Shown here: one piece after another, positions 1 to 64,000 of the stretch | Position numbering within the stretch: position 1 is the stretch's first letter | How the letters are laid out: each line of letters starts with the position of its first letter | From: Mediterranea massiliensis | GTDB taxonomy: Bacteria; Bacteroidota; Bacteroidia; Bacteroidales; Bacteroidaceae | Direction of reading: 5' to 3' | NCBI GenBank assembly: GCA_015060695.1 | Contig: SUYA01000009.1 | Span: forward strand, 31,893-95,892 | Length of the DNA stretch: 64,000 nt | Made by a program: the position numbers and the translations under genes | The notes under the pieces: generated by a model | Seen by the model: only the letters and a program-made list of their open reading frames with translations | Told to the model about the DNA's origin: nothing | Database searches by the model: none

Positions 1-440
1 TCAGAACGGCTTTGTTCATAGATTTGAGCAGTAGTCATGTTCATGATTTTGTGGTTTTTCAACACACCAGCCAAGAAACCTGCCAACATATTTTCGCGGC
101 TGATACTCATCGTTGAGTCGTTTCCGAAGAGTTGTTCGTTGATACCTTCAACCCATTGTTTGCTCACCATTTGTCCGATGCGCAGACCTTCCATATAAGC
201 CACATCGCTCTCTTTAATCTTAGCGGCACCTTCGTTGAATCCTTTCAAGAAGTCAACCAATTGAGTGCTGTCGATACCCATTTGAGCAAGATATTGTCCC
301 AATGTTTCAGTACGTGTCATACCCATGGCATAAGAGAGTGTATCAATTTCGTTCTTCAAGTTAGCCTTAGGGCTTTGTGCGGTGCATGATGCCAATGTAG
401 CCACCACCGCCAATGTTGCGATGAATGAGATTTTCTTCAT
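1..440 (-). CDS. FKBP-type peptidyl-prolyl isomerase, N-terminal part (continues off the left edge)
   Basis: Reverse-strand ATG at 438-440; reads MKKISFIATLAVVATLASCTAQSPKANLKNEIDTLSYAMGMTRTETLGQYL..., a lipoprotein signal plus FKBP N-terminal domain; open to the window edge. Confidence 0.8.
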   Translation of the reverse strand, partial: MKKISFIATLAVVATLASCTAQSPKANLKNEIDTLSYAMGMTRTETLGQYLAQMGIDSTQLVDFLKGFNEGAAKIKESDVAYMEGLRIGQMVSKQWVEGINEQLFGNDSTMSISRENMLAGFLAGVLKNHKIMNMTTAQIYEQSRS

Positions 441-460
441 ATTCTTCTTTCTATTTATTA

Positions 461-1069
461 TTATTTATTTATCACTTTCAGCAGTTCTACTTCAAAAATC
501 AAAGTGCTGTGAGGCGGAATCATTTCTCCGGCACCGTGAGCGCCATATCCCAAGTCACTGGGAATGTACAGTTTCCACTTGGCACCTTCAGGCATCAGTT
601 GCAATGCCTCCACCCATCCGGGTATTACTTGGTTTACGCCAAATGTAGCCGGTTGTCCGCGCTTGATGGAGCTATCGAACAGCGTTCCGTCAATCAGCGT
701 ACCTTCATAGTGACATTGCACTTGGTCGGTAGCCTTGGCACGCGGGCCTTCCACATTACCTTCGTTGATTACCTCATATTGCAGGCCGCTGGGCAAAGTA
801 ACAATGCCTGCTCGTTTTTTGTTCTCTTCCAAGAAGCGTTTGCCGGCTTCTATGTTGGCTGCATTCATTTTCTCTTCCAACTCTTGGAAGTACTTGTTCA
901 CAATGTCGCGTGCCTCGGTATGGCTCATTGCTGTTTGATTACCATCGAGTACGTCTTTAATAGCTTGGGCAAAATCTTCTACTGCGATGCCCTTGGCACC
1001 CATGCCCAACAAGTTTTGGCCAATACCCAGGCCGATAGCATAACTGAATTTATCCATGTCCTTTTCCAA
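461..1069 (-). CDS. FKBP-type peptidyl-prolyl cis-trans isomerase
   Basis: 202 aa; FKBP signature VQCHYEGTLIDGTLFDSSIKRGQPATFGVNQVIPGWVEALQLMPEGAKWKLYIPSDLGYG. Confidence 0.93.
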   Translation of the reverse strand: MEKDMDKFSYAIGLGIGQNLLGMGAKGIAVEDFAQAIKDVLDGNQTAMSHTEARDIVNKYFQELEEKMNAANIEAGKRFLEENKKRAGIVTLPSGLQYEVINEGNVEGPRAKATDQVQCHYEGTLIDGTLFDSSIKRGQPATFGVNQVIPGWVEALQLMPEGAKWKLYIPSDLGYGAHGAGEMIPPHSTLIFEVELLKVINK

Positions 1070-1193
1070 TTAACGAGCCGCAAAAGTACGTCTTTTTATT
1101 GAATCATTTCACTTTTAGGTATTTAAATTTTCTAATATTGAACGAAACATGTTAAATTTGCGTTGCTTATTCTATTAATAAGGAGGTATTTAT

Positions 1194-1898
1194 ATGAAAA
1201 AGTTAGTCGTTTTATCAGGAGCCGGCATCAGTGCCGAGAGTGGAATCAGTACTTTTCGTGATGCAGGAGGATTGTGGGACAAGTATCCGGTAGAGCAAGT
1301 TGCTACCCCCGAAGGCTATGCCGCCAATCCCGAATTAGTCATTCGCTTTTACAACGAACGACGCAAGCAGTTGCCCGATGTAAAGCCCAACGGAGGGCAT
1401 CAAGGTGTAGCCGAGCTGGAAAAGTACTACGACGTAACCGTAGTGACACAAAATGTAGATAACCTGCACGAACGAGCCGGCAGCAGCAAGGTGATTCATT
1501 TACATGGCGAACTGACCAAAATGTGTAGCAGCCGCAACCCCAACGACCCACGCTATATCGTCGAACTGAAACCCGAAGAATATGAAACCCGTGTGGACGA
1601 CTTGGCCGGTGACGGCAGCCCGCTGCGCCCCTTCATCGTCTGGTTTGGCGAATCCGTTCCCCTAATAGAAAGCGCCATCCACTACATCAGCCAAGCCGAT
1701 GTATTAGTCATCATCGGTACCAGCCTCAACGTCTATCCGGCAGCCGGCTTGCTCCATTACGCCCCGTCCGATGCCCAAGTTTTTCTTATCGACCCCAAAC
1801 CGGTAGATGCTCACACCAATCGCCCCATCCGAGTCATCCAAAAAGGAGCTACCGAAGGGATGAAAGAATTACTGGAAGTTCTTGGTTGCCACCAGTAG
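1194..1898 (+). CDS. cobB: NAD-dependent protein deacylase, Sir2 family
   Basis: 234 aa; GAGISAESGISTFR and TQNVDNLHERAG sirtuin motifs. Confidence 0.92.
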   Translation: MKKLVVLSGAGISAESGISTFRDAGGLWDKYPVEQVATPEGYAANPELVIRFYNERRKQLPDVKPNGGHQGVAELEKYYDVTVVTQNVDNLHERAGSSKVIHLHGELTKMCSSRNPNDPRYIVELKPEEYETRVDDLAGDGSPLRPFIVWFGESVPLIESAIHYISQADVLVIIGTSLNVYPAAGLLHYAPSDAQVFLIDPKPVDAHTNRPIRVIQKGATEGMKELLEVLGCHQ

Positions 1899-1907
1899 TG
1901 GTTTCTG

Positions 1908-2636
1908 CTATCGTTTGATAACCGCCCTCACTACAAACCATAGGTGATGAAGCAATGTACTGCCCCAACCGTAATGCTTAGCCATGATGCGGAAACGCTC
2001 TTTCAGCGAAGCCTTTTGGTTGCGGGTAGTCAACCCTTCATCTAAGTAATTTACCAATATCAGGTGGGTATTGTGGATGTTCTTGGCCTTTTTAAGAATG
2101 CGAACACACCAATCGAAATCGGCCGAGAAACGATATTTCAAGTCGTAAGGTTCTACCAACGCACGCTTGGCAAAGAAAGCCTGGTGACATACCAACATGC
2201 CTTGACGGAAGCTACGCCACGTCAATCTCTCCGGTGCTTGCAAACGACGCATACGTACAAACTCCCCCTGGTCGTTCACCAGAGCCGTCTCGCCATACAA
2301 TACGTCGGGCAGTTCGCTTCCCTGCCATGTAGCCACCATTTTCGTAAGAGTATCGTTGCTATAAAACGTATCGCCTGCATTCAAGAAGCAGAGGTAATCG
2401 CCCGTAGCCAAACCAATCCCTTTGTTCATGGCATCATAAAGCCCCTTATCCGGTTCGCTCACCACTTTGGTTATCCCCTCTTTATACTTGTTTATAATAG
2501 CAAGCGTATCGTCTTTCGAAGCCCCGTCCACCACGATGTATTCAATGTCTGCATAGGTTTGCGAAAGCACGCTCTTTATAGTTCTTTCTATTGTTTCGGC
2601 TGCATTGTAGCAGATGGTTATGATGCTGAATGTCAT
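1908..2636 (-). CDS. Glycosyltransferase family 2
   Basis: FSIITICYNAAETIERTIKSVLSQTYADIEYIVVDGASKDDT. Confidence 0.9.
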   Translation of the reverse strand: MTFSIITICYNAAETIERTIKSVLSQTYADIEYIVVDGASKDDTLAIINKYKEGITKVVSEPDKGLYDAMNKGIGLATGDYLCFLNAGDTFYSNDTLTKMVATWQGSELPDVLYGETALVNDQGEFVRMRRLQAPERLTWRSFRQGMLVCHQAFFAKRALVEPYDLKYRFSADFDWCVRILKKAKNIHNTHLILVNYLDEGLTTRNQKASLKERFRIMAKHYGWGSTLLHHLWFVVRAVIKR

Positions 2637-3898
2637 GGTTTATCAAGTATTTGTTTATATATATTAATAGTCTCTTTAGCTACAACGTCTGTACCAAAAC
2701 GCTCAGAAACTTCATTACGCAACTCCTCTCTCGATACAATTGTAGGTGCATCTTCTAAACTCCATCGTATTCCTTCAGCTAAATCTTCAACCGATAAATG
2801 CTTTGCCAAATAACCATTCTTTTTATGTTGGATAATGTCAGTTTGCCCACTATTATCAAACGAAACTGGTATGCATCCACACGCTTGTGCTTCGATAAGA
2901 GTTTGCCCAAATGTTTCATAATAAGACGCAGATATAGTGACATCTGCAGCAGAATACAGTTCTGCTAATGTTTTTGTAGAATTTATTTTTCCACAATATG
3001 TATAACTGACGGGAATTCGTGGGAAAAGTAAATCAGGTCGTTTTATTGCACCGAATAGAACCAAATGCAACTCATTGGGAGAGAAAATTGTTTTTTTTAG
3101 CAAAAGTTTAATTGCTTCAATAAGGAAATCTACTCCCTTTATATAGTCATCAATACGAGCCGCTCCAAAAAGAAGAAGATGTTTTTGTGGAAAGTGCCAG
3201 TTGTTACAAACTGTTTGTTTGTCAATCAATGGAAAATCATCAAGAGACAACGTATTAGGTATTACATATAACGGCATTTCTTTTAGCAAAACACTTTGCT
3301 CAACTTGTTGTGCTAACCAACGACTTACGCTGATAACATGAATTTTCTGATTCTTAAAAATATTTTTTTTTGCAATAAATACCCTATTAGATAAATCTTT
3401 CTTAGTAGGTATAGTTAAAAAGGGACAATTTTGACATTCGCTTTTAAAATGATGACAAGCATAAGCATAATGGCAAATCCCCGTACAAGGCCACATATCG
3501 TGCATGGTCCACACTACCGGCTTTCCCGATGCCAATATCTTTCGGATACCCTTCAGCGACAACATCCCCTGATTCACCCAATGCAGATGAATAATGTCTG
3601 CCTCCTTAAATGCCGGTAGCCTCGTAATGTCAATACCCACATTAGCTATATCCACCGCAAACAGATTCTTTCGGCTCAGTCGGTTGGCCACCCAAATGCA
3701 GAAACGCTCCCACACAAAACAGAACTTCATCCACCATTTATGCCCCACGGCAATCACCTGTGGATGATTAGTTTGCTTATCGCGCACCAACATTTTAGCC
3801 GTTACGCCCTCTTGCTTATTCAGTGCTTCCAACAACCGTCCGCAAGCCACGGCCGCCCCACCTGTTCGTTCTGCTGTATTGACTAATAGTATCTTCAT
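2633..3898 (-). CDS. Glycosyltransferase family 4
   Basis: N-terminal VNTAERTGGAAVACGRLLEAL; C-terminal ETFGQTLIEAQACGCIPVSFDNSG GT-B motif. Confidence 0.88.
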   Translation of the reverse strand: MKILLVNTAERTGGAAVACGRLLEALNKQEGVTAKMLVRDKQTNHPQVIAVGHKWWMKFCFVWERFCIWVANRLSRKNLFAVDIANVGIDITRLPAFKEADIIHLHWVNQGMLSLKGIRKILASGKPVVWTMHDMWPCTGICHYAYACHHFKSECQNCPFLTIPTKKDLSNRVFIAKKNIFKNQKIHVISVSRWLAQQVEQSVLLKEMPLYVIPNTLSLDDFPLIDKQTVCNNWHFPQKHLLLFGAARIDDYIKGVDFLIEAIKLLLKKTIFSPNELHLVLFGAIKRPDLLFPRIPVSYTYCGKINSTKTLAELYSAADVTISASYYETFGQTLIEAQACGCIPVSFDNSGQTDIIQHKKNGYLAKHLSVEDLAEGIRWSLEDAPTIVSREELRNEVSERFGTDVVAKETINIYKQILDKP

Positions 3899-4241
3899 GT
3901 CGTAAACCGTTTCGTCTGATAGCTATTTACTCTTTACCGCAAAAGTACAATAAATCTATAACCCAACAAAGGCTAAAACGATTTATTCTATTAACCAAAG
4001 ATTTTGTGTACCCTGATATTATGCAACATTCGCTATTTTATTTTTTTCAATTTCTGCGCAATAGATCCCACCCTCATGCTAAGGAGACTCGGTATCTGAG
4101 TACCCATTTAGAAGAGGAAAAACTAAAATCTCCAAAAATAGTAACAGAATTAAGAAATTCTTTCTACTTTTGTCAAGCTCATTAACTCAGAAAGAGTTGT
4201 AAAATACATATTATTAAGTATTCAATTATAATTCTAATCTC

Positions 4242-5249
4242 ATGAACGATAAAATAGATTTTGTGATTATATGGGTAGATAACAACGACCCTTTATGGCA
4301 ACAAGAATATAATAAATATGCCAATAAAAGTGCCTCTACAGATGATAAAAGTACAGCACGTTATCGCGATTGGGACAACTTACGATATTGGTTCCGAGGA
4401 GTAGAAAAGTTTGCACCATGGGTTAATAAAATACATTTTGTGACTTGTGGACACTATCCTAAGTGGCTGAACCTTAAAGCTCCCAAACTTAATTTCGTAA
4501 AACACGAAGATTATATTCCTCATGAATACCTACCCGTTTTTAGCGCTAATCCCATTGAAATCCATTTGCACCGGATACCAGAGTTAGCAGAAAAATTTGT
4601 CTTTTTCAATGACGATCTTTTCCTTATAAATAATGTTTCTCCTGAACGTTTTTTCAAAAATGGGCTACCTTGTGACATGGCGGCATGCACAGTAGCAGGG
4701 ACACTCGATTTCACAATGTCCCATATTGCAACTAATAATATGTATTGCATAGAGAGTACATTTGATAAAAAAAAGGTCATTCTTAAACATTGGAATAAAT
4801 GGTTTCATTGGAAGTACGATATGGGAAGGTTATTAAAGACATTTTGCTTGTTACCATTCTCCCATTTTGCAACGATATTCGACCCTCATTTATCCAATGC
4901 ATTTTTAAAAGAAACATTTTATTCTGTATGGAGTCAATATGAAGAAAGCCTTGTAAGAACTTCACAATCTCGGTTCCGTTCTATTGCAGACAACAATCAA
5001 TATCTATTTAGGTATTGGCAATTGCTTACAGGAAATTTTGAACCTACAAATGTAACAAAAGACGGAAAGTATTATTCCATATCAGAAGAATCCATAGAAG
5101 AAATTGAAAGAGTTATTACATCTCAAAACTGCAATCTTTTGGTATTAAATGACAGCAATGAAATCAAATCTTTTGAAACAATTAAAAATAGAATAAATAA
5201 TGCTTTTGAAACAATTCTTCCTAATAAATCCGACTTTGAACTATTCTAA
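4242..5249 (+). CDS. Stealth-family capsular polysaccharide phosphotransferase
   Basis: DFVIIWVDNNDPLWQQEYNKY (Stealth CR1), RYRDWDNLRYWFRGVEKFAPWVNKIHFVT and FVFFNDDLFLINNV (CR2). Confidence 0.85.
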   Translation: MNDKIDFVIIWVDNNDPLWQQEYNKYANKSASTDDKSTARYRDWDNLRYWFRGVEKFAPWVNKIHFVTCGHYPKWLNLKAPKLNFVKHEDYIPHEYLPVFSANPIEIHLHRIPELAEKFVFFNDDLFLINNVSPERFFKNGLPCDMAACTVAGTLDFTMSHIATNNMYCIESTFDKKKVILKHWNKWFHWKYDMGRLLKTFCLLPFSHFATIFDPHLSNAFLKETFYSVWSQYEESLVRTSQSRFRSIADNNQYLFRYWQLLTGNFEPTNVTKDGKYYSISEESIEEIERVITSQNCNLLVLNDSNEIKSFETIKNRINNAFETILPNKSDFELF

Positions 5250-5288
5250 TCTAATGTAAAAAATAAACATTGGCAAAAAGACTATAGA

Positions 5289-6266
5289 CTACAATCCTAT
5301 AATACTACGTACTTTCCACATTACCTTAGAATATAAAATTGCCATCGGATAAGGGGAATAAAAATGAACCAGTAATAAAAAGTTACATACACTTATTTCT
5401 TGAAAATTCTCTTTTACAAATCGTTTTATATAAGATTGATATTGCCGGTAATATTTACGATGATTTTTGTTTCTCTTCCATGTTTTATTCCAATAATGAA
5501 GTGATGTGATGCAATATCTATTGATTTGCGCTATTTTTATATTTCTATCAGATGAAGTCTTGCCTATTATTTGCAAAACCCGCAGCAAACTATCGAAGTG
5601 CTTTTGTTTTATGTTATGAGTCATGCTATGCCTATTTATTCTGTAAAAATAGGTAATACTTGGCAATACTGCCATAGATGACAAATGGCCCGATATTGCA
5701 TGGCGAAATAATATGTCTTCAGCAAATTTTATATCTTTATCAAAATGCAACTGAAAATCAATTATAAATTTACGTTTTAATAAAATGTTCCATATACATG
5801 CAACTTCTAAACATTGCTTTATGCTATCATGACCTTTGAATATACTCTCTTTTGCACTATTATCAGACACTATAATAGGCTGAAAATATGTTCCTTTAAT
5901 AAACTTTCCTTCTACTAACTCTATCCCTCTATGTCTGATAGCTACATCTGCTAATAACTGAATAGCATTAGGCATAATAGCATCGTCACTATCTACGAAA
6001 TAAATATATTCACCCTTGGCAGCTTTCATACCACTATTGCGAGCTTCTGAAAGTCCCTTGTTATGTTCGTGGTCAATGATGGTAGTAGGACATCTGTCTT
6101 TATATTTAGCAATTATAGAATAGGCAATATCCATAGAATGATCCGAGCTACAATCGTTAACCAACACCACTTCAATATCTGAATAAGTTTGTTGATATAC
6201 TGACTCTAAACATTCTTCAATGTATAATTCAAGATTATATATAGGAATAATGATACTAACCAACAT
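5289..6266 (-). CDS. Glycosyltransferase family 2
   Basis: VSIIIPIYNLELYIEECLESVYQQTYSDIEVVLVNDCSSD ... YFVDSDD. Confidence 0.9.
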   Translation of the reverse strand: MLVSIIIPIYNLELYIEECLESVYQQTYSDIEVVLVNDCSSDHSMDIAYSIIAKYKDRCPTTIIDHEHNKGLSEARNSGMKAAKGEYIYFVDSDDAIMPNAIQLLADVAIRHRGIELVEGKFIKGTYFQPIIVSDNSAKESIFKGHDSIKQCLEVACIWNILLKRKFIIDFQLHFDKDIKFAEDILFRHAISGHLSSMAVLPSITYFYRINRHSMTHNIKQKHFDSLLRVLQIIGKTSSDRNIKIAQINRYCITSLHYWNKTWKRNKNHRKYYRQYQSYIKRFVKENFQEISVCNFLLLVHFYSPYPMAILYSKVMWKVRSIIGL

Positions 6267-6327
6267 GATACTCTGAATTATTTAAATCTGAAATCACCAC
6301 GAAGATAATGCAATTATTAGTTATCAA

Positions 6328-7311
6328 TTATTTTATATGAAACCTGTAATACTCACTCAATGATATTGGGAAATAGATAGCACGCAATCTTCCTATCAAA
6401 GGATTTTGTTTCCGAGCGTAAAACAACTGTTTGTAGTGGCATACACAAAACCATTGCAAACGAATGAAATCAAGAAAAGAAGTGCTGATATATAATTGTA
6501 TCATCTGTTTTGCATCTTTCAAAATCTTTTCGTCCGAATCTATTTTATTCAAAAATCTCAAAGTAATACCTTGCCTTCTTCTGATTTCCGGCTTTATACT
6601 TTTATTGTATTTCCATTGCCGTACAATACTATTTACGATATTTCCAAATGTCTTTTGATTATTGATTGGTTTAGAATATGTTGCTGCCTCAACATATCTC
6701 CTTTGCTTAACTAAACTATGATTAAGATAGATTAGGCTATCGTAGGATAATGCAATAATTATTAAAATAGAATCATAGTATCTGATAGAAGCAAACTCCG
6801 AGATATCCGGAATCTTATCAAGCAATTTCCTTGATAATAACAATGTATGTCCGGCCATTGTGCCTATGAATAGTTGTCTAAGTAGGCTATAATTAATCTC
6901 TCTATTATCTACTCGTATAGCAGCATTGCTATCAGAAAAAGGAGTTGAACGACCACCGCACAGAAGATTATCTCCAATATGTTGCATTTGCAATTCCAGT
7001 TTATAATCTTCCCATATATCATCTTGGTCTGCAATAGCAATATAATCTCCGGTAGCTTTGTGGAGAGCATCGAAGAAATTAGGGTTGATTCCTTTGTTTT
7101 CTTGATTTCTATAGACTTTTATAATCGAGTGCTTTTCTTGATATTCGCACAATATATCGTATGTTTTATCTGTACTACAATCATCTTGTATGATAACCTC
7201 ATGGATAGGATATGTCTGCCTTAATATCGAATCGATTTGTTCTTTTACATATCGTTCTCCATTATAAGTACACATCACAACAGATATACTCTTATTCATA
7301 TTCATGTTCAA
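6328..7311 (-). CDS. Glycosyltransferase family 2
   Basis: ISVVMCTYNGERYVKEQIDSILRQTYPIHEVIIQDDCSTDKT ... IADQDDIW. Confidence 0.9.
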   Translation of the reverse strand: MNMNMNKSISVVMCTYNGERYVKEQIDSILRQTYPIHEVIIQDDCSTDKTYDILCEYQEKHSIIKVYRNQENKGINPNFFDALHKATGDYIAIADQDDIWEDYKLELQMQHIGDNLLCGGRSTPFSDSNAAIRVDNREINYSLLRQLFIGTMAGHTLLLSRKLLDKIPDISEFASIRYYDSILIIIALSYDSLIYLNHSLVKQRRYVEAATYSKPINNQKTFGNIVNSIVRQWKYNKSIKPEIRRRQGITLRFLNKIDSDEKILKDAKQMIQLYISTSFLDFIRLQWFCVCHYKQLFYARKQNPLIGRLRAIYFPISLSEYYRFHIK

Positions 7312-7387
7312 TGATTGAAAACATTTGACTTTCTATTCAGCCACGAAGATAATGCAATTTTATCAATTGACAAAGAATAGATTTATT

Positions 7388-8824
7388 TCACCTCTTCCGG
7401 AAATAGCCTATGCTTTCCTTGAATGTCTGTGCCCCACTTAGCCACATCAGCACAAGGTATAGCGATGCAGCAATGGCAATCTTTCCTACAAACAACAAAT
7501 AGATGTTAGTGATGGGGCGAGTGAGGTAGTAACAAGCCAGCATACTGAACAGAGCTATCAGCAAGAAGGGTACTATGTCCATCAACAAATGATGAAAGCG
7601 ATAGCCTATCTCCCGATGAACAAAATAATACCACACAAACAGCCAAGCAATGTTGATGCAGACATAGGTAACAATCATGGTGTGTATGCCATAGGGGTAG
7701 ATGAAACAGATAACCAATAGTTGCAGCAACCCTAAAGAGATGTTACACCACATGTGGATATTAGACTTCCCCTTGCTGACCACCAAATTGGAACATAACC
7801 CGCATATAGGGATAAAGGCACCGCTGATGCATAATAACCGAAGTATTTGGGCACTTGCTGCCCATTTATCAGTGATGGCAATGGCAATCAACTCAGGGGC
7901 TATAAGTGACAAGCCAAACATGGCGGGAAAGGAGACAAAAGCCGTAAAGCGCATCATCTTGCGAAAGATGCGTAATTGACGCTCTTTATCGTCAGACACT
8001 TGGGCCAATATGGGGTGGGCCACACTGTTTATCATCCCACTTATCAAAGAGTGCCCCATCCCATTCCATTTATTGGCTTGGTTGTAGAAACCCACATCCT
8101 TGCTTGAATAGAATTTACCTAAGATAACCGAGAAGATGTTGTTATTTATATGATTGAATATATTGGTTGCCAACATCTTGCAACTGAATGAAAACATCTC
8201 CCGAATGGGGCGGAAGTCAAAGGTAAAGGTGGGTCGCCAAGGGGAGAAGTACCAATAGAAACACATCGCCACACTGATATAGACAATATTTTGTGTCGCA
8301 ATGCCCCAATAGGAGAAGCCGTTGTAAGCCAATGTAACCCCCACCGTACCGGATACAATCAAGGCGCTAATGCTGGTTATGGCTCGCTGTTTCACCATCA
8401 GTTTCTTATGCAGATAGGCACTTTGAGCCACCCCGGTACTGGAAATGACAAAGCCCAAGAAGCTATAACGAGCCAAAGCAGTCAGTTCCGGTTGGTTAAA
8501 GAAACGGGCTATTAAAGGGGCGCAAAAGTAAAGGATGGTATATATACAGAGGCTTGCCGAGATACTGAACCAAAAAACAGCGTTATAGTCATCGTGCCTA
8601 ATCTCTTTCCTGTTAATCAAGGCTGCAATGAAGCCACTCTCTTGCAAAGAGCCTGCTATAAGCGAGAAGATGGTGAGCATACCCACCATACCATAATCGG
8701 CAGGGGTAAGCAATCGAGCCAGAAAGATGCCAAAGAAAAGATTGAGCAACTGCATGGAAACGTTGCTCAATCCGCCCCAAAAGAGGCCTTTTGCGGTTTT
8801 ATCTTTCAATGACTGTCCGGCCAT
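7388..8824 (-). CDS. Lipopolysaccharide/exopolysaccharide flippase (Wzx/MOP superfamily)
   Basis: 478 aa polytopic; KGLFWGGLSNVSMQLLNLFFGIFLARLLTPADYGMVGML. Confidence 0.88.
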   Translation of the reverse strand: MAGQSLKDKTAKGLFWGGLSNVSMQLLNLFFGIFLARLLTPADYGMVGMLTIFSLIAGSLQESGFIAALINRKEIRHDDYNAVFWFSISASLCIYTILYFCAPLIARFFNQPELTALARYSFLGFVISSTGVAQSAYLHKKLMVKQRAITSISALIVSGTVGVTLAYNGFSYWGIATQNIVYISVAMCFYWYFSPWRPTFTFDFRPIREMFSFSCKMLATNIFNHINNNIFSVILGKFYSSKDVGFYNQANKWNGMGHSLISGMINSVAHPILAQVSDDKERQLRIFRKMMRFTAFVSFPAMFGLSLIAPELIAIAITDKWAASAQILRLLCISGAFIPICGLCSNLVVSKGKSNIHMWCNISLGLLQLLVICFIYPYGIHTMIVTYVCINIAWLFVWYYFVHREIGYRFHHLLMDIVPFLLIALFSMLACYYLTRPITNIYLLFVGKIAIAASLYLVLMWLSGAQTFKESIGYFRKR

Positions 8825-8834
8825 TCTGCTTGCA

Positions 8835-10877
8835 TTACTTCACTTCACTACCCGGCTTCACCTCTTTCAACAGAGAGGTAACGGCCAGTGAGCCGTCGTA
8901 GTTTTCGGCACTGAGAATCATACCCTCGCTCACCAAGCCGTTCTTGAATTGGCGCGGAGCCAAGTTGGCAATAAACAGCACTTGCTTGCCTACCAACTCT
9001 TCAGGTTGATAGTGTTGGGCTATGCCACTGACAATGGTACGGTTCTCCAATCCATCGGCAATCTTGAATTGCAACAGTTTCTTCATCTTGGGCACAGCGG
9101 TACACTCAAGCACAGTACCTACCCGAATATCCAACTTTTCGAAATCTTCGAAACTGATGATGGGTTTAATGGGGTTAGCCTTATAGTTGGCTGCCTCGTT
9201 CAGCTTCTTGATATCTTCCAAACGTTGCATTTGAGCATCAATGGCACTGTCTTCTATCTTTTCGAAGAGCAGGGCAGGCTCACCCAACTGATGGCCGGCT
9301 TTCAACAAATCGGTGCTACCCAACTGATTCCATTCGAAACTTTCCATATTCAACATCTTGCGCAGTTTTTCACTACTGAAAGGCAAGAACGGTTCGAAGG
9401 CAATGGCCAGGTTAGCTACCAATTGAAGTGAGATGTGCAAGATGGTCTTCACCCGTTCAGGATCGGTCTTGATAACCTTCCACGGTTCGCAATCGGCCAA
9501 GTATTTGTTGCCGATACGTGCCAAATTCATGGCCTCTTTTTGTGCATCGCGGAATTTAAATACGTCGAGTAACTTTTCTACCTCTTGCTTCACGTCGGCA
9601 AACTCTTTCAACGTCTCCTTGTCATACTCTGTCAGTTCGCCACATGCCGGTACCACGCCATCGTAATACTTCTTGGTCAGTTGCAGGGCACGATTCACAA
9701 AGTTACCATATACGGCCACCAGTTCGTTGTTATTGCGTGCCTGAAAATCGCGCCAAGTAAAGTTGTTGTCTTTCGTTTCCGGAGCATTGGCGGTAAGTAC
9801 ATAACGCAATACGTCTTGCTTGCCGGGGAAATCTACTAAGTATTCGTGCAACCACACCGCCCAATTGCGGCTGGTAGAAATCTTATCGTCTTCCAGATTC
9901 AAGAATTCGTTGCTGGGCACATTGTCGGGCAAGATGTAACTGCCTTCGGCTTTCAACATGGCGGGGAATACGATGCAGTGGAACACGATGTTGTCTTTAC
10001 CAATGAAGTGTACCAAGCGTGTTTCGGGGTCTTTCCACCAAGTTTCCCACGTGTCGGGCAACAGTTCTTTCGTGTTACTGATGTAGCCGATGGGAGCATC
10101 AAACCATACGTAAAGCACTTTTCCCTCGGCACCCTCTACGGGCACAGGGATACCCCAATCGAGGTCACGACTTACGGCACGAGGTTGCAAGCCCATGTCG
10201 AGCCAACTCTTGCATTGGCCATATACGTTGGGACGCCACTCTTTGTGCTCTTCCAGAATCCATTGACGCAACCACTCTTCGTGTTGGTCAAGAGGCAGAT
10301 ACCAATGCTTGGTTTCTCTCATCACCGGCTGACTACCGCTAATGGCACTCTTCGGATTAATCAAATCGGTGGGACTGAGGCTGGTACCGCACTTCTCACA
10401 TTGGTCGCCGTATGCTCCTTCGGCATGGCAATGGGGACATTCACCGGTGATATAACGGTCGGCCAAGAACTGTTTGGCCTCTTCGTCGTAGTACTGCATG
10501 GAGGTTTTTTCCACAAATTTACCCTCGTCATACAGCTTGCGGAAGAAATTGCTGGCTACTTCGCGATGGGTGCTTGAAGTAGTACGGCTATATACATCGA
10601 ACGAGATGCCAAATTCCTTGAATGAATCCTTGATGAGATTATGGTAACGATCTACTACATCTTGCGGAGTAATGCCCTCTTTCTTGGCACGGATGGTGAT
10701 GGGCACACCGTGTTCATCACTACCCCCGATAAATAACACTTCTTCTTTCTTTAATCTCAAGTAGCGGACATAGATGTCAGCTGGCACATATACGCCGGCC
10801 AAGTGTCCGATGTGTACAGGACCGTTGGCATAGGGCAAGGCCGATGTCACGGTGGTACGTTTGAACTTTTTTTCCAT
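8835..10877 (-). CDS. metG: Methionyl-tRNA synthetase
   Basis: 680 aa; [18 protein letters not shown], zinc-binding Cys pairs, C-terminal tRNA-binding domain. Confidence 0.97.
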
Positions 10878-10897
10878 ATTGTGTGATTGTTTTTCTA

Positions 10898-11545
10898 TTA
10901 ATAATGTGCAAAGGTAGTGTTTTTTCTGATAATCGTCAAACCGTCTCGCAGGGGAAGTATCACTTTTTCCACACGACTATCTTTAGCTACCCGGTCGTTG
11001 AATTCCTTGATGCGAATGGTTTGCAAGTCGTTGGGGTGCGGATGCTCTTCCAACACATGGCCATCCCATAGCGTATTGTCAGCAATTATGTACCCCCCTT
11101 CGTTCAGCAACGGAAGCACCAATTCGTAGTAGTCAATATACTTACGCTTGTCGGCATCCATGAAGACCAAGTCGAATCGTTGGTTGAGTTCCGGTATCAG
11201 TGTCAAGGCATCGCCTATGTAAAATTTTATCTTATCGGCATAAGGAGAGTTTTCCAACCAGGGACGTGTAAAGTCTTCTTGTTCATCATTTATTTCAATA
11301 GTATGTAACACACTTCCTTCCGGCAATCCTTCGGCCAAACAGAGTGCAGAGTATCCACTGTAAGTACCAATTTCCAGCACCTGCTTGGGGCGAATCATTT
11401 GTACAAACATTTTTAGCATTCTTCCCTGCAAGTGTCCCGACGCCATGCGGGGATATAGCAAGCGCAGATGAGTGTCCCGATAGAGGGCATTCAGGTAGTC
11501 GCCTTCCGGGTCGATGTGTTGCAGAATATACTCGTCTATTGTCAT
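10898..11545 (-). CDS. O-methyltransferase (COG4122-like)
   Basis: [22 protein letters not shown]...[15 protein letters not shown]; likely start is [18 protein letters not shown] (the supplied ORF begins further upstream). Confidence 0.85.
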
Positions 11546-11556
11546 TATATTTCTTT

Positions 11557-11976
11557 TTATGCTCCTACCAATGCCTCTATGGCCAATCGGTACGAATGAA
11601 GTCCGAATCCCAGTATCACACCCCGACAAGCACAAGAAATCATGGACTTATGCCGAAACTCCTCGCGAGCATGAACGTTGGAAATGTGTACCTCGATGAC
11701 CGGAGCAGTAATGGCTCGGATGGCATCTTGCAAAGCAATGGAAGTGTGTGTGTAGGCACCGGCATTCAGCACAATGCCGTCGATGTCAAATCCCACCTCC
11801 TGTATCTTGTCAATCAACTCGCCTTCGATGTTCGATTGGAAGTAATCAATCTCTACATCGACATATTTCTTGCGTAGTTCGGCCAAATAATCTTCGAACG
11901 TCACACTGCCATAGATGGAGGGTTCACGCTTGCCCAACAGGTTTATGTTGGGGCCGTTGATAATCTGTATTTTCAT
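11557..11976 (-). CDS. aroQ: Type II 3-dehydroquinate dehydratase
   Basis: KIQIINGPNINLLGKREPSIYG ... ITAPVIEVHISNVHAREEFRHKS. Confidence 0.95.
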   Translation of the reverse strand: MKIQIINGPNINLLGKREPSIYGSVTFEDYLAELRKKYVDVEIDYFQSNIEGELIDKIQEVGFDIDGIVLNAGAYTHTSIALQDAIRAITAPVIEVHISNVHAREEFRHKSMISCACRGVILGFGLHSYRLAIEALVGA

Positions 11977-12114
11977 AATCGTTTCTTGTTTGAAGAAAAA
12001 TCATGCAATTTTCGGGAAAAAACTCGACATCTGCAAACATTCGGCCGATAAAATAGGGTCGTATGCCGTCATTCCCCCTTTCTGACGACCATTTGAGTCG
12101 TTTGTTCGCCGCTT

Positions 12115-12305
12115 CTCCGCACCTCGTTCGCTTTTGGGTCGCTTCTCGTTCGGAACTGCTTCGGTATTTGTTCGGTGTTTCTTCGGTGTTTCTTCGGTCG
12201 TTGTTCGGTCCTATAGAGAGCGAAGGATGACCGAAGAAACACCGAAGAACGACCGAACAGCGCGCGTACGCGTAGCGAGGATGGTACGACCCGAAAGCGA
12301 AGAAA
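12115..12305. repeat. Intergenic palindromic element, copy A, built from degenerate 11-nt units (TTCGGTSKTTS / SAAMSACCGAA)
   Basis: Left arm ttcggtatttg-ttcggtgtttc-ttcggtgtttc-ttcggtcgttg-ttcggtc, centre cctatagagagcgaa, right arm ccgaagaaaca-ccgaagaacga-ccgaacagcg; its reverse complement closely matches 45265-45475. Confidence 0.85.
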
Positions 12306-12374
12306 GTAGCATCGTGTTGAAAAAAACAGTATCTTTGCCCTGCGTTTACGAATTTGAGATTGGGATTTTGAAAA

Positions 12375-13304
12375 ATGGCAAACGAACGACAGAAACAGGT
12401 CATCAAGCGGTATCAGCAATACTTGCGGTTGGAGAAAGCACTTTCGGCCAACACGCTTGATGCTTATATGCGCGATTTGGAGAAATTACTTCGTTTCTTG
12501 GAGGCCGAAGGAATGAGTGTGTTCGATGTAACGCTGGACGACTTGCAACGATTTGCGGCCGGATTGCACGATGTAGGTATCCATCCCCGTTCGCAAGCCC
12601 GCATCATTTCGGGCATCCGCTCGTTTTTCCATTTCATGGTGCTGAGCGATGTGCAAGATGTCGATCCCAGCGAACTGCTTGAAGCTCCCAAGATAGGATT
12701 CAAGTTGCCGGAATACCTGACGGTGGAGGAAATTGACGCACTGATTGCCGCCATTGACTTGAGCAAGAACGAAGGGCATCGCAACCGGGCCATTCTGGAG
12801 ACGCTGTATAGTTGCGGCCTGCGGGTTTCAGAGCTATGCAACCTGAAGATTTCGAACCTGCACTTCAGACAAGGCTACATCAGAGTAGAGGGAAAGGGTA
12901 GCAAGCAACGGTTAGTACCCATTTCGAAGCGAGCCATACAAGAAATTGAAAAATGGTTTAAGGTGCGCCGCCACTGGAACATCAAGCCCGGCCATGAAGA
13001 TTTTGTTTTCTTAGCCCGTCGCGGAAATGCCATCGGCCGCATCATGGTTTTCCACCTCATCAAGGAGCTGTCCGAACAGGTAGGACTGAAAAAAAACATC
13101 AGCCCACACACCTTTCGCCACTCGTTTGCCACCCACCTGTTGGAAGGGGGTGCCAACCTACGAGCCATTCAAAGCATGCTGGGGCACGAAACCATTGCGG
13201 CAACCGAAATTTATGTCCATATTGACCGTAAACGGCTGCGTGAAGAGATATTAAACCACCATCCACGCAACATAAAGTACCGAAAAGAGCATGAATTTTA
13301 TTAA
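12375..13304 (+). CDS. xerD: Tyrosine recombinase XerD
   Basis: 309 aa; TLYSCGLRVSELCNL, SPHTFRHSFATHLLEGGANLRAIQSMLGH. Confidence 0.93.
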   Translation: MANERQKQVIKRYQQYLRLEKALSANTLDAYMRDLEKLLRFLEAEGMSVFDVTLDDLQRFAAGLHDVGIHPRSQARIISGIRSFFHFMVLSDVQDVDPSELLEAPKIGFKLPEYLTVEEIDALIAAIDLSKNEGHRNRAILETLYSCGLRVSELCNLKISNLHFRQGYIRVEGKGSKQRLVPISKRAIQEIEKWFKVRRHWNIKPGHEDFVFLARRGNAIGRIMVFHLIKELSEQVGLKKNISPHTFRHSFATHLLEGGANLRAIQSMLGHETIAATEIYVHIDRKRLREEILNHHPRNIKYRKEHEFY

Positions 13305-13440
13305 TTTATAATAAATATTTGCTTTCCTATTGACACCGAGTGCAATTTTTTATATCTTTGTGCCTGCATTCTATACTCTGTAGTGAAGTGTGTTTTGAAA
13401 AAACAATAATTTTAGTATAAACTTTTAATTTCTAACAACA

Positions 13441-15132
13441 ATGATTAAAAAGCTGTATTTGCCTTTTGTATTGGCAATGGTTGCTGTTCTTACATCTTGT
13501 AGCAGCAAAATGGGTGAGTTGTCATCTGACTATTTTACAGTGACTCCTCAAGTGTTGGAAGCTGTTGGTGGCAAGGTTCCTGCTACTATCAACGGCAAAT
13601 TCCCCGAAAAGTATTTCAACAAGAAAGCTGTAGTTGAAGTAACTCCGGTATTGAAGTGGAATGGCGGTGAAGCAAAGAGCCAACCGGCTGTTTTCCAAGG
13701 TGAAAAGGTACAAGGCAACGACCAAACCATCTCTTACAAAATGGGTGGTAGCTACACTATGAAGGCTTCTTTCGACTATGTTCCCGAAATGGCTAAGTCT
13801 GAATTATTCTTGGAATTCAACGCCAAGATTGGTGACAAGGTAATCGAAATCCCCGCTGTTAAGATTGCCGACGGTGTTATCTCTACTTCTGAATTGGTAG
13901 AAGCTACCGTAGGTAGTGCAAACGTAGCTTTGAGCGAAGATGCTTTCCAACGCATCATCAAGGAAAAGCACGAAGCTAACATCATGTTCTTGATTCAACA
14001 AGCTAACGTTCGCTCAAGCGAATTGAAGACCGCTAAGGCTTTCCAAGCTGAAGTGAAGAACATTGGTGAAACTCCTAACCGCGAAATCACTAACATCGAA
14101 GTATCGGCTTACGCTTCTCCCGATGGTGCCCTCGACCTCAACCAAGGTTTGGCAGAAAAACGTCAAGATGCAGCTGCTAAGGTGGTTAACCGCAACTTGA
14201 AGAAAGACAAGATGGAAGCTACCGTTGATACCAAGTATACTGCTGAAGACTGGGAAGGCTTCCAAGAACTCGTATCTAAGTCTAACATCCAAGACAAAGA
14301 ACTTATCCTTCGTGTTCTCTCAATGTACAAAGAACCTGAACAACGCGAACAAGAAATCAAGAACATTTCTTCTGTTTACAGCACTTTGGCTGACGAAATC
14401 TTGCCGCAATTGCGTCGTTCTCGTTTGACTTTGAACTACAACGTTATCGGTAAGTCTGACGAAGAAATCGCTAACTTGGCTGCTACTGATGCTAAGCAAT
14501 TGAACATCGAAGAGTTGCTTTACGCTGCTACTTTGACTAACGATGCTGCCAAGAAGGAAGCTATCTACACCAAGGCTACTCAAATCTATCCGAACGACTT
14601 CCGCGCTTACAACAACCTCGGTAAGTTGGCTTACGAAGCCGGTAACCTTGACAAGGCTGAAGCATACTTCAAGAAGTCATTGTCAGTAAAAGAAAATGCC
14701 GATGCCAACATGAACCTCGGTTTGATTGCTTTGGCTAAGAGCGACGCTGCTGCTGCCGAAGCTGCTTTGGGTAAGGCTGCTGCTGCCGAAGAAATCAACG
14801 AAGCATTGGGTAACCTCTATATCGCACAAGGTCAATATGAAAGAGCTGTCAACGCATTTGGCGATGCTAAGACTAACAGTGCTGCTTTGGCTCAAATCTT
14901 GGCTAAGGACTACAACAAGGCTAAGACTACTTTGGCTAATGTAGAAAACAAGGATGCTTATACCGACTATCTGAATGCTGTTTTGGGCGCTCGCACCAAC
15001 AACTCTTCTATGGTAATGGACGGTTTGAAGGCTGCTATCGCTAAAGACGCTACTTTGGCTAAGAAGGCTGCTACCGACCTCGAATTTGCTAAGTATTTCA
15101 CTGACGCAACTTTCGCCGGTCTTGTTAAGTAA
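13441..15132 (+). CDS. TPR-repeat lipoprotein with OmpA-like segment
   Basis: Lipobox VLTSCSS; IEVSAYASPDGALDLNQGLAEKRQDAA; TPR YNNLGKLAYEAGNLDKAEAYFKKSL; codon usage looks highly biased. Confidence 0.8.
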   Translation: MIKKLYLPFVLAMVAVLTSCSSKMGELSSDYFTVTPQVLEAVGGKVPATINGKFPEKYFNKKAVVEVTPVLKWNGGEAKSQPAVFQGEKVQGNDQTISYKMGGSYTMKASFDYVPEMAKSELFLEFNAKIGDKVIEIPAVKIADGVISTSELVEATVGSANVALSEDAFQRIIKEKHEANIMFLIQQANVRSSELKTAKAFQAEVKNIGETPNREITNIEVSAYASPDGALDLNQGLAEKRQDAAAKVVNRNLKKDKMEATVDTKYTAEDWEGFQELVSKSNIQDKELILRVLSMYKEPEQREQEIKNISSVYSTLADEILPQLRRSRLTLNYNVIGKSDEEIANLAATDAKQLNIEELLYAATLTNDAAKKEAIYTKATQIYPNDFRAYNNLGKLAYEAGNLDKAEAYFKKSLSVKENADANMNLGLIALAKSDAAAAEAALGKAAAAEEINEALGNLYIAQGQYERAVNAFGDAKTNSAALAQILAKDYNKAKTTLANVENKDAYTDYLNAVLGARTNNSSMVMDGLKAAIAKDATLAKKAATDLEFAKYFTDATFAGLVK

Positions 15133-15163
15133 TCAACTTTTTCAAGAATAGCATAAACGTTAT

Positions 15164-15198
15164 GAGGGTACATCTACCGGATGTGCCCTCTTTTTTTA
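15164..15198 (+). terminator. Rho-independent terminator after the TPR gene
   Basis: gagggtacatc-taccg-gatgtgccctc followed by ttttttt. Confidence 0.85.
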
Positions 15199-15244
15199 TA
15201 GAAACATGGTAGCTTAATCAAACTTTTGCATTATTTTTGCAAGC

Positions 15245-16312
15245 ATGAAAAGATATGCATGGATATATTTTATTCTCGCGCTTGTGTGGGCTGCCTGTAG
15301 CGAAGAGAAAAACAGTTCTACCCTTGTTCGCGGAGAGTTGAAAGGGTTGGGAAACGACACCTTATATATATATGGCATGGATAAACTACATGACCGTATG
15401 GATACTATAGCGGTTGTGGAAGACAAGTTTGAAGCCGAAGTGCAGGTAGATACCACGGTAGGTACTTGGCTCCTATTCAGTGATGGCTTTCAGTTCCCTC
15501 TCTTTTTAGGAAAGGGAGAGAAAATTACCTTAGAGGGAAATGCAACAGAGCCTGCTACCATGCAAGCAAAAGGGAATTTGCCTAACGAGGAGTTTATGCA
15601 GTTCCGAAAAGAAATAAATGCCCAAAATCTGACTTCAGAAAAAGCATTGTTGGCTAAAGCAGATTCATTTATTACCTCTCATCCTTTTTCACTGGTCAGC
15701 ATCTACTTGTTAGACAAATATTTCGTACAAGTGGAAAATCCTGACACCAAACAGATCAATCGGCTGATAGAAAGCATGAGTGGCGAACTGAAGGATAGGC
15801 CTTACATCAGAGAACTAAAAAGTGTATTAGAAGAGTTTAACAACGGTGCCATCGCAAAAATAGCCCCTTATTTCCGCCTTAAAAACGAGAAGGGAGAAGA
15901 GATAAGCCGTGCAACCTTTGCCGGTAAATACCTGCTAATAAACTTCTGGGCTTCATACGATGCCGAAAGTAGAAAATTCAACGAACTACTAAAACGCATT
16001 TACAAAGAGGAAAAGAAGAACGAAAAGTTTGCTTTGCTCAGCATCTCGTTGGACGATGATAAAGAAGCATGGAAATCGGCTGTGTCAAAAGACACGTTGC
16101 AATGGGAGCAAGTCCGCTGTCCGGAAAGTTGGAATGCCGAAGTAGTCAACCTGTTTGGCATACGTACACTTCCTTCCAGCTTCTTGTTGAATACAGCCGG
16201 ACGCATAGAACAACGCAATTTGGACGAAGCGTCCATCCGCAAGCTGTTAGAACGAATTGAGCGCGAAGAAAAAGAGAAGAAAGAGCGAGACAAAAAGAGT
16301 AAGAAGAGGTAA
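15245..16312 (+). CDS. DUF4369/TlpA-like thioredoxin-fold lipoprotein lacking CxxC
   Basis: Lipobox WAACSEE; thioredoxin-like GKYLLINFWASYDAESRKF (no CxxC) ... GIRTLPSSFLLNTAGRI. Confidence 0.8.
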   Translation: MKRYAWIYFILALVWAACSEEKNSSTLVRGELKGLGNDTLYIYGMDKLHDRMDTIAVVEDKFEAEVQVDTTVGTWLLFSDGFQFPLFLGKGEKITLEGNATEPATMQAKGNLPNEEFMQFRKEINAQNLTSEKALLAKADSFITSHPFSLVSIYLLDKYFVQVENPDTKQINRLIESMSGELKDRPYIRELKSVLEEFNNGAIAKIAPYFRLKNEKGEEISRATFAGKYLLINFWASYDAESRKFNELLKRIYKEEKKNEKFALLSISLDDDKEAWKSAVSKDTLQWEQVRCPESWNAEVVNLFGIRTLPSSFLLNTAGRIEQRNLDEASIRKLLERIEREEKEKKERDKKSKKR

Positions 16313-16341
16313 ATCTATATATAGTGTAACAGGTTATCATT

Positions 16342-17880
16342 ATGTTGGCTAAGGTATATGGTGCTGCCGTACAAGGCATTGATGCAACGCTTATCACCAT
16401 CGAGGTAAACAACTCACGAGGCTGTATGTTCTACCTTGTGGGGCTACCCGACTCTGCCGTCAAGGAGAGCCAGCAACGCATTCGTTCGGCACTTCAGGTT
16501 TGTGGATACAAGCTACCAACCACTACGCTGACAATCAACATGGCTCCTGCCGACATTCGGAAAGAAGGCTCGGCATACGATTTGCCGTTGGCCATAGGCA
16601 TCCTCACGTCGTGTGAAATCATAGCACCTCAGAATCTTTCCGACTACATGATAATGGGTGAATTGAGCCTTGACGGCACACTGCAACCCGTTAAAGGTGC
16701 CCTGCCTATTGCCATTAAAGCACGCGAATTGGGATATAAAGGAATTATTGTCCCCCAACAGAATGCGCGCGAAGCAGCCGTAGTCAATAACTTAGAGGTA
16801 TATGGAGCTACCAACATAAAAGAGGTTATCGGCTTTTTTACGGGTGAACATCGCTTGGAGCAAGTCGTTGTAAATACCCGTGAAGAGTTTTATGCACGCC
16901 AATCAACTTTTGACCTTGATTTTGCCGACGTGAAAGGGCAAGAGAATGTAAAACGAGCTTTGGAAGTGGCTGCCGCCGGAGGTCATAACATCTTGCTGAT
17001 AGGTGCTCCCGGCAGTGGTAAATCGATGTTGGCAAAGCGGATTCCTTCCATTCTCCCCCCACTATCGTTAGGCGAAAGTCTGGAAACCACCAAAATACAC
17101 TCAGTAGCAGGTAAATTGGGGCGTGATGGCGGATTGATTTCTACCCGGCCTTTCCGTAGCCCGCACCACACCATCTCGTCGGTGGCAATGACCGGAGGAG
17201 GCAGTTTTCCGCAACCCGGAGAGATAAGTCTTGCACATAACGGGGTACTTTTCCTTGATGAATTTCCTGAATATCAACGAAATGTACTTGAGGTGTTGCG
17301 CCAACCGCTGGAAGACCGCAAAATATCTATTTCGCGCGTGAAGTGCAATGTAGAGTATCCAGCCAGCTTCATGTTGGTGGCCAGTATGAATCCTTGTCCA
17401 TGCGGCTATTACAACCATCCTACCAAAGCCTGTGTTTGCTCACCGGGGCAGGTACAGAAATACTTGAACCGCATCAGCGGCCCTTTGTTGGATAGGATAG
17501 ACCTGCATGTAGAAGTGATACCTGTGCCATTCGACAAAATGTCGGATGCTACTCCCGGCGAATCGAGCGATTTGATACGCCAACGTGTCATTCGCGCCCG
17601 ACAACTGCAAGAAGCACGCTATCGGGATGTTTCCGGCGTATATTGCAATGCGCAAATGACCAGTCGCCTATTGACACAATTTGCCCGACCCGATGAAAAG
17701 GGACTTTCTTTATTGAAAAATGCCATGAATCGCCTTAATCTTTCGGCACGTGCTTATGACCGTATCTTAAAGGTAGCCCGTACTATTGCCGACTTGGAAG
17801 GAAGTGAGATGATAACATCATCCCATCTGGGAGAGGCCATCGGCTATCGGAGTTTAGATCGTGAAGATTGGGCCGGATAA
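16342..17880 (+). CDS. YifB family Mg-chelatase-like AAA ATPase
   Basis: 512 aa; LIGAPGSGKSMLAKRIPSILPPLS; FLDEFPEYQRNVLEVLRQPLE. Confidence 0.93.
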   Translation: MLAKVYGAAVQGIDATLITIEVNNSRGCMFYLVGLPDSAVKESQQRIRSALQVCGYKLPTTTLTINMAPADIRKEGSAYDLPLAIGILTSCEIIAPQNLSDYMIMGELSLDGTLQPVKGALPIAIKARELGYKGIIVPQQNAREAAVVNNLEVYGATNIKEVIGFFTGEHRLEQVVVNTREEFYARQSTFDLDFADVKGQENVKRALEVAAAGGHNILLIGAPGSGKSMLAKRIPSILPPLSLGESLETTKIHSVAGKLGRDGGLISTRPFRSPHHTISSVAMTGGGSFPQPGEISLAHNGVLFLDEFPEYQRNVLEVLRQPLEDRKISISRVKCNVEYPASFMLVASMNPCPCGYYNHPTKACVCSPGQVQKYLNRISGPLLDRIDLHVEVIPVPFDKMSDATPGESSDLIRQRVIRARQLQEARYRDVSGVYCNAQMTSRLLTQFARPDEKGLSLLKNAMNRLNLSARAYDRILKVARTIADLEGSEMITSSHLGEAIGYRSLDREDWAG

Positions 17881-17976
17881 ATCATAAACCGTATCAGATA
17901 TAGTTACTTAAAGCCTAATGTGAATGTTTTTGTCTAAAAAGTGACTTTTAGAGACAAAAAAAGAGTTGGGTTTACT

Positions 17977-18008
17977 ATTTTCTCCCTGTTTTGTTCCATT
18001 TTCTCCCT
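17977..18008 (+). promoter_or_regulatory. Direct repeat ATTTTCTCCCT x2 upstream of susC (candidate regulator site)
   Basis: attttctccct at 17977-17987 and 17998-18008, centres 21 bp apart. Confidence 0.5.
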
Positions 18009-18075
18009 TTGAAAAATCCTGTTTCCTTAGTTTTGCAAAAGTTTAATAACGAAAGTAACTTTAAATTTAATTATT

Positions 18076-21066
18076 ATGCTGAATGTACAATTAAAGAAAA
18101 TGGGAACTTTTGCGCTATTTGCGCTGTTCCTGCTAAGCAGTACCTTAGCATTTGCCCAAAATAGGGTAAGTGGTATCGTAACCGATAAGGCCGGCGAGCC
18201 ATTGATTGGTGTTAACGTGGTAGAAAAAGGTACTACAAACGGACAAATTACCGATATTGACGGTAAATATTCTATTGCCATTGAGAAAGGTAAATCACTG
18301 CTTTTCTCTTTTGTGGGTTTTTCTACACAAGAAGTGGTAGTTGACAAAAATGTAATCAATGTAACTTTGCAGGAAGACAATGCCATGTTGGACGAAGTGG
18401 TAGTAGTAGGTTATGGTAGCATGACTCGTAAAGACGTAACCAGTTCTATCACTACCGTAAGAGCAGATGACCTGAATGTAGGTACATATACGTCACCTGG
18501 CCAGTTGCTTCAAGGTAAAGTGCCGGGATTGACAATTACTCAAAGCAGTGACCCGAATGGAGGTACCGCATCTATTCAGTTGCGTGGTGCTTCTTCATTG
18601 CGTTCGGGTGCAGCCATGGAACCTTATTATGTAATTGACGGTGTACCCGGTGTATCGTTGGCATTGGTGGCTCCCGAAGATATTGAAAGTATTGACGTAC
18701 TTCGTGATGCTACGGCTACTGCCATCTATGGTTCGAAAGCAGCTAACGGTGTTATCATTGTTACAACCAAAAAGGGTAAGACCGGCAAGGCTTCGGTGAC
18801 ATACAACGGCTATGTAGCATTTGACAATGTGATGAAGAATCTGGACATGATGAGTGCAGCCGACATCCGCGCTTATGCCAAAGCTAATAACTTTACTATT
18901 GACAATGACTTTGGTGCAAACACCGATTGGCAAAAAGAAGTGCAACGCACAGCCGTTACCCATAATCACAATGTAGCCATCAGTGGCGGTAACGAACAAA
19001 CTTCTTATAATGCCAGCTTCACTTATATGGAGAAACAGGGTGTTATTAAAGGTACAGATATGGATCGTATGATTGGCCGTGCATTCTTGCAAACCAAGGC
19101 GTTGAATGACCGTTTGACCCTTTCGTTCAATTTGAATGCCAGCATTACTAACAATCACTCGGTAAATACAGGAACAGACGGTGCAAGTGTGTATGATGCG
19201 ATGAATTATTATTCGCCACTGGTACCGGTTCGTGATGAAAATGGTAACTGGAGCAATTATGTGGGTGTATCACAGAACTACAACCCGATGTCTATGATTT
19301 ATGAAGACCCATACGACCATGAGACCAAGAAGTTGCAAGGTACAGCAAAGGCTGCATTGCAGTTGTGGGATGGCTTGGTATGGAATGCTACCGTTTCTTA
19401 CCAAAATGAACAGTTTATTTGGGGTGACTATCATACCTCTAAAACCCAATTGACCGGCATTAAAGATAATGGTCAGGCTCATCGTCGCACTACTTCTGAC
19501 AATAAGAAAGTATTTGAAACTTACTTGAACTATGACAAGACATTCAATGAGGTTCATAAATTGGGCTTGATGGCAGGTTACTCGTGGGAAGAAACAAGTG
19601 TTGCCGATGGTTTTGGTTTGACAGTATCAGATTTTTATAATGATTTGTTAGGTTATAAGAATATGGGTATGGCCAATAAGATTGACATTAATGGTATTTG
19701 GTCATCGGCAGAATCTACACTTCGTATGATTTCGTTCTTTGGTCGTGCCAACTACTCATTCAATAGCAAATACTTAGTACAAGCTACTGTTCGTCGTGAT
19801 GGTTCTTCAGCTTTTGGTAAGAACAATCGTTGGGGTACATTCCCCTCAGCATCGCTTGCATGGCGTTTGAGTGAAGAAGATTTTGTAAAGAACTGGAATT
19901 TGTTTGATGACTTGAAGTTCCGCGTTGGTTATGGTATCAGTGGTAACTCATTAGGATTCGACCCCTATATCGCCAGACAAGTTTATGGCGCAACAGGTTG
20001 GTTTAACTATACTGATTCTAATGGTAACACTACACAATATCGCACATTGGGTGCTACCCGTAACTCAAATCCTGACTTGAAATGGGAAGAAACAGCCATG
20101 TTCAACATCGGTTTGGACTTTGCAGTGTGGGGCGGTCGTTTAAGCGGTACCGTTGAATATTACACAAAGAAGACTTCTGACTTGATTTTTGATTATCCGG
20201 TTTCTACCAATCGTTATCTCCATGGAAGTATGACTGCCAATGTAGGTGACATTACAAATAAGGGTATTGAAGTAACTATCAATGCAATACCGGTACAGAC
20301 AAAAGATTTCCAATGGTCAACTTCTTTGAACTTGTCGCATAACAAGAATACGGTTGACAAACTTTCGAACGAAACTTACTCTGTAGATTACATCAACCAG
20401 GCCAACCCGAATATCGGTGGTTTCTCGCAAGTAAATTCTATCCAACGCATTATGGAAGGTGAACCTATCGGTACATTCTATATGTGGGAATGGGCCGGAT
20501 ATAATGAAGATGGTGTTTCGGTATTCAACGAATATGATGAAAATGGCAAACTGATTGGCACAACTGCCAATCCGGGTGATAAAGACCGTCAGAAAGTAGG
20601 TTCTGCTCAGCCTAAGTTGAATTTGGGTTGGAACAACACATTGACTTGGAAAAACTGGTCGTTGAATGCATTCTTCCAAGGTGTATTCGGCAACAAGATT
20701 TTCAACGGTACCCGTGCACAATACAATAACGTGACAAACATCAAAGTGGGTAAGAATGGTTTGAAGGAAGTTCTTGAACAAAAGGCTACCGATACCAATG
20801 CACAAGCTCCCTCTGATCGTTATTTGGAAAATGGCAGCTATTTCCGTCTTTCTTCGTTGAGTTTGGGTTACAATTTCGGCAAGATTGGAAATTGGATTAA
20901 CAGTTTGAAACTGACCGCTACCTGCAACAATGTATTTACCATTACTGATTATAAAGGTACTGACCCCGAAGTTAGTTTGGGTGGTTTGACACCGGGTGTT
21001 GATTATCGTGAATCTTTCTATCCGAGAACTCGTACATTTATGTTCGGTCTTAATGTTAACTTCTAA
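18076..21066 (+). CDS. SusC-like TonB-dependent outer-membrane transporter
   Basis: 996 aa; carboxypeptidase-like domain VSGIVTDKAGEPLIGVNVVEKGT; LDEVVVVGYGSMTRKDVT; terminal YPRTRTFMFGLNVNF. Confidence 0.95.
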   Translation: MLNVQLKKMGTFALFALFLLSSTLAFAQNRVSGIVTDKAGEPLIGVNVVEKGTTNGQITDIDGKYSIAIEKGKSLLFSFVGFSTQEVVVDKNVINVTLQEDNAMLDEVVVVGYGSMTRKDVTSSITTVRADDLNVGTYTSPGQLLQGKVPGLTITQSSDPNGGTASIQLRGASSLRSGAAMEPYYVIDGVPGVSLALVAPEDIESIDVLRDATATAIYGSKAANGVIIVTTKKGKTGKASVTYNGYVAFDNVMKNLDMMSAADIRAYAKANNFTIDNDFGANTDWQKEVQRTAVTHNHNVAISGGNEQTSYNASFTYMEKQGVIKGTDMDRMIGRAFLQTKALNDRLTLSFNLNASITNNHSVNTGTDGASVYDAMNYYSPLVPVRDENGNWSNYVGVSQNYNPMSMIYEDPYDHETKKLQGTAKAALQLWDGLVWNATVSYQNEQFIWGDYHTSKTQLTGIKDNGQAHRRTTSDNKKVFETYLNYDKTFNEVHKLGLMAGYSWEETSVADGFGLTVSDFYNDLLGYKNMGMANKIDINGIWSSAESTLRMISFFGRANYSFNSKYLVQATVRRDGSSAFGKNNRWGTFPSASLAWRLSEEDFVKNWNLFDDLKFRVGYGISGNSLGFDPYIARQVYGATGWFNYTDSNGNTTQYRTLGATRNSNPDLKWEETAMFNIGLDFAVWGGRLSGTVEYYTKKTSDLIFDYPVSTNRYLHGSMTANVGDITNKGIEVTINAIPVQTKDFQWSTSLNLSHNKNTVDKLSNETYSVDYINQANPNIGGFSQVNSIQRIMEGEPIGTFYMWEWAGYNEDGVSVFNEYDENGKLIGTTANPGDKDRQKVGSAQPKLNLGWNNTLTWKNWSLNAFFQGVFGNKIFNGTRAQYNNVTNIKVGKNGLKEVLEQKATDTNAQAPSDRYLENGSYFRLSSLSLGYNFGKIGNWINSLKLTATCNNVFTITDYKGTDPEVSLGGLTPGVDYRESFYPRTRTFMFGLNVNF

Positions 21067-21081
21067 TTGAAAAAAATGATT

Positions 21082-22683
21082 ATGAAAAGTAGAATCAAAT
21101 TATATTTGGCAGTTGGTTTGTTGACAGCAACAGCCGGCTGTACCGACTTGGATGTGGATATCAATTCACAATTGACAGAATTTCCTGATTCTGAAATTGC
21201 AGCAGAAGCAAAGCTTGCAGACATTTACTATTCGTTCCGCGGTGCATTGGGACGTCGTTATAGCGACGCCGTAACTTTCTCTTCCGACGAATTTACAGGT
21301 ATCTCATTTGATGGTGACTATTATAATAGTGGTGAGAACTCTCATCCTACACTCCACATGTTGACTCCTGATGATGTATCAATAGGCTATTGGCCGGAAG
21401 ATTTAACCGGAGGTATAACCCGTTGTAACCGAGCTATCATGGACTTGGGAGGCGAAGAGGAACCTGCTGCTGCTCCGGCTTTGGCTATGCGTGCTTTCTA
21501 TCATTTCATCCTCATGGACAGCTTTGGCGATATGCCTATTCTTGACCACTTGCTGGATGATGGTGAAGCCATTGACCGTTCACCGCGTGCAGAGGTAGCC
21601 GCATTCATTGAATCGGATTTGTTGAAGGCTCTTCCTAATCTGACTAAGACAGTAGATGCCAGCACCTATGGCAAGCCTAACTATTGGATGGCACAAGCAT
21701 TGTTAGCCAAATTATACATAAACTGGGCGGTTTATACTGCAGCAGATGTTGCCAAGTACGAGCCTACAAACAGCAATCCTAAGTTGAACGACTGCGTGAA
21801 GATTTGTGATGAAATCATTGCTTCGGGCATCTTTAATTTGAGCGACGGTTATCGTGAGAAGTTCTGGCCGGAAAATGGTCCCCACATCAAGGACTTCATT
21901 TATGCAATGCCTTACGACCGCATCACTGCACAAGGCATGACTTATGCTCGTTTCCGCACATGGCGTCAGATGAATAAGCTGGATCCGACGATGTATGGCT
22001 TCAAATTGAGTGCTTCGGTAGGTGGTAACTTTGCCGTAAACCCGAATGTAGTTGATCTTCTTACTCTTCCCGGCGACGAACGTAACCTTTCTATTGTAGG
22101 TGGTCCTATCTATTTCTTTGACGGAAACCGCAATTTGACAAATGAACCGGTTATCTATAACGGCGAACAGTTGAACTTTACCAAAGAGATTACGTTAAAA
22201 GTAGAAGGTATTGAACTGAATGTTGGTAAAGATGTAAATGGTTGGTCACAGGGTTATAAGTCTGTGAAATGGTTCCCCACTTACGATGATTATCTGAATG
22301 GTCGTAACCAAAGCAACGATGTGCCCATCTTCCGCTATGCAGACATTGTATTGACCAAGGCCGAGGCTATTCTGCGCGGTGCTTCTGCCACCGGTGGTGA
22401 CACTCCGGCATCGTTGATGAACGAGATTCGTGCTTATGTAGGTGCTCCCGATGTAGAAGGTACCCCTACTTTGCAAGACTTGCTGGATGAACGTGGCCGT
22501 GAATTCTTTGATGAAAACTGGCGTCGCAATGACTTGATTCGCTTCGGTATGTTTGAAGAAGATTGGGGATTGAAGCACAAGATTAATCCGGCTGCCAAGA
22601 CAGAGAAGTTCCGTCGCATATTCCCGTTGCACACAGACTGGTTGAACAAGAATACAAACTGGAAGCAAAATCCGGGATATTAA
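21082..22683 (+). CDS. SusD/RagB-like glycan-binding lipoprotein
   Basis: Lipobox ATAGCTD; FYHFILMDSFGDMPIL; C-terminal RGREFFDENWRRNDLIRFG; start 21076 or 21082. Confidence 0.93.
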   Translation: MKSRIKLYLAVGLLTATAGCTDLDVDINSQLTEFPDSEIAAEAKLADIYYSFRGALGRRYSDAVTFSSDEFTGISFDGDYYNSGENSHPTLHMLTPDDVSIGYWPEDLTGGITRCNRAIMDLGGEEEPAAAPALAMRAFYHFILMDSFGDMPILDHLLDDGEAIDRSPRAEVAAFIESDLLKALPNLTKTVDASTYGKPNYWMAQALLAKLYINWAVYTAADVAKYEPTNSNPKLNDCVKICDEIIASGIFNLSDGYREKFWPENGPHIKDFIYAMPYDRITAQGMTYARFRTWRQMNKLDPTMYGFKLSASVGGNFAVNPNVVDLLTLPGDERNLSIVGGPIYFFDGNRNLTNEPVIYNGEQLNFTKEITLKVEGIELNVGKDVNGWSQGYKSVKWFPTYDDYLNGRNQSNDVPIFRYADIVLTKAEAILRGASATGGDTPASLMNEIRAYVGAPDVEGTPTLQDLLDERGREFFDENWRRNDLIRFGMFEEDWGLKHKINPAAKTEKFRRIFPLHTDWLNKNTNWKQNPGY

Positions 22684-22745
22684 TTAAGGATAACCAATAT
22701 TCCCCCTAAAGCCGTTGTTTTTATTTAGAGTTTAAAAACGGTTTT

Positions 22746-22803
22746 GCATTGCAGCCTTACCGGTGTGTTCGCCAAGCGCACCGGGGTTGCAATGCTTTTT
22801 TTT
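22746..22803 (+). terminator. Strong rho-independent terminator/attenuator between susD and GH92
   Basis: gcattgcagccttaccggtgtg...cgcaccggggttgcaatgc followed by tttttttt. Confidence 0.85.
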
Positions 22804-22825
22804 GTATGCATTAATATTATAATTT

Positions 22826-25084
22826 ATGAAACGACTATTTATAAGTATCGGTGTATTATTAATGGCTGCCTGCCAAACGGTGTGGTCACAAGAACGGCTG
22901 ACCGATTATGTAGATCCGCGAATCGGCAGTGAAGGATTGGGACGAGTATTCATCGGCCCTTCTTACCCATATGGCATGGTGAAACCATCGCCGGACTGTA
23001 CCTGCAAGAATAACAGCGGATGGGCACCAATGCCCACTCAACTGGATGGTTTTGCACAAGTTCACGTCAGTGGCACGGGCGGAGGACCAAAGTATGGCAA
23101 CATCTTGGTGATGCCTTTTGGTGAGGGAATGAACCGTACGCAGCATATAGATTACAGGGAATACGAAGAGATACGCTTGGGATATTACGACACCCGATTG
23201 AAAAACAGTGGAATACGTGCTGAAGTAACTACAGCCGAACGTGCCTCGTTTTACCGCTTTACCTATCCCAAGGATTCGTTGAAGTCGATAGCTATTGATG
23301 CCGGCTTCTTCTTGGGTGAGAATCCGATACCCGACTCACGAGAGTGCCAACAGTTTGTGGGATCGGAGGTGCAGATTCTTTCGCCTACAGAAGTATGGGG
23401 ATATACACGCATTCGAGGCGGCTGGAATAACGGGCGTGCCTATACAGTCTATTTCTATGCCGAACTGGATAAACCGGCCGTGCAGACGGCAACCTGGAAA
23501 GGAGAACGGATAAGCGAAGAGAACGAACAATATGATTCGGGCGAGAAGACGGGAGCATTGCTACGTTTTGACAACGACGTGGAAAGAGTACAACTGAAGG
23601 TAGGCATTTCCTTCTTGAGTCAGCAGAAAGCACGGGTAAATGCCCATACCCAAATACCACATTGGAATTTTGAACAAGTGCATGATGAGTTGCTTGCAGC
23701 ATGGGATGTATTGCTACGCCGCATTGAGTTGCCCGACGACGCTCCGTTATCACACAAACGAATGTTCTACACCGGTTTGTATCACACCATGCTGATGCCC
23801 GTTGACCGGACAGGCGAGAATCCGTTGTGGACAGACCCCGGAGTGCCGTATTATGATGACTATTATGCCATTTGGGATACCTATCGCACCTCTACCCCAC
23901 TCATTACATTGATAGACCCTAAGCGAGAAGTGGACATTGTGAACGCCATGATTAATATTTATAAACGGGATGGCTACATGCCCGATGCCCGCAGTGGAAA
24001 TGCCAACGGCCGTACACAGGGAGGTTCGAATGGAGAAATTGTTTTGGCCGACGCCTTTGTAAAGAAGTTAGAAGGCATTGATTGGGAATTGGGATTGCAA
24101 GCCATGCTGAAAGATGCCACCGTACCACCGGGAGGTAACGAAGAAGCCGAAGGACGTGGCGGACTGATTCCTTACCTGGAGTTGGGATACATCCCTCACG
24201 GCATTGACCGCGCAGGAAACCGCACAGTGGAATATGCTTATTGCGACTATGCCATTGCCTTGGTAGCCAAGGGACTGGGTAAGGAAGATTTGTATGAAAA
24301 GTACCTGAAGCAATCGGAAAACTGGAAAAACTTGTGGCGCGACGACTATGAACACGAGGGCTTCAAAGGCTTTATTATGCCACGCGACCGGGAAGGTAAC
24401 TGGCTGGACAGCCTGACTTACGGGCATAGCAAACTGTGGAAACCCAAATACAAATATACACCCATGACCTTCGAGGGACCTTGGTACACCCCTTGGTGGA
24501 GTATGTTTTTCTACGAAGCCAGCTCGTGGGAGTATTCGCTCAGTATTCCTCATGATGTACCGGGACTGATAGCAAAATGTGGAGGTGCCGAGATATTCGA
24601 GAAGCGTTTGGATACTTTTTTTGAGCGCAATTTCTATAATGTAAACAACGAACCGTCGTTCCTAACCCCCTGCTTGTATCATTGGATAGGAAAACCGTGG
24701 CGCAGTAGCGATCGCATCCACACCATTATACGCAATCACTTCAACGATGGAGCCATAGGGTTACCGGGTAATGACGATTCGGGAGCCATGTCGTCGTGGT
24801 TGGCTTTCCACATGATGGGATTGTATCCTAACGCAGGACAGGATTACTACTTGATAAACACCCCGTTGTTGAAAGAGGTAACACTGCACGTGGGCAATGG
24901 AAAAACGTTTAAGATTGTAACGAAAGGATTGTCAACAAAGAACCGCTACATTGAAAAGGCGATGCTGAACGGAGTGGATTACCCTTATTCGACTATACGC
25001 CACCAAGAGATTGTGGAGGGAGGAGAATTGATTCTGAAGATGAGCAACCGCCCTTCGATGTGGGGACAAAAGATGTTTAAATGA
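22826..25084 (+). CDS. GH92 alpha-1,2-mannosidase
   Basis: 752 aa; VDPRIGSEGLGRVFIGPSYPYGMVKPSPD, VHVSGTGGGPKYGNILVMP, GLPGNDDSGAMSSWLAFHMMGLYPNAGQDYY. Confidence 0.93.
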   Translation: MKRLFISIGVLLMAACQTVWSQERLTDYVDPRIGSEGLGRVFIGPSYPYGMVKPSPDCTCKNNSGWAPMPTQLDGFAQVHVSGTGGGPKYGNILVMPFGEGMNRTQHIDYREYEEIRLGYYDTRLKNSGIRAEVTTAERASFYRFTYPKDSLKSIAIDAGFFLGENPIPDSRECQQFVGSEVQILSPTEVWGYTRIRGGWNNGRAYTVYFYAELDKPAVQTATWKGERISEENEQYDSGEKTGALLRFDNDVERVQLKVGISFLSQQKARVNAHTQIPHWNFEQVHDELLAAWDVLLRRIELPDDAPLSHKRMFYTGLYHTMLMPVDRTGENPLWTDPGVPYYDDYYAIWDTYRTSTPLITLIDPKREVDIVNAMINIYKRDGYMPDARSGNANGRTQGGSNGEIVLADAFVKKLEGIDWELGLQAMLKDATVPPGGNEEAEGRGGLIPYLELGYIPHGIDRAGNRTVEYAYCDYAIALVAKGLGKEDLYEKYLKQSENWKNLWRDDYEHEGFKGFIMPRDREGNWLDSLTYGHSKLWKPKYKYTPMTFEGPWYTPWWSMFFYEASSWEYSLSIPHDVPGLIAKCGGAEIFEKRLDTFFERNFYNVNNEPSFLTPCLYHWIGKPWRSSDRIHTIIRNHFNDGAIGLPGNDDSGAMSSWLAFHMMGLYPNAGQDYYLINTPLLKEVTLHVGNGKTFKIVTKGLSTKNRYIEKAMLNGVDYPYSTIRHQEIVEGGELILKMSNRPSMWGQKMFK

Positions 25085-25101
25085 ATTTCGGAGTTTTACA
25101 G

Positions 25102-25638
25102 ATGAAAAAGATATTATTATTATTCGTTTTATTGTGGCAAGGTTTCAGCCTATCGGCACAAGAAGTGCTACCCGATACGTTGCAGTTTACCTTCAAATTG
25201 CATGGACAGACCCGTCGTTTCAAAGTGTCGTTTACCGAAAATGAGAATACCCTTCGCATGGATTGGACCATCTTACGCAATCTGAAGTGGTGGGTAGGCA
25301 GTTATACCATGAGTCGGGCATCGCTTCAAGGAGCAACCGAACTCTGCTTCTTGATGCCCGAAGACGGCAATCATGTGACTGTTCCTGCACACCAAATCTG
25401 CTACATATTGCCTGCCGACGTTTATCGAGCATTGAAGGAGAAGGGTGAATTTGTATTCAACAGAACCCGCTATGCACTATCGGACAGCAAGGAAACAGCC
25501 TTCGGGGTGCCGTTACTGCATGTAAAGGACCAAATAGAAACAGGGGAAATGTGGATACTGGATAATCCTCACTTCCCCCTTATCTGTCGCATGGCCAATA
25601 ATCCGTTAGAGATAAATTGGCAGGTTGAGCGCTTGTAA
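25102..25638 (+). CDS. Secreted hypothetical protein, last gene of the SusCD/GH92 run
   Basis: MKKILLLFVLLWQGFSLSA signal peptide; start 25081 (overlapping the GH92 stop) or 25102. Confidence 0.7.
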   Translation: MKKILLLFVLLWQGFSLSAQEVLPDTLQFTFKLHGQTRRFKVSFTENENTLRMDWTILRNLKWWVGSYTMSRASLQGATELCFLMPEDGNHVTVPAHQICYILPADVYRALKEKGEFVFNRTRYALSDSKETAFGVPLLHVKDQIETGEMWILDNPHFPLICRMANNPLEINWQVERL

Positions 25639-25641
25639 ATT

Positions 25642-27972
25642 TTACTTATTGGGTGTTTCCCATTGCTTGGTGGCGGTACAAGTAATGTTCATTACTTGAT
25701 TGCCGACCTGTATGCGGAAGTCACCGGCCTCTATTATCCACTTGCCGTCGTAGCCTACAAATGCCAGGTCACTGGCTTTCAGCGTCAGTTCAACCGTTTT
25801 GGTTTCGCCCGGCTTCAGCTCAATCTTCTGGAAAGCACGAAGACGGCGATTGTCGGGAGTAAGGCTGGCTACCAAATCGCTACTGAACAACAATACACTC
25901 TCTTTGCCAAGGCGATTGCCGCTGTTGGTTACATCGACTGTAAAGGTCAGCAGGTCGGAGGCGGTAAAGTGGGTTTTGTCTGCCTTCAGGTTGCTGTAGG
26001 TAAATGTGGTATAGCTCTTTCCATAGCCGAAAGCCCACTGTACGGCCACTTGTGCGTCATAGTTATAGGCTCCTTCCATCTGGCGTCCGATGTGTTCACT
26101 GGGCTTATAGTCATAGGTAACAATGGAATTAATCTCTTTCGGATAGGTGTAAGGCATCTTTCCGCTGAAGTTGGCATCGCCCACCAACAGGTTGGCCAAT
26201 GCATCGCCTCCGTAATTGCCCGGCAGCATAATGTTTACTACGGCCTTAGCCAATGGTTCTATTTGGCTGACGATGCGCGGACGTCCTTCATTCAAGATTA
26301 ATACAATGGGTTTTCCGGTTTTAGCCAATGCTTTCACCAGATTGGTTTGATTTTCTGACAGGAAGAGGTTGGTCAGATTGCCCGGTGTCTCGCAATAAGA
26401 GTTTTCGCCAATGCAGGCAATGATGTAGTCGGCCTGCGAAGCGGCAGCTACTGCTTTCTGAATCTGTGGTTCGTTCTCTTCCCACCAGTTTCCGTCTTGT
26501 TTATAAGTGACTCCCGGTTCATAGATGACGTTCTGTTTGCCCAGCTTTTGCTGCATGGCCTCCAATATGGTGTTGTGTTCGGTGGCAAAGCGGTCGGCTA
26601 TGTGTCCTTGCCATGAGTAGGACCATCCACCGTTCAGGCAACGCATGGAGTTGGCGTTGGGTCCTGTTATCAGCACTTTTTTCCCTTTGCTCAGAGGGAG
26701 CAGATTGTCGTTGTTCTTGAGCAGAATCAGTGATTCTTCGGCCGATTTCAGTGCAGCGGCAGCATGTTGGGCCGAGGCAAAGTTGGGGTAATCGTTCAGG
26801 TCATATACAGGTTTTTCAAACAATCCCAAACGATATTTCAGGCGTAATACACGGCGAACAGCATCGTCTATACGGCTCATAGGTACTTCGCCCTCTTCTA
26901 CCAATTCCTTCAAGTAGGTGCAGAAGCTCCATTCATAGGGAACCATAGACATGTCTATGCCAGCATTGATGGCCAGCTTGATGGCTTCTTTCTTGCTTCC
27001 GGCAATGTGGTCGCGGGTATATAGGTTGTTGATGTCTGCCCAGTCGGTCACAATCATGCCGTCCCAGTTCAAGCCTTCCTTCAACCACTCTGTCAACAGT
27101 TCGTAGTTGGCGTGGAAAGGCATTCCGTTATTCATGGCAGAGTTGACCATGATGGTGAGTGCACCGGCTTTAATGGCTTCCATGAAGGGTGCGAAGTGCT
27201 TTTCGCGCATGTCTTGCTCGTTGATGGAAGAGGGGGTTCGGTCTTTGCCGCTGACGGGTACTCCGTATCCCATGTAGTGCTTCAGGCAGGCGGCAATGTG
27301 GTTGGGTCCTATGTGGTTGGGGTCTTCGCCTTGGAAGCCGAGGACAGCTGCACGACCCATTTCTGCGCTCAGGTATGGGTCTTCGCCATAGTTCTCCCAG
27401 TGGCGCGGCCAACGGGGGTCGCGAGCCAGGTCTAATACCGGGGCGTATGTCCAAGGAATGCTGCCAGCCTTGGTTTCGTAGGCCGAGATGGTGGCGCCTT
27501 CGCGCACCAGTTGGCGGTTGAAGGTGGCGGCCATGTTGATGCCTTGGGGGAAGAAGGTGCTGCCGGCCGTGTAGGTGGCGCCGTGTATTTGGTCAACCCC
27601 ATAGATGCAGGGGATTCCCATTACTTCCATCGATTTCTCTTGGATGCGGCCGATGACCTCTTGCCAAACGGCGGGTGTTTGTGCTTCTCCGCGGGGCACG
27701 TTCAGTATGGAGCCTACTTTGTATTTGCCTATTACGGTGTCCAACAGGGCTTCGTCTATCCGGAAGCCGTCGGCCTTGCGGTCTTGTATCACGTCGATGG
27801 TCAGTTCGCACATCTGCCCTATCTTCTCTTCCAGTGTCATTCGGGCAAGCAGTGCCTCTACTTTCTTTTCAATCTCCGGGTCTTGTGGAATGGCAGGCTC
27901 TACGTGGGTTTTGTTGCTGCAGGCGGTCAGTATACACAAGGCTGCCGCACATCCGATGAATAGGTTTTTCAT
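25642..27972 (-). CDS. GH3 beta-glucosidase/beta-xylosidase-like enzyme
   Basis: [21 protein letters not shown] lipoprotein start; [34 protein letters not shown]; fibronectin-III-like C-terminus. Confidence 0.92.
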
Positions 27973-28092
27973 ATCGTTTTCAGTTTTATAAGTTTCACAA
28001 AGCCGCTTTTTGCGGAAGTATTGCACAAATATACAAGAAAAAGTTCTACATTTGCATAAATGTTTCACTAAATTATAGTATCTGTTATCAAT

Positions 28093-28494
28093 ATGGCACA
28101 CCGATTGAATACTAACAAGCAGTTTATGATAGGCAACGGCATCATGGCTTTTGCCGTTATCTTTGTAGTAGTTATCTTTGTCTATCTGAGCCTGCGGGCC
28201 AATCGAGATAAGGATGAGAGCGAGCGTTACTACCGAGAGAGCTACACGGTGACGTTGGTAAAAGGCTTTATGGGCGACTCGGTTTCTATCTACATCAACG
28301 ACAGTTTGTTGCTGAATCAGACTATTCGCAAAGAGCCTTTCGCCATTGAAACCGACCGCTTTGCCGAGCAGAATGCATTGATGATAGTAGATAACCTAAC
28401 GGAAAAGCTCTCATTGTTTGAGCTGAGCGAGGAAGGGGGCAGTTATTTATTTGAAAAGAAAGAGGGCGAAGTGCGAAAGCTGGAGGCCGAATAA
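28093..28494 (+). CDS. Conserved hypothetical membrane-anchored protein
   Basis: 133 aa; N-terminal [23 protein letters not shown]. Confidence 0.7.
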
Positions 28495-28540
28495 AAGCCC
28501 AAGCAACGAGGATAGGCTTGCTGACAAAAAGTAACCGAAA

Positions 28541-28576
28541 GGGCGGTTTTGCCGAACAAAAACGGAAAAATCGCCC
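28541..28576. other. Imperfect hairpin preceding the 22-nt repeat
   Basis: gggcggttttgccg...cggaaaaatcgccc. Confidence 0.55.
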
Positions 28577-28631
28577 TTTTCTGCTAACCGACACATCTGT
28601 AAAAAGGCTCGAAAAAAATCGAAATTCCGAG

Positions 28632-28829
28632 CCTTCCCGTTCGAAATATGCGCTCCTACCGAGCAAACTGCGCACCTTTACCGAACAAACTCCGCACGTC
28701 AACCGTGTTTGTTGCGTACATTCCCGGCAGAAACAGTGCACCTTTCCGGCGGAAACATACTATCTTTTGCCCGAAAAGATACTAACTTCTGCCTCAAAAG
28801 TTGGTATCTTCCTCCGAAAAGGGGTGAAA
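28632..28829. repeat. Nine tandem degenerate 22-nt units around CCG(A/G)(A/C)(A/C)AAA
   Basis: Contiguous 22-nt units at 28632, 28654, 28676, 28698, 28720, 28742, 28764, 28786, 28808, e.g. tcctaccgagcaaactgcgcac / ctttaccgaacaaactccgcac / attcccggcagaaacagtgcac / ctttccggcggaaacatactat / cttttgcccgaaaagatactaa. Confidence 0.75.
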
Positions 28830-29151
28830 TCAACGAATATTTACACAGTTTTGCGTGTTAAAGAAGTGTTAAATCTCAACTTAGTTGCTTGATAGCAAAC
28901 AAGATAACTCATTTTTCGCTTTAAAATTTTCCACCGACCCCTACCTTGCTCCGAAATAAGCGATTCTCAGGCGGTTCGATTATCATTTTGTCAGCAGCTT
29001 ACACTTTGTCAAAAAAGGGCAATTGCTTTACTTCCCCGCTGTCTTGACACCTTTATAAGATTTTATAATCATTTTTTTCAACGTAATATATATTTTTTTA
29101 CCTTTGCCATACCATATGAATGAATACATAAAGACAAATAAACATAAAATT

Positions 29152-30150
29152 ATGAATCGCAAAATCTTTTATTTCATCAGCATCCTGCTGTACTGCTCCT
29201 GCCAATCGGAGAAGAAAGAAGTAATCTACGAAACCATTCAACACCAACTGCTGAATGATGAGTTCATGACTCGCATGCCGGGTAATCTGTTGGTCAACGA
29301 GAAATACATTGTTTGGGAAGACCCCTTTGCTCGCGACACCTTTGTCAACGTACACGACCGCACCACCGGCCAACTGCTGGGAAAGATGGGAAAAGTGGGT
29401 GAAGGCCCCGGTGAATTTATCACCGGCAGCATGAGCGGATACAGCATCGACAACAAGGTATTTGCCATCGATGTAAACGGAACCACCAAAGGATACCTCT
29501 CTATTGACAGCCTGTTGGCCGGCAAGCAACCCCTGCAACTACTGACCGTAGAAGAGAAAGAGAGCCGTCCGGCACTGACGGAGATAGAAGCAGATGTTTT
29601 CTTCGGCACTACCGAAGACGGTGAAGAAGACTACTTCAAGGCTAACATCCACGGCAAAGAATCCACCTTTGGAGTCTATCCCGTCAAGGAGGTGAAACAA
29701 CACTTAGGCTGTGAATATGCCTACGATGCCCGCACCGGACACTTGGTGTGCAGCTCCTTCACCCTGCCCTATCTGGCACTGTACCAAAAGCAAGGAGAGA
29801 AGTTTGTCTTGAAATGGGAGCAAGCTCCTAAAGGTGGGTACAAAATGCAGAACGAACGGCTGGTGGCCGACAAAGGAGTGAGAGGCAGCATGGACGTTTC
29901 ACTGACAAAAGATTACATTGCTGTACTAGCACACGACGACAAGGAAGAACTGCGAGAAGCTGCACAAACCACAGGAAGACAAGAAAGTGCCCTGCCACAC
30001 ACACTGCTGCTCTACGACTATAACGGCAACCTGCTGAAAGTTATCGAATTGGGAATGCGTGTGCTACGCATCGCATCCGATTGTTCCGGCAATACCCTCT
30101 ATGCCATGGGACTGAATCCTGAATTTGCATTGGTGAAGTATGAACTGTAA
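29152..30150 (+). CDS. BF3164-like / 6-bladed propeller lipoprotein
   Basis: MNRKIFYFISILLYCSCQS lipobox; GKVGEGPGEF motif; beta-propeller-like. Confidence 0.7.
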   Translation: MNRKIFYFISILLYCSCQSEKKEVIYETIQHQLLNDEFMTRMPGNLLVNEKYIVWEDPFARDTFVNVHDRTTGQLLGKMGKVGEGPGEFITGSMSGYSIDNKVFAIDVNGTTKGYLSIDSLLAGKQPLQLLTVEEKESRPALTEIEADVFFGTTEDGEEDYFKANIHGKESTFGVYPVKEVKQHLGCEYAYDARTGHLVCSSFTLPYLALYQKQGEKFVLKWEQAPKGGYKMQNERLVADKGVRGSMDVSLTKDYIAVLAHDDKEELREAAQTTGRQESALPHTLLLYDYNGNLLKVIELGMRVLRIASDCSGNTLYAMGLNPEFALVKYEL

Positions 30151-30212
30151 AACCATAAGATTGCTATGCTTCTATCAGAAATAAAAAGACTCATCAAGAG
30201 CGATAAGAAAAA

Positions 30213-30259
30213 CAGTGACGGCACAAGATTGCAATCTACGCAAATCTTGTGCCGTCAGT
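30213..30259. terminator. Long hairpin between convergent genes, probable bidirectional terminator
   Basis: gacggcacaagatt-gcaatctacgca-aatcttgtgccgtc, 14-bp perfect stem. Confidence 0.65.
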
Positions 30260-30277
30260 ATATCAAACTTAGTCTGC

Positions 30278-31786
30278 TTAATTCAATGCAAGCATCTCTT
30301 CTATGTGCTGACGAGTATTGCTTAATCGGGGCACTTTGTGTTGACCGCCCAATTTGCCTTTCTTCTCTAACCAGTCGTGGAAAAGATTTTTGCGTGCAAT
30401 GATTACTTCCAACGGTTGCAAAGCCAAGTCATTCTGACGTTTGGCTTCGTAGTCGGAATTAATCTCCTGCAACGTATCGTCTAACACTTTTGCAAACTTC
30501 TTCAGGTCGTCGGGCATAACAGCAAACTCTATCAACCACTGATGACGACACTTCGCATTGGCATCCATAAAGACAGGAGCAGCCGAATAGTCCAGTATTT
30601 GTGCGCCTGTTTCGGCACATGCCTTGGCCAATCCTTTCTCGGCATTATCAACAATCAACTCTTCGCCAAAAGCGTTGATGAAGTGCTTGGTGCGTCCGGT
30701 GATTACAAACTTATAGGGGTCTTTCTGTGTAAACTTAACGGTATCGCCTATGACATATCGCCACAAACCTGACGAAGTAGAGATGACCATGGCATAGTTC
30801 TTTCCTATTTCCACCTCTTCCAAGCAGTAGATGTGCGGATTCTCTTTCTCAAGTTCTTCCAACGGAATGAACTCATAGAACACGCCGTAGTCTATCATCA
30901 GCAACATAGCGGGGTCATTAGGGTCGTTCTGTATCCCAAAGAATCCCTCACTGGCATTGTAAGTCTCTACATAATGCATCTTGCTGCTGCGAATTATCTC
31001 TTTGTATTGTTCACGATAGGGAGTAAAGGCCACACCGCCGTGGAAGAATACTTCCAAGTTAGGCCACACCTCTTCCAACCCTTGCTTACCGGTCTTTTCC
31101 AATATGTGCTTAATGAGCACCAGCATCCACGAAGGCACACCGCTCAGGTTGCTGACGTTGGCACCAATGGTTTCATTGGCAATGGCTTTCATCTTAGGTT
31201 CAAATTCGCTCATCAATGCCGTTTGTTTGCAAGGCACACGCACCAAGTTGACAGCCGAAGGAATGTTCTCTATCAAGATGGCCGAGAGATCGCCCACCAA
31301 ACTGCGATTGGTATTAAGGTTAGGTGCATGACTACCACCTAATATCAATCCTTTGCCTGAGAAGAAACGGCTTTCCGGATTTTGATGCAAATAGATGGCC
31401 ACAGCATCTTGCCCACCTTTATAATGAGTATCTTTCAGTGCCTCCTTACTAACCGGTATGAATTTGCTCTTATCGTTGGTAGTACCCGACGATTTGGCAA
31501 ACCAACGAATTTCTGATGACCAAAGCAAATTCTGCTCACCGGCACGGATGCGTGATACATACGACTTTACTTCTTCGTAAGTCTGTATCGGAATATTTTT
31601 TTTGAAATCCTCGTAGGTTTCTATGGCAGAATAGCGATGCGCCTTCCCCCATTCAGTGTTGGCCGCCTTGCGTACCAAACGCTGCATGACCTGACGTTGC
31701 AATTCACCTGCACAGGTGTTGTAACGCTCAATCTTCTTATAGCGAGGGGCAAAATAGATCTTATTCAGTAGTTTGGTTAAATTCAT
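30278..31786 (-). CDS. GH3 auxin-responsive-promoter family (acyl-acid amido synthetase-like adenylating enzyme)
   Basis: 502 aa; FAKSSGTTNDKSKFIPVS, YNASEGFFGIQ, YRYVIGDTVKF-type motifs. Confidence 0.88.
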   Translation of the reverse strand: MNLTKLLNKIYFAPRYKKIERYNTCAGELQRQVMQRLVRKAANTEWGKAHRYSAIETYEDFKKNIPIQTYEEVKSYVSRIRAGEQNLLWSSEIRWFAKSSGTTNDKSKFIPVSKEALKDTHYKGGQDAVAIYLHQNPESRFFSGKGLILGGSHAPNLNTNRSLVGDLSAILIENIPSAVNLVRVPCKQTALMSEFEPKMKAIANETIGANVSNLSGVPSWMLVLIKHILEKTGKQGLEEVWPNLEVFFHGGVAFTPYREQYKEIIRSSKMHYVETYNASEGFFGIQNDPNDPAMLLMIDYGVFYEFIPLEELEKENPHIYCLEEVEIGKNYAMVISTSSGLWRYVIGDTVKFTQKDPYKFVITGRTKHFINAFGEELIVDNAEKGLAKACAETGAQILDYSAAPVFMDANAKCRHQWLIEFAVMPDDLKKFAKVLDDTLQEINSDYEAKRQNDLALQPLEVIIARKNLFHDWLEKKGKLGGQHKVPRLSNTRQHIEEMLALN

Positions 31787-31969
31787 TCTTTTCGTCTAAA
31801 ATAAAATTTCGCGCAAAATTAATCTTATTTATCGGCATCGCTATCTTTTTTTCTCATTTTTTTCTACCTTTACAGCCTAATAGCGGTAGAAATAACAATT
31901 TTGTGTGTAAAAAGAACAATAATACCTCTACCGCATTCTATATAGTAGAACCAATAAAATGCTGTATAT

Positions 31970-32980
31970 ATGAGAATAGGAATCCTGACTTCAGGGGGTG
32001 ACTGCCCCGGCATCAATGCCACAATACGTGGCGTGTGTAAAACTGCCATCAACCATTACGGTATGGAAGTGGTGGGCATTCATAGTGGCTTCCAAGGATT
32101 ACTTACCAAAGAGGTAGAAGTATTTAACGAGAAGTCTTTGTCGGGATTGCTTAATTTAGGAGGAACCATTCTGGGGACTTCTCGCGAAAAGCCATTCAAG
32201 AAAGGTGGAGTGATAGCCGACGGTAATAAACCGGCATTGATAGAACGAAACGTCAAAGAATTAGGATTGGACTGCATCGTCTGTATTGGCGGAAACGGCA
32301 CACAAAAGACGGCGGCCAAATTGGCAGCTATGGGGCTGAACATTGTATCCGTCCCAAAGACCATAGACAATGACATCTGGGGTACCGATTTCTCGTTCGG
32401 ATTCGATTCTGCCATCAATATTGCGACCGATGCTATCGACCGCTTACACTCTACGGCCAGCTCTCACAAACGGGTAATGGTTATCGAAGTAATGGGGCAT
32501 AAGGCCGGATGGATAGCACTCTATTCGGGCATGGCCGGAGGAGGTGACGTGATACTGATTCCTGAAATCCCTTACGATATTCACCGCATTGGCGACACAA
32601 TTCTCAATCGCTTAAAAAAAGGAAAACCCTATTCTATTGTGGTAGTAGCCGAAGGAATAAAAACCGATGGCCGCAAACGAGCAGCCGAATACATTGCCGG
32701 AGAAATAGAGTATGAAACCGGTATCGAAACTCGTGAAACTGTGCTGGGATACATTCAGCGCGGAGGGTCACCCACACCGTTCGATCGCAATCTTTCTACC
32801 CGTATGGGCGGTCATGCAACCGAACTGATTGCCAACGGACAATTCGGACGCATGGTAGCTTTGAAAGGCAATAACATCTCATCCATCCCTCTGCATGAAG
32901 TGGCCGGCAAACTGAAACTGGTCAATGAAGACCACGACCTAATCAAACAGGGACGACGTATGGGTATCTGCTTCGGATAA
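31970..32980 (+). CDS. pfkA: 6-phosphofructokinase
   Basis: MRIGILTSGGDCPGINATIRG; PKTIDNDIWGTDFSFGFDSAI. Confidence 0.93.
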   Translation: MRIGILTSGGDCPGINATIRGVCKTAINHYGMEVVGIHSGFQGLLTKEVEVFNEKSLSGLLNLGGTILGTSREKPFKKGGVIADGNKPALIERNVKELGLDCIVCIGGNGTQKTAAKLAAMGLNIVSVPKTIDNDIWGTDFSFGFDSAINIATDAIDRLHSTASSHKRVMVIEVMGHKAGWIALYSGMAGGGDVILIPEIPYDIHRIGDTILNRLKKGKPYSIVVVAEGIKTDGRKRAAEYIAGEIEYETGIETRETVLGYIQRGGSPTPFDRNLSTRMGGHATELIANGQFGRMVALKGNNISSIPLHEVAGKLKLVNEDHDLIKQGRRMGICFG

Positions 32981-32981
32981 G

Positions 32982-33818
32982 CTATTCTTTCGGACTAATG
33001 GGAGGCAAAGGTGTTGTTTCCACTTCTGCGACACTTTCTTCACAATAGCGCTGTGCTTTGATTGCTTCAAGTTCTTTTTTGAACTCGGTTTGTTTCCTCA
33101 ACTTATTCATAGCCGCGTGCGAAGCATTCTGTTGCGATTCTTTTTTGGAATAGCCGGTACCCATACCGGCCGCTAATCCTTCAATCAACACTTCACTCTG
33201 AAAGATGGGATTATGGTGTTCGTCAAGATGCTGCTCTATCAGTTCAAAAGATACTTCATATTTATTCTTTTGACACCATTCTATGAGGCGTGACTTGAAA
33301 TTCACCTCCTTGCGCGACATCTTTTCAAGGTTAATGTGCTCTTTAAAGATTTTCTCTTCTACAAACTTCTTACATTTCTTATAACCTTGGTCAAGATATA
33401 TAGCACCAATAAATGCTTCAAAAGCATTGCCATACATATAATTATTATGTGTAGCAGTACGACTACCATATTTCACCAGTTTGTCCAAGCCTATTTCTAC
33501 AGCTAATTTATTGAGCGATTCGCGTTGCACAATCTTCGAACGAGTATTGGTCAAAAAACCTTCGCGATGCTTATCATATCGGTGATATAAGATGTCGGCT
33601 ACAATAGTGTCGAGCACAGCATCACCCAAAAATTCCAACCGCTCGTTGTTTATCAGGCGACCTTTTTTGCTGCGCACAATGGCCGATTTGTGTAACAATG
33701 CTTCTCGATATAGTTGAATATTTCGAGGATAAAATCCTAATATTTTATAAAAACAAAGATAAGACTCCTTATCCTTTCGGAAAAGCAGTCTTATCTTGTC
33801 TATTTGATTGCGTAACAC
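32982..33818 (-). CDS. rnc: Ribonuclease III
   Basis: NERLEFLGDAVLDTIVADILYHRY; dsRBD with KKESQQNASHAAMNKL. Confidence 0.94.
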   Translation of the reverse strand: MLRNQIDKIRLLFRKDKESYLCFYKILGFYPRNIQLYREALLHKSAIVRSKKGRLINNERLEFLGDAVLDTIVADILYHRYDKHREGFLTNTRSKIVQRESLNKLAVEIGLDKLVKYGSRTATHNNYMYGNAFEAFIGAIYLDQGYKKCKKFVEEKIFKEHINLEKMSRKEVNFKSRLIEWCQKNKYEVSFELIEQHLDEHHNPIFQSEVLIEGLAAGMGTGYSKKESQQNASHAAMNKLRKQTEFKKELEAIKAQRYCEESVAEVETTPLPPISPKE

Positions 33819-33824
33819 GACTTA

Positions 33825-35087
33825 TTACTCGGTGTATTTCTTAAAAATAACACATGCATTATGACCACCAAATCCGAAGGTATTGGAAAGGGCAGCATTG
33901 ATTTCACGTTCTTGAGCTTTATTGAACGTGAAGTTCAAGTTATAGTCGATGTTTTCATCGTTATCACCTTCTTCGTGATTGATGGTGGGAGGAACTACAC
34001 CATGCTTGATGGCAAGGATACTGGCAATGGCTTCTACGGCACCGGCTGCACCCAACAAGTGTCCGGTCATAGATTTGGTCGAACTGATGTTCAACTTATA
34101 AGCATGTTCACCGAATACGTCCTTGATGGCTTTGGCTTCTGAAATATCACCTACAGGGGTAGATGTACCGTGAACATTGATATAATCAATTTCTTCGGGT
34201 TTCATTTCAGCATCTTCCAAGGCATTCATCATAACCAACTTGGCACCCAATCCTTCGGGATGAGAAGCAGTTAAGTGGTGTGCATCGGCAGACATACCTA
34301 CACCAGCTAATTCAGCATAAATTTTAGCCCCGCGTGCTTTGGCGTGTTCCAACTCTTCCAAAATCAAGCAACCGCCGCCTTCGCCCATAATAAATCCGTC
34401 GCGACTGGCACTGAACGGACGTGAAGCCGTTTCAGGTGAGTCGTTGCGAGTAGATAATGCGTGCATGGCATTAAATCCACCAACCCCACCAGGGGTAAGG
34501 GCTGCTTCCGAACCACCGGTTACCATGACATTGGCTTTTCCCAATCGGATGAGATTGAAAGCATCGGCAATAGCATTGGTAGAGGTGGCACATGCCGAAC
34601 ATACGGCATAGTTAGGACCATGGAAACCGTACATAATGGAGATTTGTCCGGCAGCAATATCCGAAATCATCTTAGGGATGAAGAAGGGATTGAACTTGGG
34701 ACCCATTTCCTTACGGATGGCATAGCCTCCGATTTCATCTTCGAAGGTATGAATACCACCGATGCCGGCACCGAAGATAACACCAATCTTGGTGCGGTCT
34801 TCATTTTCCACGTCAAGACCGGAGTCTTTTACGGCTTGCATGGCTACAGCCACACCAAGCTGAGCATATCGGTCCATCTTACGAGCCTCTTTGCGGTCGA
34901 TATAATCGTTAGGATTGAAGTTTTTAACTTCACATGCGAATTGAGTCTTGAAGAGTGATGCGTCAAATTGAGTAAGAGGTCCCGCTCCACTAACCCCATT
35001 CATAAGACCTTCCCAAAATTCGGGTACAGTATTACCAATAGGAGTAATGGCGCCGAGACCTGTTACTACTACTCTTTTTAATTCCAT
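33825..35087 (-). CDS. fabF: Beta-ketoacyl-ACP synthase II
   Basis: VVVTGLGAITPIGN; CSACATSTNAI; NTFGFGGHNACVIFKKY. Confidence 0.97.
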   Translation of the reverse strand: MELKRVVVTGLGAITPIGNTVPEFWEGLMNGVSGAGPLTQFDASLFKTQFACEVKNFNPNDYIDRKEARKMDRYAQLGVAVAMQAVKDSGLDVENEDRTKIGVIFGAGIGGIHTFEDEIGGYAIRKEMGPKFNPFFIPKMISDIAAGQISIMYGFHGPNYAVCSACATSTNAIADAFNLIRLGKANVMVTGGSEAALTPGGVGGFNAMHALSTRNDSPETASRPFSASRDGFIMGEGGGCLILEELEHAKARGAKIYAELAGVGMSADAHHLTASHPEGLGAKLVMMNALEDAEMKPEEIDYINVHGTSTPVGDISEAKAIKDVFGEHAYKLNISSTKSMTGHLLGAAGAVEAIASILAIKHGVVPPTINHEEGDNDENIDYNLNFTFNKAQEREINAALSNTFGFGGHNACVIFKKYTE

Positions 35088-35112
35088 ATATACTATTCGT
35101 ATGGGATTTGGA

Positions 35113-35349
35113 TTATTTAGAGTGTTCTTCGATGTAAGCTACTGCATCGCCTACTGTACCAATCTTTTCAGCTTGGTCATCGGGGATTGAGATACCGAAT
35201 TCTTTTTCGAATTCCATGATCAATTCTACAGTGTCGAGAGAGTCTGCACCGAGGTCGTTAGTGAAGCTAGCTTCGTTAGTAACTTCTGATTCTTCAACGC
35301 CCAACTTATCGACGATAATAGCTTTTACTCTTGATGCAATTTCAGACAT
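35113..35349 (-). CDS. acpP: Acyl carrier protein
   Basis: 78 aa; [18 protein letters not shown]. Confidence 0.97.
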
Positions 35350-35519
35350 AACTTTAAGTTTTTAATTAATAAATAGTTTTTCTTTCTTTATATTTGCGAT
35401 GCAAAGGAATGAATATTTATTTTTCTAAGCAAATATTTATCCAAATAAATCTACTTTTTTGCACATTATTTTACTTTTTGTGCACGAATACAAGAAAAAA
35501 TAGGTCATTAAGCGACTTT

Positions 35520-36560
35520 TTAAAGCATTATATTGTATGCCGTCCGCTCACGACGAAGGGGATAATTTCCCCGCAACTGTTCGAAATGTTCGGGGTGTTC
35601 CTTAAGAGATTGGCTATCTCTTCGAGGATCGTAGATTTGAAGAAACAAATCGGTAGCATCATTGCTTGGCACCAAAGGACTTGGAGGAGCAGGTGGATCT
35701 ATGAGATATTCAGCTTGAATATTGAAGTGACGACACAAGGCATCGAGCGACATACGGGTAGCATTGGCCTTACCATCGGCCGAATACCCGGCAATGTGTG
35801 GAGTAGCTATATATACCTTATTTAAAAGAGAATGATTAATATTAGGCTCATTTTCCCATACATCAATAATAGCATCGGCCACCACCCCTTTGTCTAAGGC
35901 TTGAAGCAATGCCTCTGTATCTACCACCTCACCACGTGCGGTGTTGATAAAATAGGGACGACGCTTTAATAAATGAAAGAAGTTTGTGTCGGCCAAATGA
36001 AAAGTGCGGTAAATACCCTCTTTATTTAAAGGAACATGGAAGGTAATGACATCGCACTGTTCGGCTATTTCTTCCAAACTGCTAAAGCCTTTATTCCCTT
36101 CGGCAGCTTCGCGCACAGGGTCGTTCAGCATTACCTTCATTCCCAATTCTTTGGCAACATCGGCCACTTTGCTTCCCACATTCCCTACTCCCACAATGCC
36201 TAAGGTGGCTTCTGCAAGCTTCAGGCCTTTCTCTCGTTGTAACAGTAACAGAGAAGAGTGCAGATATTGCGCCACCGAAGCAGAGTTGCATCCCGGTGCA
36301 TTTGTCCATTGGATTCCACTCCTACGGCAATACTCTATATCAATGTGGTCATATCCGATGGTAGCAGTGGCTATGAATTGTACACAACTACCATTCAGCA
36401 GATTATGGTCACAACGAGTACGAGTTCGAATAATAAGGGCATCGGCATCAGACACAGCCTCAGCACTAATCTCTTTACCGGGTAAGAATATCACCTCGTC
36501 GGCTATCCGACAGATGGCCTCTTTAATGTAAGGAATTTTATCATCTACTACAACTTTCAT
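35520..36560 (-). CDS. pdxB: 4-phosphoerythronate dehydrogenase
   Basis: MKVVVDDKIPYIKEAI; GIVGVGNVGSKVADVA; PHIAGYSADGK. Confidence 0.92.
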   Translation of the reverse strand: MKVVVDDKIPYIKEAICRIADEVIFLPGKEISAEAVSDADALIIRTRTRCDHNLLNGSCVQFIATATIGYDHIDIEYCRRSGIQWTNAPGCNSASVAQYLHSSLLLLQREKGLKLAEATLGIVGVGNVGSKVADVAKELGMKVMLNDPVREAAEGNKGFSSLEEIAEQCDVITFHVPLNKEGIYRTFHLADTNFFHLLKRRPYFINTARGEVVDTEALLQALDKGVVADAIIDVWENEPNINHSLLNKVYIATPHIAGYSADGKANATRMSLDALCRHFNIQAEYLIDPPAPPSPLVPSNDATDLFLQIYDPRRDSQSLKEHPEHFEQLRGNYPLRRERTAYNIML

Positions 36561-36728
36561 ACTTAATTGAATGATATATCACTTCCGCAAAAGTACAATT
36601 TTTCTCCTACTAAAGAAAAATATTTTTCAGGTAGAAAAAAAATATTTCCCTTACAGAGCGTAGAAAAACAAATATTCTAACTATTTTTGCCGAAAGTGCC
36701 TATTTGTATAGGTTTATGAACAAATATC

Positions 36729-38648
36729 ATGGAAGATAACAACAACATAATCCTGCCGCTGGAGGAAGCGGTAAACGTAAATAGTGTAGAATATACCGAT
36801 GAAAACATCCGGCATTTGGATGATATGGAACACATCCGAGTGCGGTCGGGTATGTACATAGGACGCTTGGGCGACGGACAGCAAAGCGACGATGGCATCT
36901 ATGTATTATTGAAGGAAGTGATGGATAACTCCATCGACGAATTCAAGATGGGTGCCGGAAAGAAGATTGAGGTCAGCATCGAAGATAATCTGAGGGTCAG
37001 CGTCCGCGATTATGGACGAGGCATTCCTCAAGGTAAATTGGTAGAAGCTGTCAGCAAACTAAATACCGGTGGAAAGTATGACTCCAAAGCTTTCAAGAAA
37101 AGCGTGGGCTTGAACGGAGTAGGCCTAAAGGCTGTCAATGCATTAAGCAGCCGCTTCGAAGTAGCCAGTTACCGCGATGGAAAGATGCGTCGAGCCGTCT
37201 TCGAACGCGGACAATTATTGAGCGACGTTACTACCGACTCCAACGAAGATACAGGCACCTACATCTTCTTCGAGCCAGACAATACATTGTTTGTCAATTA
37301 CAACTTCCAGGCACAATTCGTTGAAACCTTATTGCGCAACTATACTTATTTAAATACCGGACTTACATTCCTCTACAACGGTCAACGCATTGTTTCACGC
37401 CACGGCCTTGAAGACCTGTTGAAAGACAATATGACCGCCGAAGGACTTTATGACATTGTACACCTGAAAGGGGCAGACATTGAAATAGCCTTTACACACA
37501 CCAATCAATATGGCGAAGAGTACTACTCATTTGTCAACGGACAACATACTACCCAAGGGGGTACCCATCAAAGCGCACTGAAAGAACACATAGCACGCAC
37601 CATCAAGGAGTTTTTCAACAAGAATCAAGAGTTTGCCGACATACGCAACGGAATTGTGGCCGCCATTGCCCTCGACGTAGAAGAACCCATGTTTGAGAGT
37701 CAGACAAAAACAAAATTGGGAAGCAACAACATGTGGCCGGCCATTCCACAAGAAAACAAACCAGCAGGCCCCACCGTCAATAAGTTTGTAGGCGACTTCA
37801 TAAAAACAGAAGTCGATAACTACCTACACAAGCATCCATTGGTGGCCGAAGTAATGCTACAAAAAATACAAGAAAGTGAAAAAGAACGCAAAGCCATAGC
37901 CGGTGTTACCAAACTGGCTCGTGAGCGTGCCAAAAAAGCCAACTTACACAACCGTAAACTGCGCGATTGCCGCTATCATCTGAATGACGGTAAAGGCAAA
38001 GAACAAGAAACAGAAAGCTGCATCTTCATTACCGAAGGTGATTCGGCCAGCGGCTCCATCACAAAAAGTCGCGATGTCAGTACACAAGCCGTATTCTCCC
38101 TTCGTGGAAAACCCCTAAACACCTTCGGGCTAACCAAGAAAGTAGTGTATGAAAACGAAGAATTCAACCTGCTGCAAGCTGCACTTAACATAGAAGACGG
38201 AATAGAAGGCCTTCGCTACAACAAAGTAATTGTAGCCACCGATGCCGACGTTGATGGCATGCACATCCGCCTACTGATGCTCACCTTCTTCCTCCAATTC
38301 TTCCCCGATCTGATAAAGAAAGGACACGTCTATATCCTTCAAACACCACTTTTCCGGGTACGCAACAAGAAAAAAACCATCTATTGTTACACCGAAGAAG
38401 AACGCCTATCGGCCATCGAAGAACTCAGCCCCAATCCAGAGATAACCCGCTTCAAAGGTTTAGGAGAAATATCACCCGACGAATTCCGCCACTTCATCGG
38501 CAAAGACATCCGATTGGAACAAGTCAGCTTAAAGAAAACCGACTTGGTAAAAGAACTGCTTGAATTCTATATGGGAAAAAACACCATGGAGCGACAAAAC
38601 TTTATTATTCAAAACCTGGTTATAGAAGAAGACATTGCTAATGACTAA
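36729..38648 (+). CDS. parE: DNA topoisomerase IV subunit B (GyrB/ParE family)
   Basis: [37 protein letters not shown]. Confidence 0.9.
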
Positions 38649-39111
38649 AGCTATATTCCCCGGCACGTTCGACCCCTTTACCGTTGGACATGCATCCATT
38701 GTACGACGAGCACTGACATTTATCGACGAAATCATCATAGCCATAGGTGTCAATGAAAAAAAACACGCACACTTTGCCATTCAGCAACGCGAAGAGATAA
38801 TACGACGTTTCTATGCTGACGAACCACGAGTAAAAGTAATGTCATACCATAACTTGACGGTTGACTTTGCCCTGCAAGTAGAAGCCAATCTCATCATCCG
38901 AGGCATCCGAACAGTAAAAGATTTTGAGTATGAAGAAACCATTGCAGACATCAATCGCAAACTAACGGGCATCGAAACCATACTTCTCTTCACCGAACCA
39001 GAACAAACCTGCGTCAGCTCTACCATCGTGCGCGAACTAATGCGCTATGGTAAAGATGTTACCCAATTCTTACCCGAAGGAATGCAGATTACCGATAACC
39101 ATAAAAAATAA
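38641..39111 (+). CDS. coaD: Phosphopantetheine adenylyltransferase
   Basis: [39 protein letters not shown]; overlaps the preceding stop by 8 nt. Confidence 0.94.
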
Positions 39112-39130
39112 CAAAAACAATACAACAACA

Positions 39131-40726
39131 ATGAAAAAAACTTTTCTATTGATAAGCCTGCTCACACTTTTTCTGTCAGTCTCTTCGCAAGACAAAAACA
39201 GTGCCTTGCGCAAATTACAAATGGCAGAATTTGCTATCAGTCGCCTATATGTAGATACTGTCGATGAACATAAATTGGTAGAAGAAGCCATCATTGAAAT
39301 GCTTGAACAACTTGACCCTCACTCCACCTATAACAATGCCAAAGAAGTAAAAGAAATGAACGAACCCTTACAAGGAGGATTTGAAGGCATCGGAGTTCAA
39401 TTTCAAATGATAGAAGATACCTTGCTTATCGTACAACCTGTAAGCAACGGCCCTTCAGAAAAAGTAGGTATCTTGGCCGGCGACCGCATTATAGCCGTTG
39501 ACGATACCATTATTGCCGGTGTGAAAATGAGTACCGACGAAATTATGTCACGCTTACGAGGCCCTAAAGATAGTAAAGTAAAACTGACCATTGTCCGTCG
39601 GGGAGTAAACGAACCCCTCTATTTTGAAGTGAAGCGCGACAAAATCCCCATATACAGCCTCGATGCCTCTTACATGATACGCCCCCAAGTAGGTTATATC
39701 CGCATCAATCGCTTTGCAGCTACTACCTCCGATGAATTTTTAGAGGCTCTAAACAAATTACAGGCACAAGGGATGAAAGACCTGATTCTCGATTTGCAAG
39801 GCAACGGAGGAGGCTACCTGAATGCCGCCATTGATTTAGCCAATGAATTCCTGCCCCAAAAAAGCCTGATAGTATATACCGAAGGACGCGCAGCCCGACG
39901 TAGCAATTTTTATGCCAAAGGAAACGGAAACTTCTTAAATGGCAAATTGATTGTATTGGTCGATGAATACTCGGCATCGGCCAGTGAAATTGTCAGCGGA
40001 GCCATACAAGATTGGGACAGAGGTATTGTAATAGGTCGCCGAACCTTTGGAAAAGGATTGGTGCAACGCCCCATCGAATTGCCAGACGGTTCCATGATTC
40101 GCCTTACCGTAGCCCGCTATTATACCCCTTCCGGACGCTGCATCCAAAAACCTTATGAAAAAGGAAGTGACGGCGATAAACAATATCACCTTGACCTCTT
40201 AAACCGTTACAATAACGGTGAACTAATGCATGCCGACAGTATCCACTTACCCGATTCCTTAAAATACAAAACCAAGCTCTTAGGACGCATTGTATATGGA
40301 GGCGGTGGCATTATGCCCGACTACTTCGTACCCATTGACACCACCCATTACAGCGATTATCATCGCGACTTAGTAGCAAAAGGAGTTATCATCAAAACCA
40401 CTTTAAACTACATTGAAAAGAATAGAGAAAAGCTGGTGAAGCGATATAAGTCATTCCATGAATTCAACGAAAAATTTTCAATAAAAGAAGACATACTCTC
40501 CCAATTACGCGAAGCCGGTGAAAAAGAAAAAATACCCTTCAATCAAGAAGAGTATGAACGTGCTCTACCGGCCATCATTTCACAACTGAAAGCATTAATA
40601 GCCCGCGATTTATGGGATATGAGCGAATACTTCCAAGTAATGAATGAAACCGATGAAGTAGTACTCAAAGCTTTAAAGATATTGGACGAGATGACTCGCT
40701 CTGAAGGAACATCAGTTACCAAATAA
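39131..40726 (+). CDS. S41 family C-terminal processing peptidase
   Basis: Signal peptide; PDZ; DEYSASASEIVSGAIQDWDRGIVIGRRTFGKGLVQ. Confidence 0.92.
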   Translation: MKKTFLLISLLTLFLSVSSQDKNSALRKLQMAEFAISRLYVDTVDEHKLVEEAIIEMLEQLDPHSTYNNAKEVKEMNEPLQGGFEGIGVQFQMIEDTLLIVQPVSNGPSEKVGILAGDRIIAVDDTIIAGVKMSTDEIMSRLRGPKDSKVKLTIVRRGVNEPLYFEVKRDKIPIYSLDASYMIRPQVGYIRINRFAATTSDEFLEALNKLQAQGMKDLILDLQGNGGGYLNAAIDLANEFLPQKSLIVYTEGRAARRSNFYAKGNGNFLNGKLIVLVDEYSASASEIVSGAIQDWDRGIVIGRRTFGKGLVQRPIELPDGSMIRLTVARYYTPSGRCIQKPYEKGSDGDKQYHLDLLNRYNNGELMHADSIHLPDSLKYKTKLLGRIVYGGGGIMPDYFVPIDTTHYSDYHRDLVAKGVIIKTTLNYIEKNREKLVKRYKSFHEFNEKFSIKEDILSQLREAGEKEKIPFNQEEYERALPAIISQLKALIARDLWDMSEYFQVMNETDEVVLKALKILDEMTRSEGTSVTK

Positions 40727-41335
40727 CCATTTATTCAGCCAACGGTTAACATAAATATTCGCAACAGAACATCCAATACCGATTGCTGCACCGGCCAATA
40801 CATCACTGGGATAGTGTACCCCTTCGTTCATGCGAGATATGCCCACCGAACAAGCCCAAAAAGCCGATGGAGCAATAACGTACCATTTGGGATATTTCAA
40901 ACTAAGGGAAGTGGCCAAAGCAAATGCCGTAGATGTATGCCCCGAAGGAAAAGAAGGCGAATCCTCACGGCTATACGGATGTATCTTATCGGGGTATTTG
41001 TCATAAGGTCGTTGTCGATCAAACAAATATTTCATACCGTATGTAACCGCAAAAGCACCGGCCACCGAAGTACCGATGTAAACGGCATCTTTTAACAAAG
41101 CATTGTCATCTTTGAGTAAAGCAGTAACAGCCATAGCCACCGGCACACCAACAGCTATGTAAGGTTCAGACTTTGATATAATCTTATTGTAGTTGCGAAT
41201 GAACTTGCCGTCCCAACTATTGATTTGATGCACGGTGTTAATGTCCCAATTCTGCGCAAATATGGCAGATACCATAGAAAACAGAAATCCCAAAGAGAGT
41301 AATGCTTTTTTCATAAAATCCATTTTATTTCCCAC
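40712..41335 (-). CDS. PAP2-family phosphatase
   Basis: KYLFDRQRPYDKYPDKI...PSFPSGHTSTAFALAT...SRMNEGVHYPSDVLAGA. Confidence 0.9.
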   Translation of the reverse strand: MGNKMDFMKKALLSLGFLFSMVSAIFAQNWDINTVHQINSWDGKFIRNYNKIISKSEPYIAVGVPVAMAVTALLKDDNALLKDAVYIGTSVAGAFAVTYGMKYLFDRQRPYDKYPDKIHPYSREDSPSFPSGHTSTAFALATSLSLKYPKWYVIAPSAFWACSVGISRMNEGVHYPSDVLAGAAIGIGCSVANIYVNRWLNKWLFGN

Positions 41336-41435
41336 AAAGATAAGTCAAAAGAGTCAATGACGAATAAAAAAAAGAGTTTTTTACGCCATACAACACTTCT
41401 ATTGACCATTAATTACGGAATTATTTCTTTATTCG

Positions 41436-41467
41436 TTTGCTTTATCAAGGTATTTCTCCTATTTTTG
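41436..41467 (+). promoter_or_regulatory. Bacteroides-type promoter for the fumarate reductase operon
   Basis: TTTG (41436-41439) - 20 nt - TATTTTTG (41460-41467). Confidence 0.7.
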
Positions 41468-41539
41468 CAACAATTAAACCGTATTCATTCTTTTAAAGAA
41501 ACTTTTTTATAACAATTAATAATTTTAATTCAATCATTT

Positions 41540-42232
41540 ATGTGGTTAAGTAATTCATCTGTAGGAAGGAAAGTAGTGATGAGCGTTACAGGCATCGCAC
41601 TTGTCCTGTTTCTGACGTTTCACATGGCCATGAATCTTGTTGCATTGGTTTCTGCCGAAGGCTACAACATGATTTGTGAGTTCTTGGGAGCTAATTGGTA
41701 TGCATTGGTAGCTACCGTAGGTCTGGCTGCCCTGTTCGTGATTCACATTATCTATGCATTCTGGTTGACCATGCAGAATCGCAAAGCTCGTGGTAGCGAA
41801 CGCTATGCTGTGGTAGAACGTCGCAAAGACAAAGTGGAATGGGCTTCTCAAAACATGCTCGTTCTGGGTATTATTGTTATTGTAGGCTTGGGCTTGCACT
41901 TGGCACACTTCTGGGCAAAGATGCAGTTACCCGAATTGATGCACAAGCTGGGTGCTCATGCCGATACTGAAACATTGCTTTATGCAGCCAACGGTGTACA
42001 TCACATCCAAGCTACATTCAGCTGTTGGATTAACGTAGTTCTCTACCTTGTATGGTTGGGTGCTTTGTGGTTCCACCTTACCCACGGTTTTTGGAGCTCT
42101 ATGCAAACTTTGGGTTGGAACAACCAAGTATGGTTGAAGCGTTGGCAATGCATCTCTAACATCTTCTCTACAATCATTGTATTGGGATTTGCTGCGGTAG
42201 TTGTTGCTTTCTACATTCAGTCTCTTCTCTAA
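41540..42232 (+). CDS. frdC: Succinate dehydrogenase/fumarate reductase cytochrome b subunit
   Basis: 230 aa, 5-TM; SSVGRKVVMSVTGIALVLFLTFHMAMNLV. Confidence 0.92.
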   Translation: MWLSNSSVGRKVVMSVTGIALVLFLTFHMAMNLVALVSAEGYNMICEFLGANWYALVATVGLAALFVIHIIYAFWLTMQNRKARGSERYAVVERRKDKVEWASQNMLVLGIIVIVGLGLHLAHFWAKMQLPELMHKLGAHADTETLLYAANGVHHIQATFSCWINVVLYLVWLGALWFHLTHGFWSSMQTLGWNNQVWLKRWQCISNIFSTIIVLGFAAVVVAFYIQSLL

Positions 42233-42249
42233 TTGAAGGATTGGAAATT

Positions 42250-42271
42250 CAAAAATCAAAAATCAAAAATC
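42250..42271 (+). repeat. (AAAAATC)3 heptanucleotide repeat just upstream of the frdA start
   Basis: caaaaatcaaaaatcaaaaatcattATG. Confidence 0.8.
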
Positions 42272-42274
42272 ATT

Positions 42275-44221
42275 ATGACTAAGATAGATTCTAAAATACC
42301 GGCAGGACCGGTGGCTGAGAAATGGACCAACTATAAAGCTCACCAAAAACTCGTGAATCCTGCTAACAAGCGTCGCCTTGACATCATTGTGGTTGGTACA
42401 GGTCTGGCCGGTGCCAGTGCTGCTGCTTCACTCGGTGAAATGGGCTTCCGTGTATTCAACTTCTGTATTCAAGACTCTCCTCGTCGTGCACACTCTATCG
42501 CTGCACAAGGTGGTATCAATGCTGCCAAGAACTATCAAAACGACGGTGACTCGGTTTATCGCTTGTTCTATGATACAGTAAAAGGTGGTGACTACCGTGC
42601 CCGCGAAGCTAACGTTTATCGTTTGGCCGAAGTTTCTAACAATATCATCGACCAATGTGTTGCACAAGGTGTTCCTTTCGCACGCGAATATGGCGGTACA
42701 TTGGATAACCGTTCATTCGGTGGTGCCCAAGTATCACGTACTTTCTATGCAAAGGGCCAAACCGGTCAGCAATTGCTGTTGGGTGCTTACTCGGCATTAA
42801 GCCGTCAAGTAGGTGTAGGTACAGTAAAACTCTACACCCGCTACGAAATGGAAGACGTTGTGGTTGTAGATGGCCGTGCTCGCGGTATCATTGCCAAAAA
42901 CTTAGTAACCGGCCAGTTGGAACGCTTTGCAGCTCATGCTGTAGTAATCGCTACCGGTGGTTATGGTAACGCCTACTTCCTTTCAACCAATGCAATGGGC
43001 TGTAACTGCTCGGCTGCCATGGCTTGCTACCGCAAGGGAGCATGGTTTGCCAACCCTGCTTATGTACAGATTCACCCCACTTGTGTACCTGTACACGGCG
43101 ACAAGCAATCTAAACTGACATTGATGTCTGAATCATTGCGTAACGACGGTCGCATTTGGGTTCCCAAGAAATTGGAAGATGCCAAGAAGCTGCAAGAAGG
43201 TACATTGCAAGGAAAAGACATTCCCGATGAAGATCGTGACTTCTACTTGGAACGCCGCTATCCGGCATTCGGTAACCTCGTTCCGCGCGACGTAGCCAGC
43301 CGTGCCGCTAAGGAACGCTGCGATAAGGGCTATGGTGTAAACAATACCGGTTTGGCCGTATTCCTTGACTTCAAGTATGCCATCGACCGCTTGGGTAAGG
43401 ATGTTGTAGCAGCCCGTTACGGTAACCTCTTCGACATGTATGAAGAAATCACTGATGATAATCCGTACGAAACTCCGATGATGATTTATCCGGCCATCCA
43501 CTATACCATGGGTGGTATTTGGGTTGACTATGAATTGATGACCTCTATCAAGGGTCTCTTCGCTATCGGTGAATGTAACTTCTCTGACCACGGAGCCAAC
43601 CGCTTGGGTGCATCAGCCTTGATGCAAGGTTTGGCAGACGGTTACTTCGTATTGCCATACACCATCCAAAACTATTTGGCCGATCAAATTACAGTTCCTC
43701 GTTTCTCTACCGACCTGCCCGAATTTGCCGCTGCCGAAAAGGCCATCAACGACAAGATTGATTGGATGATGGGTATCCAAGGCAACCGCTCAGTAGATTC
43801 TATCCACAAGGAATTGGGTCACATCATGTGGGAATATGTAGGTATGGGTCGTACAGAAGCCGGCTTGAAGGAAGGCTTGGCCAAACTGAAAGAGTTGCGT
43901 AAAGTGTTCGAAAAAGACCTCTTTATTCCAGGAAGCAAGGACGGCATGAATGTAGAGCTTGACAAGGCCATCCGCTTGTGGGATTTCATCACCATGGGCG
44001 AATTGGTAGCATACGATGCATTGAACCGCAACGAGTCTTGTGGAGGCCACTTCCGCGAAGAATATCAGACAGAAGAAGGCGAAGCCAAGCGCGACGACGA
44101 AAACTTCTTCTATGTGGCTTGTTGGGAATATCAAGGCAGCGACGAAAAAGAACCTGTATTGCTCAAGGAACCATTGGTTTACGAAGCTATCAAGGTACAA
44201 ACTCGTAACTATAAGAGCTAA
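42275..44221 (+). CDS. frdA: Fumarate reductase/succinate dehydrogenase flavoprotein subunit
   Basis: [53 protein letters not shown]. Confidence 0.95.
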
Positions 44222-44254
44222 TAGGGAAGTCGAACATTTAAAGAATAAAAGAAA

Positions 44255-45010
44255 ATGGATAAAAATATATCATTTACATTGAAGGTATGGCGTCAAGCCG
44301 GTCCTAAAGCCAAGGGCGCTTTCGAAACATACCAGATGAAAGATATTCCGGGCGATACTTCATTCCTTGAAATGCTCGATATCTTGAACGAACAACTCAT
44401 TTCTGAGCGTAAAGAACCGATTGTATTCGACCACGACTGCCGCGAAGGTATCTGCGGTATGTGTTCGCTTTACATCAACGGTCATCCGCACGGTCCTGCT
44501 ACCGGTGCCACTACTTGCCAAATCTACATGCGCCGTTTCAAAGATGGCGATACCATCACCGTAGAACCTTGGCGTTCGGCTGGTTTCCCGGTAATCAAGG
44601 ACTTAATGGTTGACCGTACAGCCTACGACAAGATTATGCAAGCCGGTGGTTTTGTCAGCGTGCGTACCGGTGCTCCTCAAGATGCCAATGCCATCTTGAT
44701 ACCGAAGCAAATTGCCGATGAAGCCATGGATGCTGCCAGCTGTATCGGTTGTGGTGCTTGTGTAGCTGCTTGCAAGAACGGTTCGGCCATGTTGTTCGTT
44801 TCAGCTAAGGTTAGCCAATTGAACCTCTTGCCTCAAGGCAAGCCCGAAGCACTTCGCCGTGCTAAGGCCATGTTGAGCAAGATGGACGAGTTGGGCTTTG
44901 GTAACTGTACCAATACCCGTGCTTGCGAGGCAGAGTGTCCAAAGAATGTTTCTATCACTCACATAGCCCGCTTGAACCGCGATTTCATCAAGGCTAAACT
45001 GAAAGATTGA
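44255..45010 (+). CDS. frdB: Fumarate reductase/succinate dehydrogenase iron-sulfur subunit
   Basis: [34 protein letters not shown]. Confidence 0.95.
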
Positions 45011-45032
45011 TACTTCATTGAGTATAAGTTGC

Positions 45033-45065
45033 AGAGGGTGTGCATTTTGCGCACCCTCTTTTGTT
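45033..45065 (+). terminator. Rho-independent terminator after frdB
   Basis: agagggtgtgc-atttt-gcgcaccctct followed by tttg. Confidence 0.85.
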
Positions 45066-45264
45066 TGGCACTATGAAGATGCCATGCAAACAAACACTGT
45101 TTAAAACACTGTATTTCAATCACACTACTCCTCTCCCCCTCTCCTACTTCAACCTGTTCAAAATGTCAAAGAGCTATTTGGTTTTAACGGGCCAGGACAG
45201 AACAACTGGGCTTGCCTCGTTTCGACTTAGTGGTCACCTGCTCAGTGCCTCTGCAGCAGCACTT

Positions 45265-45475
45265 GCCGGTGATTACTTCGCTTCCGGTTCGCTTCTTGGT
45301 CGCTCCTCGCACGCTACGTGTACGCACGCTGTTCGGTCGTTCTTCGGTCGTTGTTCGGTGTTTGTTCGCTCTCTATAGGACCGAAGAACGACCGAAGAAA
45401 CACCGAACAAACACCGAAGCGAGAGCGAACCAGAAGCGAGCCAAGTACGGCCGAGAAGCGAAGCGGATGTCCGGT
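45265..45475. repeat. Intergenic palindromic element, copy B (inverted relative to copy A)
   Basis: ttcggtcgttc-ttcggtcgttg-ttcggtgtttg-ttcgctctctatagga-ccgaagaacga-ccgaagaaaca-ccgaacaaaca-ccgaagcgaga; reverse complement shares cctatagagagcgaa and ccgaagaacgaccgaacagcgYgcgtacRcgtagcg with copy A. Confidence 0.85.
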
Positions 45476-45860
45476 GGCCCCTTGAGGGTAGCGTGGCCTT
45501 TGCTCTCCTCGCGGGACGTGCAAATATATAACACCACCCTTCGGTTATAGGTACTCGAAAACCGAAGTTTTTTCAAAATTAACAGTTGATAACATCGTAA
45601 CAGACTGTTTTTCAACAAAGTAAAAAATGAAAAAATAGTGATTCCGCAAATTTGTCAAGATACAAGAAAATCGGTATGATTATTTTACAAATAATTCCTA
45701 TTTCATCGCCCCAATCAAACGTGTTCACAAAAGAAGTAAATACGTCAAAATGATAGTAATGAAAAAATAGATTTTTAAGATAAAACCCTGTATTTATTAG
45801 GAAACTATTGATGGGTTAACATTATTTAATAATTATCACTTTATTTCACTGCTTACATAG

Positions 45861-45891
45861 TTGCCTACTTATGTACTTTTAGTTACCTTTG
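45861..45891 (+). promoter_or_regulatory. Bacteroides-type promoter for the following FISUMP-domain gene
   Basis: TTG (45861-45863) - 20 nt - TACCTTTG (45884-45891). Confidence 0.65.
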
Positions 45892-45937
45892 TAAAAAGTA
45901 AAAGAACATTTACAAACAATCTCATTTATTTTAAGCC

Positions 45938-47374
45938 ATGAAGAAACAGTTTTTCATTATATTAGCCTTGTTCCTATCAGTGAACGTAGCAGATACTTCG
46001 GCACAAAGCTTTCTCAATAAGGTAAAGAAAAATATTAAGAAAGAAGTAGAAAACAGAGTAAATAAAGAGGTCAAAAAGCAAATAGATAGGAATTTTGACA
46101 AGGGTACAGAAACTGTATCGGAGAAGGACAAGCAACCGACGGAATCCAAACCTCAAGACTCAAAAAAACTGTCGCGTAAAGAAAGCCAAGATAGACACAT
46201 CCAAATTCTTGTGGAGAAGAAAATAGCCGTCAGAACGGTAATCCCAACGGAAAAACCCCAGAATACAGCCCCCACTACTGGTAAAACCAATGGACACGAA
46301 TGGGTAGATTTAGGGCTTCCTTCAGGTACCAGATGGGCTACTTGCAATGTGGGAGGTACCAAACCCGAACAACCAGGTGGACTTTATGCATGGGGAGAAC
46401 TGGCCACTAAAACAAATTATGTTCGTGAAAACAGCAAGACCCATGGTAAAGACTTGAATGACATATCGGGCAAAGCCACTCACGATGTAGCTGCTGCCAA
46501 ATGGGGAAAAGGATGGAGGATACCTACAAAAGCAGAATTCGATGAACTATTATTGCATTGCAACTACAAATACGTTCAAAGAGGTGACCTCTGGGGACAT
46601 GAATTTACCAACCCAACCAATAAACGTTCTATATTCTTGCCTGCCACTGGCTTTAAGGAAGGCTCATCTAAGCACGAATTAGCAAAGGTTAACGGAGCCT
46701 ATTGGACATCTTCTCCTCATCAAGACCAATTTAACAATGGTACTCACATATATATTTTTGGTAGCGCATTGGGCGAAATGAGTATTTTTGAACGTTCATC
46801 AGGAGCAGGTGTTCGTCCGGTAATAGACAATGACGCTATGATAACCGTTCCGGCCTCCGGTGAAACTAATGGGCATCAATGGGTAGACTTAGGATTGCCA
46901 TCGGGTTTGAAATGGGCAACTTGCAACTTAGGGGCTGCTACATCCGAACATTTTGGAGATACTTTTACATGGGGCGAAACCAAACCAACGCAAGATGAAA
47001 AAGTTGCTGATTCTAAATTGTACGGCAAAAATACGAATGATTTCAGTGGTAATTCTCAATATGATGCGGCAACGGCATTGTGGGGCAAGGAATGGAGAAT
47101 GCCTACCTCGGATGAATTCAAGGAGTTAATGCATAACTGCGTTTGGGAATGGACTTCATTGGGTAGAATAAACGGATGCAAAGTTATCAGTAAAACCAAT
47201 GGTAACTACATCTTCCTTCCGATTAAATTCTATTCTTCACATGAATCGTATTGGACTTCAACACCCGGCGTAAACAACACTTCCACAAACATAATTTCAT
47301 TATTAGAAACACACATCTCTGAAACAAATACAAATCGCAGAGGTGCATTACCCATCCGTCCGGTAACGAAATAA
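45938..47374 (+). CDS. Secreted protein with two tandem FISUMP-type domains (Fibrobacter major paralogous domain-like)
   Basis: Signal peptide; repeated block TNGH(E/Q)WVDLGLPSG(T/L)(R/K)WATCN(V/L)G...WGKxWR(I/M)PTxxEFxEL; highly charged KKNIKKEVENRVNKEVKKQIDR N-terminal segment. Confidence 0.75.
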   Translation: MKKQFFIILALFLSVNVADTSAQSFLNKVKKNIKKEVENRVNKEVKKQIDRNFDKGTETVSEKDKQPTESKPQDSKKLSRKESQDRHIQILVEKKIAVRTVIPTEKPQNTAPTTGKTNGHEWVDLGLPSGTRWATCNVGGTKPEQPGGLYAWGELATKTNYVRENSKTHGKDLNDISGKATHDVAAAKWGKGWRIPTKAEFDELLLHCNYKYVQRGDLWGHEFTNPTNKRSIFLPATGFKEGSSKHELAKVNGAYWTSSPHQDQFNNGTHIYIFGSALGEMSIFERSSGAGVRPVIDNDAMITVPASGETNGHQWVDLGLPSGLKWATCNLGAATSEHFGDTFTWGETKPTQDEKVADSKLYGKNTNDFSGNSQYDAATALWGKEWRMPTSDEFKELMHNCVWEWTSLGRINGCKVISKTNGNYIFLPIKFYSSHESYWTSTPGVNNTSTNIISLLETHISETNTNRRGALPIRPVTK

Positions 47375-47496
47375 ACAAACTTATGGAGATATTGTTTGAC
47401 AAATAATTTCTACAACAAAATTACAAAATATCATGGAAGCTTTAGCTATATAGCTAAAATGAAAGACAGATATCTTTATCTCTACCCCAAAAGAAA

Positions 47497-47540
47497 AACC
47501 CTCTTTCCCATTAAGTTCAATTCTTCAGGGAAAGAGGGTT
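47497..47540 (-). terminator. Terminator of the DUF4861/kdu operon
   Basis: aaccctctttccc...gggaaagagggtt, 13-bp stem; minus strand continues tttttctttt. Confidence 0.85.
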
Positions 47541-47569
47541 AAATGAAACTTATACAAAAAAGGAAAAAA

Positions 47570-48805
47570 TTACTGAATCTTGACCTTTAACGGAGTACGT
47601 ACTTTTTGTGCAAAATCTTTCATATAAGCATTCCAAGCATCGGCAGTAGGCATATCAGCACGGTCCCAACCGAATCCCCAATAATAGGTATAGGAAGCAC
47701 CGGGCTTATAGTTGCTATAAGCCAATACATGGCCGTCAGCATTGTTTCGCATACGTTTTTCTTCGGGTGAGAAAAGTACAGGTTTAGCCTCTTTTACTTT
47801 GGCTGGGAAGGCTGCACCCATAAATATCTTTCCGTTACCGGGACCTGTTGTAGGATCTACGTAGGTCATATAACCGTTTTCGGCATCTGCCACTACTTGA
47901 CCATCAGGTTCATGCAATACAATACCTGTCACAATGGGCATATCTTCTTTCAAATTGCTATAGCTCACTGAAGTTCTGTTCAGACGTGAACCGGTATCGA
48001 GCGTGATGATGCGTGTCTCTACAACCGAGGTGTCTCCTTGTACAGCCAACGGATGGAATATCAGCTTGGCAGTAAAACGCAAAGGACCGTTGTCTAAAAC
48101 CTCTGCTTCTTTGTAACACCAAGGATAGACAATTTTTTCGCCATCTACCAAAGCGCTGACACCGGCACCCAAAGTAGGTCCAACAGCATAGCAATCCATG
48201 CCATAACCATGATCGACATGATAGCTAAAACTCTGCTCGAACTCACGGGCTGCTTTGGGGTCTTTTTTGCGAATTTCGTTATACTGCTTCCAATTCTCTT
48301 CACTACACTGACCGGCATACATTTCTTCAACTACCGGATCGGTAGTTCCACGCTTGGTAAAGATGTCGTAGCCGAAACCACGTTCACCTCTACGTTGCAT
48401 AGTCGGACCATAAGCACGGCAAGCAATCAAGTCGTTTTCCCAAGCCAAGTCGTCCATACGTTCAGGATAGACGCGTCCGCAAGCTTTCACACCTACCGCT
48501 ATCGGTTGGCCAATTTTAATGGTGTAGAAAGATTTAGCATCAGGAGCAACAGTAGCAGGGAAAATGAGCAATCCGTCGTGAGTAATTTGGTAGGGCAATT
48601 GTTCCCCTTTCTCGTCGAGAACTATCAATTGAGCTGTATCGGGCATTGCCAATTCATCGGCAATCTCTTCCATAGAGAGTTCTATCATTTCGGCCGTGCG
48701 TTGTAGGGGAAGTTTGTTAGTAACTTGAACGGTCAATTCGCTTTTAGGCTGGCTGCATGCAGTGAAAAGCCCTGCAACCATCAGAAGAAAATAAAAAAAT
48801 CTCAT
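47570..48805 (-). CDS. DUF4861 domain lipoprotein
   Basis: Lipobox LFTACSQ; ENDLIACRAYGPTMQRRGERGFGYDIF, GWDRADMPTADAWNAYMKDFAQKVR. Confidence 0.75.
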   Translation of the reverse strand: MRFFYFLLMVAGLFTACSQPKSELTVQVTNKLPLQRTAEMIELSMEEIADELAMPDTAQLIVLDEKGEQLPYQITHDGLLIFPATVAPDAKSFYTIKIGQPIAVGVKACGRVYPERMDDLAWENDLIACRAYGPTMQRRGERGFGYDIFTKRGTTDPVVEEMYAGQCSEENWKQYNEIRKKDPKAAREFEQSFSYHVDHGYGMDCYAVGPTLGAGVSALVDGEKIVYPWCYKEAEVLDNGPLRFTAKLIFHPLAVQGDTSVVETRIITLDTGSRLNRTSVSYSNLKEDMPIVTGIVLHEPDGQVVADAENGYMTYVDPTTGPGNGKIFMGAAFPAKVKEAKPVLFSPEEKRMRNNADGHVLAYSNYKPGASYTYYWGFGWDRADMPTADAWNAYMKDFAQKVRTPLKVKIQ

Positions 48806-48890
48806 GAGAATATATATTAGTGGTAGCGGTTAGTGAACAGCAATTCGCAATTGCCGCTCGCTAACCGCCTACCAGTATTCATTATGTCAT

Positions 48891-49694
48891 TTATTTCGGT
48901 TGTTTACCGATATAAGCCAAGATACCACCATCTACATAAAGTACATGACCGTTTACGGCATCTGAAGCCTTCGAAGCGAGGAATACTGCAGGTCCACCCA
49001 ATTCTTCGGGATCGAGCCAACGTCCTGCAGGAGTCTTAGCGCAAATAAAGCTATCGAACGGATGACGGCTACCATCTGCTTGACGTTCACGAAGCGGAGC
49101 AGTTTGCGGAGTAGCAATGTAACCCGGACCGATGCCGTTACATTGGATGTTGTATTCACCGTATTCAGAGCAGATGTTACGTGTTAACATCTTCAAGCCA
49201 CCCTTAGCAGCAGCATAAGCCGATACAGTTTCACGACCCAATTCTGACATCATAGAGCAGATATTGATAATCTTACCTTCGCGACGTTCCATCATTTCGG
49301 GAATAACGGCGCTTGAGCAGATAAACGGACCTACGAGGTCGATGTCGATTACTTGTTGGAATTCTGAACGCTTCATTTCGTGCATGGGGATGCGCTTAAT
49401 GATACCAGCGTTGTTAACCAAGATATCAATCTGACCAACTTCAGCATGAATTTTCTCAACGAGTTCCTTTACAGCATCTTCGTTGGTAACGTCACATACA
49501 TAGCCGTGTACGTTTTCAATGCCTGCTTCCTTGTAGTTGGCCAAGCCTTTCTCCAAAGCAGCTTCGTTGATGTCATTGAAGATGATGTTTTTGATACCTG
49601 CCTGCACAAATGCTTTGGCAATGTTGAAACCGATACCATAAGATGCGCCTGTAATCCAAGCGTTCTTACCTTCTAATGAAAAGATGTTTGCCAT
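48891..49694 (-). CDS. kduD: SDR oxidoreductase, 2-deoxy-D-gluconate 3-dehydrogenase / gluconate 5-dehydrogenase type
   Basis: FSLEGKNAWITGASYGIGFNIAKAF; NNAGI; YAAAKGGLKMLT. Confidence 0.85.
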   Translation of the reverse strand: MANIFSLEGKNAWITGASYGIGFNIAKAFVQAGIKNIIFNDINEAALEKGLANYKEAGIENVHGYVCDVTNEDAVKELVEKIHAEVGQIDILVNNAGIIKRIPMHEMKRSEFQQVIDIDLVGPFICSSAVIPEMMERREGKIINICSMMSELGRETVSAYAAAKGGLKMLTRNICSEYGEYNIQCNGIGPGYIATPQTAPLRERQADGSRHPFDSFICAKTPAGRWLDPEELGGPAVFLASKASDAVNGHVLYVDGGILAYIGKQPK

Positions 49695-49745
49695 TTAATT
49701 TAAATTTTTGAATGATTAAATATATGATTATAATACTACTTTCAA

Positions 49746-50588
49746 TTATTTCAAGTCTGTAATAAGTGAGAAGTCTTGATCACCATAATCCAGATTTTCG
49801 CCTCCCATTCCCCAAATGAAAGTATAGTTATGGGTGGCAGCGGCACTATGTATGCTCCACTCTGGTGACAATACGGCTTGCTCACCTTTCATCCAGAGGT
49901 GTCGTGTCTCCTGCGGTTCACCCATGAAATGGCAAACGGCATGTTCTTGTGGCACTTCAAAATAAAAGTAAGCTTCCATACGGCGGCTATGTACGTGTGC
50001 CGGCATGGTGTTCCAAACGCTTCCGGTAGCCAATTCGGTCATACCCATCTGAAGTTGGCAAGTGGGTAACACTTGATTGACAATCATCTTGTTGATGTTG
50101 CGTTCATTACTTCCTTCTAAACTTCCCATCTGAGCTACAATGGCATCGGCTTTGGTCACCTTTTTATCAGGATAGTTATGATGAGCCGTAGTAGAGTTGA
50201 AATAGAACTTGGCCGGTGATTGAGGATCGATGCTTTCAAAAGTAACTTTACGGTCGCCACATCCTAAATAGAGTGCTTCTTTATAGTCCAATTCAAAGGC
50301 TTGTCCATCTACCTTTATACATCCTTTTCCACCGACATTGAAAATACCTATTTCACGACGTGTCAAGAAATAGGGAGCTTTCAGTGGATCGATAGTTTCT
50401 AACAACAGTGTTTCAGCAACAGGCATGGCTCCACCTACCACCATGCGGTCGTACATAGAATATACCATATTTACTTCATCGGGAGTAAAGATGGTTTCTA
50501 TTAAAAAATCACGACGGATACGAGCTGTATCATAATGACGCGCATCTTGAGGATGGGCTGCATAGCGTATTTCGAAATTAGTTTTCAT
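49746..50588 (-). CDS. kduI: 5-dehydro-4-deoxy-D-glucuronate isomerase
   Basis: MKTNFEIRYAAHPQDARHYDTARIRRDFLIETIF; PAHVHSRRMEAYFYFE; WSIHSAAATHNYTFIWGMGGEN. Confidence 0.94.
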   Translation of the reverse strand: MKTNFEIRYAAHPQDARHYDTARIRRDFLIETIFTPDEVNMVYSMYDRMVVGGAMPVAETLLLETIDPLKAPYFLTRREIGIFNVGGKGCIKVDGQAFELDYKEALYLGCGDRKVTFESIDPQSPAKFYFNSTTAHHNYPDKKVTKADAIVAQMGSLEGSNERNINKMIVNQVLPTCQLQMGMTELATGSVWNTMPAHVHSRRMEAYFYFEVPQEHAVCHFMGEPQETRHLWMKGEQAVLSPEWSIHSAAATHNYTFIWGMGGENLDYGDQDFSLITDLK

Positions 50589-50687
50589 ACTTAAAATATT
50601 AAAATAATTAATGTGTCCCGTTTTCGCACACGGATGCAAATATAAGGTATTCTCCATGTAAAACAAAAAAAGTACTATTAATTTTGT

Positions 50688-50719
50688 ACAAAAACGGCCG
50701 ACGTTTGTACGTCGGCCGT
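50688..50719 (-). terminator. metK terminator
   Basis: acggccgacg-tttgta-cgtcggccgt, 10-bp perfect stem; T-run on the minus strand. Confidence 0.85.
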
Positions 50720-50724
50720 CATTT

Positions 50725-52017
50725 TTATAATCCAAAAGCCTCTTTTATCTTATCTACATAATCTAATTTTTCCCAAGTAAAGAGTTCTACTTCCATATCT
50801 TTATCTCCTTCGTATCGACTACGGAAGCGTTTAGTCACCACTTGTGGTTCACGTCCCATGTGTCCGTAAGCAGCTGTTTCTTGATAAATGGGATTGCGCA
50901 ATTTCAGTCTATCTTCTATGGCTTTGGGACGCATATCAAAGAGTTCGTCCACTTTTCGGGCAATTTCGCCATCGGTCAGTTGTACATGACTACGCCCGTA
51001 TGTATTGACATAAATATTGATGGGTCGTGCTACACCAATGGCATAGCTCACTTGTACCAATATCTCATCGGCTACTCCTGCAGCAACCAAGTTTTTAGCT
51101 ATATGGCGAGCAGCATATGCTGCCGAGCGGTCTACCTTCGAGGGGTCTTTACCTGAAAAAGCACCGCCGCCATGTGCCCCCTTACCACCGTATGTATCAA
51201 CAATAATTTTACGTCCAGTCAAGCCGGTATCACCATGTGGACCACCAATCACAAACTTACCGGTAGGATTTACATGGTATGTAATGTTATCATTGAACAA
51301 TGCCAATACTTTTGGTGCATGGATAGAGGCAATGACACGTGGCATCAATATTTCTATTACATCACGACGAATGATGGCTAACATTTCTTCATCAGCTTTC
51401 AATTGAGCAGCTACACTATCGTCGGTTGGAGAGATGAAATCATCATGTTGGGTAGATACTACGATGGTGTCAATACGCACAGGAGTACCATTGTCATCGT
51501 ATTCGATAGTTACCTGACTTTTGGAATCGGGACGTAGGTAAGTCATCTGTTTACCTTCGCGACGTATGTCGGCCAACACCTGCAATATGCGGTGTGAAAG
51601 ATCGAGTGACAGAGGCATATAGTTTTCTGTCTCATTGGTAGCATACCCAAACATCATACCTTGGTCGCCGGCTCCCTGTTCCATAGGATCTTGACGCTCT
51701 ACGCCTCGATTGATGTCGGGACTTTGCTCGTGAATAGCACTAAGTACACCACACGAATTGCTTTCGAACATGTACTCGCCTTTGGTATAGCCTATTTTCT
51801 TGATTACTTCTCTTGAAATAAGTTGTAAATCGACGTAGGCCTTTGTTTTAATCTCACCGGCTACAACTACTTGCCCGGTGGTAACCAAGGTTTCGCAAGC
51901 TACCTTTGAATTGGGGTCGTAAGCTAATATCTTATCAAGTACAGCGTCCGATATTTGGTCGGCCACTTTATCGGGGTGTCCTTCAGACACTGATTCGGAT
52001 GTAAATAAGTATCCCAT
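50725..52017 (-). CDS. metK: S-adenosylmethionine synthetase
   Basis: [61 protein letters not shown]. Confidence 0.97.
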
Positions 52018-52084
52018 TCTAAATTAGAAATTAAGAATTAAAATTAAGACAACGGGAAAGAGGATGAGTATAGATTTCAGAAAA

Positions 52085-52140
52085 GGATATGTTTTTAGCA
52101 TTTTTTTCCGTGGTTGCAAGCTACTCAAATCTTTCCACCT
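52085..52140 (-). ncRNA. Putative SAM-II/SAM-V-type riboswitch in the metK leader
   Basis: Minus strand GGTGGAAAGATTTGAGTAGCTTGCAACCACGGAAAAAAATGCTAAAAAC: GTGG/CCAC stem, GATTTGA loop, GCTTGCAACCACG and GCTAAA blocks. Confidence 0.7.
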
Positions 52141-52153
52141 TTGTTTTGCGCTG

Positions 52154-52184
52154 CAAAGATAGTGCAAGCCATCAGTAGAACAAA
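52154..52184 (-). promoter_or_regulatory. metK promoter (Bacteroides -33/-7)
   Basis: Minus strand TTTG-19 nt-TATCTTTG; predicted start lies just upstream of the riboswitch. Confidence 0.8.
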
Positions 52185-52394
52185 ATAAATTCATCTGTTT
52201 TTTGTTTCAGATAACACTATTTATAGTAGGCCTAATTTCTGAAAAAACAGAATTTACGACATCAAAATAAGAAAAAGTAAATGCATAAAGTAATAAAAAT
52301 GCATTTGTTATTCAAAACAAGCAATCAAAATATTAATAAGTGTTATAAAGTACACTTATTTTTTTCTTTTGCTTGCAGATTCCAAAAAAGTGCG

Positions 52395-52472
52395 TACCTT
52401 TGCATCGTGTTTTTCATAGTATTAGATTTAAGGTTAACAAAAGGTTGGAGTACGGCGGTACTCCTTTTTTTA
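52395..52472 (+). ncRNA. Short free-standing transcription unit (candidate sRNA) with its own promoter and terminator
   Basis: TTG-19 nt-TACCTTTG (52395-52402), then gtgtttttcatagtattagatttaaggttaacaaaaggtt, then ggagtac-ggcg-gtactcc followed by ttttttt; no plausible CDS. Confidence 0.6.
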
Positions 52473-52511
52473 TTTCCTCGCTTCTAATTTATCTTAATTT
52501 TTTATCAATTA

Positions 52512-53333
52512 TCACTTCAGTTGTAAAAATGGAAGTGTATTTCCACTGGTAGAAAGAGGTAATTTTCCGTCCCACTTTTCTACAGCTTTCAACTGAATCA
52601 ATTCGGGAGTAATGCTTTGTTGCAAAATACGGTTAGCATCGGCTTTACCTTTGGCAGCCGCTACCATCTTTTCGGCTTCGGCAATAGCTGCTTTCTTCTC
52701 GTTTTCTACTTTCAACGCATTTTGTACAGCTGTATTTTTGGCATCGATGGCTGCTTGCAACACTTCGTTCGGTTTTACGGATGATTGGATATTACTGAAG
52801 GTAAATCCTCGTTGACTGAGTCGTTCTTTCAACAAGGCTTCTACCTCTTTTTCAAAAGCCGGACGATTGTTAATAAGCGAATCGGTGTCATATAATCCGG
52901 CTATGTCTTTATAGGCATTCTTCACTTCGGTAAGAATAACACTTTGTTCCAATTCTTTGGTTGTTTTACGATAGCGTAAGAAGACTACTTTAGCATCTTC
53001 GCGCTCAATGTAATATTCAATAGTAGGGTCGGTTTGGAAAATGGTACCTTTCTTATCTTGAATGTCAAACGGTTCATAATCTACTATTTGTGCAAAAGCA
53101 GGGTACTCAAAAAGTTGCTTTACAAATCGGTTGTAAATCACCCATCCTGTTTCTACTTTAGCATCATCTACACCTCGCTCACTACCTGCTAAATTGACAA
53201 TAATACCTGTCTGTCCTGAATCAATGCGCTCGATGGAATACATAGTCATAAATAGTATTACTATTCCAATCACTACAATACCTGCGGCACTAAATTGTAC
53301 GGTTTTCTTTTTTGTTGTTACCATAGAATTCAT
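52512..53333 (-). CDS. SPFH/prohibitin-family membrane protein
   Basis: N-terminal TM; ERIDSGQTGIIVNLAGSERGVDD; AIAEAEKMVAAAKGKADANRIL. Confidence 0.85.
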   Translation of the reverse strand: MNSMVTTKKKTVQFSAAGIVVIGIVILFMTMYSIERIDSGQTGIIVNLAGSERGVDDAKVETGWVIYNRFVKQLFEYPAFAQIVDYEPFDIQDKKGTIFQTDPTIEYYIEREDAKVVFLRYRKTTKELEQSVILTEVKNAYKDIAGLYDTDSLINNRPAFEKEVEALLKERLSQRGFTFSNIQSSVKPNEVLQAAIDAKNTAVQNALKVENEKKAAIAEAEKMVAAAKGKADANRILQQSITPELIQLKAVEKWDGKLPLSTSGNTLPFLQLK

Positions 53334-53485
53334 TTTTTATGTTAGACTTCTTCTAATTTTGTAGCAAAGGTAAACAGTTTTTTTCAAATAAAGCCTTACC
53401 TTTGTGGCGATATTAATAATGTGTGAATACACATTAACATGTTTTATTAATAATAAAATAACAATATATAAACAATACATACGTT

Positions 53486-56323
53486 ATGGAATACAATTTC
53501 AGGGAAATTGAAAAGAAATGGCAACAACGATGGGTGGAACAGAAAACCTATCAAGTAACTGAAGATGAGAATAAAAAGAAATTTTATGTTTTGAATATGT
53601 TCCCCTACCCCAGTGGTGCCGGACTTCATGTGGGACATCCGTTGGGATATATTGCTTCAGATATTTATGCCCGCTATAAGCGTCTGCAAGGTTTTAATGT
53701 ACTGAATCCTATGGGTTATGATGCTTACGGACTTCCTGCCGAACAATATGCCATTCAAACAGGTCAACACCCTGAAATAACTACTAAAGCCAATATAAAC
53801 CGTTACCGTGAACAGTTGGATAAAATAGGTTTTTGCTTCGACTGGGACAGAGAAGTACGCACTTGCGAACCGGGTTACTATCATTGGACACAATGGGCTT
53901 TCCAAAAGATGTTTGAAAGCTACTACTGCAATTTGGCACAAAAGGCACGTCCCATCAGCGAATTGGTGAAGCACTTCGAAACGAAAGGTAGCGAAGGCAT
54001 TGATGCAGCTTGCAACGAAGAAATGACTTTCACCGCTGAAGAGTGGAATGCCAAGAGCGAGAAAGAGCAACAGGAGTTGTTGATGAACTATCGCATTGCT
54101 TACTTGGGCGAAACCATGGTAAACTGGTGTCCGGCATTGGGTACCGTACTTGCCAACGACGAGGTAGTGGATGGTGTGAGCGAACGTGGCGGACACCCCG
54201 TAGTGCAAAAGAAGATGCGCCAATGGTGCTTGCGCGTTTCGGCTTACGCTCAACGCTTGCTCGACGGATTGGACAACATTGATTGGACAGAATCGTTGAA
54301 GGAGACTCAAAAGAACTGGATTGGTCGCTCGGAAGGTGCCGAAGTGCAATTCAAGGTGAAAGATAGCGACCTGGAATTTACCATCTTTACCACACGTGCC
54401 GACACCATGTTTGGTGTAACCTTCATGGTATTGGCTCCTGAAAGCGAACTGGTAGCTCAACTCACTACTGCCGAACAAAAAGCAGAGGTGGAAGCCTACT
54501 TGGATAGAACCAAGAAGCGCACCGAACGCGAACGCATCAGCGACCGCAAGGTGACAGGTGTGTTCAGTGGTTCGTATGCCATCAACCCATTCACCGGCGA
54601 AGCAGTGCCCATCTGGATTAGCGACTATGTATTGGCCGGATATGGTACAGGTGCCATCATGGCCGTTCCTGCTCACGATAGTCGTGACTATGCTTTTGCC
54701 AAGCACTTCGGACTGGAGATTCGTCCGTTGGTAGAGGGTTGCGACGTGAGTGAAGAGAGCTTCGATGCCAAGGAAGGCATTGTGTGCAACTCGCCTAAAG
54801 AGGGTGCCGAACCTTATTGCGACCTTTCACTGAATGGTTTGAGTATCAAAGAGGCTATTGCCGCTACCAAACTATACGTCAGAGAACATAACCTGGGACG
54901 TGTGAAGGTGAACTACCGCTTGCGCGATGCCATCTTCAGCCGTCAACGCTATTGGGGCGAACCATTCCCCGTTTACTACAAGGATGGTATGCCGTATATG
55001 ATTCCTGCCGAATGTTTGCCACTCGAATTGCCCGAAGTGAGCAAATTCCTCCCAACAGAATCGGGAGAACCACCGTTGGGCAACGCCACTTGCTGGGCAT
55101 GGGACACCGTGAACAATTGCGTGGTAGATAACGACAAGATTGATAACCAGACTATCTTCCCATTGGAGTTGAACACCATGCCGGGCTTTGCAGGCTCAAG
55201 CGCATACTACTTGCGTTACATGGATCCTAACAATACCGAAGCATTGGTTTCAGAAAAGGCAGATAACTACTGGCAAAACGTTGACCTCTACGTAGGTGGT
55301 ACCGAACATGCTACCGGTCACCTTATCTATTCGCGCTTCTGGAACAAATTCCTGTTCGACCTTGGCGTGAGCGTGAAGGAAGAGCCGTTCCAAAAACTGG
55401 TGAACCAAGGTATGATTCAAGGCCGAAGCAACTTTGTATATCGCATCAAGGATACCAATACATTTGTATCACTGAACTTGAAAGATCAATACGACACTAC
55501 ACCACTGCACGTGGATGTAAATATCGTATCGAACGATGTGCTCGATGTAGAAGCATTCAAAGCCTGGCGCCCTGAATACAACAATGCCGAGTTCATCCTC
55601 GAAGATGGCAAGTACATTTGCGGATGGGCGGTAGAAAAGATGTCGAAGTCAATGTTCAACGTGGTAAATCCCGATATGATTGTTGAAAAGTATGGTGCCG
55701 ATACCTTGCGCATGTACGAAATGTTCCTCGGCCCGGTAGAACAATCCAAACCATGGGATACAAACGGTATTGATGGTGTACACCGCTTCCTGAAGAAATT
55801 CTGGAGCCTCTTCTACGACCGCAACGGACAATACTTAGTGAACGACGATACGGCTACCAAAGAAGAGCTGAAATCATTGCACAAGCTTATCAAGAAAGTA
55901 AGTGGTGATATCGAAACCTTCTCATACAACACTTCTATCTCGGCCTTCATGATTTGTGTAAACGAACTTTTCACCTTGAAGTGCAGCAAGAAAGAGATTT
56001 TGAAAGAGCTCATCATCACCCTGGCACCTTTTGCACCTCACGTTTGCGAAGAGTTGTGGGAAACTATTGGATGCGAAGGAAGTGTTTGCGATGCACAATG
56101 GCCTGAATACAACGAAGCCTACTTGGTAGAAGATTCAGTAAACTACACCATCTCATTCAATGGTAAGGCTCGTTTCAACATGGAATTCCCGGCCGATGCC
56201 GATGCAAAGAGCATCGAAGCAGCTGCTTTGGCCGATGAACGTTCATTGAAATGGATGGAAGGCAAGAGCATTGTGAAGGTAATTGTAGTGCCGAAGAAAA
56301 TTGTGAATATTGTTATCAAGTAA
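53486..56323 (+). CDS. leuS: Leucyl-tRNA synthetase
   Basis: 945 aa; [30 protein letters not shown]. Confidence 0.97.
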
Positions 56324-56331
56324 TTGTCAAT

Positions 56332-57261
56332 ATGCAACTCAACCTAACCAAAGAAAAGCTGATACTTGAAATCAGAGATTACATTTTTATCAGCATTGGA
56401 GTATTAATTTATGCCGGAGCATGGGTAGCTTTCTTGCTTCCCTATGAAATTACTACCGGTGGTACTACCGGTCTCAGTGCCATTGTATATTATGCTACGG
56501 GATTTCCGGTACAATACACCTATTTTATAATCAACTTATTCCTAATATTGGTTGCCTTCAAGGTATTAGGAGGTAAATTTACCATAAAGACAACTTTTGC
56601 CATATTCTTGTTGACAGGTGCTTTGGAATTCTTCCAATGGGCAGCAAAAGACGATGTAACCGGTAAACTACCTCAGATATTAGGTCCGGGACAAGACTTT
56701 ATGGCTTGTCTGATTGGAGCAGCCATGTGTGGTATAGGATTAGGTATAGTATTCAATAACAATGGAAGCACCGGTGGTACTGATATAGTAGCTGCAGTAA
56801 TCAATAAATATAAAGACATGTCTTTAGGACGATTGGTTATGTTGAGCGATATAGTAATTATCAGTTCTTGTTACTTTGTATTTCACGATTGGCGTCGCGT
56901 TATATTTGGCTTTGTTACACTTTTCATTGTAGGATATGCATTAGATTATGTGGTAAATAAAGCACGTTCTTCTGTTCAATTCCTTATATTTTCAAAGAAA
57001 TATGATGAAATAGCCGACCGTATCATTAAGGAAACACACCGTGGTGTAACTGTTTTAGATGGTACCGGATGGTATAGCAAGAATAATGTAAAGGTACTGG
57101 TTGTATTGGCTTATAAACGACAATCGAAACAAATATTCCAATTAGTAAAGGATACAGACCCCAGTGCATTCATATCACAAAGTTCGGTTATCGGTGTATA
57201 TGGTGAAGGATTTGACAGACTGAAAATAAAATCTAAATCAGAAAAGAAGAAGAATGAATAA
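56332..57261 (+). CDS. YitT family membrane protein (DUF2179 C-terminus)
   Basis: Polytopic; [49 protein letters not shown]. Confidence 0.88.
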
Positions 57262-57835
57262 GAAGTTTGTATTTGCCACTAACAATGTTCACAAGCTGAA
57301 GGAGGTAAAAGCCATGTTAGGTGATAAGATAGAACTGCTCAGCTTGAAAGAAATAGGTTGTTATGACGAGATTCCTGAAACGGCCGATACATTGGAAGGA
57401 AATGCACTACAGAAAGTACACTACATCTATGAGCGATATGGAGTAGATTGCTTTGCCGATGACACAGGACTGGAAGTAGAGGCTCTGAATGGTGCTCCGG
57501 GAGTTTATTCGGCCCGCTATGCCGGAGGTGAAGGACACGATTCGGAAGCCAATATGCGTAAACTATTAAAGGAATTGGAAGGGGTAGAAAACAGGAAAGC
57601 ACAATTCCGAACGGCTTTTGCGGTAATCATCAATGGCAAGGAACACCTGTTCGAAGGTATTGTGACAGGAAAAATCATCAGAACACGCAAAGGAAACGCC
57701 GGATTTGGTTACGACCCTATCTTTGTACCCGAAGGATATACTGAGACATTTGCTGAATTGGGCGATGAGGTAAAGAATAAAATCAGTCATCGGGCCATAG
57801 CTACTCAAAAGCTTTGCCGATTTTTATTAAAATAG
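57254..57835 (+). CDS. rdgB: Non-canonical purine NTP pyrophosphatase (RdgB/HAM1)
   Basis: [44 protein letters not shown]. Confidence 0.94.
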
Positions 57836-57855
57836 AATATTTAATCATATAGAAG

Positions 57856-57900
57856 AATTCCCCTACTTGAAAGTTTTATTTTTCAGGCAGGGGAATTTTT
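57856..57900 (+). terminator. Terminator after rdgB
   Basis: attcccctacttgaaa...tttcaggcaggggaat followed by ttttt. Confidence 0.8.
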
Positions 57901-58010
57901 CTATAAGGATGATTGCAGTTATAAGTTGAATCTATTGATGATTGTATTCCTATCTTATGCTTTCTTTTATAAAACGGAAACTATCTCTACGATTAACATA
58001 TCAATATTAT

Positions 58011-58361
58011 CTATAACAATTGAAAAATGTCAGTTTTATCAATCCGAATATATTCAGATCCTATAGGTGCTGTAAGATAGGGAATAATAGTTTTATCATA
58101 ATTGGCAATAGTATTTACGTCAAATATTTGAATATTATTAACATCGTCAATATAATCTTGATTTTCTGTACCAGAAAAGAAACGCCAACCACTATCATTA
58201 CTATCATCAGGCATTTCTTTGTACATGTATCCAACTTTTAAACCCTCTATTGTTATTTTGTTTGTTGCAAAACAATAACCCATATTGGGAGCAAGTTGTT
58301 GCAAATTATCTGAGTTTAATCTGAATTGATTTAATTCTTTATTTATTCCATTTTTCTTCAT
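58011..58361 (-). CDS. DUF2185 (Imm33-like) immunity protein
   Basis: MGYCFATNKITIEGLKVGYMYKEMPDDSNDSGWRFFSGTENQDYIDDVNNIQIFDVNTIANYDKTIIPYL; ATG at 58361 overlaps the 3' end of the toxin reading frame. Confidence 0.75.
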   Translation of the reverse strand: MKKNGINKELNQFRLNSDNLQQLAPNMGYCFATNKITIEGLKVGYMYKEMPDDSNDSGWRFFSGTENQDYIDDVNNIQIFDVNTIANYDKTIIPYLTAPIGSEYIRIDKTDIFQLL

Positions 58362-59020
58362 ATTTATGAGATGCATTAGACTTTTTGTCTTCAATTTGAT
58401 ATATATTAGGATTATTTTGATCTTCAATCACTTCTTTTCTTGTTTTATTCTGATTAGAAGTTTCTTTTTTATATTTCCCCCATTCTTTTCCTGTTTTATG
58501 ACCAAAAACTTCTTGGCCCTTTTCTATTGGTAAATTAGTATTCGGATCAAAAACAATCCTTCATTTGTTTTTGGAGCAACTTCTTTAATAGCTTCTTTAG
58601 TTCCTTTACGTAATTTTACACGATTTTTCATCACATTATTAGTTGTGGCTTTTGCAGCATCAACTACATCATCGGCATATTTAAGTTTGGTAACTCCTGC
58701 TGGTACAAAAGGAACTGCCATTGCCAAAGCATCTGCACCGGCATCTTCCCAATGGCTTTGAGCTTGTTCATGATTTCCTATGATATGATTATGAACCGCA
58801 GCTACTACATCATAAAGAATATTAGCTAAATCCAAAACAGTATCCAAAATCTTACCATCACGGTCTATGCGAATTATAGGATTGTTTCCACAATAATTAT
58901 ACGGTGCATTTAAATAATCCTTCTCCGCTAACGGGTCAACTGTAGTGAATCTTCCCAACACTGCATCATAATGCCTTGCTCCGTAGTCATACCAGTTCAA
59001 GCCTTTCTTGGTGTCGAGTT
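58339..59020 (-). pseudogene. Displaced Rhs tip with a frameshifted HNH/Endo VII-superfamily (GH-E/GHH-like) toxin
   Basis: ORF 58524-59000 (RHS core [48 protein letters not shown]...) ends at a premature stop; next frame continues [70 protein letters not shown] to a stop at 58339. Confidence 0.75.
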
Positions 59021-59065
59021 ATTGCCGTTATCATAGAACACATTCCCACATAAAAAATGTAGTGT

Positions 59066-59142
59066 GGCAAAGATAGTGCAAGGTGAGAGGAGAACAAAAT
59101 AAATTCATTTATTTTTTATCCCGAACCGCAGCCTATTTTATC
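59066..59142 (-). promoter_or_regulatory. MITE-like promoter element, Rhs copy 1
   Basis: Minus strand TTTG (59095-59098) - 19 nt - TATCTTTG (59068-59075); about 77 nt with 2 differences from 60775-60851. Confidence 0.75.
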
Positions 59143-59189
59143 TAAAGATAGTGCAAGGTGAGGGAAATAACTAAAATCTGACATAACAG

Positions 59190-59220
59190 AAAACTCCTTG
59201 ACATTTTGCCAAGGAGTTTC
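59190..59220 (-). terminator. Terminator of the third Rhs toxin/immunity cassette
   Basis: aaactccttg-acattttgc-caaggagttt; minus strand continues ttttctg. Confidence 0.75.
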
Positions 59221-59256
59221 TTCTATAAGGATAATTATATTTAAAAGCTGAATCTA

Positions 59257-59649
59257 CTATTGTAAAATATTTATTATTGCTATATCAGAAATACTTAATT
59301 CTTCGACAAGAGATTGTATTTTTTTATAGCTTAAAGGACCATAAACTATATTATTATTCTTTATAATAAGCCAATAGAATATAGAATCATTTCCATAATT
59401 ATAGTCTTTTGAATATGCATCTCTAGGTAATTTAGGACGTTGCTTTGCAATGATATATTTATCATTATATGAATATGACAAAATGGTTGGGGGTATTTCT
59501 CCCTTGGAAGATTTATGAAAAATTTCTTTCAAATCTCCACCTTCATCTCTATAAACATATCCCTTGCCCAAATTACGAAAACAATCATTTGTACAAGAAT
59601 ATAATGATGTGCATATAAGAAACAAAAAACATCTTATTATTTTACCCAT
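59257..59649 (-). CDS. Small lipoprotein, candidate immunity protein
   Basis: MGKIIRCFLFLICTSLYSCTND lipobox; immediately downstream of and overlapping the Rhs-tip toxin. Confidence 0.6.
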   Translation of the reverse strand: MGKIIRCFLFLICTSLYSCTNDCFRNLGKGYVYRDEGGDLKEIFHKSSKGEIPPTILSYSYNDKYIIAKQRPKLPRDAYSKDYNYGNDSIFYWLIIKNNNIVYGPLSYKKIQSLVEELSISDIAIINILQ

Positions 59650-60780
59650 GGCAATATCGGTTCAATTTTTTTACTTCCATATATATTAATTTCATAACCA
59701 ATCCCTTTTCCTGCATATAATCGACCTATTAATGTTTCTATATTTCGCCCCCAATTTAAGGGGTTATACCAACTATGCATTTCAAAATCATAATTATCAG
59801 AATAAGCTCTAACTTGATGATTAGGATAACGCTTTAAAGTAATTTGACCATATACCAATCCATCATTGATTGATGATGAATGTAATAATAGATTAAAGTG
59901 ATCTTGAACGCCTACATAATTTTCTCCTAATGAAAGGATTCCATCTAAATTGATATTTATTAAATCTACAAACAATGGTTGCCCTTTCCCATTTCTATAC
60001 CAATCATTAGCTTCTTTAAGAGTAAGTTTACCATCCCAGTCTGGTCCATCTTTCAAAGACTCATACGATTTCTTGAATTTCTGTTTAGCACGGCTATTTA
60101 CAAAAGCATCTGTACCTTTATCCTTTTCTATGGCTTCGGAGTGAGACATACCTTGTTTAAAATCATTCTTATTCATTATAATTGCTTTGCCTTGTAATCC
60201 TTCATCGTCGGTTCCTAAAAGATTTCCTTCTTCGTCATAAATAGGACTAGCCAGCATGCCTGTAGGATCTATTCTAATCACCGGATTGTTTCCACAATAA
60301 TTATACGGTGCATTTAAATAATCCTTCTCCGCTAACGGGTCAACTGTAGTGAATCTTCCCAACACTGCATCATAATACCTTGCTCCGTAGTCATACCAAT
60401 TCAAGCCCTTCTTGGTGTCGAGTTCTTTGCCGTTGTATTTGTATGGCTGCACATTGGTGCTTGTAGAGAACAGACTGCCGAACGGGTAGTAGTGATTTAC
60501 CTCTACTGCATCCCCTCCATTAGCATTAATAACCACTCGGTTATTGCCTTGATGGTCTTTCAAGTAGTAGTAATAAGTTGGTGTAGCGGTGGTTAAATCC
60601 ACATACCCCTCATCCGTCAACAACTTCTTGGGTGTAGTACCTTCATAGATCACATTTCCGCAGTAGTCCGTCGTGGTGGTGGTTCCATTAATTACATGCG
60701 TTGTTCTTAGCTTTCTGCCGTCAGCCGTGTACAGGTAAGTAATGGTACTGCCGTCACTGAACGTAACTACCGATGGCAAA
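59637..60780 (-). CDS. Displaced Rhs tip with unassigned C-terminal toxin domain
   Basis: RHS core TFSDGSTITYLYTADGRKLRTTHV...[31 protein letters not shown]; unique C-terminus MLASPIYDEEGNLLGTDDEGLQGKAIIMNKNDF...; the supplied ORF start (60806, TTG) lies inside the promoter repeat. Confidence 0.75.
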
Positions 60781-60851
60781 GATAGTGCAAGGTGAGAGGA
60801 GAACAAAATAAATTTATTTATTTTTTATCCCGAACCGCAGCCTATCTTATC
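60775..60851 (-). mobile_element. MITE-like promoter element inserted in the rhs fragment, Rhs copy 2
   Basis: RHS homology interrupted between gtaactac..ggcaaa and tttaatgaattatagctg (intact version at 62430-62455); terminal aagatag/ctatctt; minus strand TTTG-19 nt-TATCTTTG. Confidence 0.7.
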
Positions 60852-60960
60852 GAAATTTAATGAATTATAGCTGATACTTGCAATACCTTTATTGCTATCT
60901 TTTGTTAAATTACCGTTTGCATCGTAGGTATATTCATTACTTGTACTTGCTCCGTTACTA
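60852..60960 (-). pseudogene. Upstream remnant of the interrupted rhs core
   Basis: Minus-strand translation matches NGASTSNEYTYDANGNLTKDSNKGIA.ISYNSLN of the rhs copy at 61286-62836. Confidence 0.7.
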
Positions 60961-60985
60961 AATAAAACTTTGTATCATATATATA

Positions 60986-61027
60986 AAAAACGCCTTGGTT
61001 GTTTTAAATCAACCAAAGGCGTTTTTA
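60986..61027 (-). terminator. Terminator of the second Rhs cassette
   Basis: aaaaacgccttggttg-ttttaaat-caaccaaaggcgttttt. Confidence 0.8.
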
Positions 61028-61052
61028 TTGATTGCACAACGTTATAAATCTC

Positions 61053-61283
61053 TTATTTTACCCACTTAATCCATTCTTTAGGAATTCCAATAAAATGATC
61101 ATAACCACTTCTATCTTGACTAATTATAATTTTATAAAGCATATAAATAACAGTTATCATTACTAAAATAAACCATTTCCATGAAAATGTTTCATCCTTT
61201 TCATTAATTATCATTTTCTTTTTTCGTTGAATATGAGTATTCTTTGTTGTCCAATGGTTCTTTTTTCTTTTTCTTTTTGCCAT
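61053..61283 (-). CDS. Small single-TM basic protein, candidate immunity protein
   Basis: 76 aa; one TM segment WKWFILVMITVIYMLYKIIIS; directly 3' of the Rhs toxin ORF. Confidence 0.55.
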   Translation of the reverse strand: MAKRKRKKNHWTTKNTHIQRKKKMIINEKDETFSWKWFILVMITVIYMLYKIIISQDRSGYDHFIGIPKEWIKWVK

Positions 61284-61285
61284 AA

Positions 61286-62836
61286 TTAATATCCTTGTCT
61301 AAATTCTGGTAATATAAAAGAATGGGTTGATTGAACATGGAAATCCCCTCCATTAAACATAAGTTCATTCATTATTAATTCTTTTGGTGATAAACCAATT
61401 TGATTTGTAATCAAAGCCCTACGCTCATCAAATAGTTGAAGAATTTCCATTAAATTTTTTCCTTTTATATCAATTTCGCCCAAACTTTCATTAAGCCTTC
61501 TATAAGCAGCATCATAATTTGCTTGCATCACAGACAAAATCTGGTCATTAAATATAATGTCTGTTTCAACCATTATCTGTCCATCATCTGAATATCGTTT
61601 AGTACTAACAAAATTAAATGAAGGACCGTCTGGAATAGCATTCCAAGCATCTATAAGTTCAGCAAATCCAGTAGAATATAAAAGTGATTTATTATGAGAA
61701 TTTGACTGAATTTTATTTCCTCCAAAAGTTGTTACTGTAGATAAATAATTTTGTTCACCTAAAGCCATCCTTTTTCTTAACATTCCACCACGATATCTAT
61801 ACGTTGTAACAGTTTGGGTTGATTGAGGCTTAGGCAGATTAAAGAATCCATATATATTGGTCGGTCTTCCACCATTTCTTAATCCTCTTCTAATAGGTCT
61901 TTGAGTCGGTCTTCCTCTCTTTCCATCAGGGTCAATGAACATCATCGGATTATCATAACAATATCCATACGGACTCCAAATCGCCATATCCTCTGCCAGC
62001 GGGTCAACCGTAGTGAATCTTCCCAACACTGCATCATAATGCCTTGCTCCGTAGTCATACCAGTTCAAGCCCTTCTTGGTGTCTAACTCCTTGCCGTTGT
62101 ATTTGTATGGCTGAACATTGGTGCTTGTGGAGAACAGACTGCCAAACGGGTAGTAGTGATTTACCTCTACTGCATCCCCTCCATCAGCATTGATAACCAC
62201 TCGGTTATTGCCTTGATGGTCTTTCAAGTAGTAGTAATAGGTGTTGGTGGTTAAATCCACATACCCCTCATCCGTCAACAACTTCTTGGGTGTAGTACCT
62301 TCATAGATCACATTTCCGCAGTAGTCCGTTGTGGTGGTGGTTCCATTAATTACATGCGTTGTTCTTAGCTTTCTGCCGTCAGCCGTGTACAGGTAAGTAA
62401 TGGTACTGCCGTCACTAAACGTAACTACTTGGGGCAAATTTAGCGAATTATAGCTGATATTTGCAATACCTTTATTGCTATCTTTTGTTAAATTACCGTT
62501 TGCATCGTAGGTATATTCGTTACTTGTACTTGCTCCGTTGGAAAATCCGGCTGCATTCCCCGTAGCATCCTCCACTTTCGTCAGCTGATTTCCGTTCAAC
62601 GTATAAGTCAGGTTGTCAATCAATCCGTTTCCATAACGTTGCAAGGCCGTGATGTTTCCGTTCTTGTCATACCCCGTCACCTTCTCTGTGAAAGCACCCG
62701 TTCCGTGTGTAGCATCCGTCATACGGTTCACCCCGTCGTAAGCAAAGCTGTAACTGTGACTCTGATTGCCGGCCGTCCAGCTCATTGCCGTAATGTTGCC
62801 GTTGAAGCCCGTAGTGCCGTTGTTGTAGGTGCGCAC
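61286..62836 (-). CDS. RHS-repeat protein (N-terminally truncated/frameshifted) with unassigned C-terminal toxin domain
   Basis: RHS/YD repeats SFAYDGVNRMTDATHGTG..., core [57 protein letters not shown], then unique C-terminus. Confidence 0.8.
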   Translation of the reverse strand: MRTYNNGTTGFNGNITAMSWTAGNQSHSYSFAYDGVNRMTDATHGTGAFTEKVTGYDKNGNITALQRYGNGLIDNLTYTLNGNQLTKVEDATGNAAGFSNGASTSNEYTYDANGNLTKDSNKGIANISYNSLNLPQVVTFSDGSTITYLYTADGRKLRTTHVINGTTTTTDYCGNVIYEGTTPKKLLTDEGYVDLTTNTYYYYLKDHQGNNRVVINADGGDAVEVNHYYPFGSLFSTSTNVQPYKYNGKELDTKKGLNWYDYGARHYDAVLGRFTTVDPLAEDMAIWSPYGYCYDNPMMFIDPDGKRGRPTQRPIRRGLRNGGRPTNIYGFFNLPKPQSTQTVTTYRYRGGMLRKRMALGEQNYLSTVTTFGGNKIQSNSHNKSLLYSTGFAELIDAWNAIPDGPSFNFVSTKRYSDDGQIMVETDIIFNDQILSVMQANYDAAYRRLNESLGEIDIKGKNLMEILQLFDERRALITNQIGLSPKELIMNELMFNGGDFHVQSTHSFILPEFRQGY

Positions 62837-62926
62837 CCGTGTGTTTCCAATGCATCGCGGTCGGTAATCTTACTGACTCGTATGCCACCCATTCCGACCT
62901 CTTCGGCCGTGTAGTTCACGTCATCG
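62837..62926 (-). pseudogene. Further upstream RHS fragment in a shifted frame
   Basis: Minus strand reads DDVNYTAEEVGMGGIRVSKITDRDAL, then an apparent 1-nt deletion before GNTRVRTYNNG. Confidence 0.6.
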
Positions 62927-63065
62927 CCTTAGATTATTTGCAAATCACTCTACAACCATTGATGGGAAATATCGCTGGAAACATAAAAATATCGATTAAT
63001 AATATTTAAAAAGTTTGCCAGACACAATATTAGCGATATAAATCAAGAAATAAAATGAAAAAATG

Positions 63066-63103
63066 AGGCTGATGAAAATTAATTATAAAATTTTCATCAG
63101 CCT
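63066..63103 (-). terminator. Terminator of the first Rhs cassette
   Basis: aggctgatgaaaatt...aattttcatcagcct, 15-bp perfect stem. Confidence 0.8.
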
Positions 63104-63311
63104 GTTTAAAGAGATAATTAAATACTACTACCAAATGTAGTTAACAAAAAAGGACGGCTTTTATTATCACTAAATGCATCAATGTGAACTCAATATAATT
63201 TAAATTAACATATTGAATATAAGCATAATAATGGTAATTTTATTGTTTTTATATTGCCCAATTATAACATTTAAACCATTAGCGCTATATTCTCCGAGGA
63301 TAAGCAAATAG

Positions 63312-63566
63312 TTATTCTTTTTCAATTATAAAACTTATAGATTCATTTTCTAAACAGTTATAATCATCATAATGCAAATGAAATCCTGCTGAAATATTCT
63401 CTTGTGATAGTTGTAATAATTGTTTTCCTAGTGATTCTAAGCCCTCTTTATTTGCTTTAATTTTAAATATATTATCTTCAAAAGATGTCGAAATTTTGAA
63501 ATTTTTACACCAAACATAACGAAATGGTATATTAGAAACGTTTTTTATTTGATCTTCCATATTCAT
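63312..63566 (-). CDS. Candidate immunity protein
   Basis: 84 aa ORF immediately downstream of the toxin C-terminus; no recognised family. Confidence 0.5.
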   Translation of the reverse strand: MNMEDQIKNVSNIPFRYVWCKNFKISTSFEDNIFKIKANKEGLESLGKQLLQLSQENISAGFHLHYDDYNCLENESISFIIEKE

Positions 63567-63568
63567 AA

Positions 63569-64000
63569 TTAATCTTTTATATATACATGAATATTTTCAA
63601 TAATTCTCATTTTTTCGGGTTTATCAGGATTAGTTTCTAATATTTCTAAATTTACATGAGAACCACCAGCATGTTTCCCCTCAATATCATTATTTCCCAT
63701 TCTAAATACTCGCGTACCATCTTTAGAAACATATCTTCCTGTTCCCTCACCGACTTCTTTATACCCTTTACCTAAAAAATCTTCTGCAGTATCAAGAATA
63801 TCACTAGAAGTCATCGTCATCCCATTTTTTAATCCAATGTCCGAAAAAGATTTTATTCTCTTCTTTCCAACATCTACTGCATCATCAATAATTCCTAACG
63901 ATTTAGAAGCGTCTTTAACTTCACCTCCAAAACCTGTTAGCAAATCAATACCAGCAAAAATCTTATCAGTAGTTGATGCTTCATCGTCAAATAAGGTCTG
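63569..64000 (-). CDS. Polymorphic (Rhs-type) toxin C-terminus, partial at right edge
   Basis: Open to the edge; ...TSSDILDTAEDFLGKGYKEVGEGTGRYVSKDGTRVFRMGNNDIEGKHAGGSHVNLEILETNPDKPEKMRIIENIHVYIKD. Confidence 0.65.
   Translation of the reverse strand, partial: QTLFDDEASTTDKIFAGIDLLTGFGGEVKDASKSLGIIDDAVDVGKKRIKSFSDIGLKNGMTMTSSDILDTAEDFLGKGYKEVGEGTGRYVSKDGTRVFRMGNNDIEGKHAGGSHVNLEILETNPDKPEKMRIIENIHVYIKD

Follow-up and report, generated by a model that had tools for sequence, protein, structure and literature searches.

An intergenic quasi-palindrome of 11-bp units dispersed in the genome of Mediterranea massiliensis

The element in the aroQ-xerD gap

The window, i.e., the whole 64,000-nt stretch of M. 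massiliensis DNA analyzed here, contains a divergent gene pair formed by aroQ (11557-11976, minus strand), which encodes a class II 3-dehydroquinase (PF01220, E=2e-59), and a gene encoding a XerD-type tyrosine recombinase (12375-13304, plus strand; PF00589/PF02899). These are the left and right neighbors of a quasi-palindrome of 11-nt units, named copy A, that spans positions 12116-12304 with no strand assigned, and whose limits were taken from the alignment of its copies and from the 11-nt phase. Its core palindrome (12160-12259) is defined by the inverted repeats I1-I4 and by the direct units, and the -7 box of xerD, TATCTTTGC, is located at 12330-12338.

The left arm comprises nine units at 11-nt intervals (12116 to 12204) that start with TTCG or a near variant and are, in order, TCCGCACCTCG, TTCGCTTTTGG, GTCGCTTCTCG, TTCGGAACTGC, TTCGGTATTTG, TTCGGTGTTTC, TTCGGTGTTTC, TTCGGTCGTTG, and TTCGGTCCTAT. 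The right arm contains seven mirror units with the same spacing (12225 to 12301) that end with CGAA or a near variant. Both arms are separated by CCTATAGAGAGCGAA, and the center is the CTATAG hexamer (12211-12216) within CCTATAGA. The initial annotation had reported the units, the center, and the mirrored arm, and all of them were found in place; the phasing it described is also real, but it reaches further, covering the whole 12116-12304 interval.

The 11-nt spacing, which had been proposed to be a meaningful pitch, is clearly distinguished from chance. The lag-11 identity is 0.59 in copy A and 0.65 in a second copy of the window, named copy B, far above the value of 0.25 +/- 0.03 obtained with dinucleotide shuffles, which gave <=0.42 at any lag. 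The arms of copy A pair in registers that are 11 nt apart, one with 42-nt arms that are 86% complementary around a 7-nt spacer and another with 40-nt arms that are 83% complementary around an 18-nt spacer, in agreement with the slippable hairpin previously suggested. RNA folding, which had been put forward as a check, yielded z = -7.6 for copy A. The view that the element belongs to no known family also held, since the Rfam scan of the window and 18 element loci gave no match to the element above the threshold, the sub-threshold matches being generic eukaryotic microRNA hairpins. A protein-coding origin was ruled out because the insertions of 11- and 22-nt units disrupt all frames.

The aroQ and xerD genes are divergent neighbors in the relatives too. 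Of 23 relatives measured, 22 have a gap of 28-151 nt vs. 398 nt here, and thus, the element is extra DNA at this site. The remaining relative, L096, has a gap of 289 nt that holds a 22-nt array of its own. In B. cellulosilyticus, B. timonensis, B. oleiciplenus, and one uncultured Bacteroides, the same gap carries a palindrome of 11-nt units TCCGTANNAAS whose center is also CCTATAGA, with its CTATAG. Matches to this palindrome amount to 8, 27, 19, and 19 in four genomes of this group, some of them representing both strands of one place. The aroQ-xerD gap of B. muris has a shorter 11-nt palindrome, and the B. muris genome gave 0 matches at the threshold. In the B. cellulosilyticus group the element sits between two facing -7 boxes, and thus, the two 5' UTRs would include it. 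Its position in the window species is upstream of the xerD box. The elements of this gap may derive either from one old insertion with a fast turnover of the units or from repeated insertion at one site. Separately, 11-nt-phased AT-rich repeats were observed just upstream of a promoter-like box at L260:15751-15807 and L291:15802-15857, being conserved between B. cellulosilyticus and B. stercorirosoris.

Copies in the genome and the type B subfamily

The genome searched is a 2.53-Mb draft in 28 contigs. The 22-nt core was found in 18 places at <=3 mismatches (0 with the reversed pattern), and a 19th copy is truncated by a contig edge (C5:7-47). This number is a lower bound because the draft is only 86.6% complete; moreover, the hairpins may break assemblies, at least one copy being cut at a contig end. 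The second locus noticed in the initial annotation does exist (45330-45430), but a count of two falls well short of the 18 complete copies and the one at the contig edge.

All copies are intergenic, their neighboring genes being arranged in divergent, tandem, and convergent settings. These neighbors are unrelated and mostly housekeeping genes (argS, ruvB, cdaA, methylmalonyl-CoA mutase, sdhB-like, and others), and thus, the element does not serve a single kind of gene as leader, attenuator, or terminator. Exact homologues were not found in 60 relatives, which share ~76% XerD identity or less, and the searched collections of viral and other genomes did not contain the exact core. A plasmid or phage origin was discarded, as the similarity search of plasmid and phage records gave no match.

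The copies can be divided into two types. Type A, comprising the palindrome only, has five members (L032, L044, L045, which is copy A of the window, L047, and L048), and type B, with homology over ~530 bp, has 13 members (13-14 copies in all). That the palindrome is shared by a second locus of the window had been correctly seen, but not that this locus forms part of a subfamily of ~530 bp in which a promoter box and extra hairpins are present.

The type B element of the window (L036 1314-1843) occupies positions 45177-45706 according to the homology among 13 copies, and is read on the minus strand, the direction of the candidate RNA. First in order is a conserved AT-rich island that contains a second conserved -7-like box, TAATTTTG (45574-45581, minus strand). 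There follows a partly compensated 10-bp palindrome (45540-45566) that, together with a T6 tract (45540-45573), looks like a terminator on the plus strand, but was not flagged by the terminator scan. Next come the -7 promoter box TATATTTGC (45520-45528, minus strand), a 5' stem-loop (45477-45517, minus strand), and the 11-nt-unit quasi-palindrome, i.e., copy B (45277-45462, no strand assigned), with its core at 45330-45430 and its CTATAG center at 45373-45378. In nine of the 13 copies the element also contains a 3'-side stem-loop CCACC..GGTGG (45234-45272, minus strand; TCACC..GGTGA in the window copy). The left ends vary among the copies, and no intrinsic terminator was found at the 3' side when the region 45100-45750 was scanned. 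Downstream of the type B copies L031, L034, and L041 there is a different intergenic repeat, with the sequence TTAGCTAACGCTCAAAACCTCTTATACTTTTTTCATTAAAGTATAGTGAGGAG or a near variant of it.

The TATATTTGC box fits the Bacteroides -7 consensus TAnnTTTG (PMC7366714) and is identical in 12 of the 13 type B copies, L041 having one mismatch (AATATTTGC); copy A lacks this box. The TAnnTTTGC motif appears 31 times in the window vs. 15.8 expected. The window also encodes an FopS sRNA (52407-52474, plus strand), whose upstream -7 box (52395-52403) ends 4 nt ahead of the RNA, and a SAM-II riboswitch (52085-52144, minus strand) with a -7 box upstream at 52153-52161.

The 5' stem-loop has an invariant loop of 9 nt, AAAGGCCAC, and its stem is 97.7% paired and longer in L043 and L046. 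Two pairs show a double change, both from the single copy L042, which swaps them on both sides of the stem (GAGG/CCUC to GGAG/CUCC). The stem-loop model R1 matches only the type B copies; in the 60 relatives there were chance-level matches only, without the loop sequence. Many intergenic copies with compensatory changes had been named as support for a functional family, and the copies are indeed there, but the compensatory changes, found in this stem-loop adjoining the palindrome, are few.

The mean identity between copies is 0.95-0.98 in the core and close to 0.9 over the stem-loop and the box, falling to background ~300 bp away, and the conservation of type B is highest over the box, the stem-loop, and the palindrome, decaying outward. 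Left-arm and right-arm variants occur in different combinations among the copies, generating mosaics (PHI test, p = 0.0005), and this shuffling indicates that the copies recombine. The arm length differs by whole units of 11 or 22 nt (L031, L046), and L048 has turned into a 22-nt array. There is no terminal inverted repeat common to all copies, since the left ends differ and the identity decays gradually. A target-site duplication was not seen by eye, the relatives being too diverged to provide a base-exact empty site, and no transposase matching the element was found in a search that covered reverse transcriptases, of which there were none, and Y1 transposases, represented by one RAYT. Thus, the spread of the copies is inferred from their distribution only. 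A retron/RT origin was rejected because the genome has no RVT_1 domain, as was mobilization by its single RAYT, which carries the REP GTAGGGGCACCCCTTGCGGGTGCCC, unrelated to the 11-nt units.

Arrays with a 22-nt period in the genus

The initial annotation had taken the 11-nt pitch as a property of the element, which is correct, but had missed that this pitch is shared with a genus-wide class of 22-nt arrays. In this genome and in G022, G021, G003, and G017, all of one genus, the commonest periods of non-coding tandem repeats are 22 and its double, 44. These five genomes contain 43 arrays at lag 22, whereas other lags average 0.00-0.17, and no lag-22 array was detected in 800 kb from seven genomes of other families of the order. 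Similarly, 60 records covering 1.05 Mb around xerD yielded 34 lag-22 arrays and 8 with a lag of 21, with few at any other lag; according to a count from the table, 29 of these 34 lag-22 arrays belong to records that bear the name Bacteroides or Mediterranea. In this census, ORF length was the only criterion for masking coding regions.

The units of the 22-nt arrays are often palindromic, with a best local dyad of 8.3 of 11 vs. 7.0 in shuffled units. The most enriched hexamer is CTATAG, found in 16 of 74 arrays from seven sources vs. 1.7 expected, these arrays not being fully independent, as units are common to arrays of one genome. The strand that folds better is not predicted by the strand of the neighboring gene (10:11), i.e., sense and antisense fold equally well. 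This lack of bias speaks against the 22-nt arrays being generally explained by selection on mRNA hairpins, a possibility that we have discarded, and favors a role at the DNA level.

The window itself contains two arrays with a 22-nt period (28650-28815, no strand assigned), and the units of the first one, ACCGAACAAAC and TCCGCACGTCA, are 11-mers that resemble the copy A/B family. A second family of 22-nt arrays, with unit CAACTACCTATAGGTAGTTG, each unit being a palindrome centered on CTATAG, is found in contig C24 of this genome at 6808, 152394, 179712, 247720, 270484, and 294662. Another family, TGCCA-N5-TGGCA, seems to be common to three species (C24:280481 of this genome, G022 C8:306700, and G021 C1 about 3744355). 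The open-access literature searched contained nothing pertinent on intergenic repeats of 22 or 11 bp in Bacteroides, and the class of intergenic repeats with a 22-nt pitch in this genus is apparently undescribed.

Interpretation and comparison with known systems

The arms of the quasi-palindrome are runs of 11-bp units, copies lie at many unrelated intergenic sites, and they exchange sequence and lengthen or shorten by 11-bp steps. We consider it somewhat better than an even chance that the element is an interspersed intergenic DNA repeat of the REP/BIME kind with a probably transcribed subfamily, type B. A constant 11/22-bp pitch would keep the units on one face of the helix, and such a pitch would most likely be read by a DNA-binding protein or during strand exchange, with spacing counting more than sequence. 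Judging from its promoter motif, a housekeeping-type -7 box directly ahead of the 5' stem-loop and the palindrome, type B is probably transcribed, and its product would be a long hairpin RNA of about 280-330 nt. As REP/BIMEs and the RAYT-associated REPINs, the element is intergenic, multi-copy, palindromic, mosaic, and species-specific in sequence. On the other hand, its arms are made of 11-nt direct units, its total length is 180-530 bp, its pitch is fixed at 11/22 bp, and the only RAYT of the genome has a GTAG-tagged REP (GTAGGGGCACCCCTTGCGGGTGCCC) to which the element is unrelated. The strong conservation of the core could be explained just as well by selection on an RNA.

An alternative is that the copies are a family of paralogous non-coding RNA genes, where type B would be the functional genes, type A promoter-less relics, and the RNA would act in trans through its invariant loop or as a double-stranded decoy. 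We regard this alternative as possible but doubtful. In type B, the -7 box precedes the stem by 3 nt, an arrangement similar to that of the FopS of the window, the 5' stem contains compensatory changes, and the conservation gradient is centered on the promoter and the putatively transcribed part. The left neighboring gene points in either direction, and thus, type B is not an mRNA leader. In addition, a 14-member family of paralogous sRNAs is known in B. thetaiotaomicron (PMC11697453). Type B shares with the FopS sRNAs of Bacteroides (PMC11697453, RF04319) that they are multi-copy and preceded by a -7 box, but FopS RNAs have about 70 nt and a seed region, whereas type B would produce about 300 nt with a long hairpin, and at the gathering score the RF04319 covariance model detected none of the 18 element loci and, in the window, solely 52407-52474. 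Against a family of RNA genes stand the lack of a detected 3' terminator, the inconstant left boundary, the four type B copies without the 3' stem-loop, the origin of both double compensations in one copy, and the five type A copies devoid of the promoter module; besides, the candidate RNA strand folds just ~2 kcal/mol better than the opposite one. If transcribed, type B would add a multi-copy family of long-hairpin RNAs to the few sRNAs known in Bacteroides.

A mobile, MITE-type element appears improbable, although there is a close parallel in the same order. BrickBuilt, a MITE of Porphyromonas gingivalis, has 19 copies with 23-nt repeats and bidirectional promoters (PMC4596501), and the element resembles it in being a Bacteroidales sequence with about 19 intergenic copies, a minisatellite within a larger element, and internal (here candidate) promoters. 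However, BrickBuilt consists of 23-nt head-to-tail units with a leader and a tail, an organization that the element does not have, and is bounded by ISPg1-like terminal inverted repeats, whereas the element mirrors 11-nt units around one center with no terminal repeat found. The gradual fading of identity from the core with no sharp end, the differing left ends, the lack of a visible target duplication, and the absence of similar plasmid and phage records also argue against it. We give very little credit to the idea that the copies act as bidirectional terminators or insulators between genes: their hairpins are very stable on both strands, and type B has a terminator-like palindrome and T6 on one side, but copies also separate divergent genes, as in the aroQ-xerD gap itself, a setting that does not require a terminator; the scan of type B found none; and 22-nt arrays are just mildly enriched in convergent gaps (13 of 42 vs. 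83 of 421 gaps). Taking together its REP/BIME-like behavior, the failure of both the RAYT-REP match and the search for MITE-like common termini, and the type B module, similar to a Bacteroides sRNA gene but with no terminator found, we have filed the element as a variant of the interspersed palindromic repeats.

Plasmid iterons have a pitch of about 22 bp, equivalent to two helical turns. The element class shares this ~22-bp pitch, but it is chromosomal, dispersed, and palindromic or mirrored, its units vary between arrays and species, and no Rep protein is known for it. A broader proposal, which we advance tentatively, is that Bacteroides has a class of intergenic arrays set by geometry rather than by sequence, with an exact 22-bp (2 x 11) pitch, palindromic or mirrored units that each species has of its own, often arranged around CTATAG, and dozens or more arrays per genome. 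A conserved system that reads spacing, either a protein or strand exchange, might maintain it, and the window element would be its single-turn 11-bp form, in part become a family of RNA genes. If the 22-bp rule holds, a major genus of the human gut would have an unremarked layer of intergenic DNA in which spacing is conserved and sequence is not, pointing to a so far unknown spacing-reading factor.

Two minor observations can be added. Direct 11-nt repeats CTCTAATCAAN, iteron-like in appearance, are located at a contig end of an uncultured Mediterranea (L278:19152-19228). Finally, the RAYT gene of this genome, which scores below the curated cut-off (L137:1141-1728, contig C4, ~26.4 kb), contains a perfect 25-bp GTAG-tagged inverted REP pair within its own reading frame.
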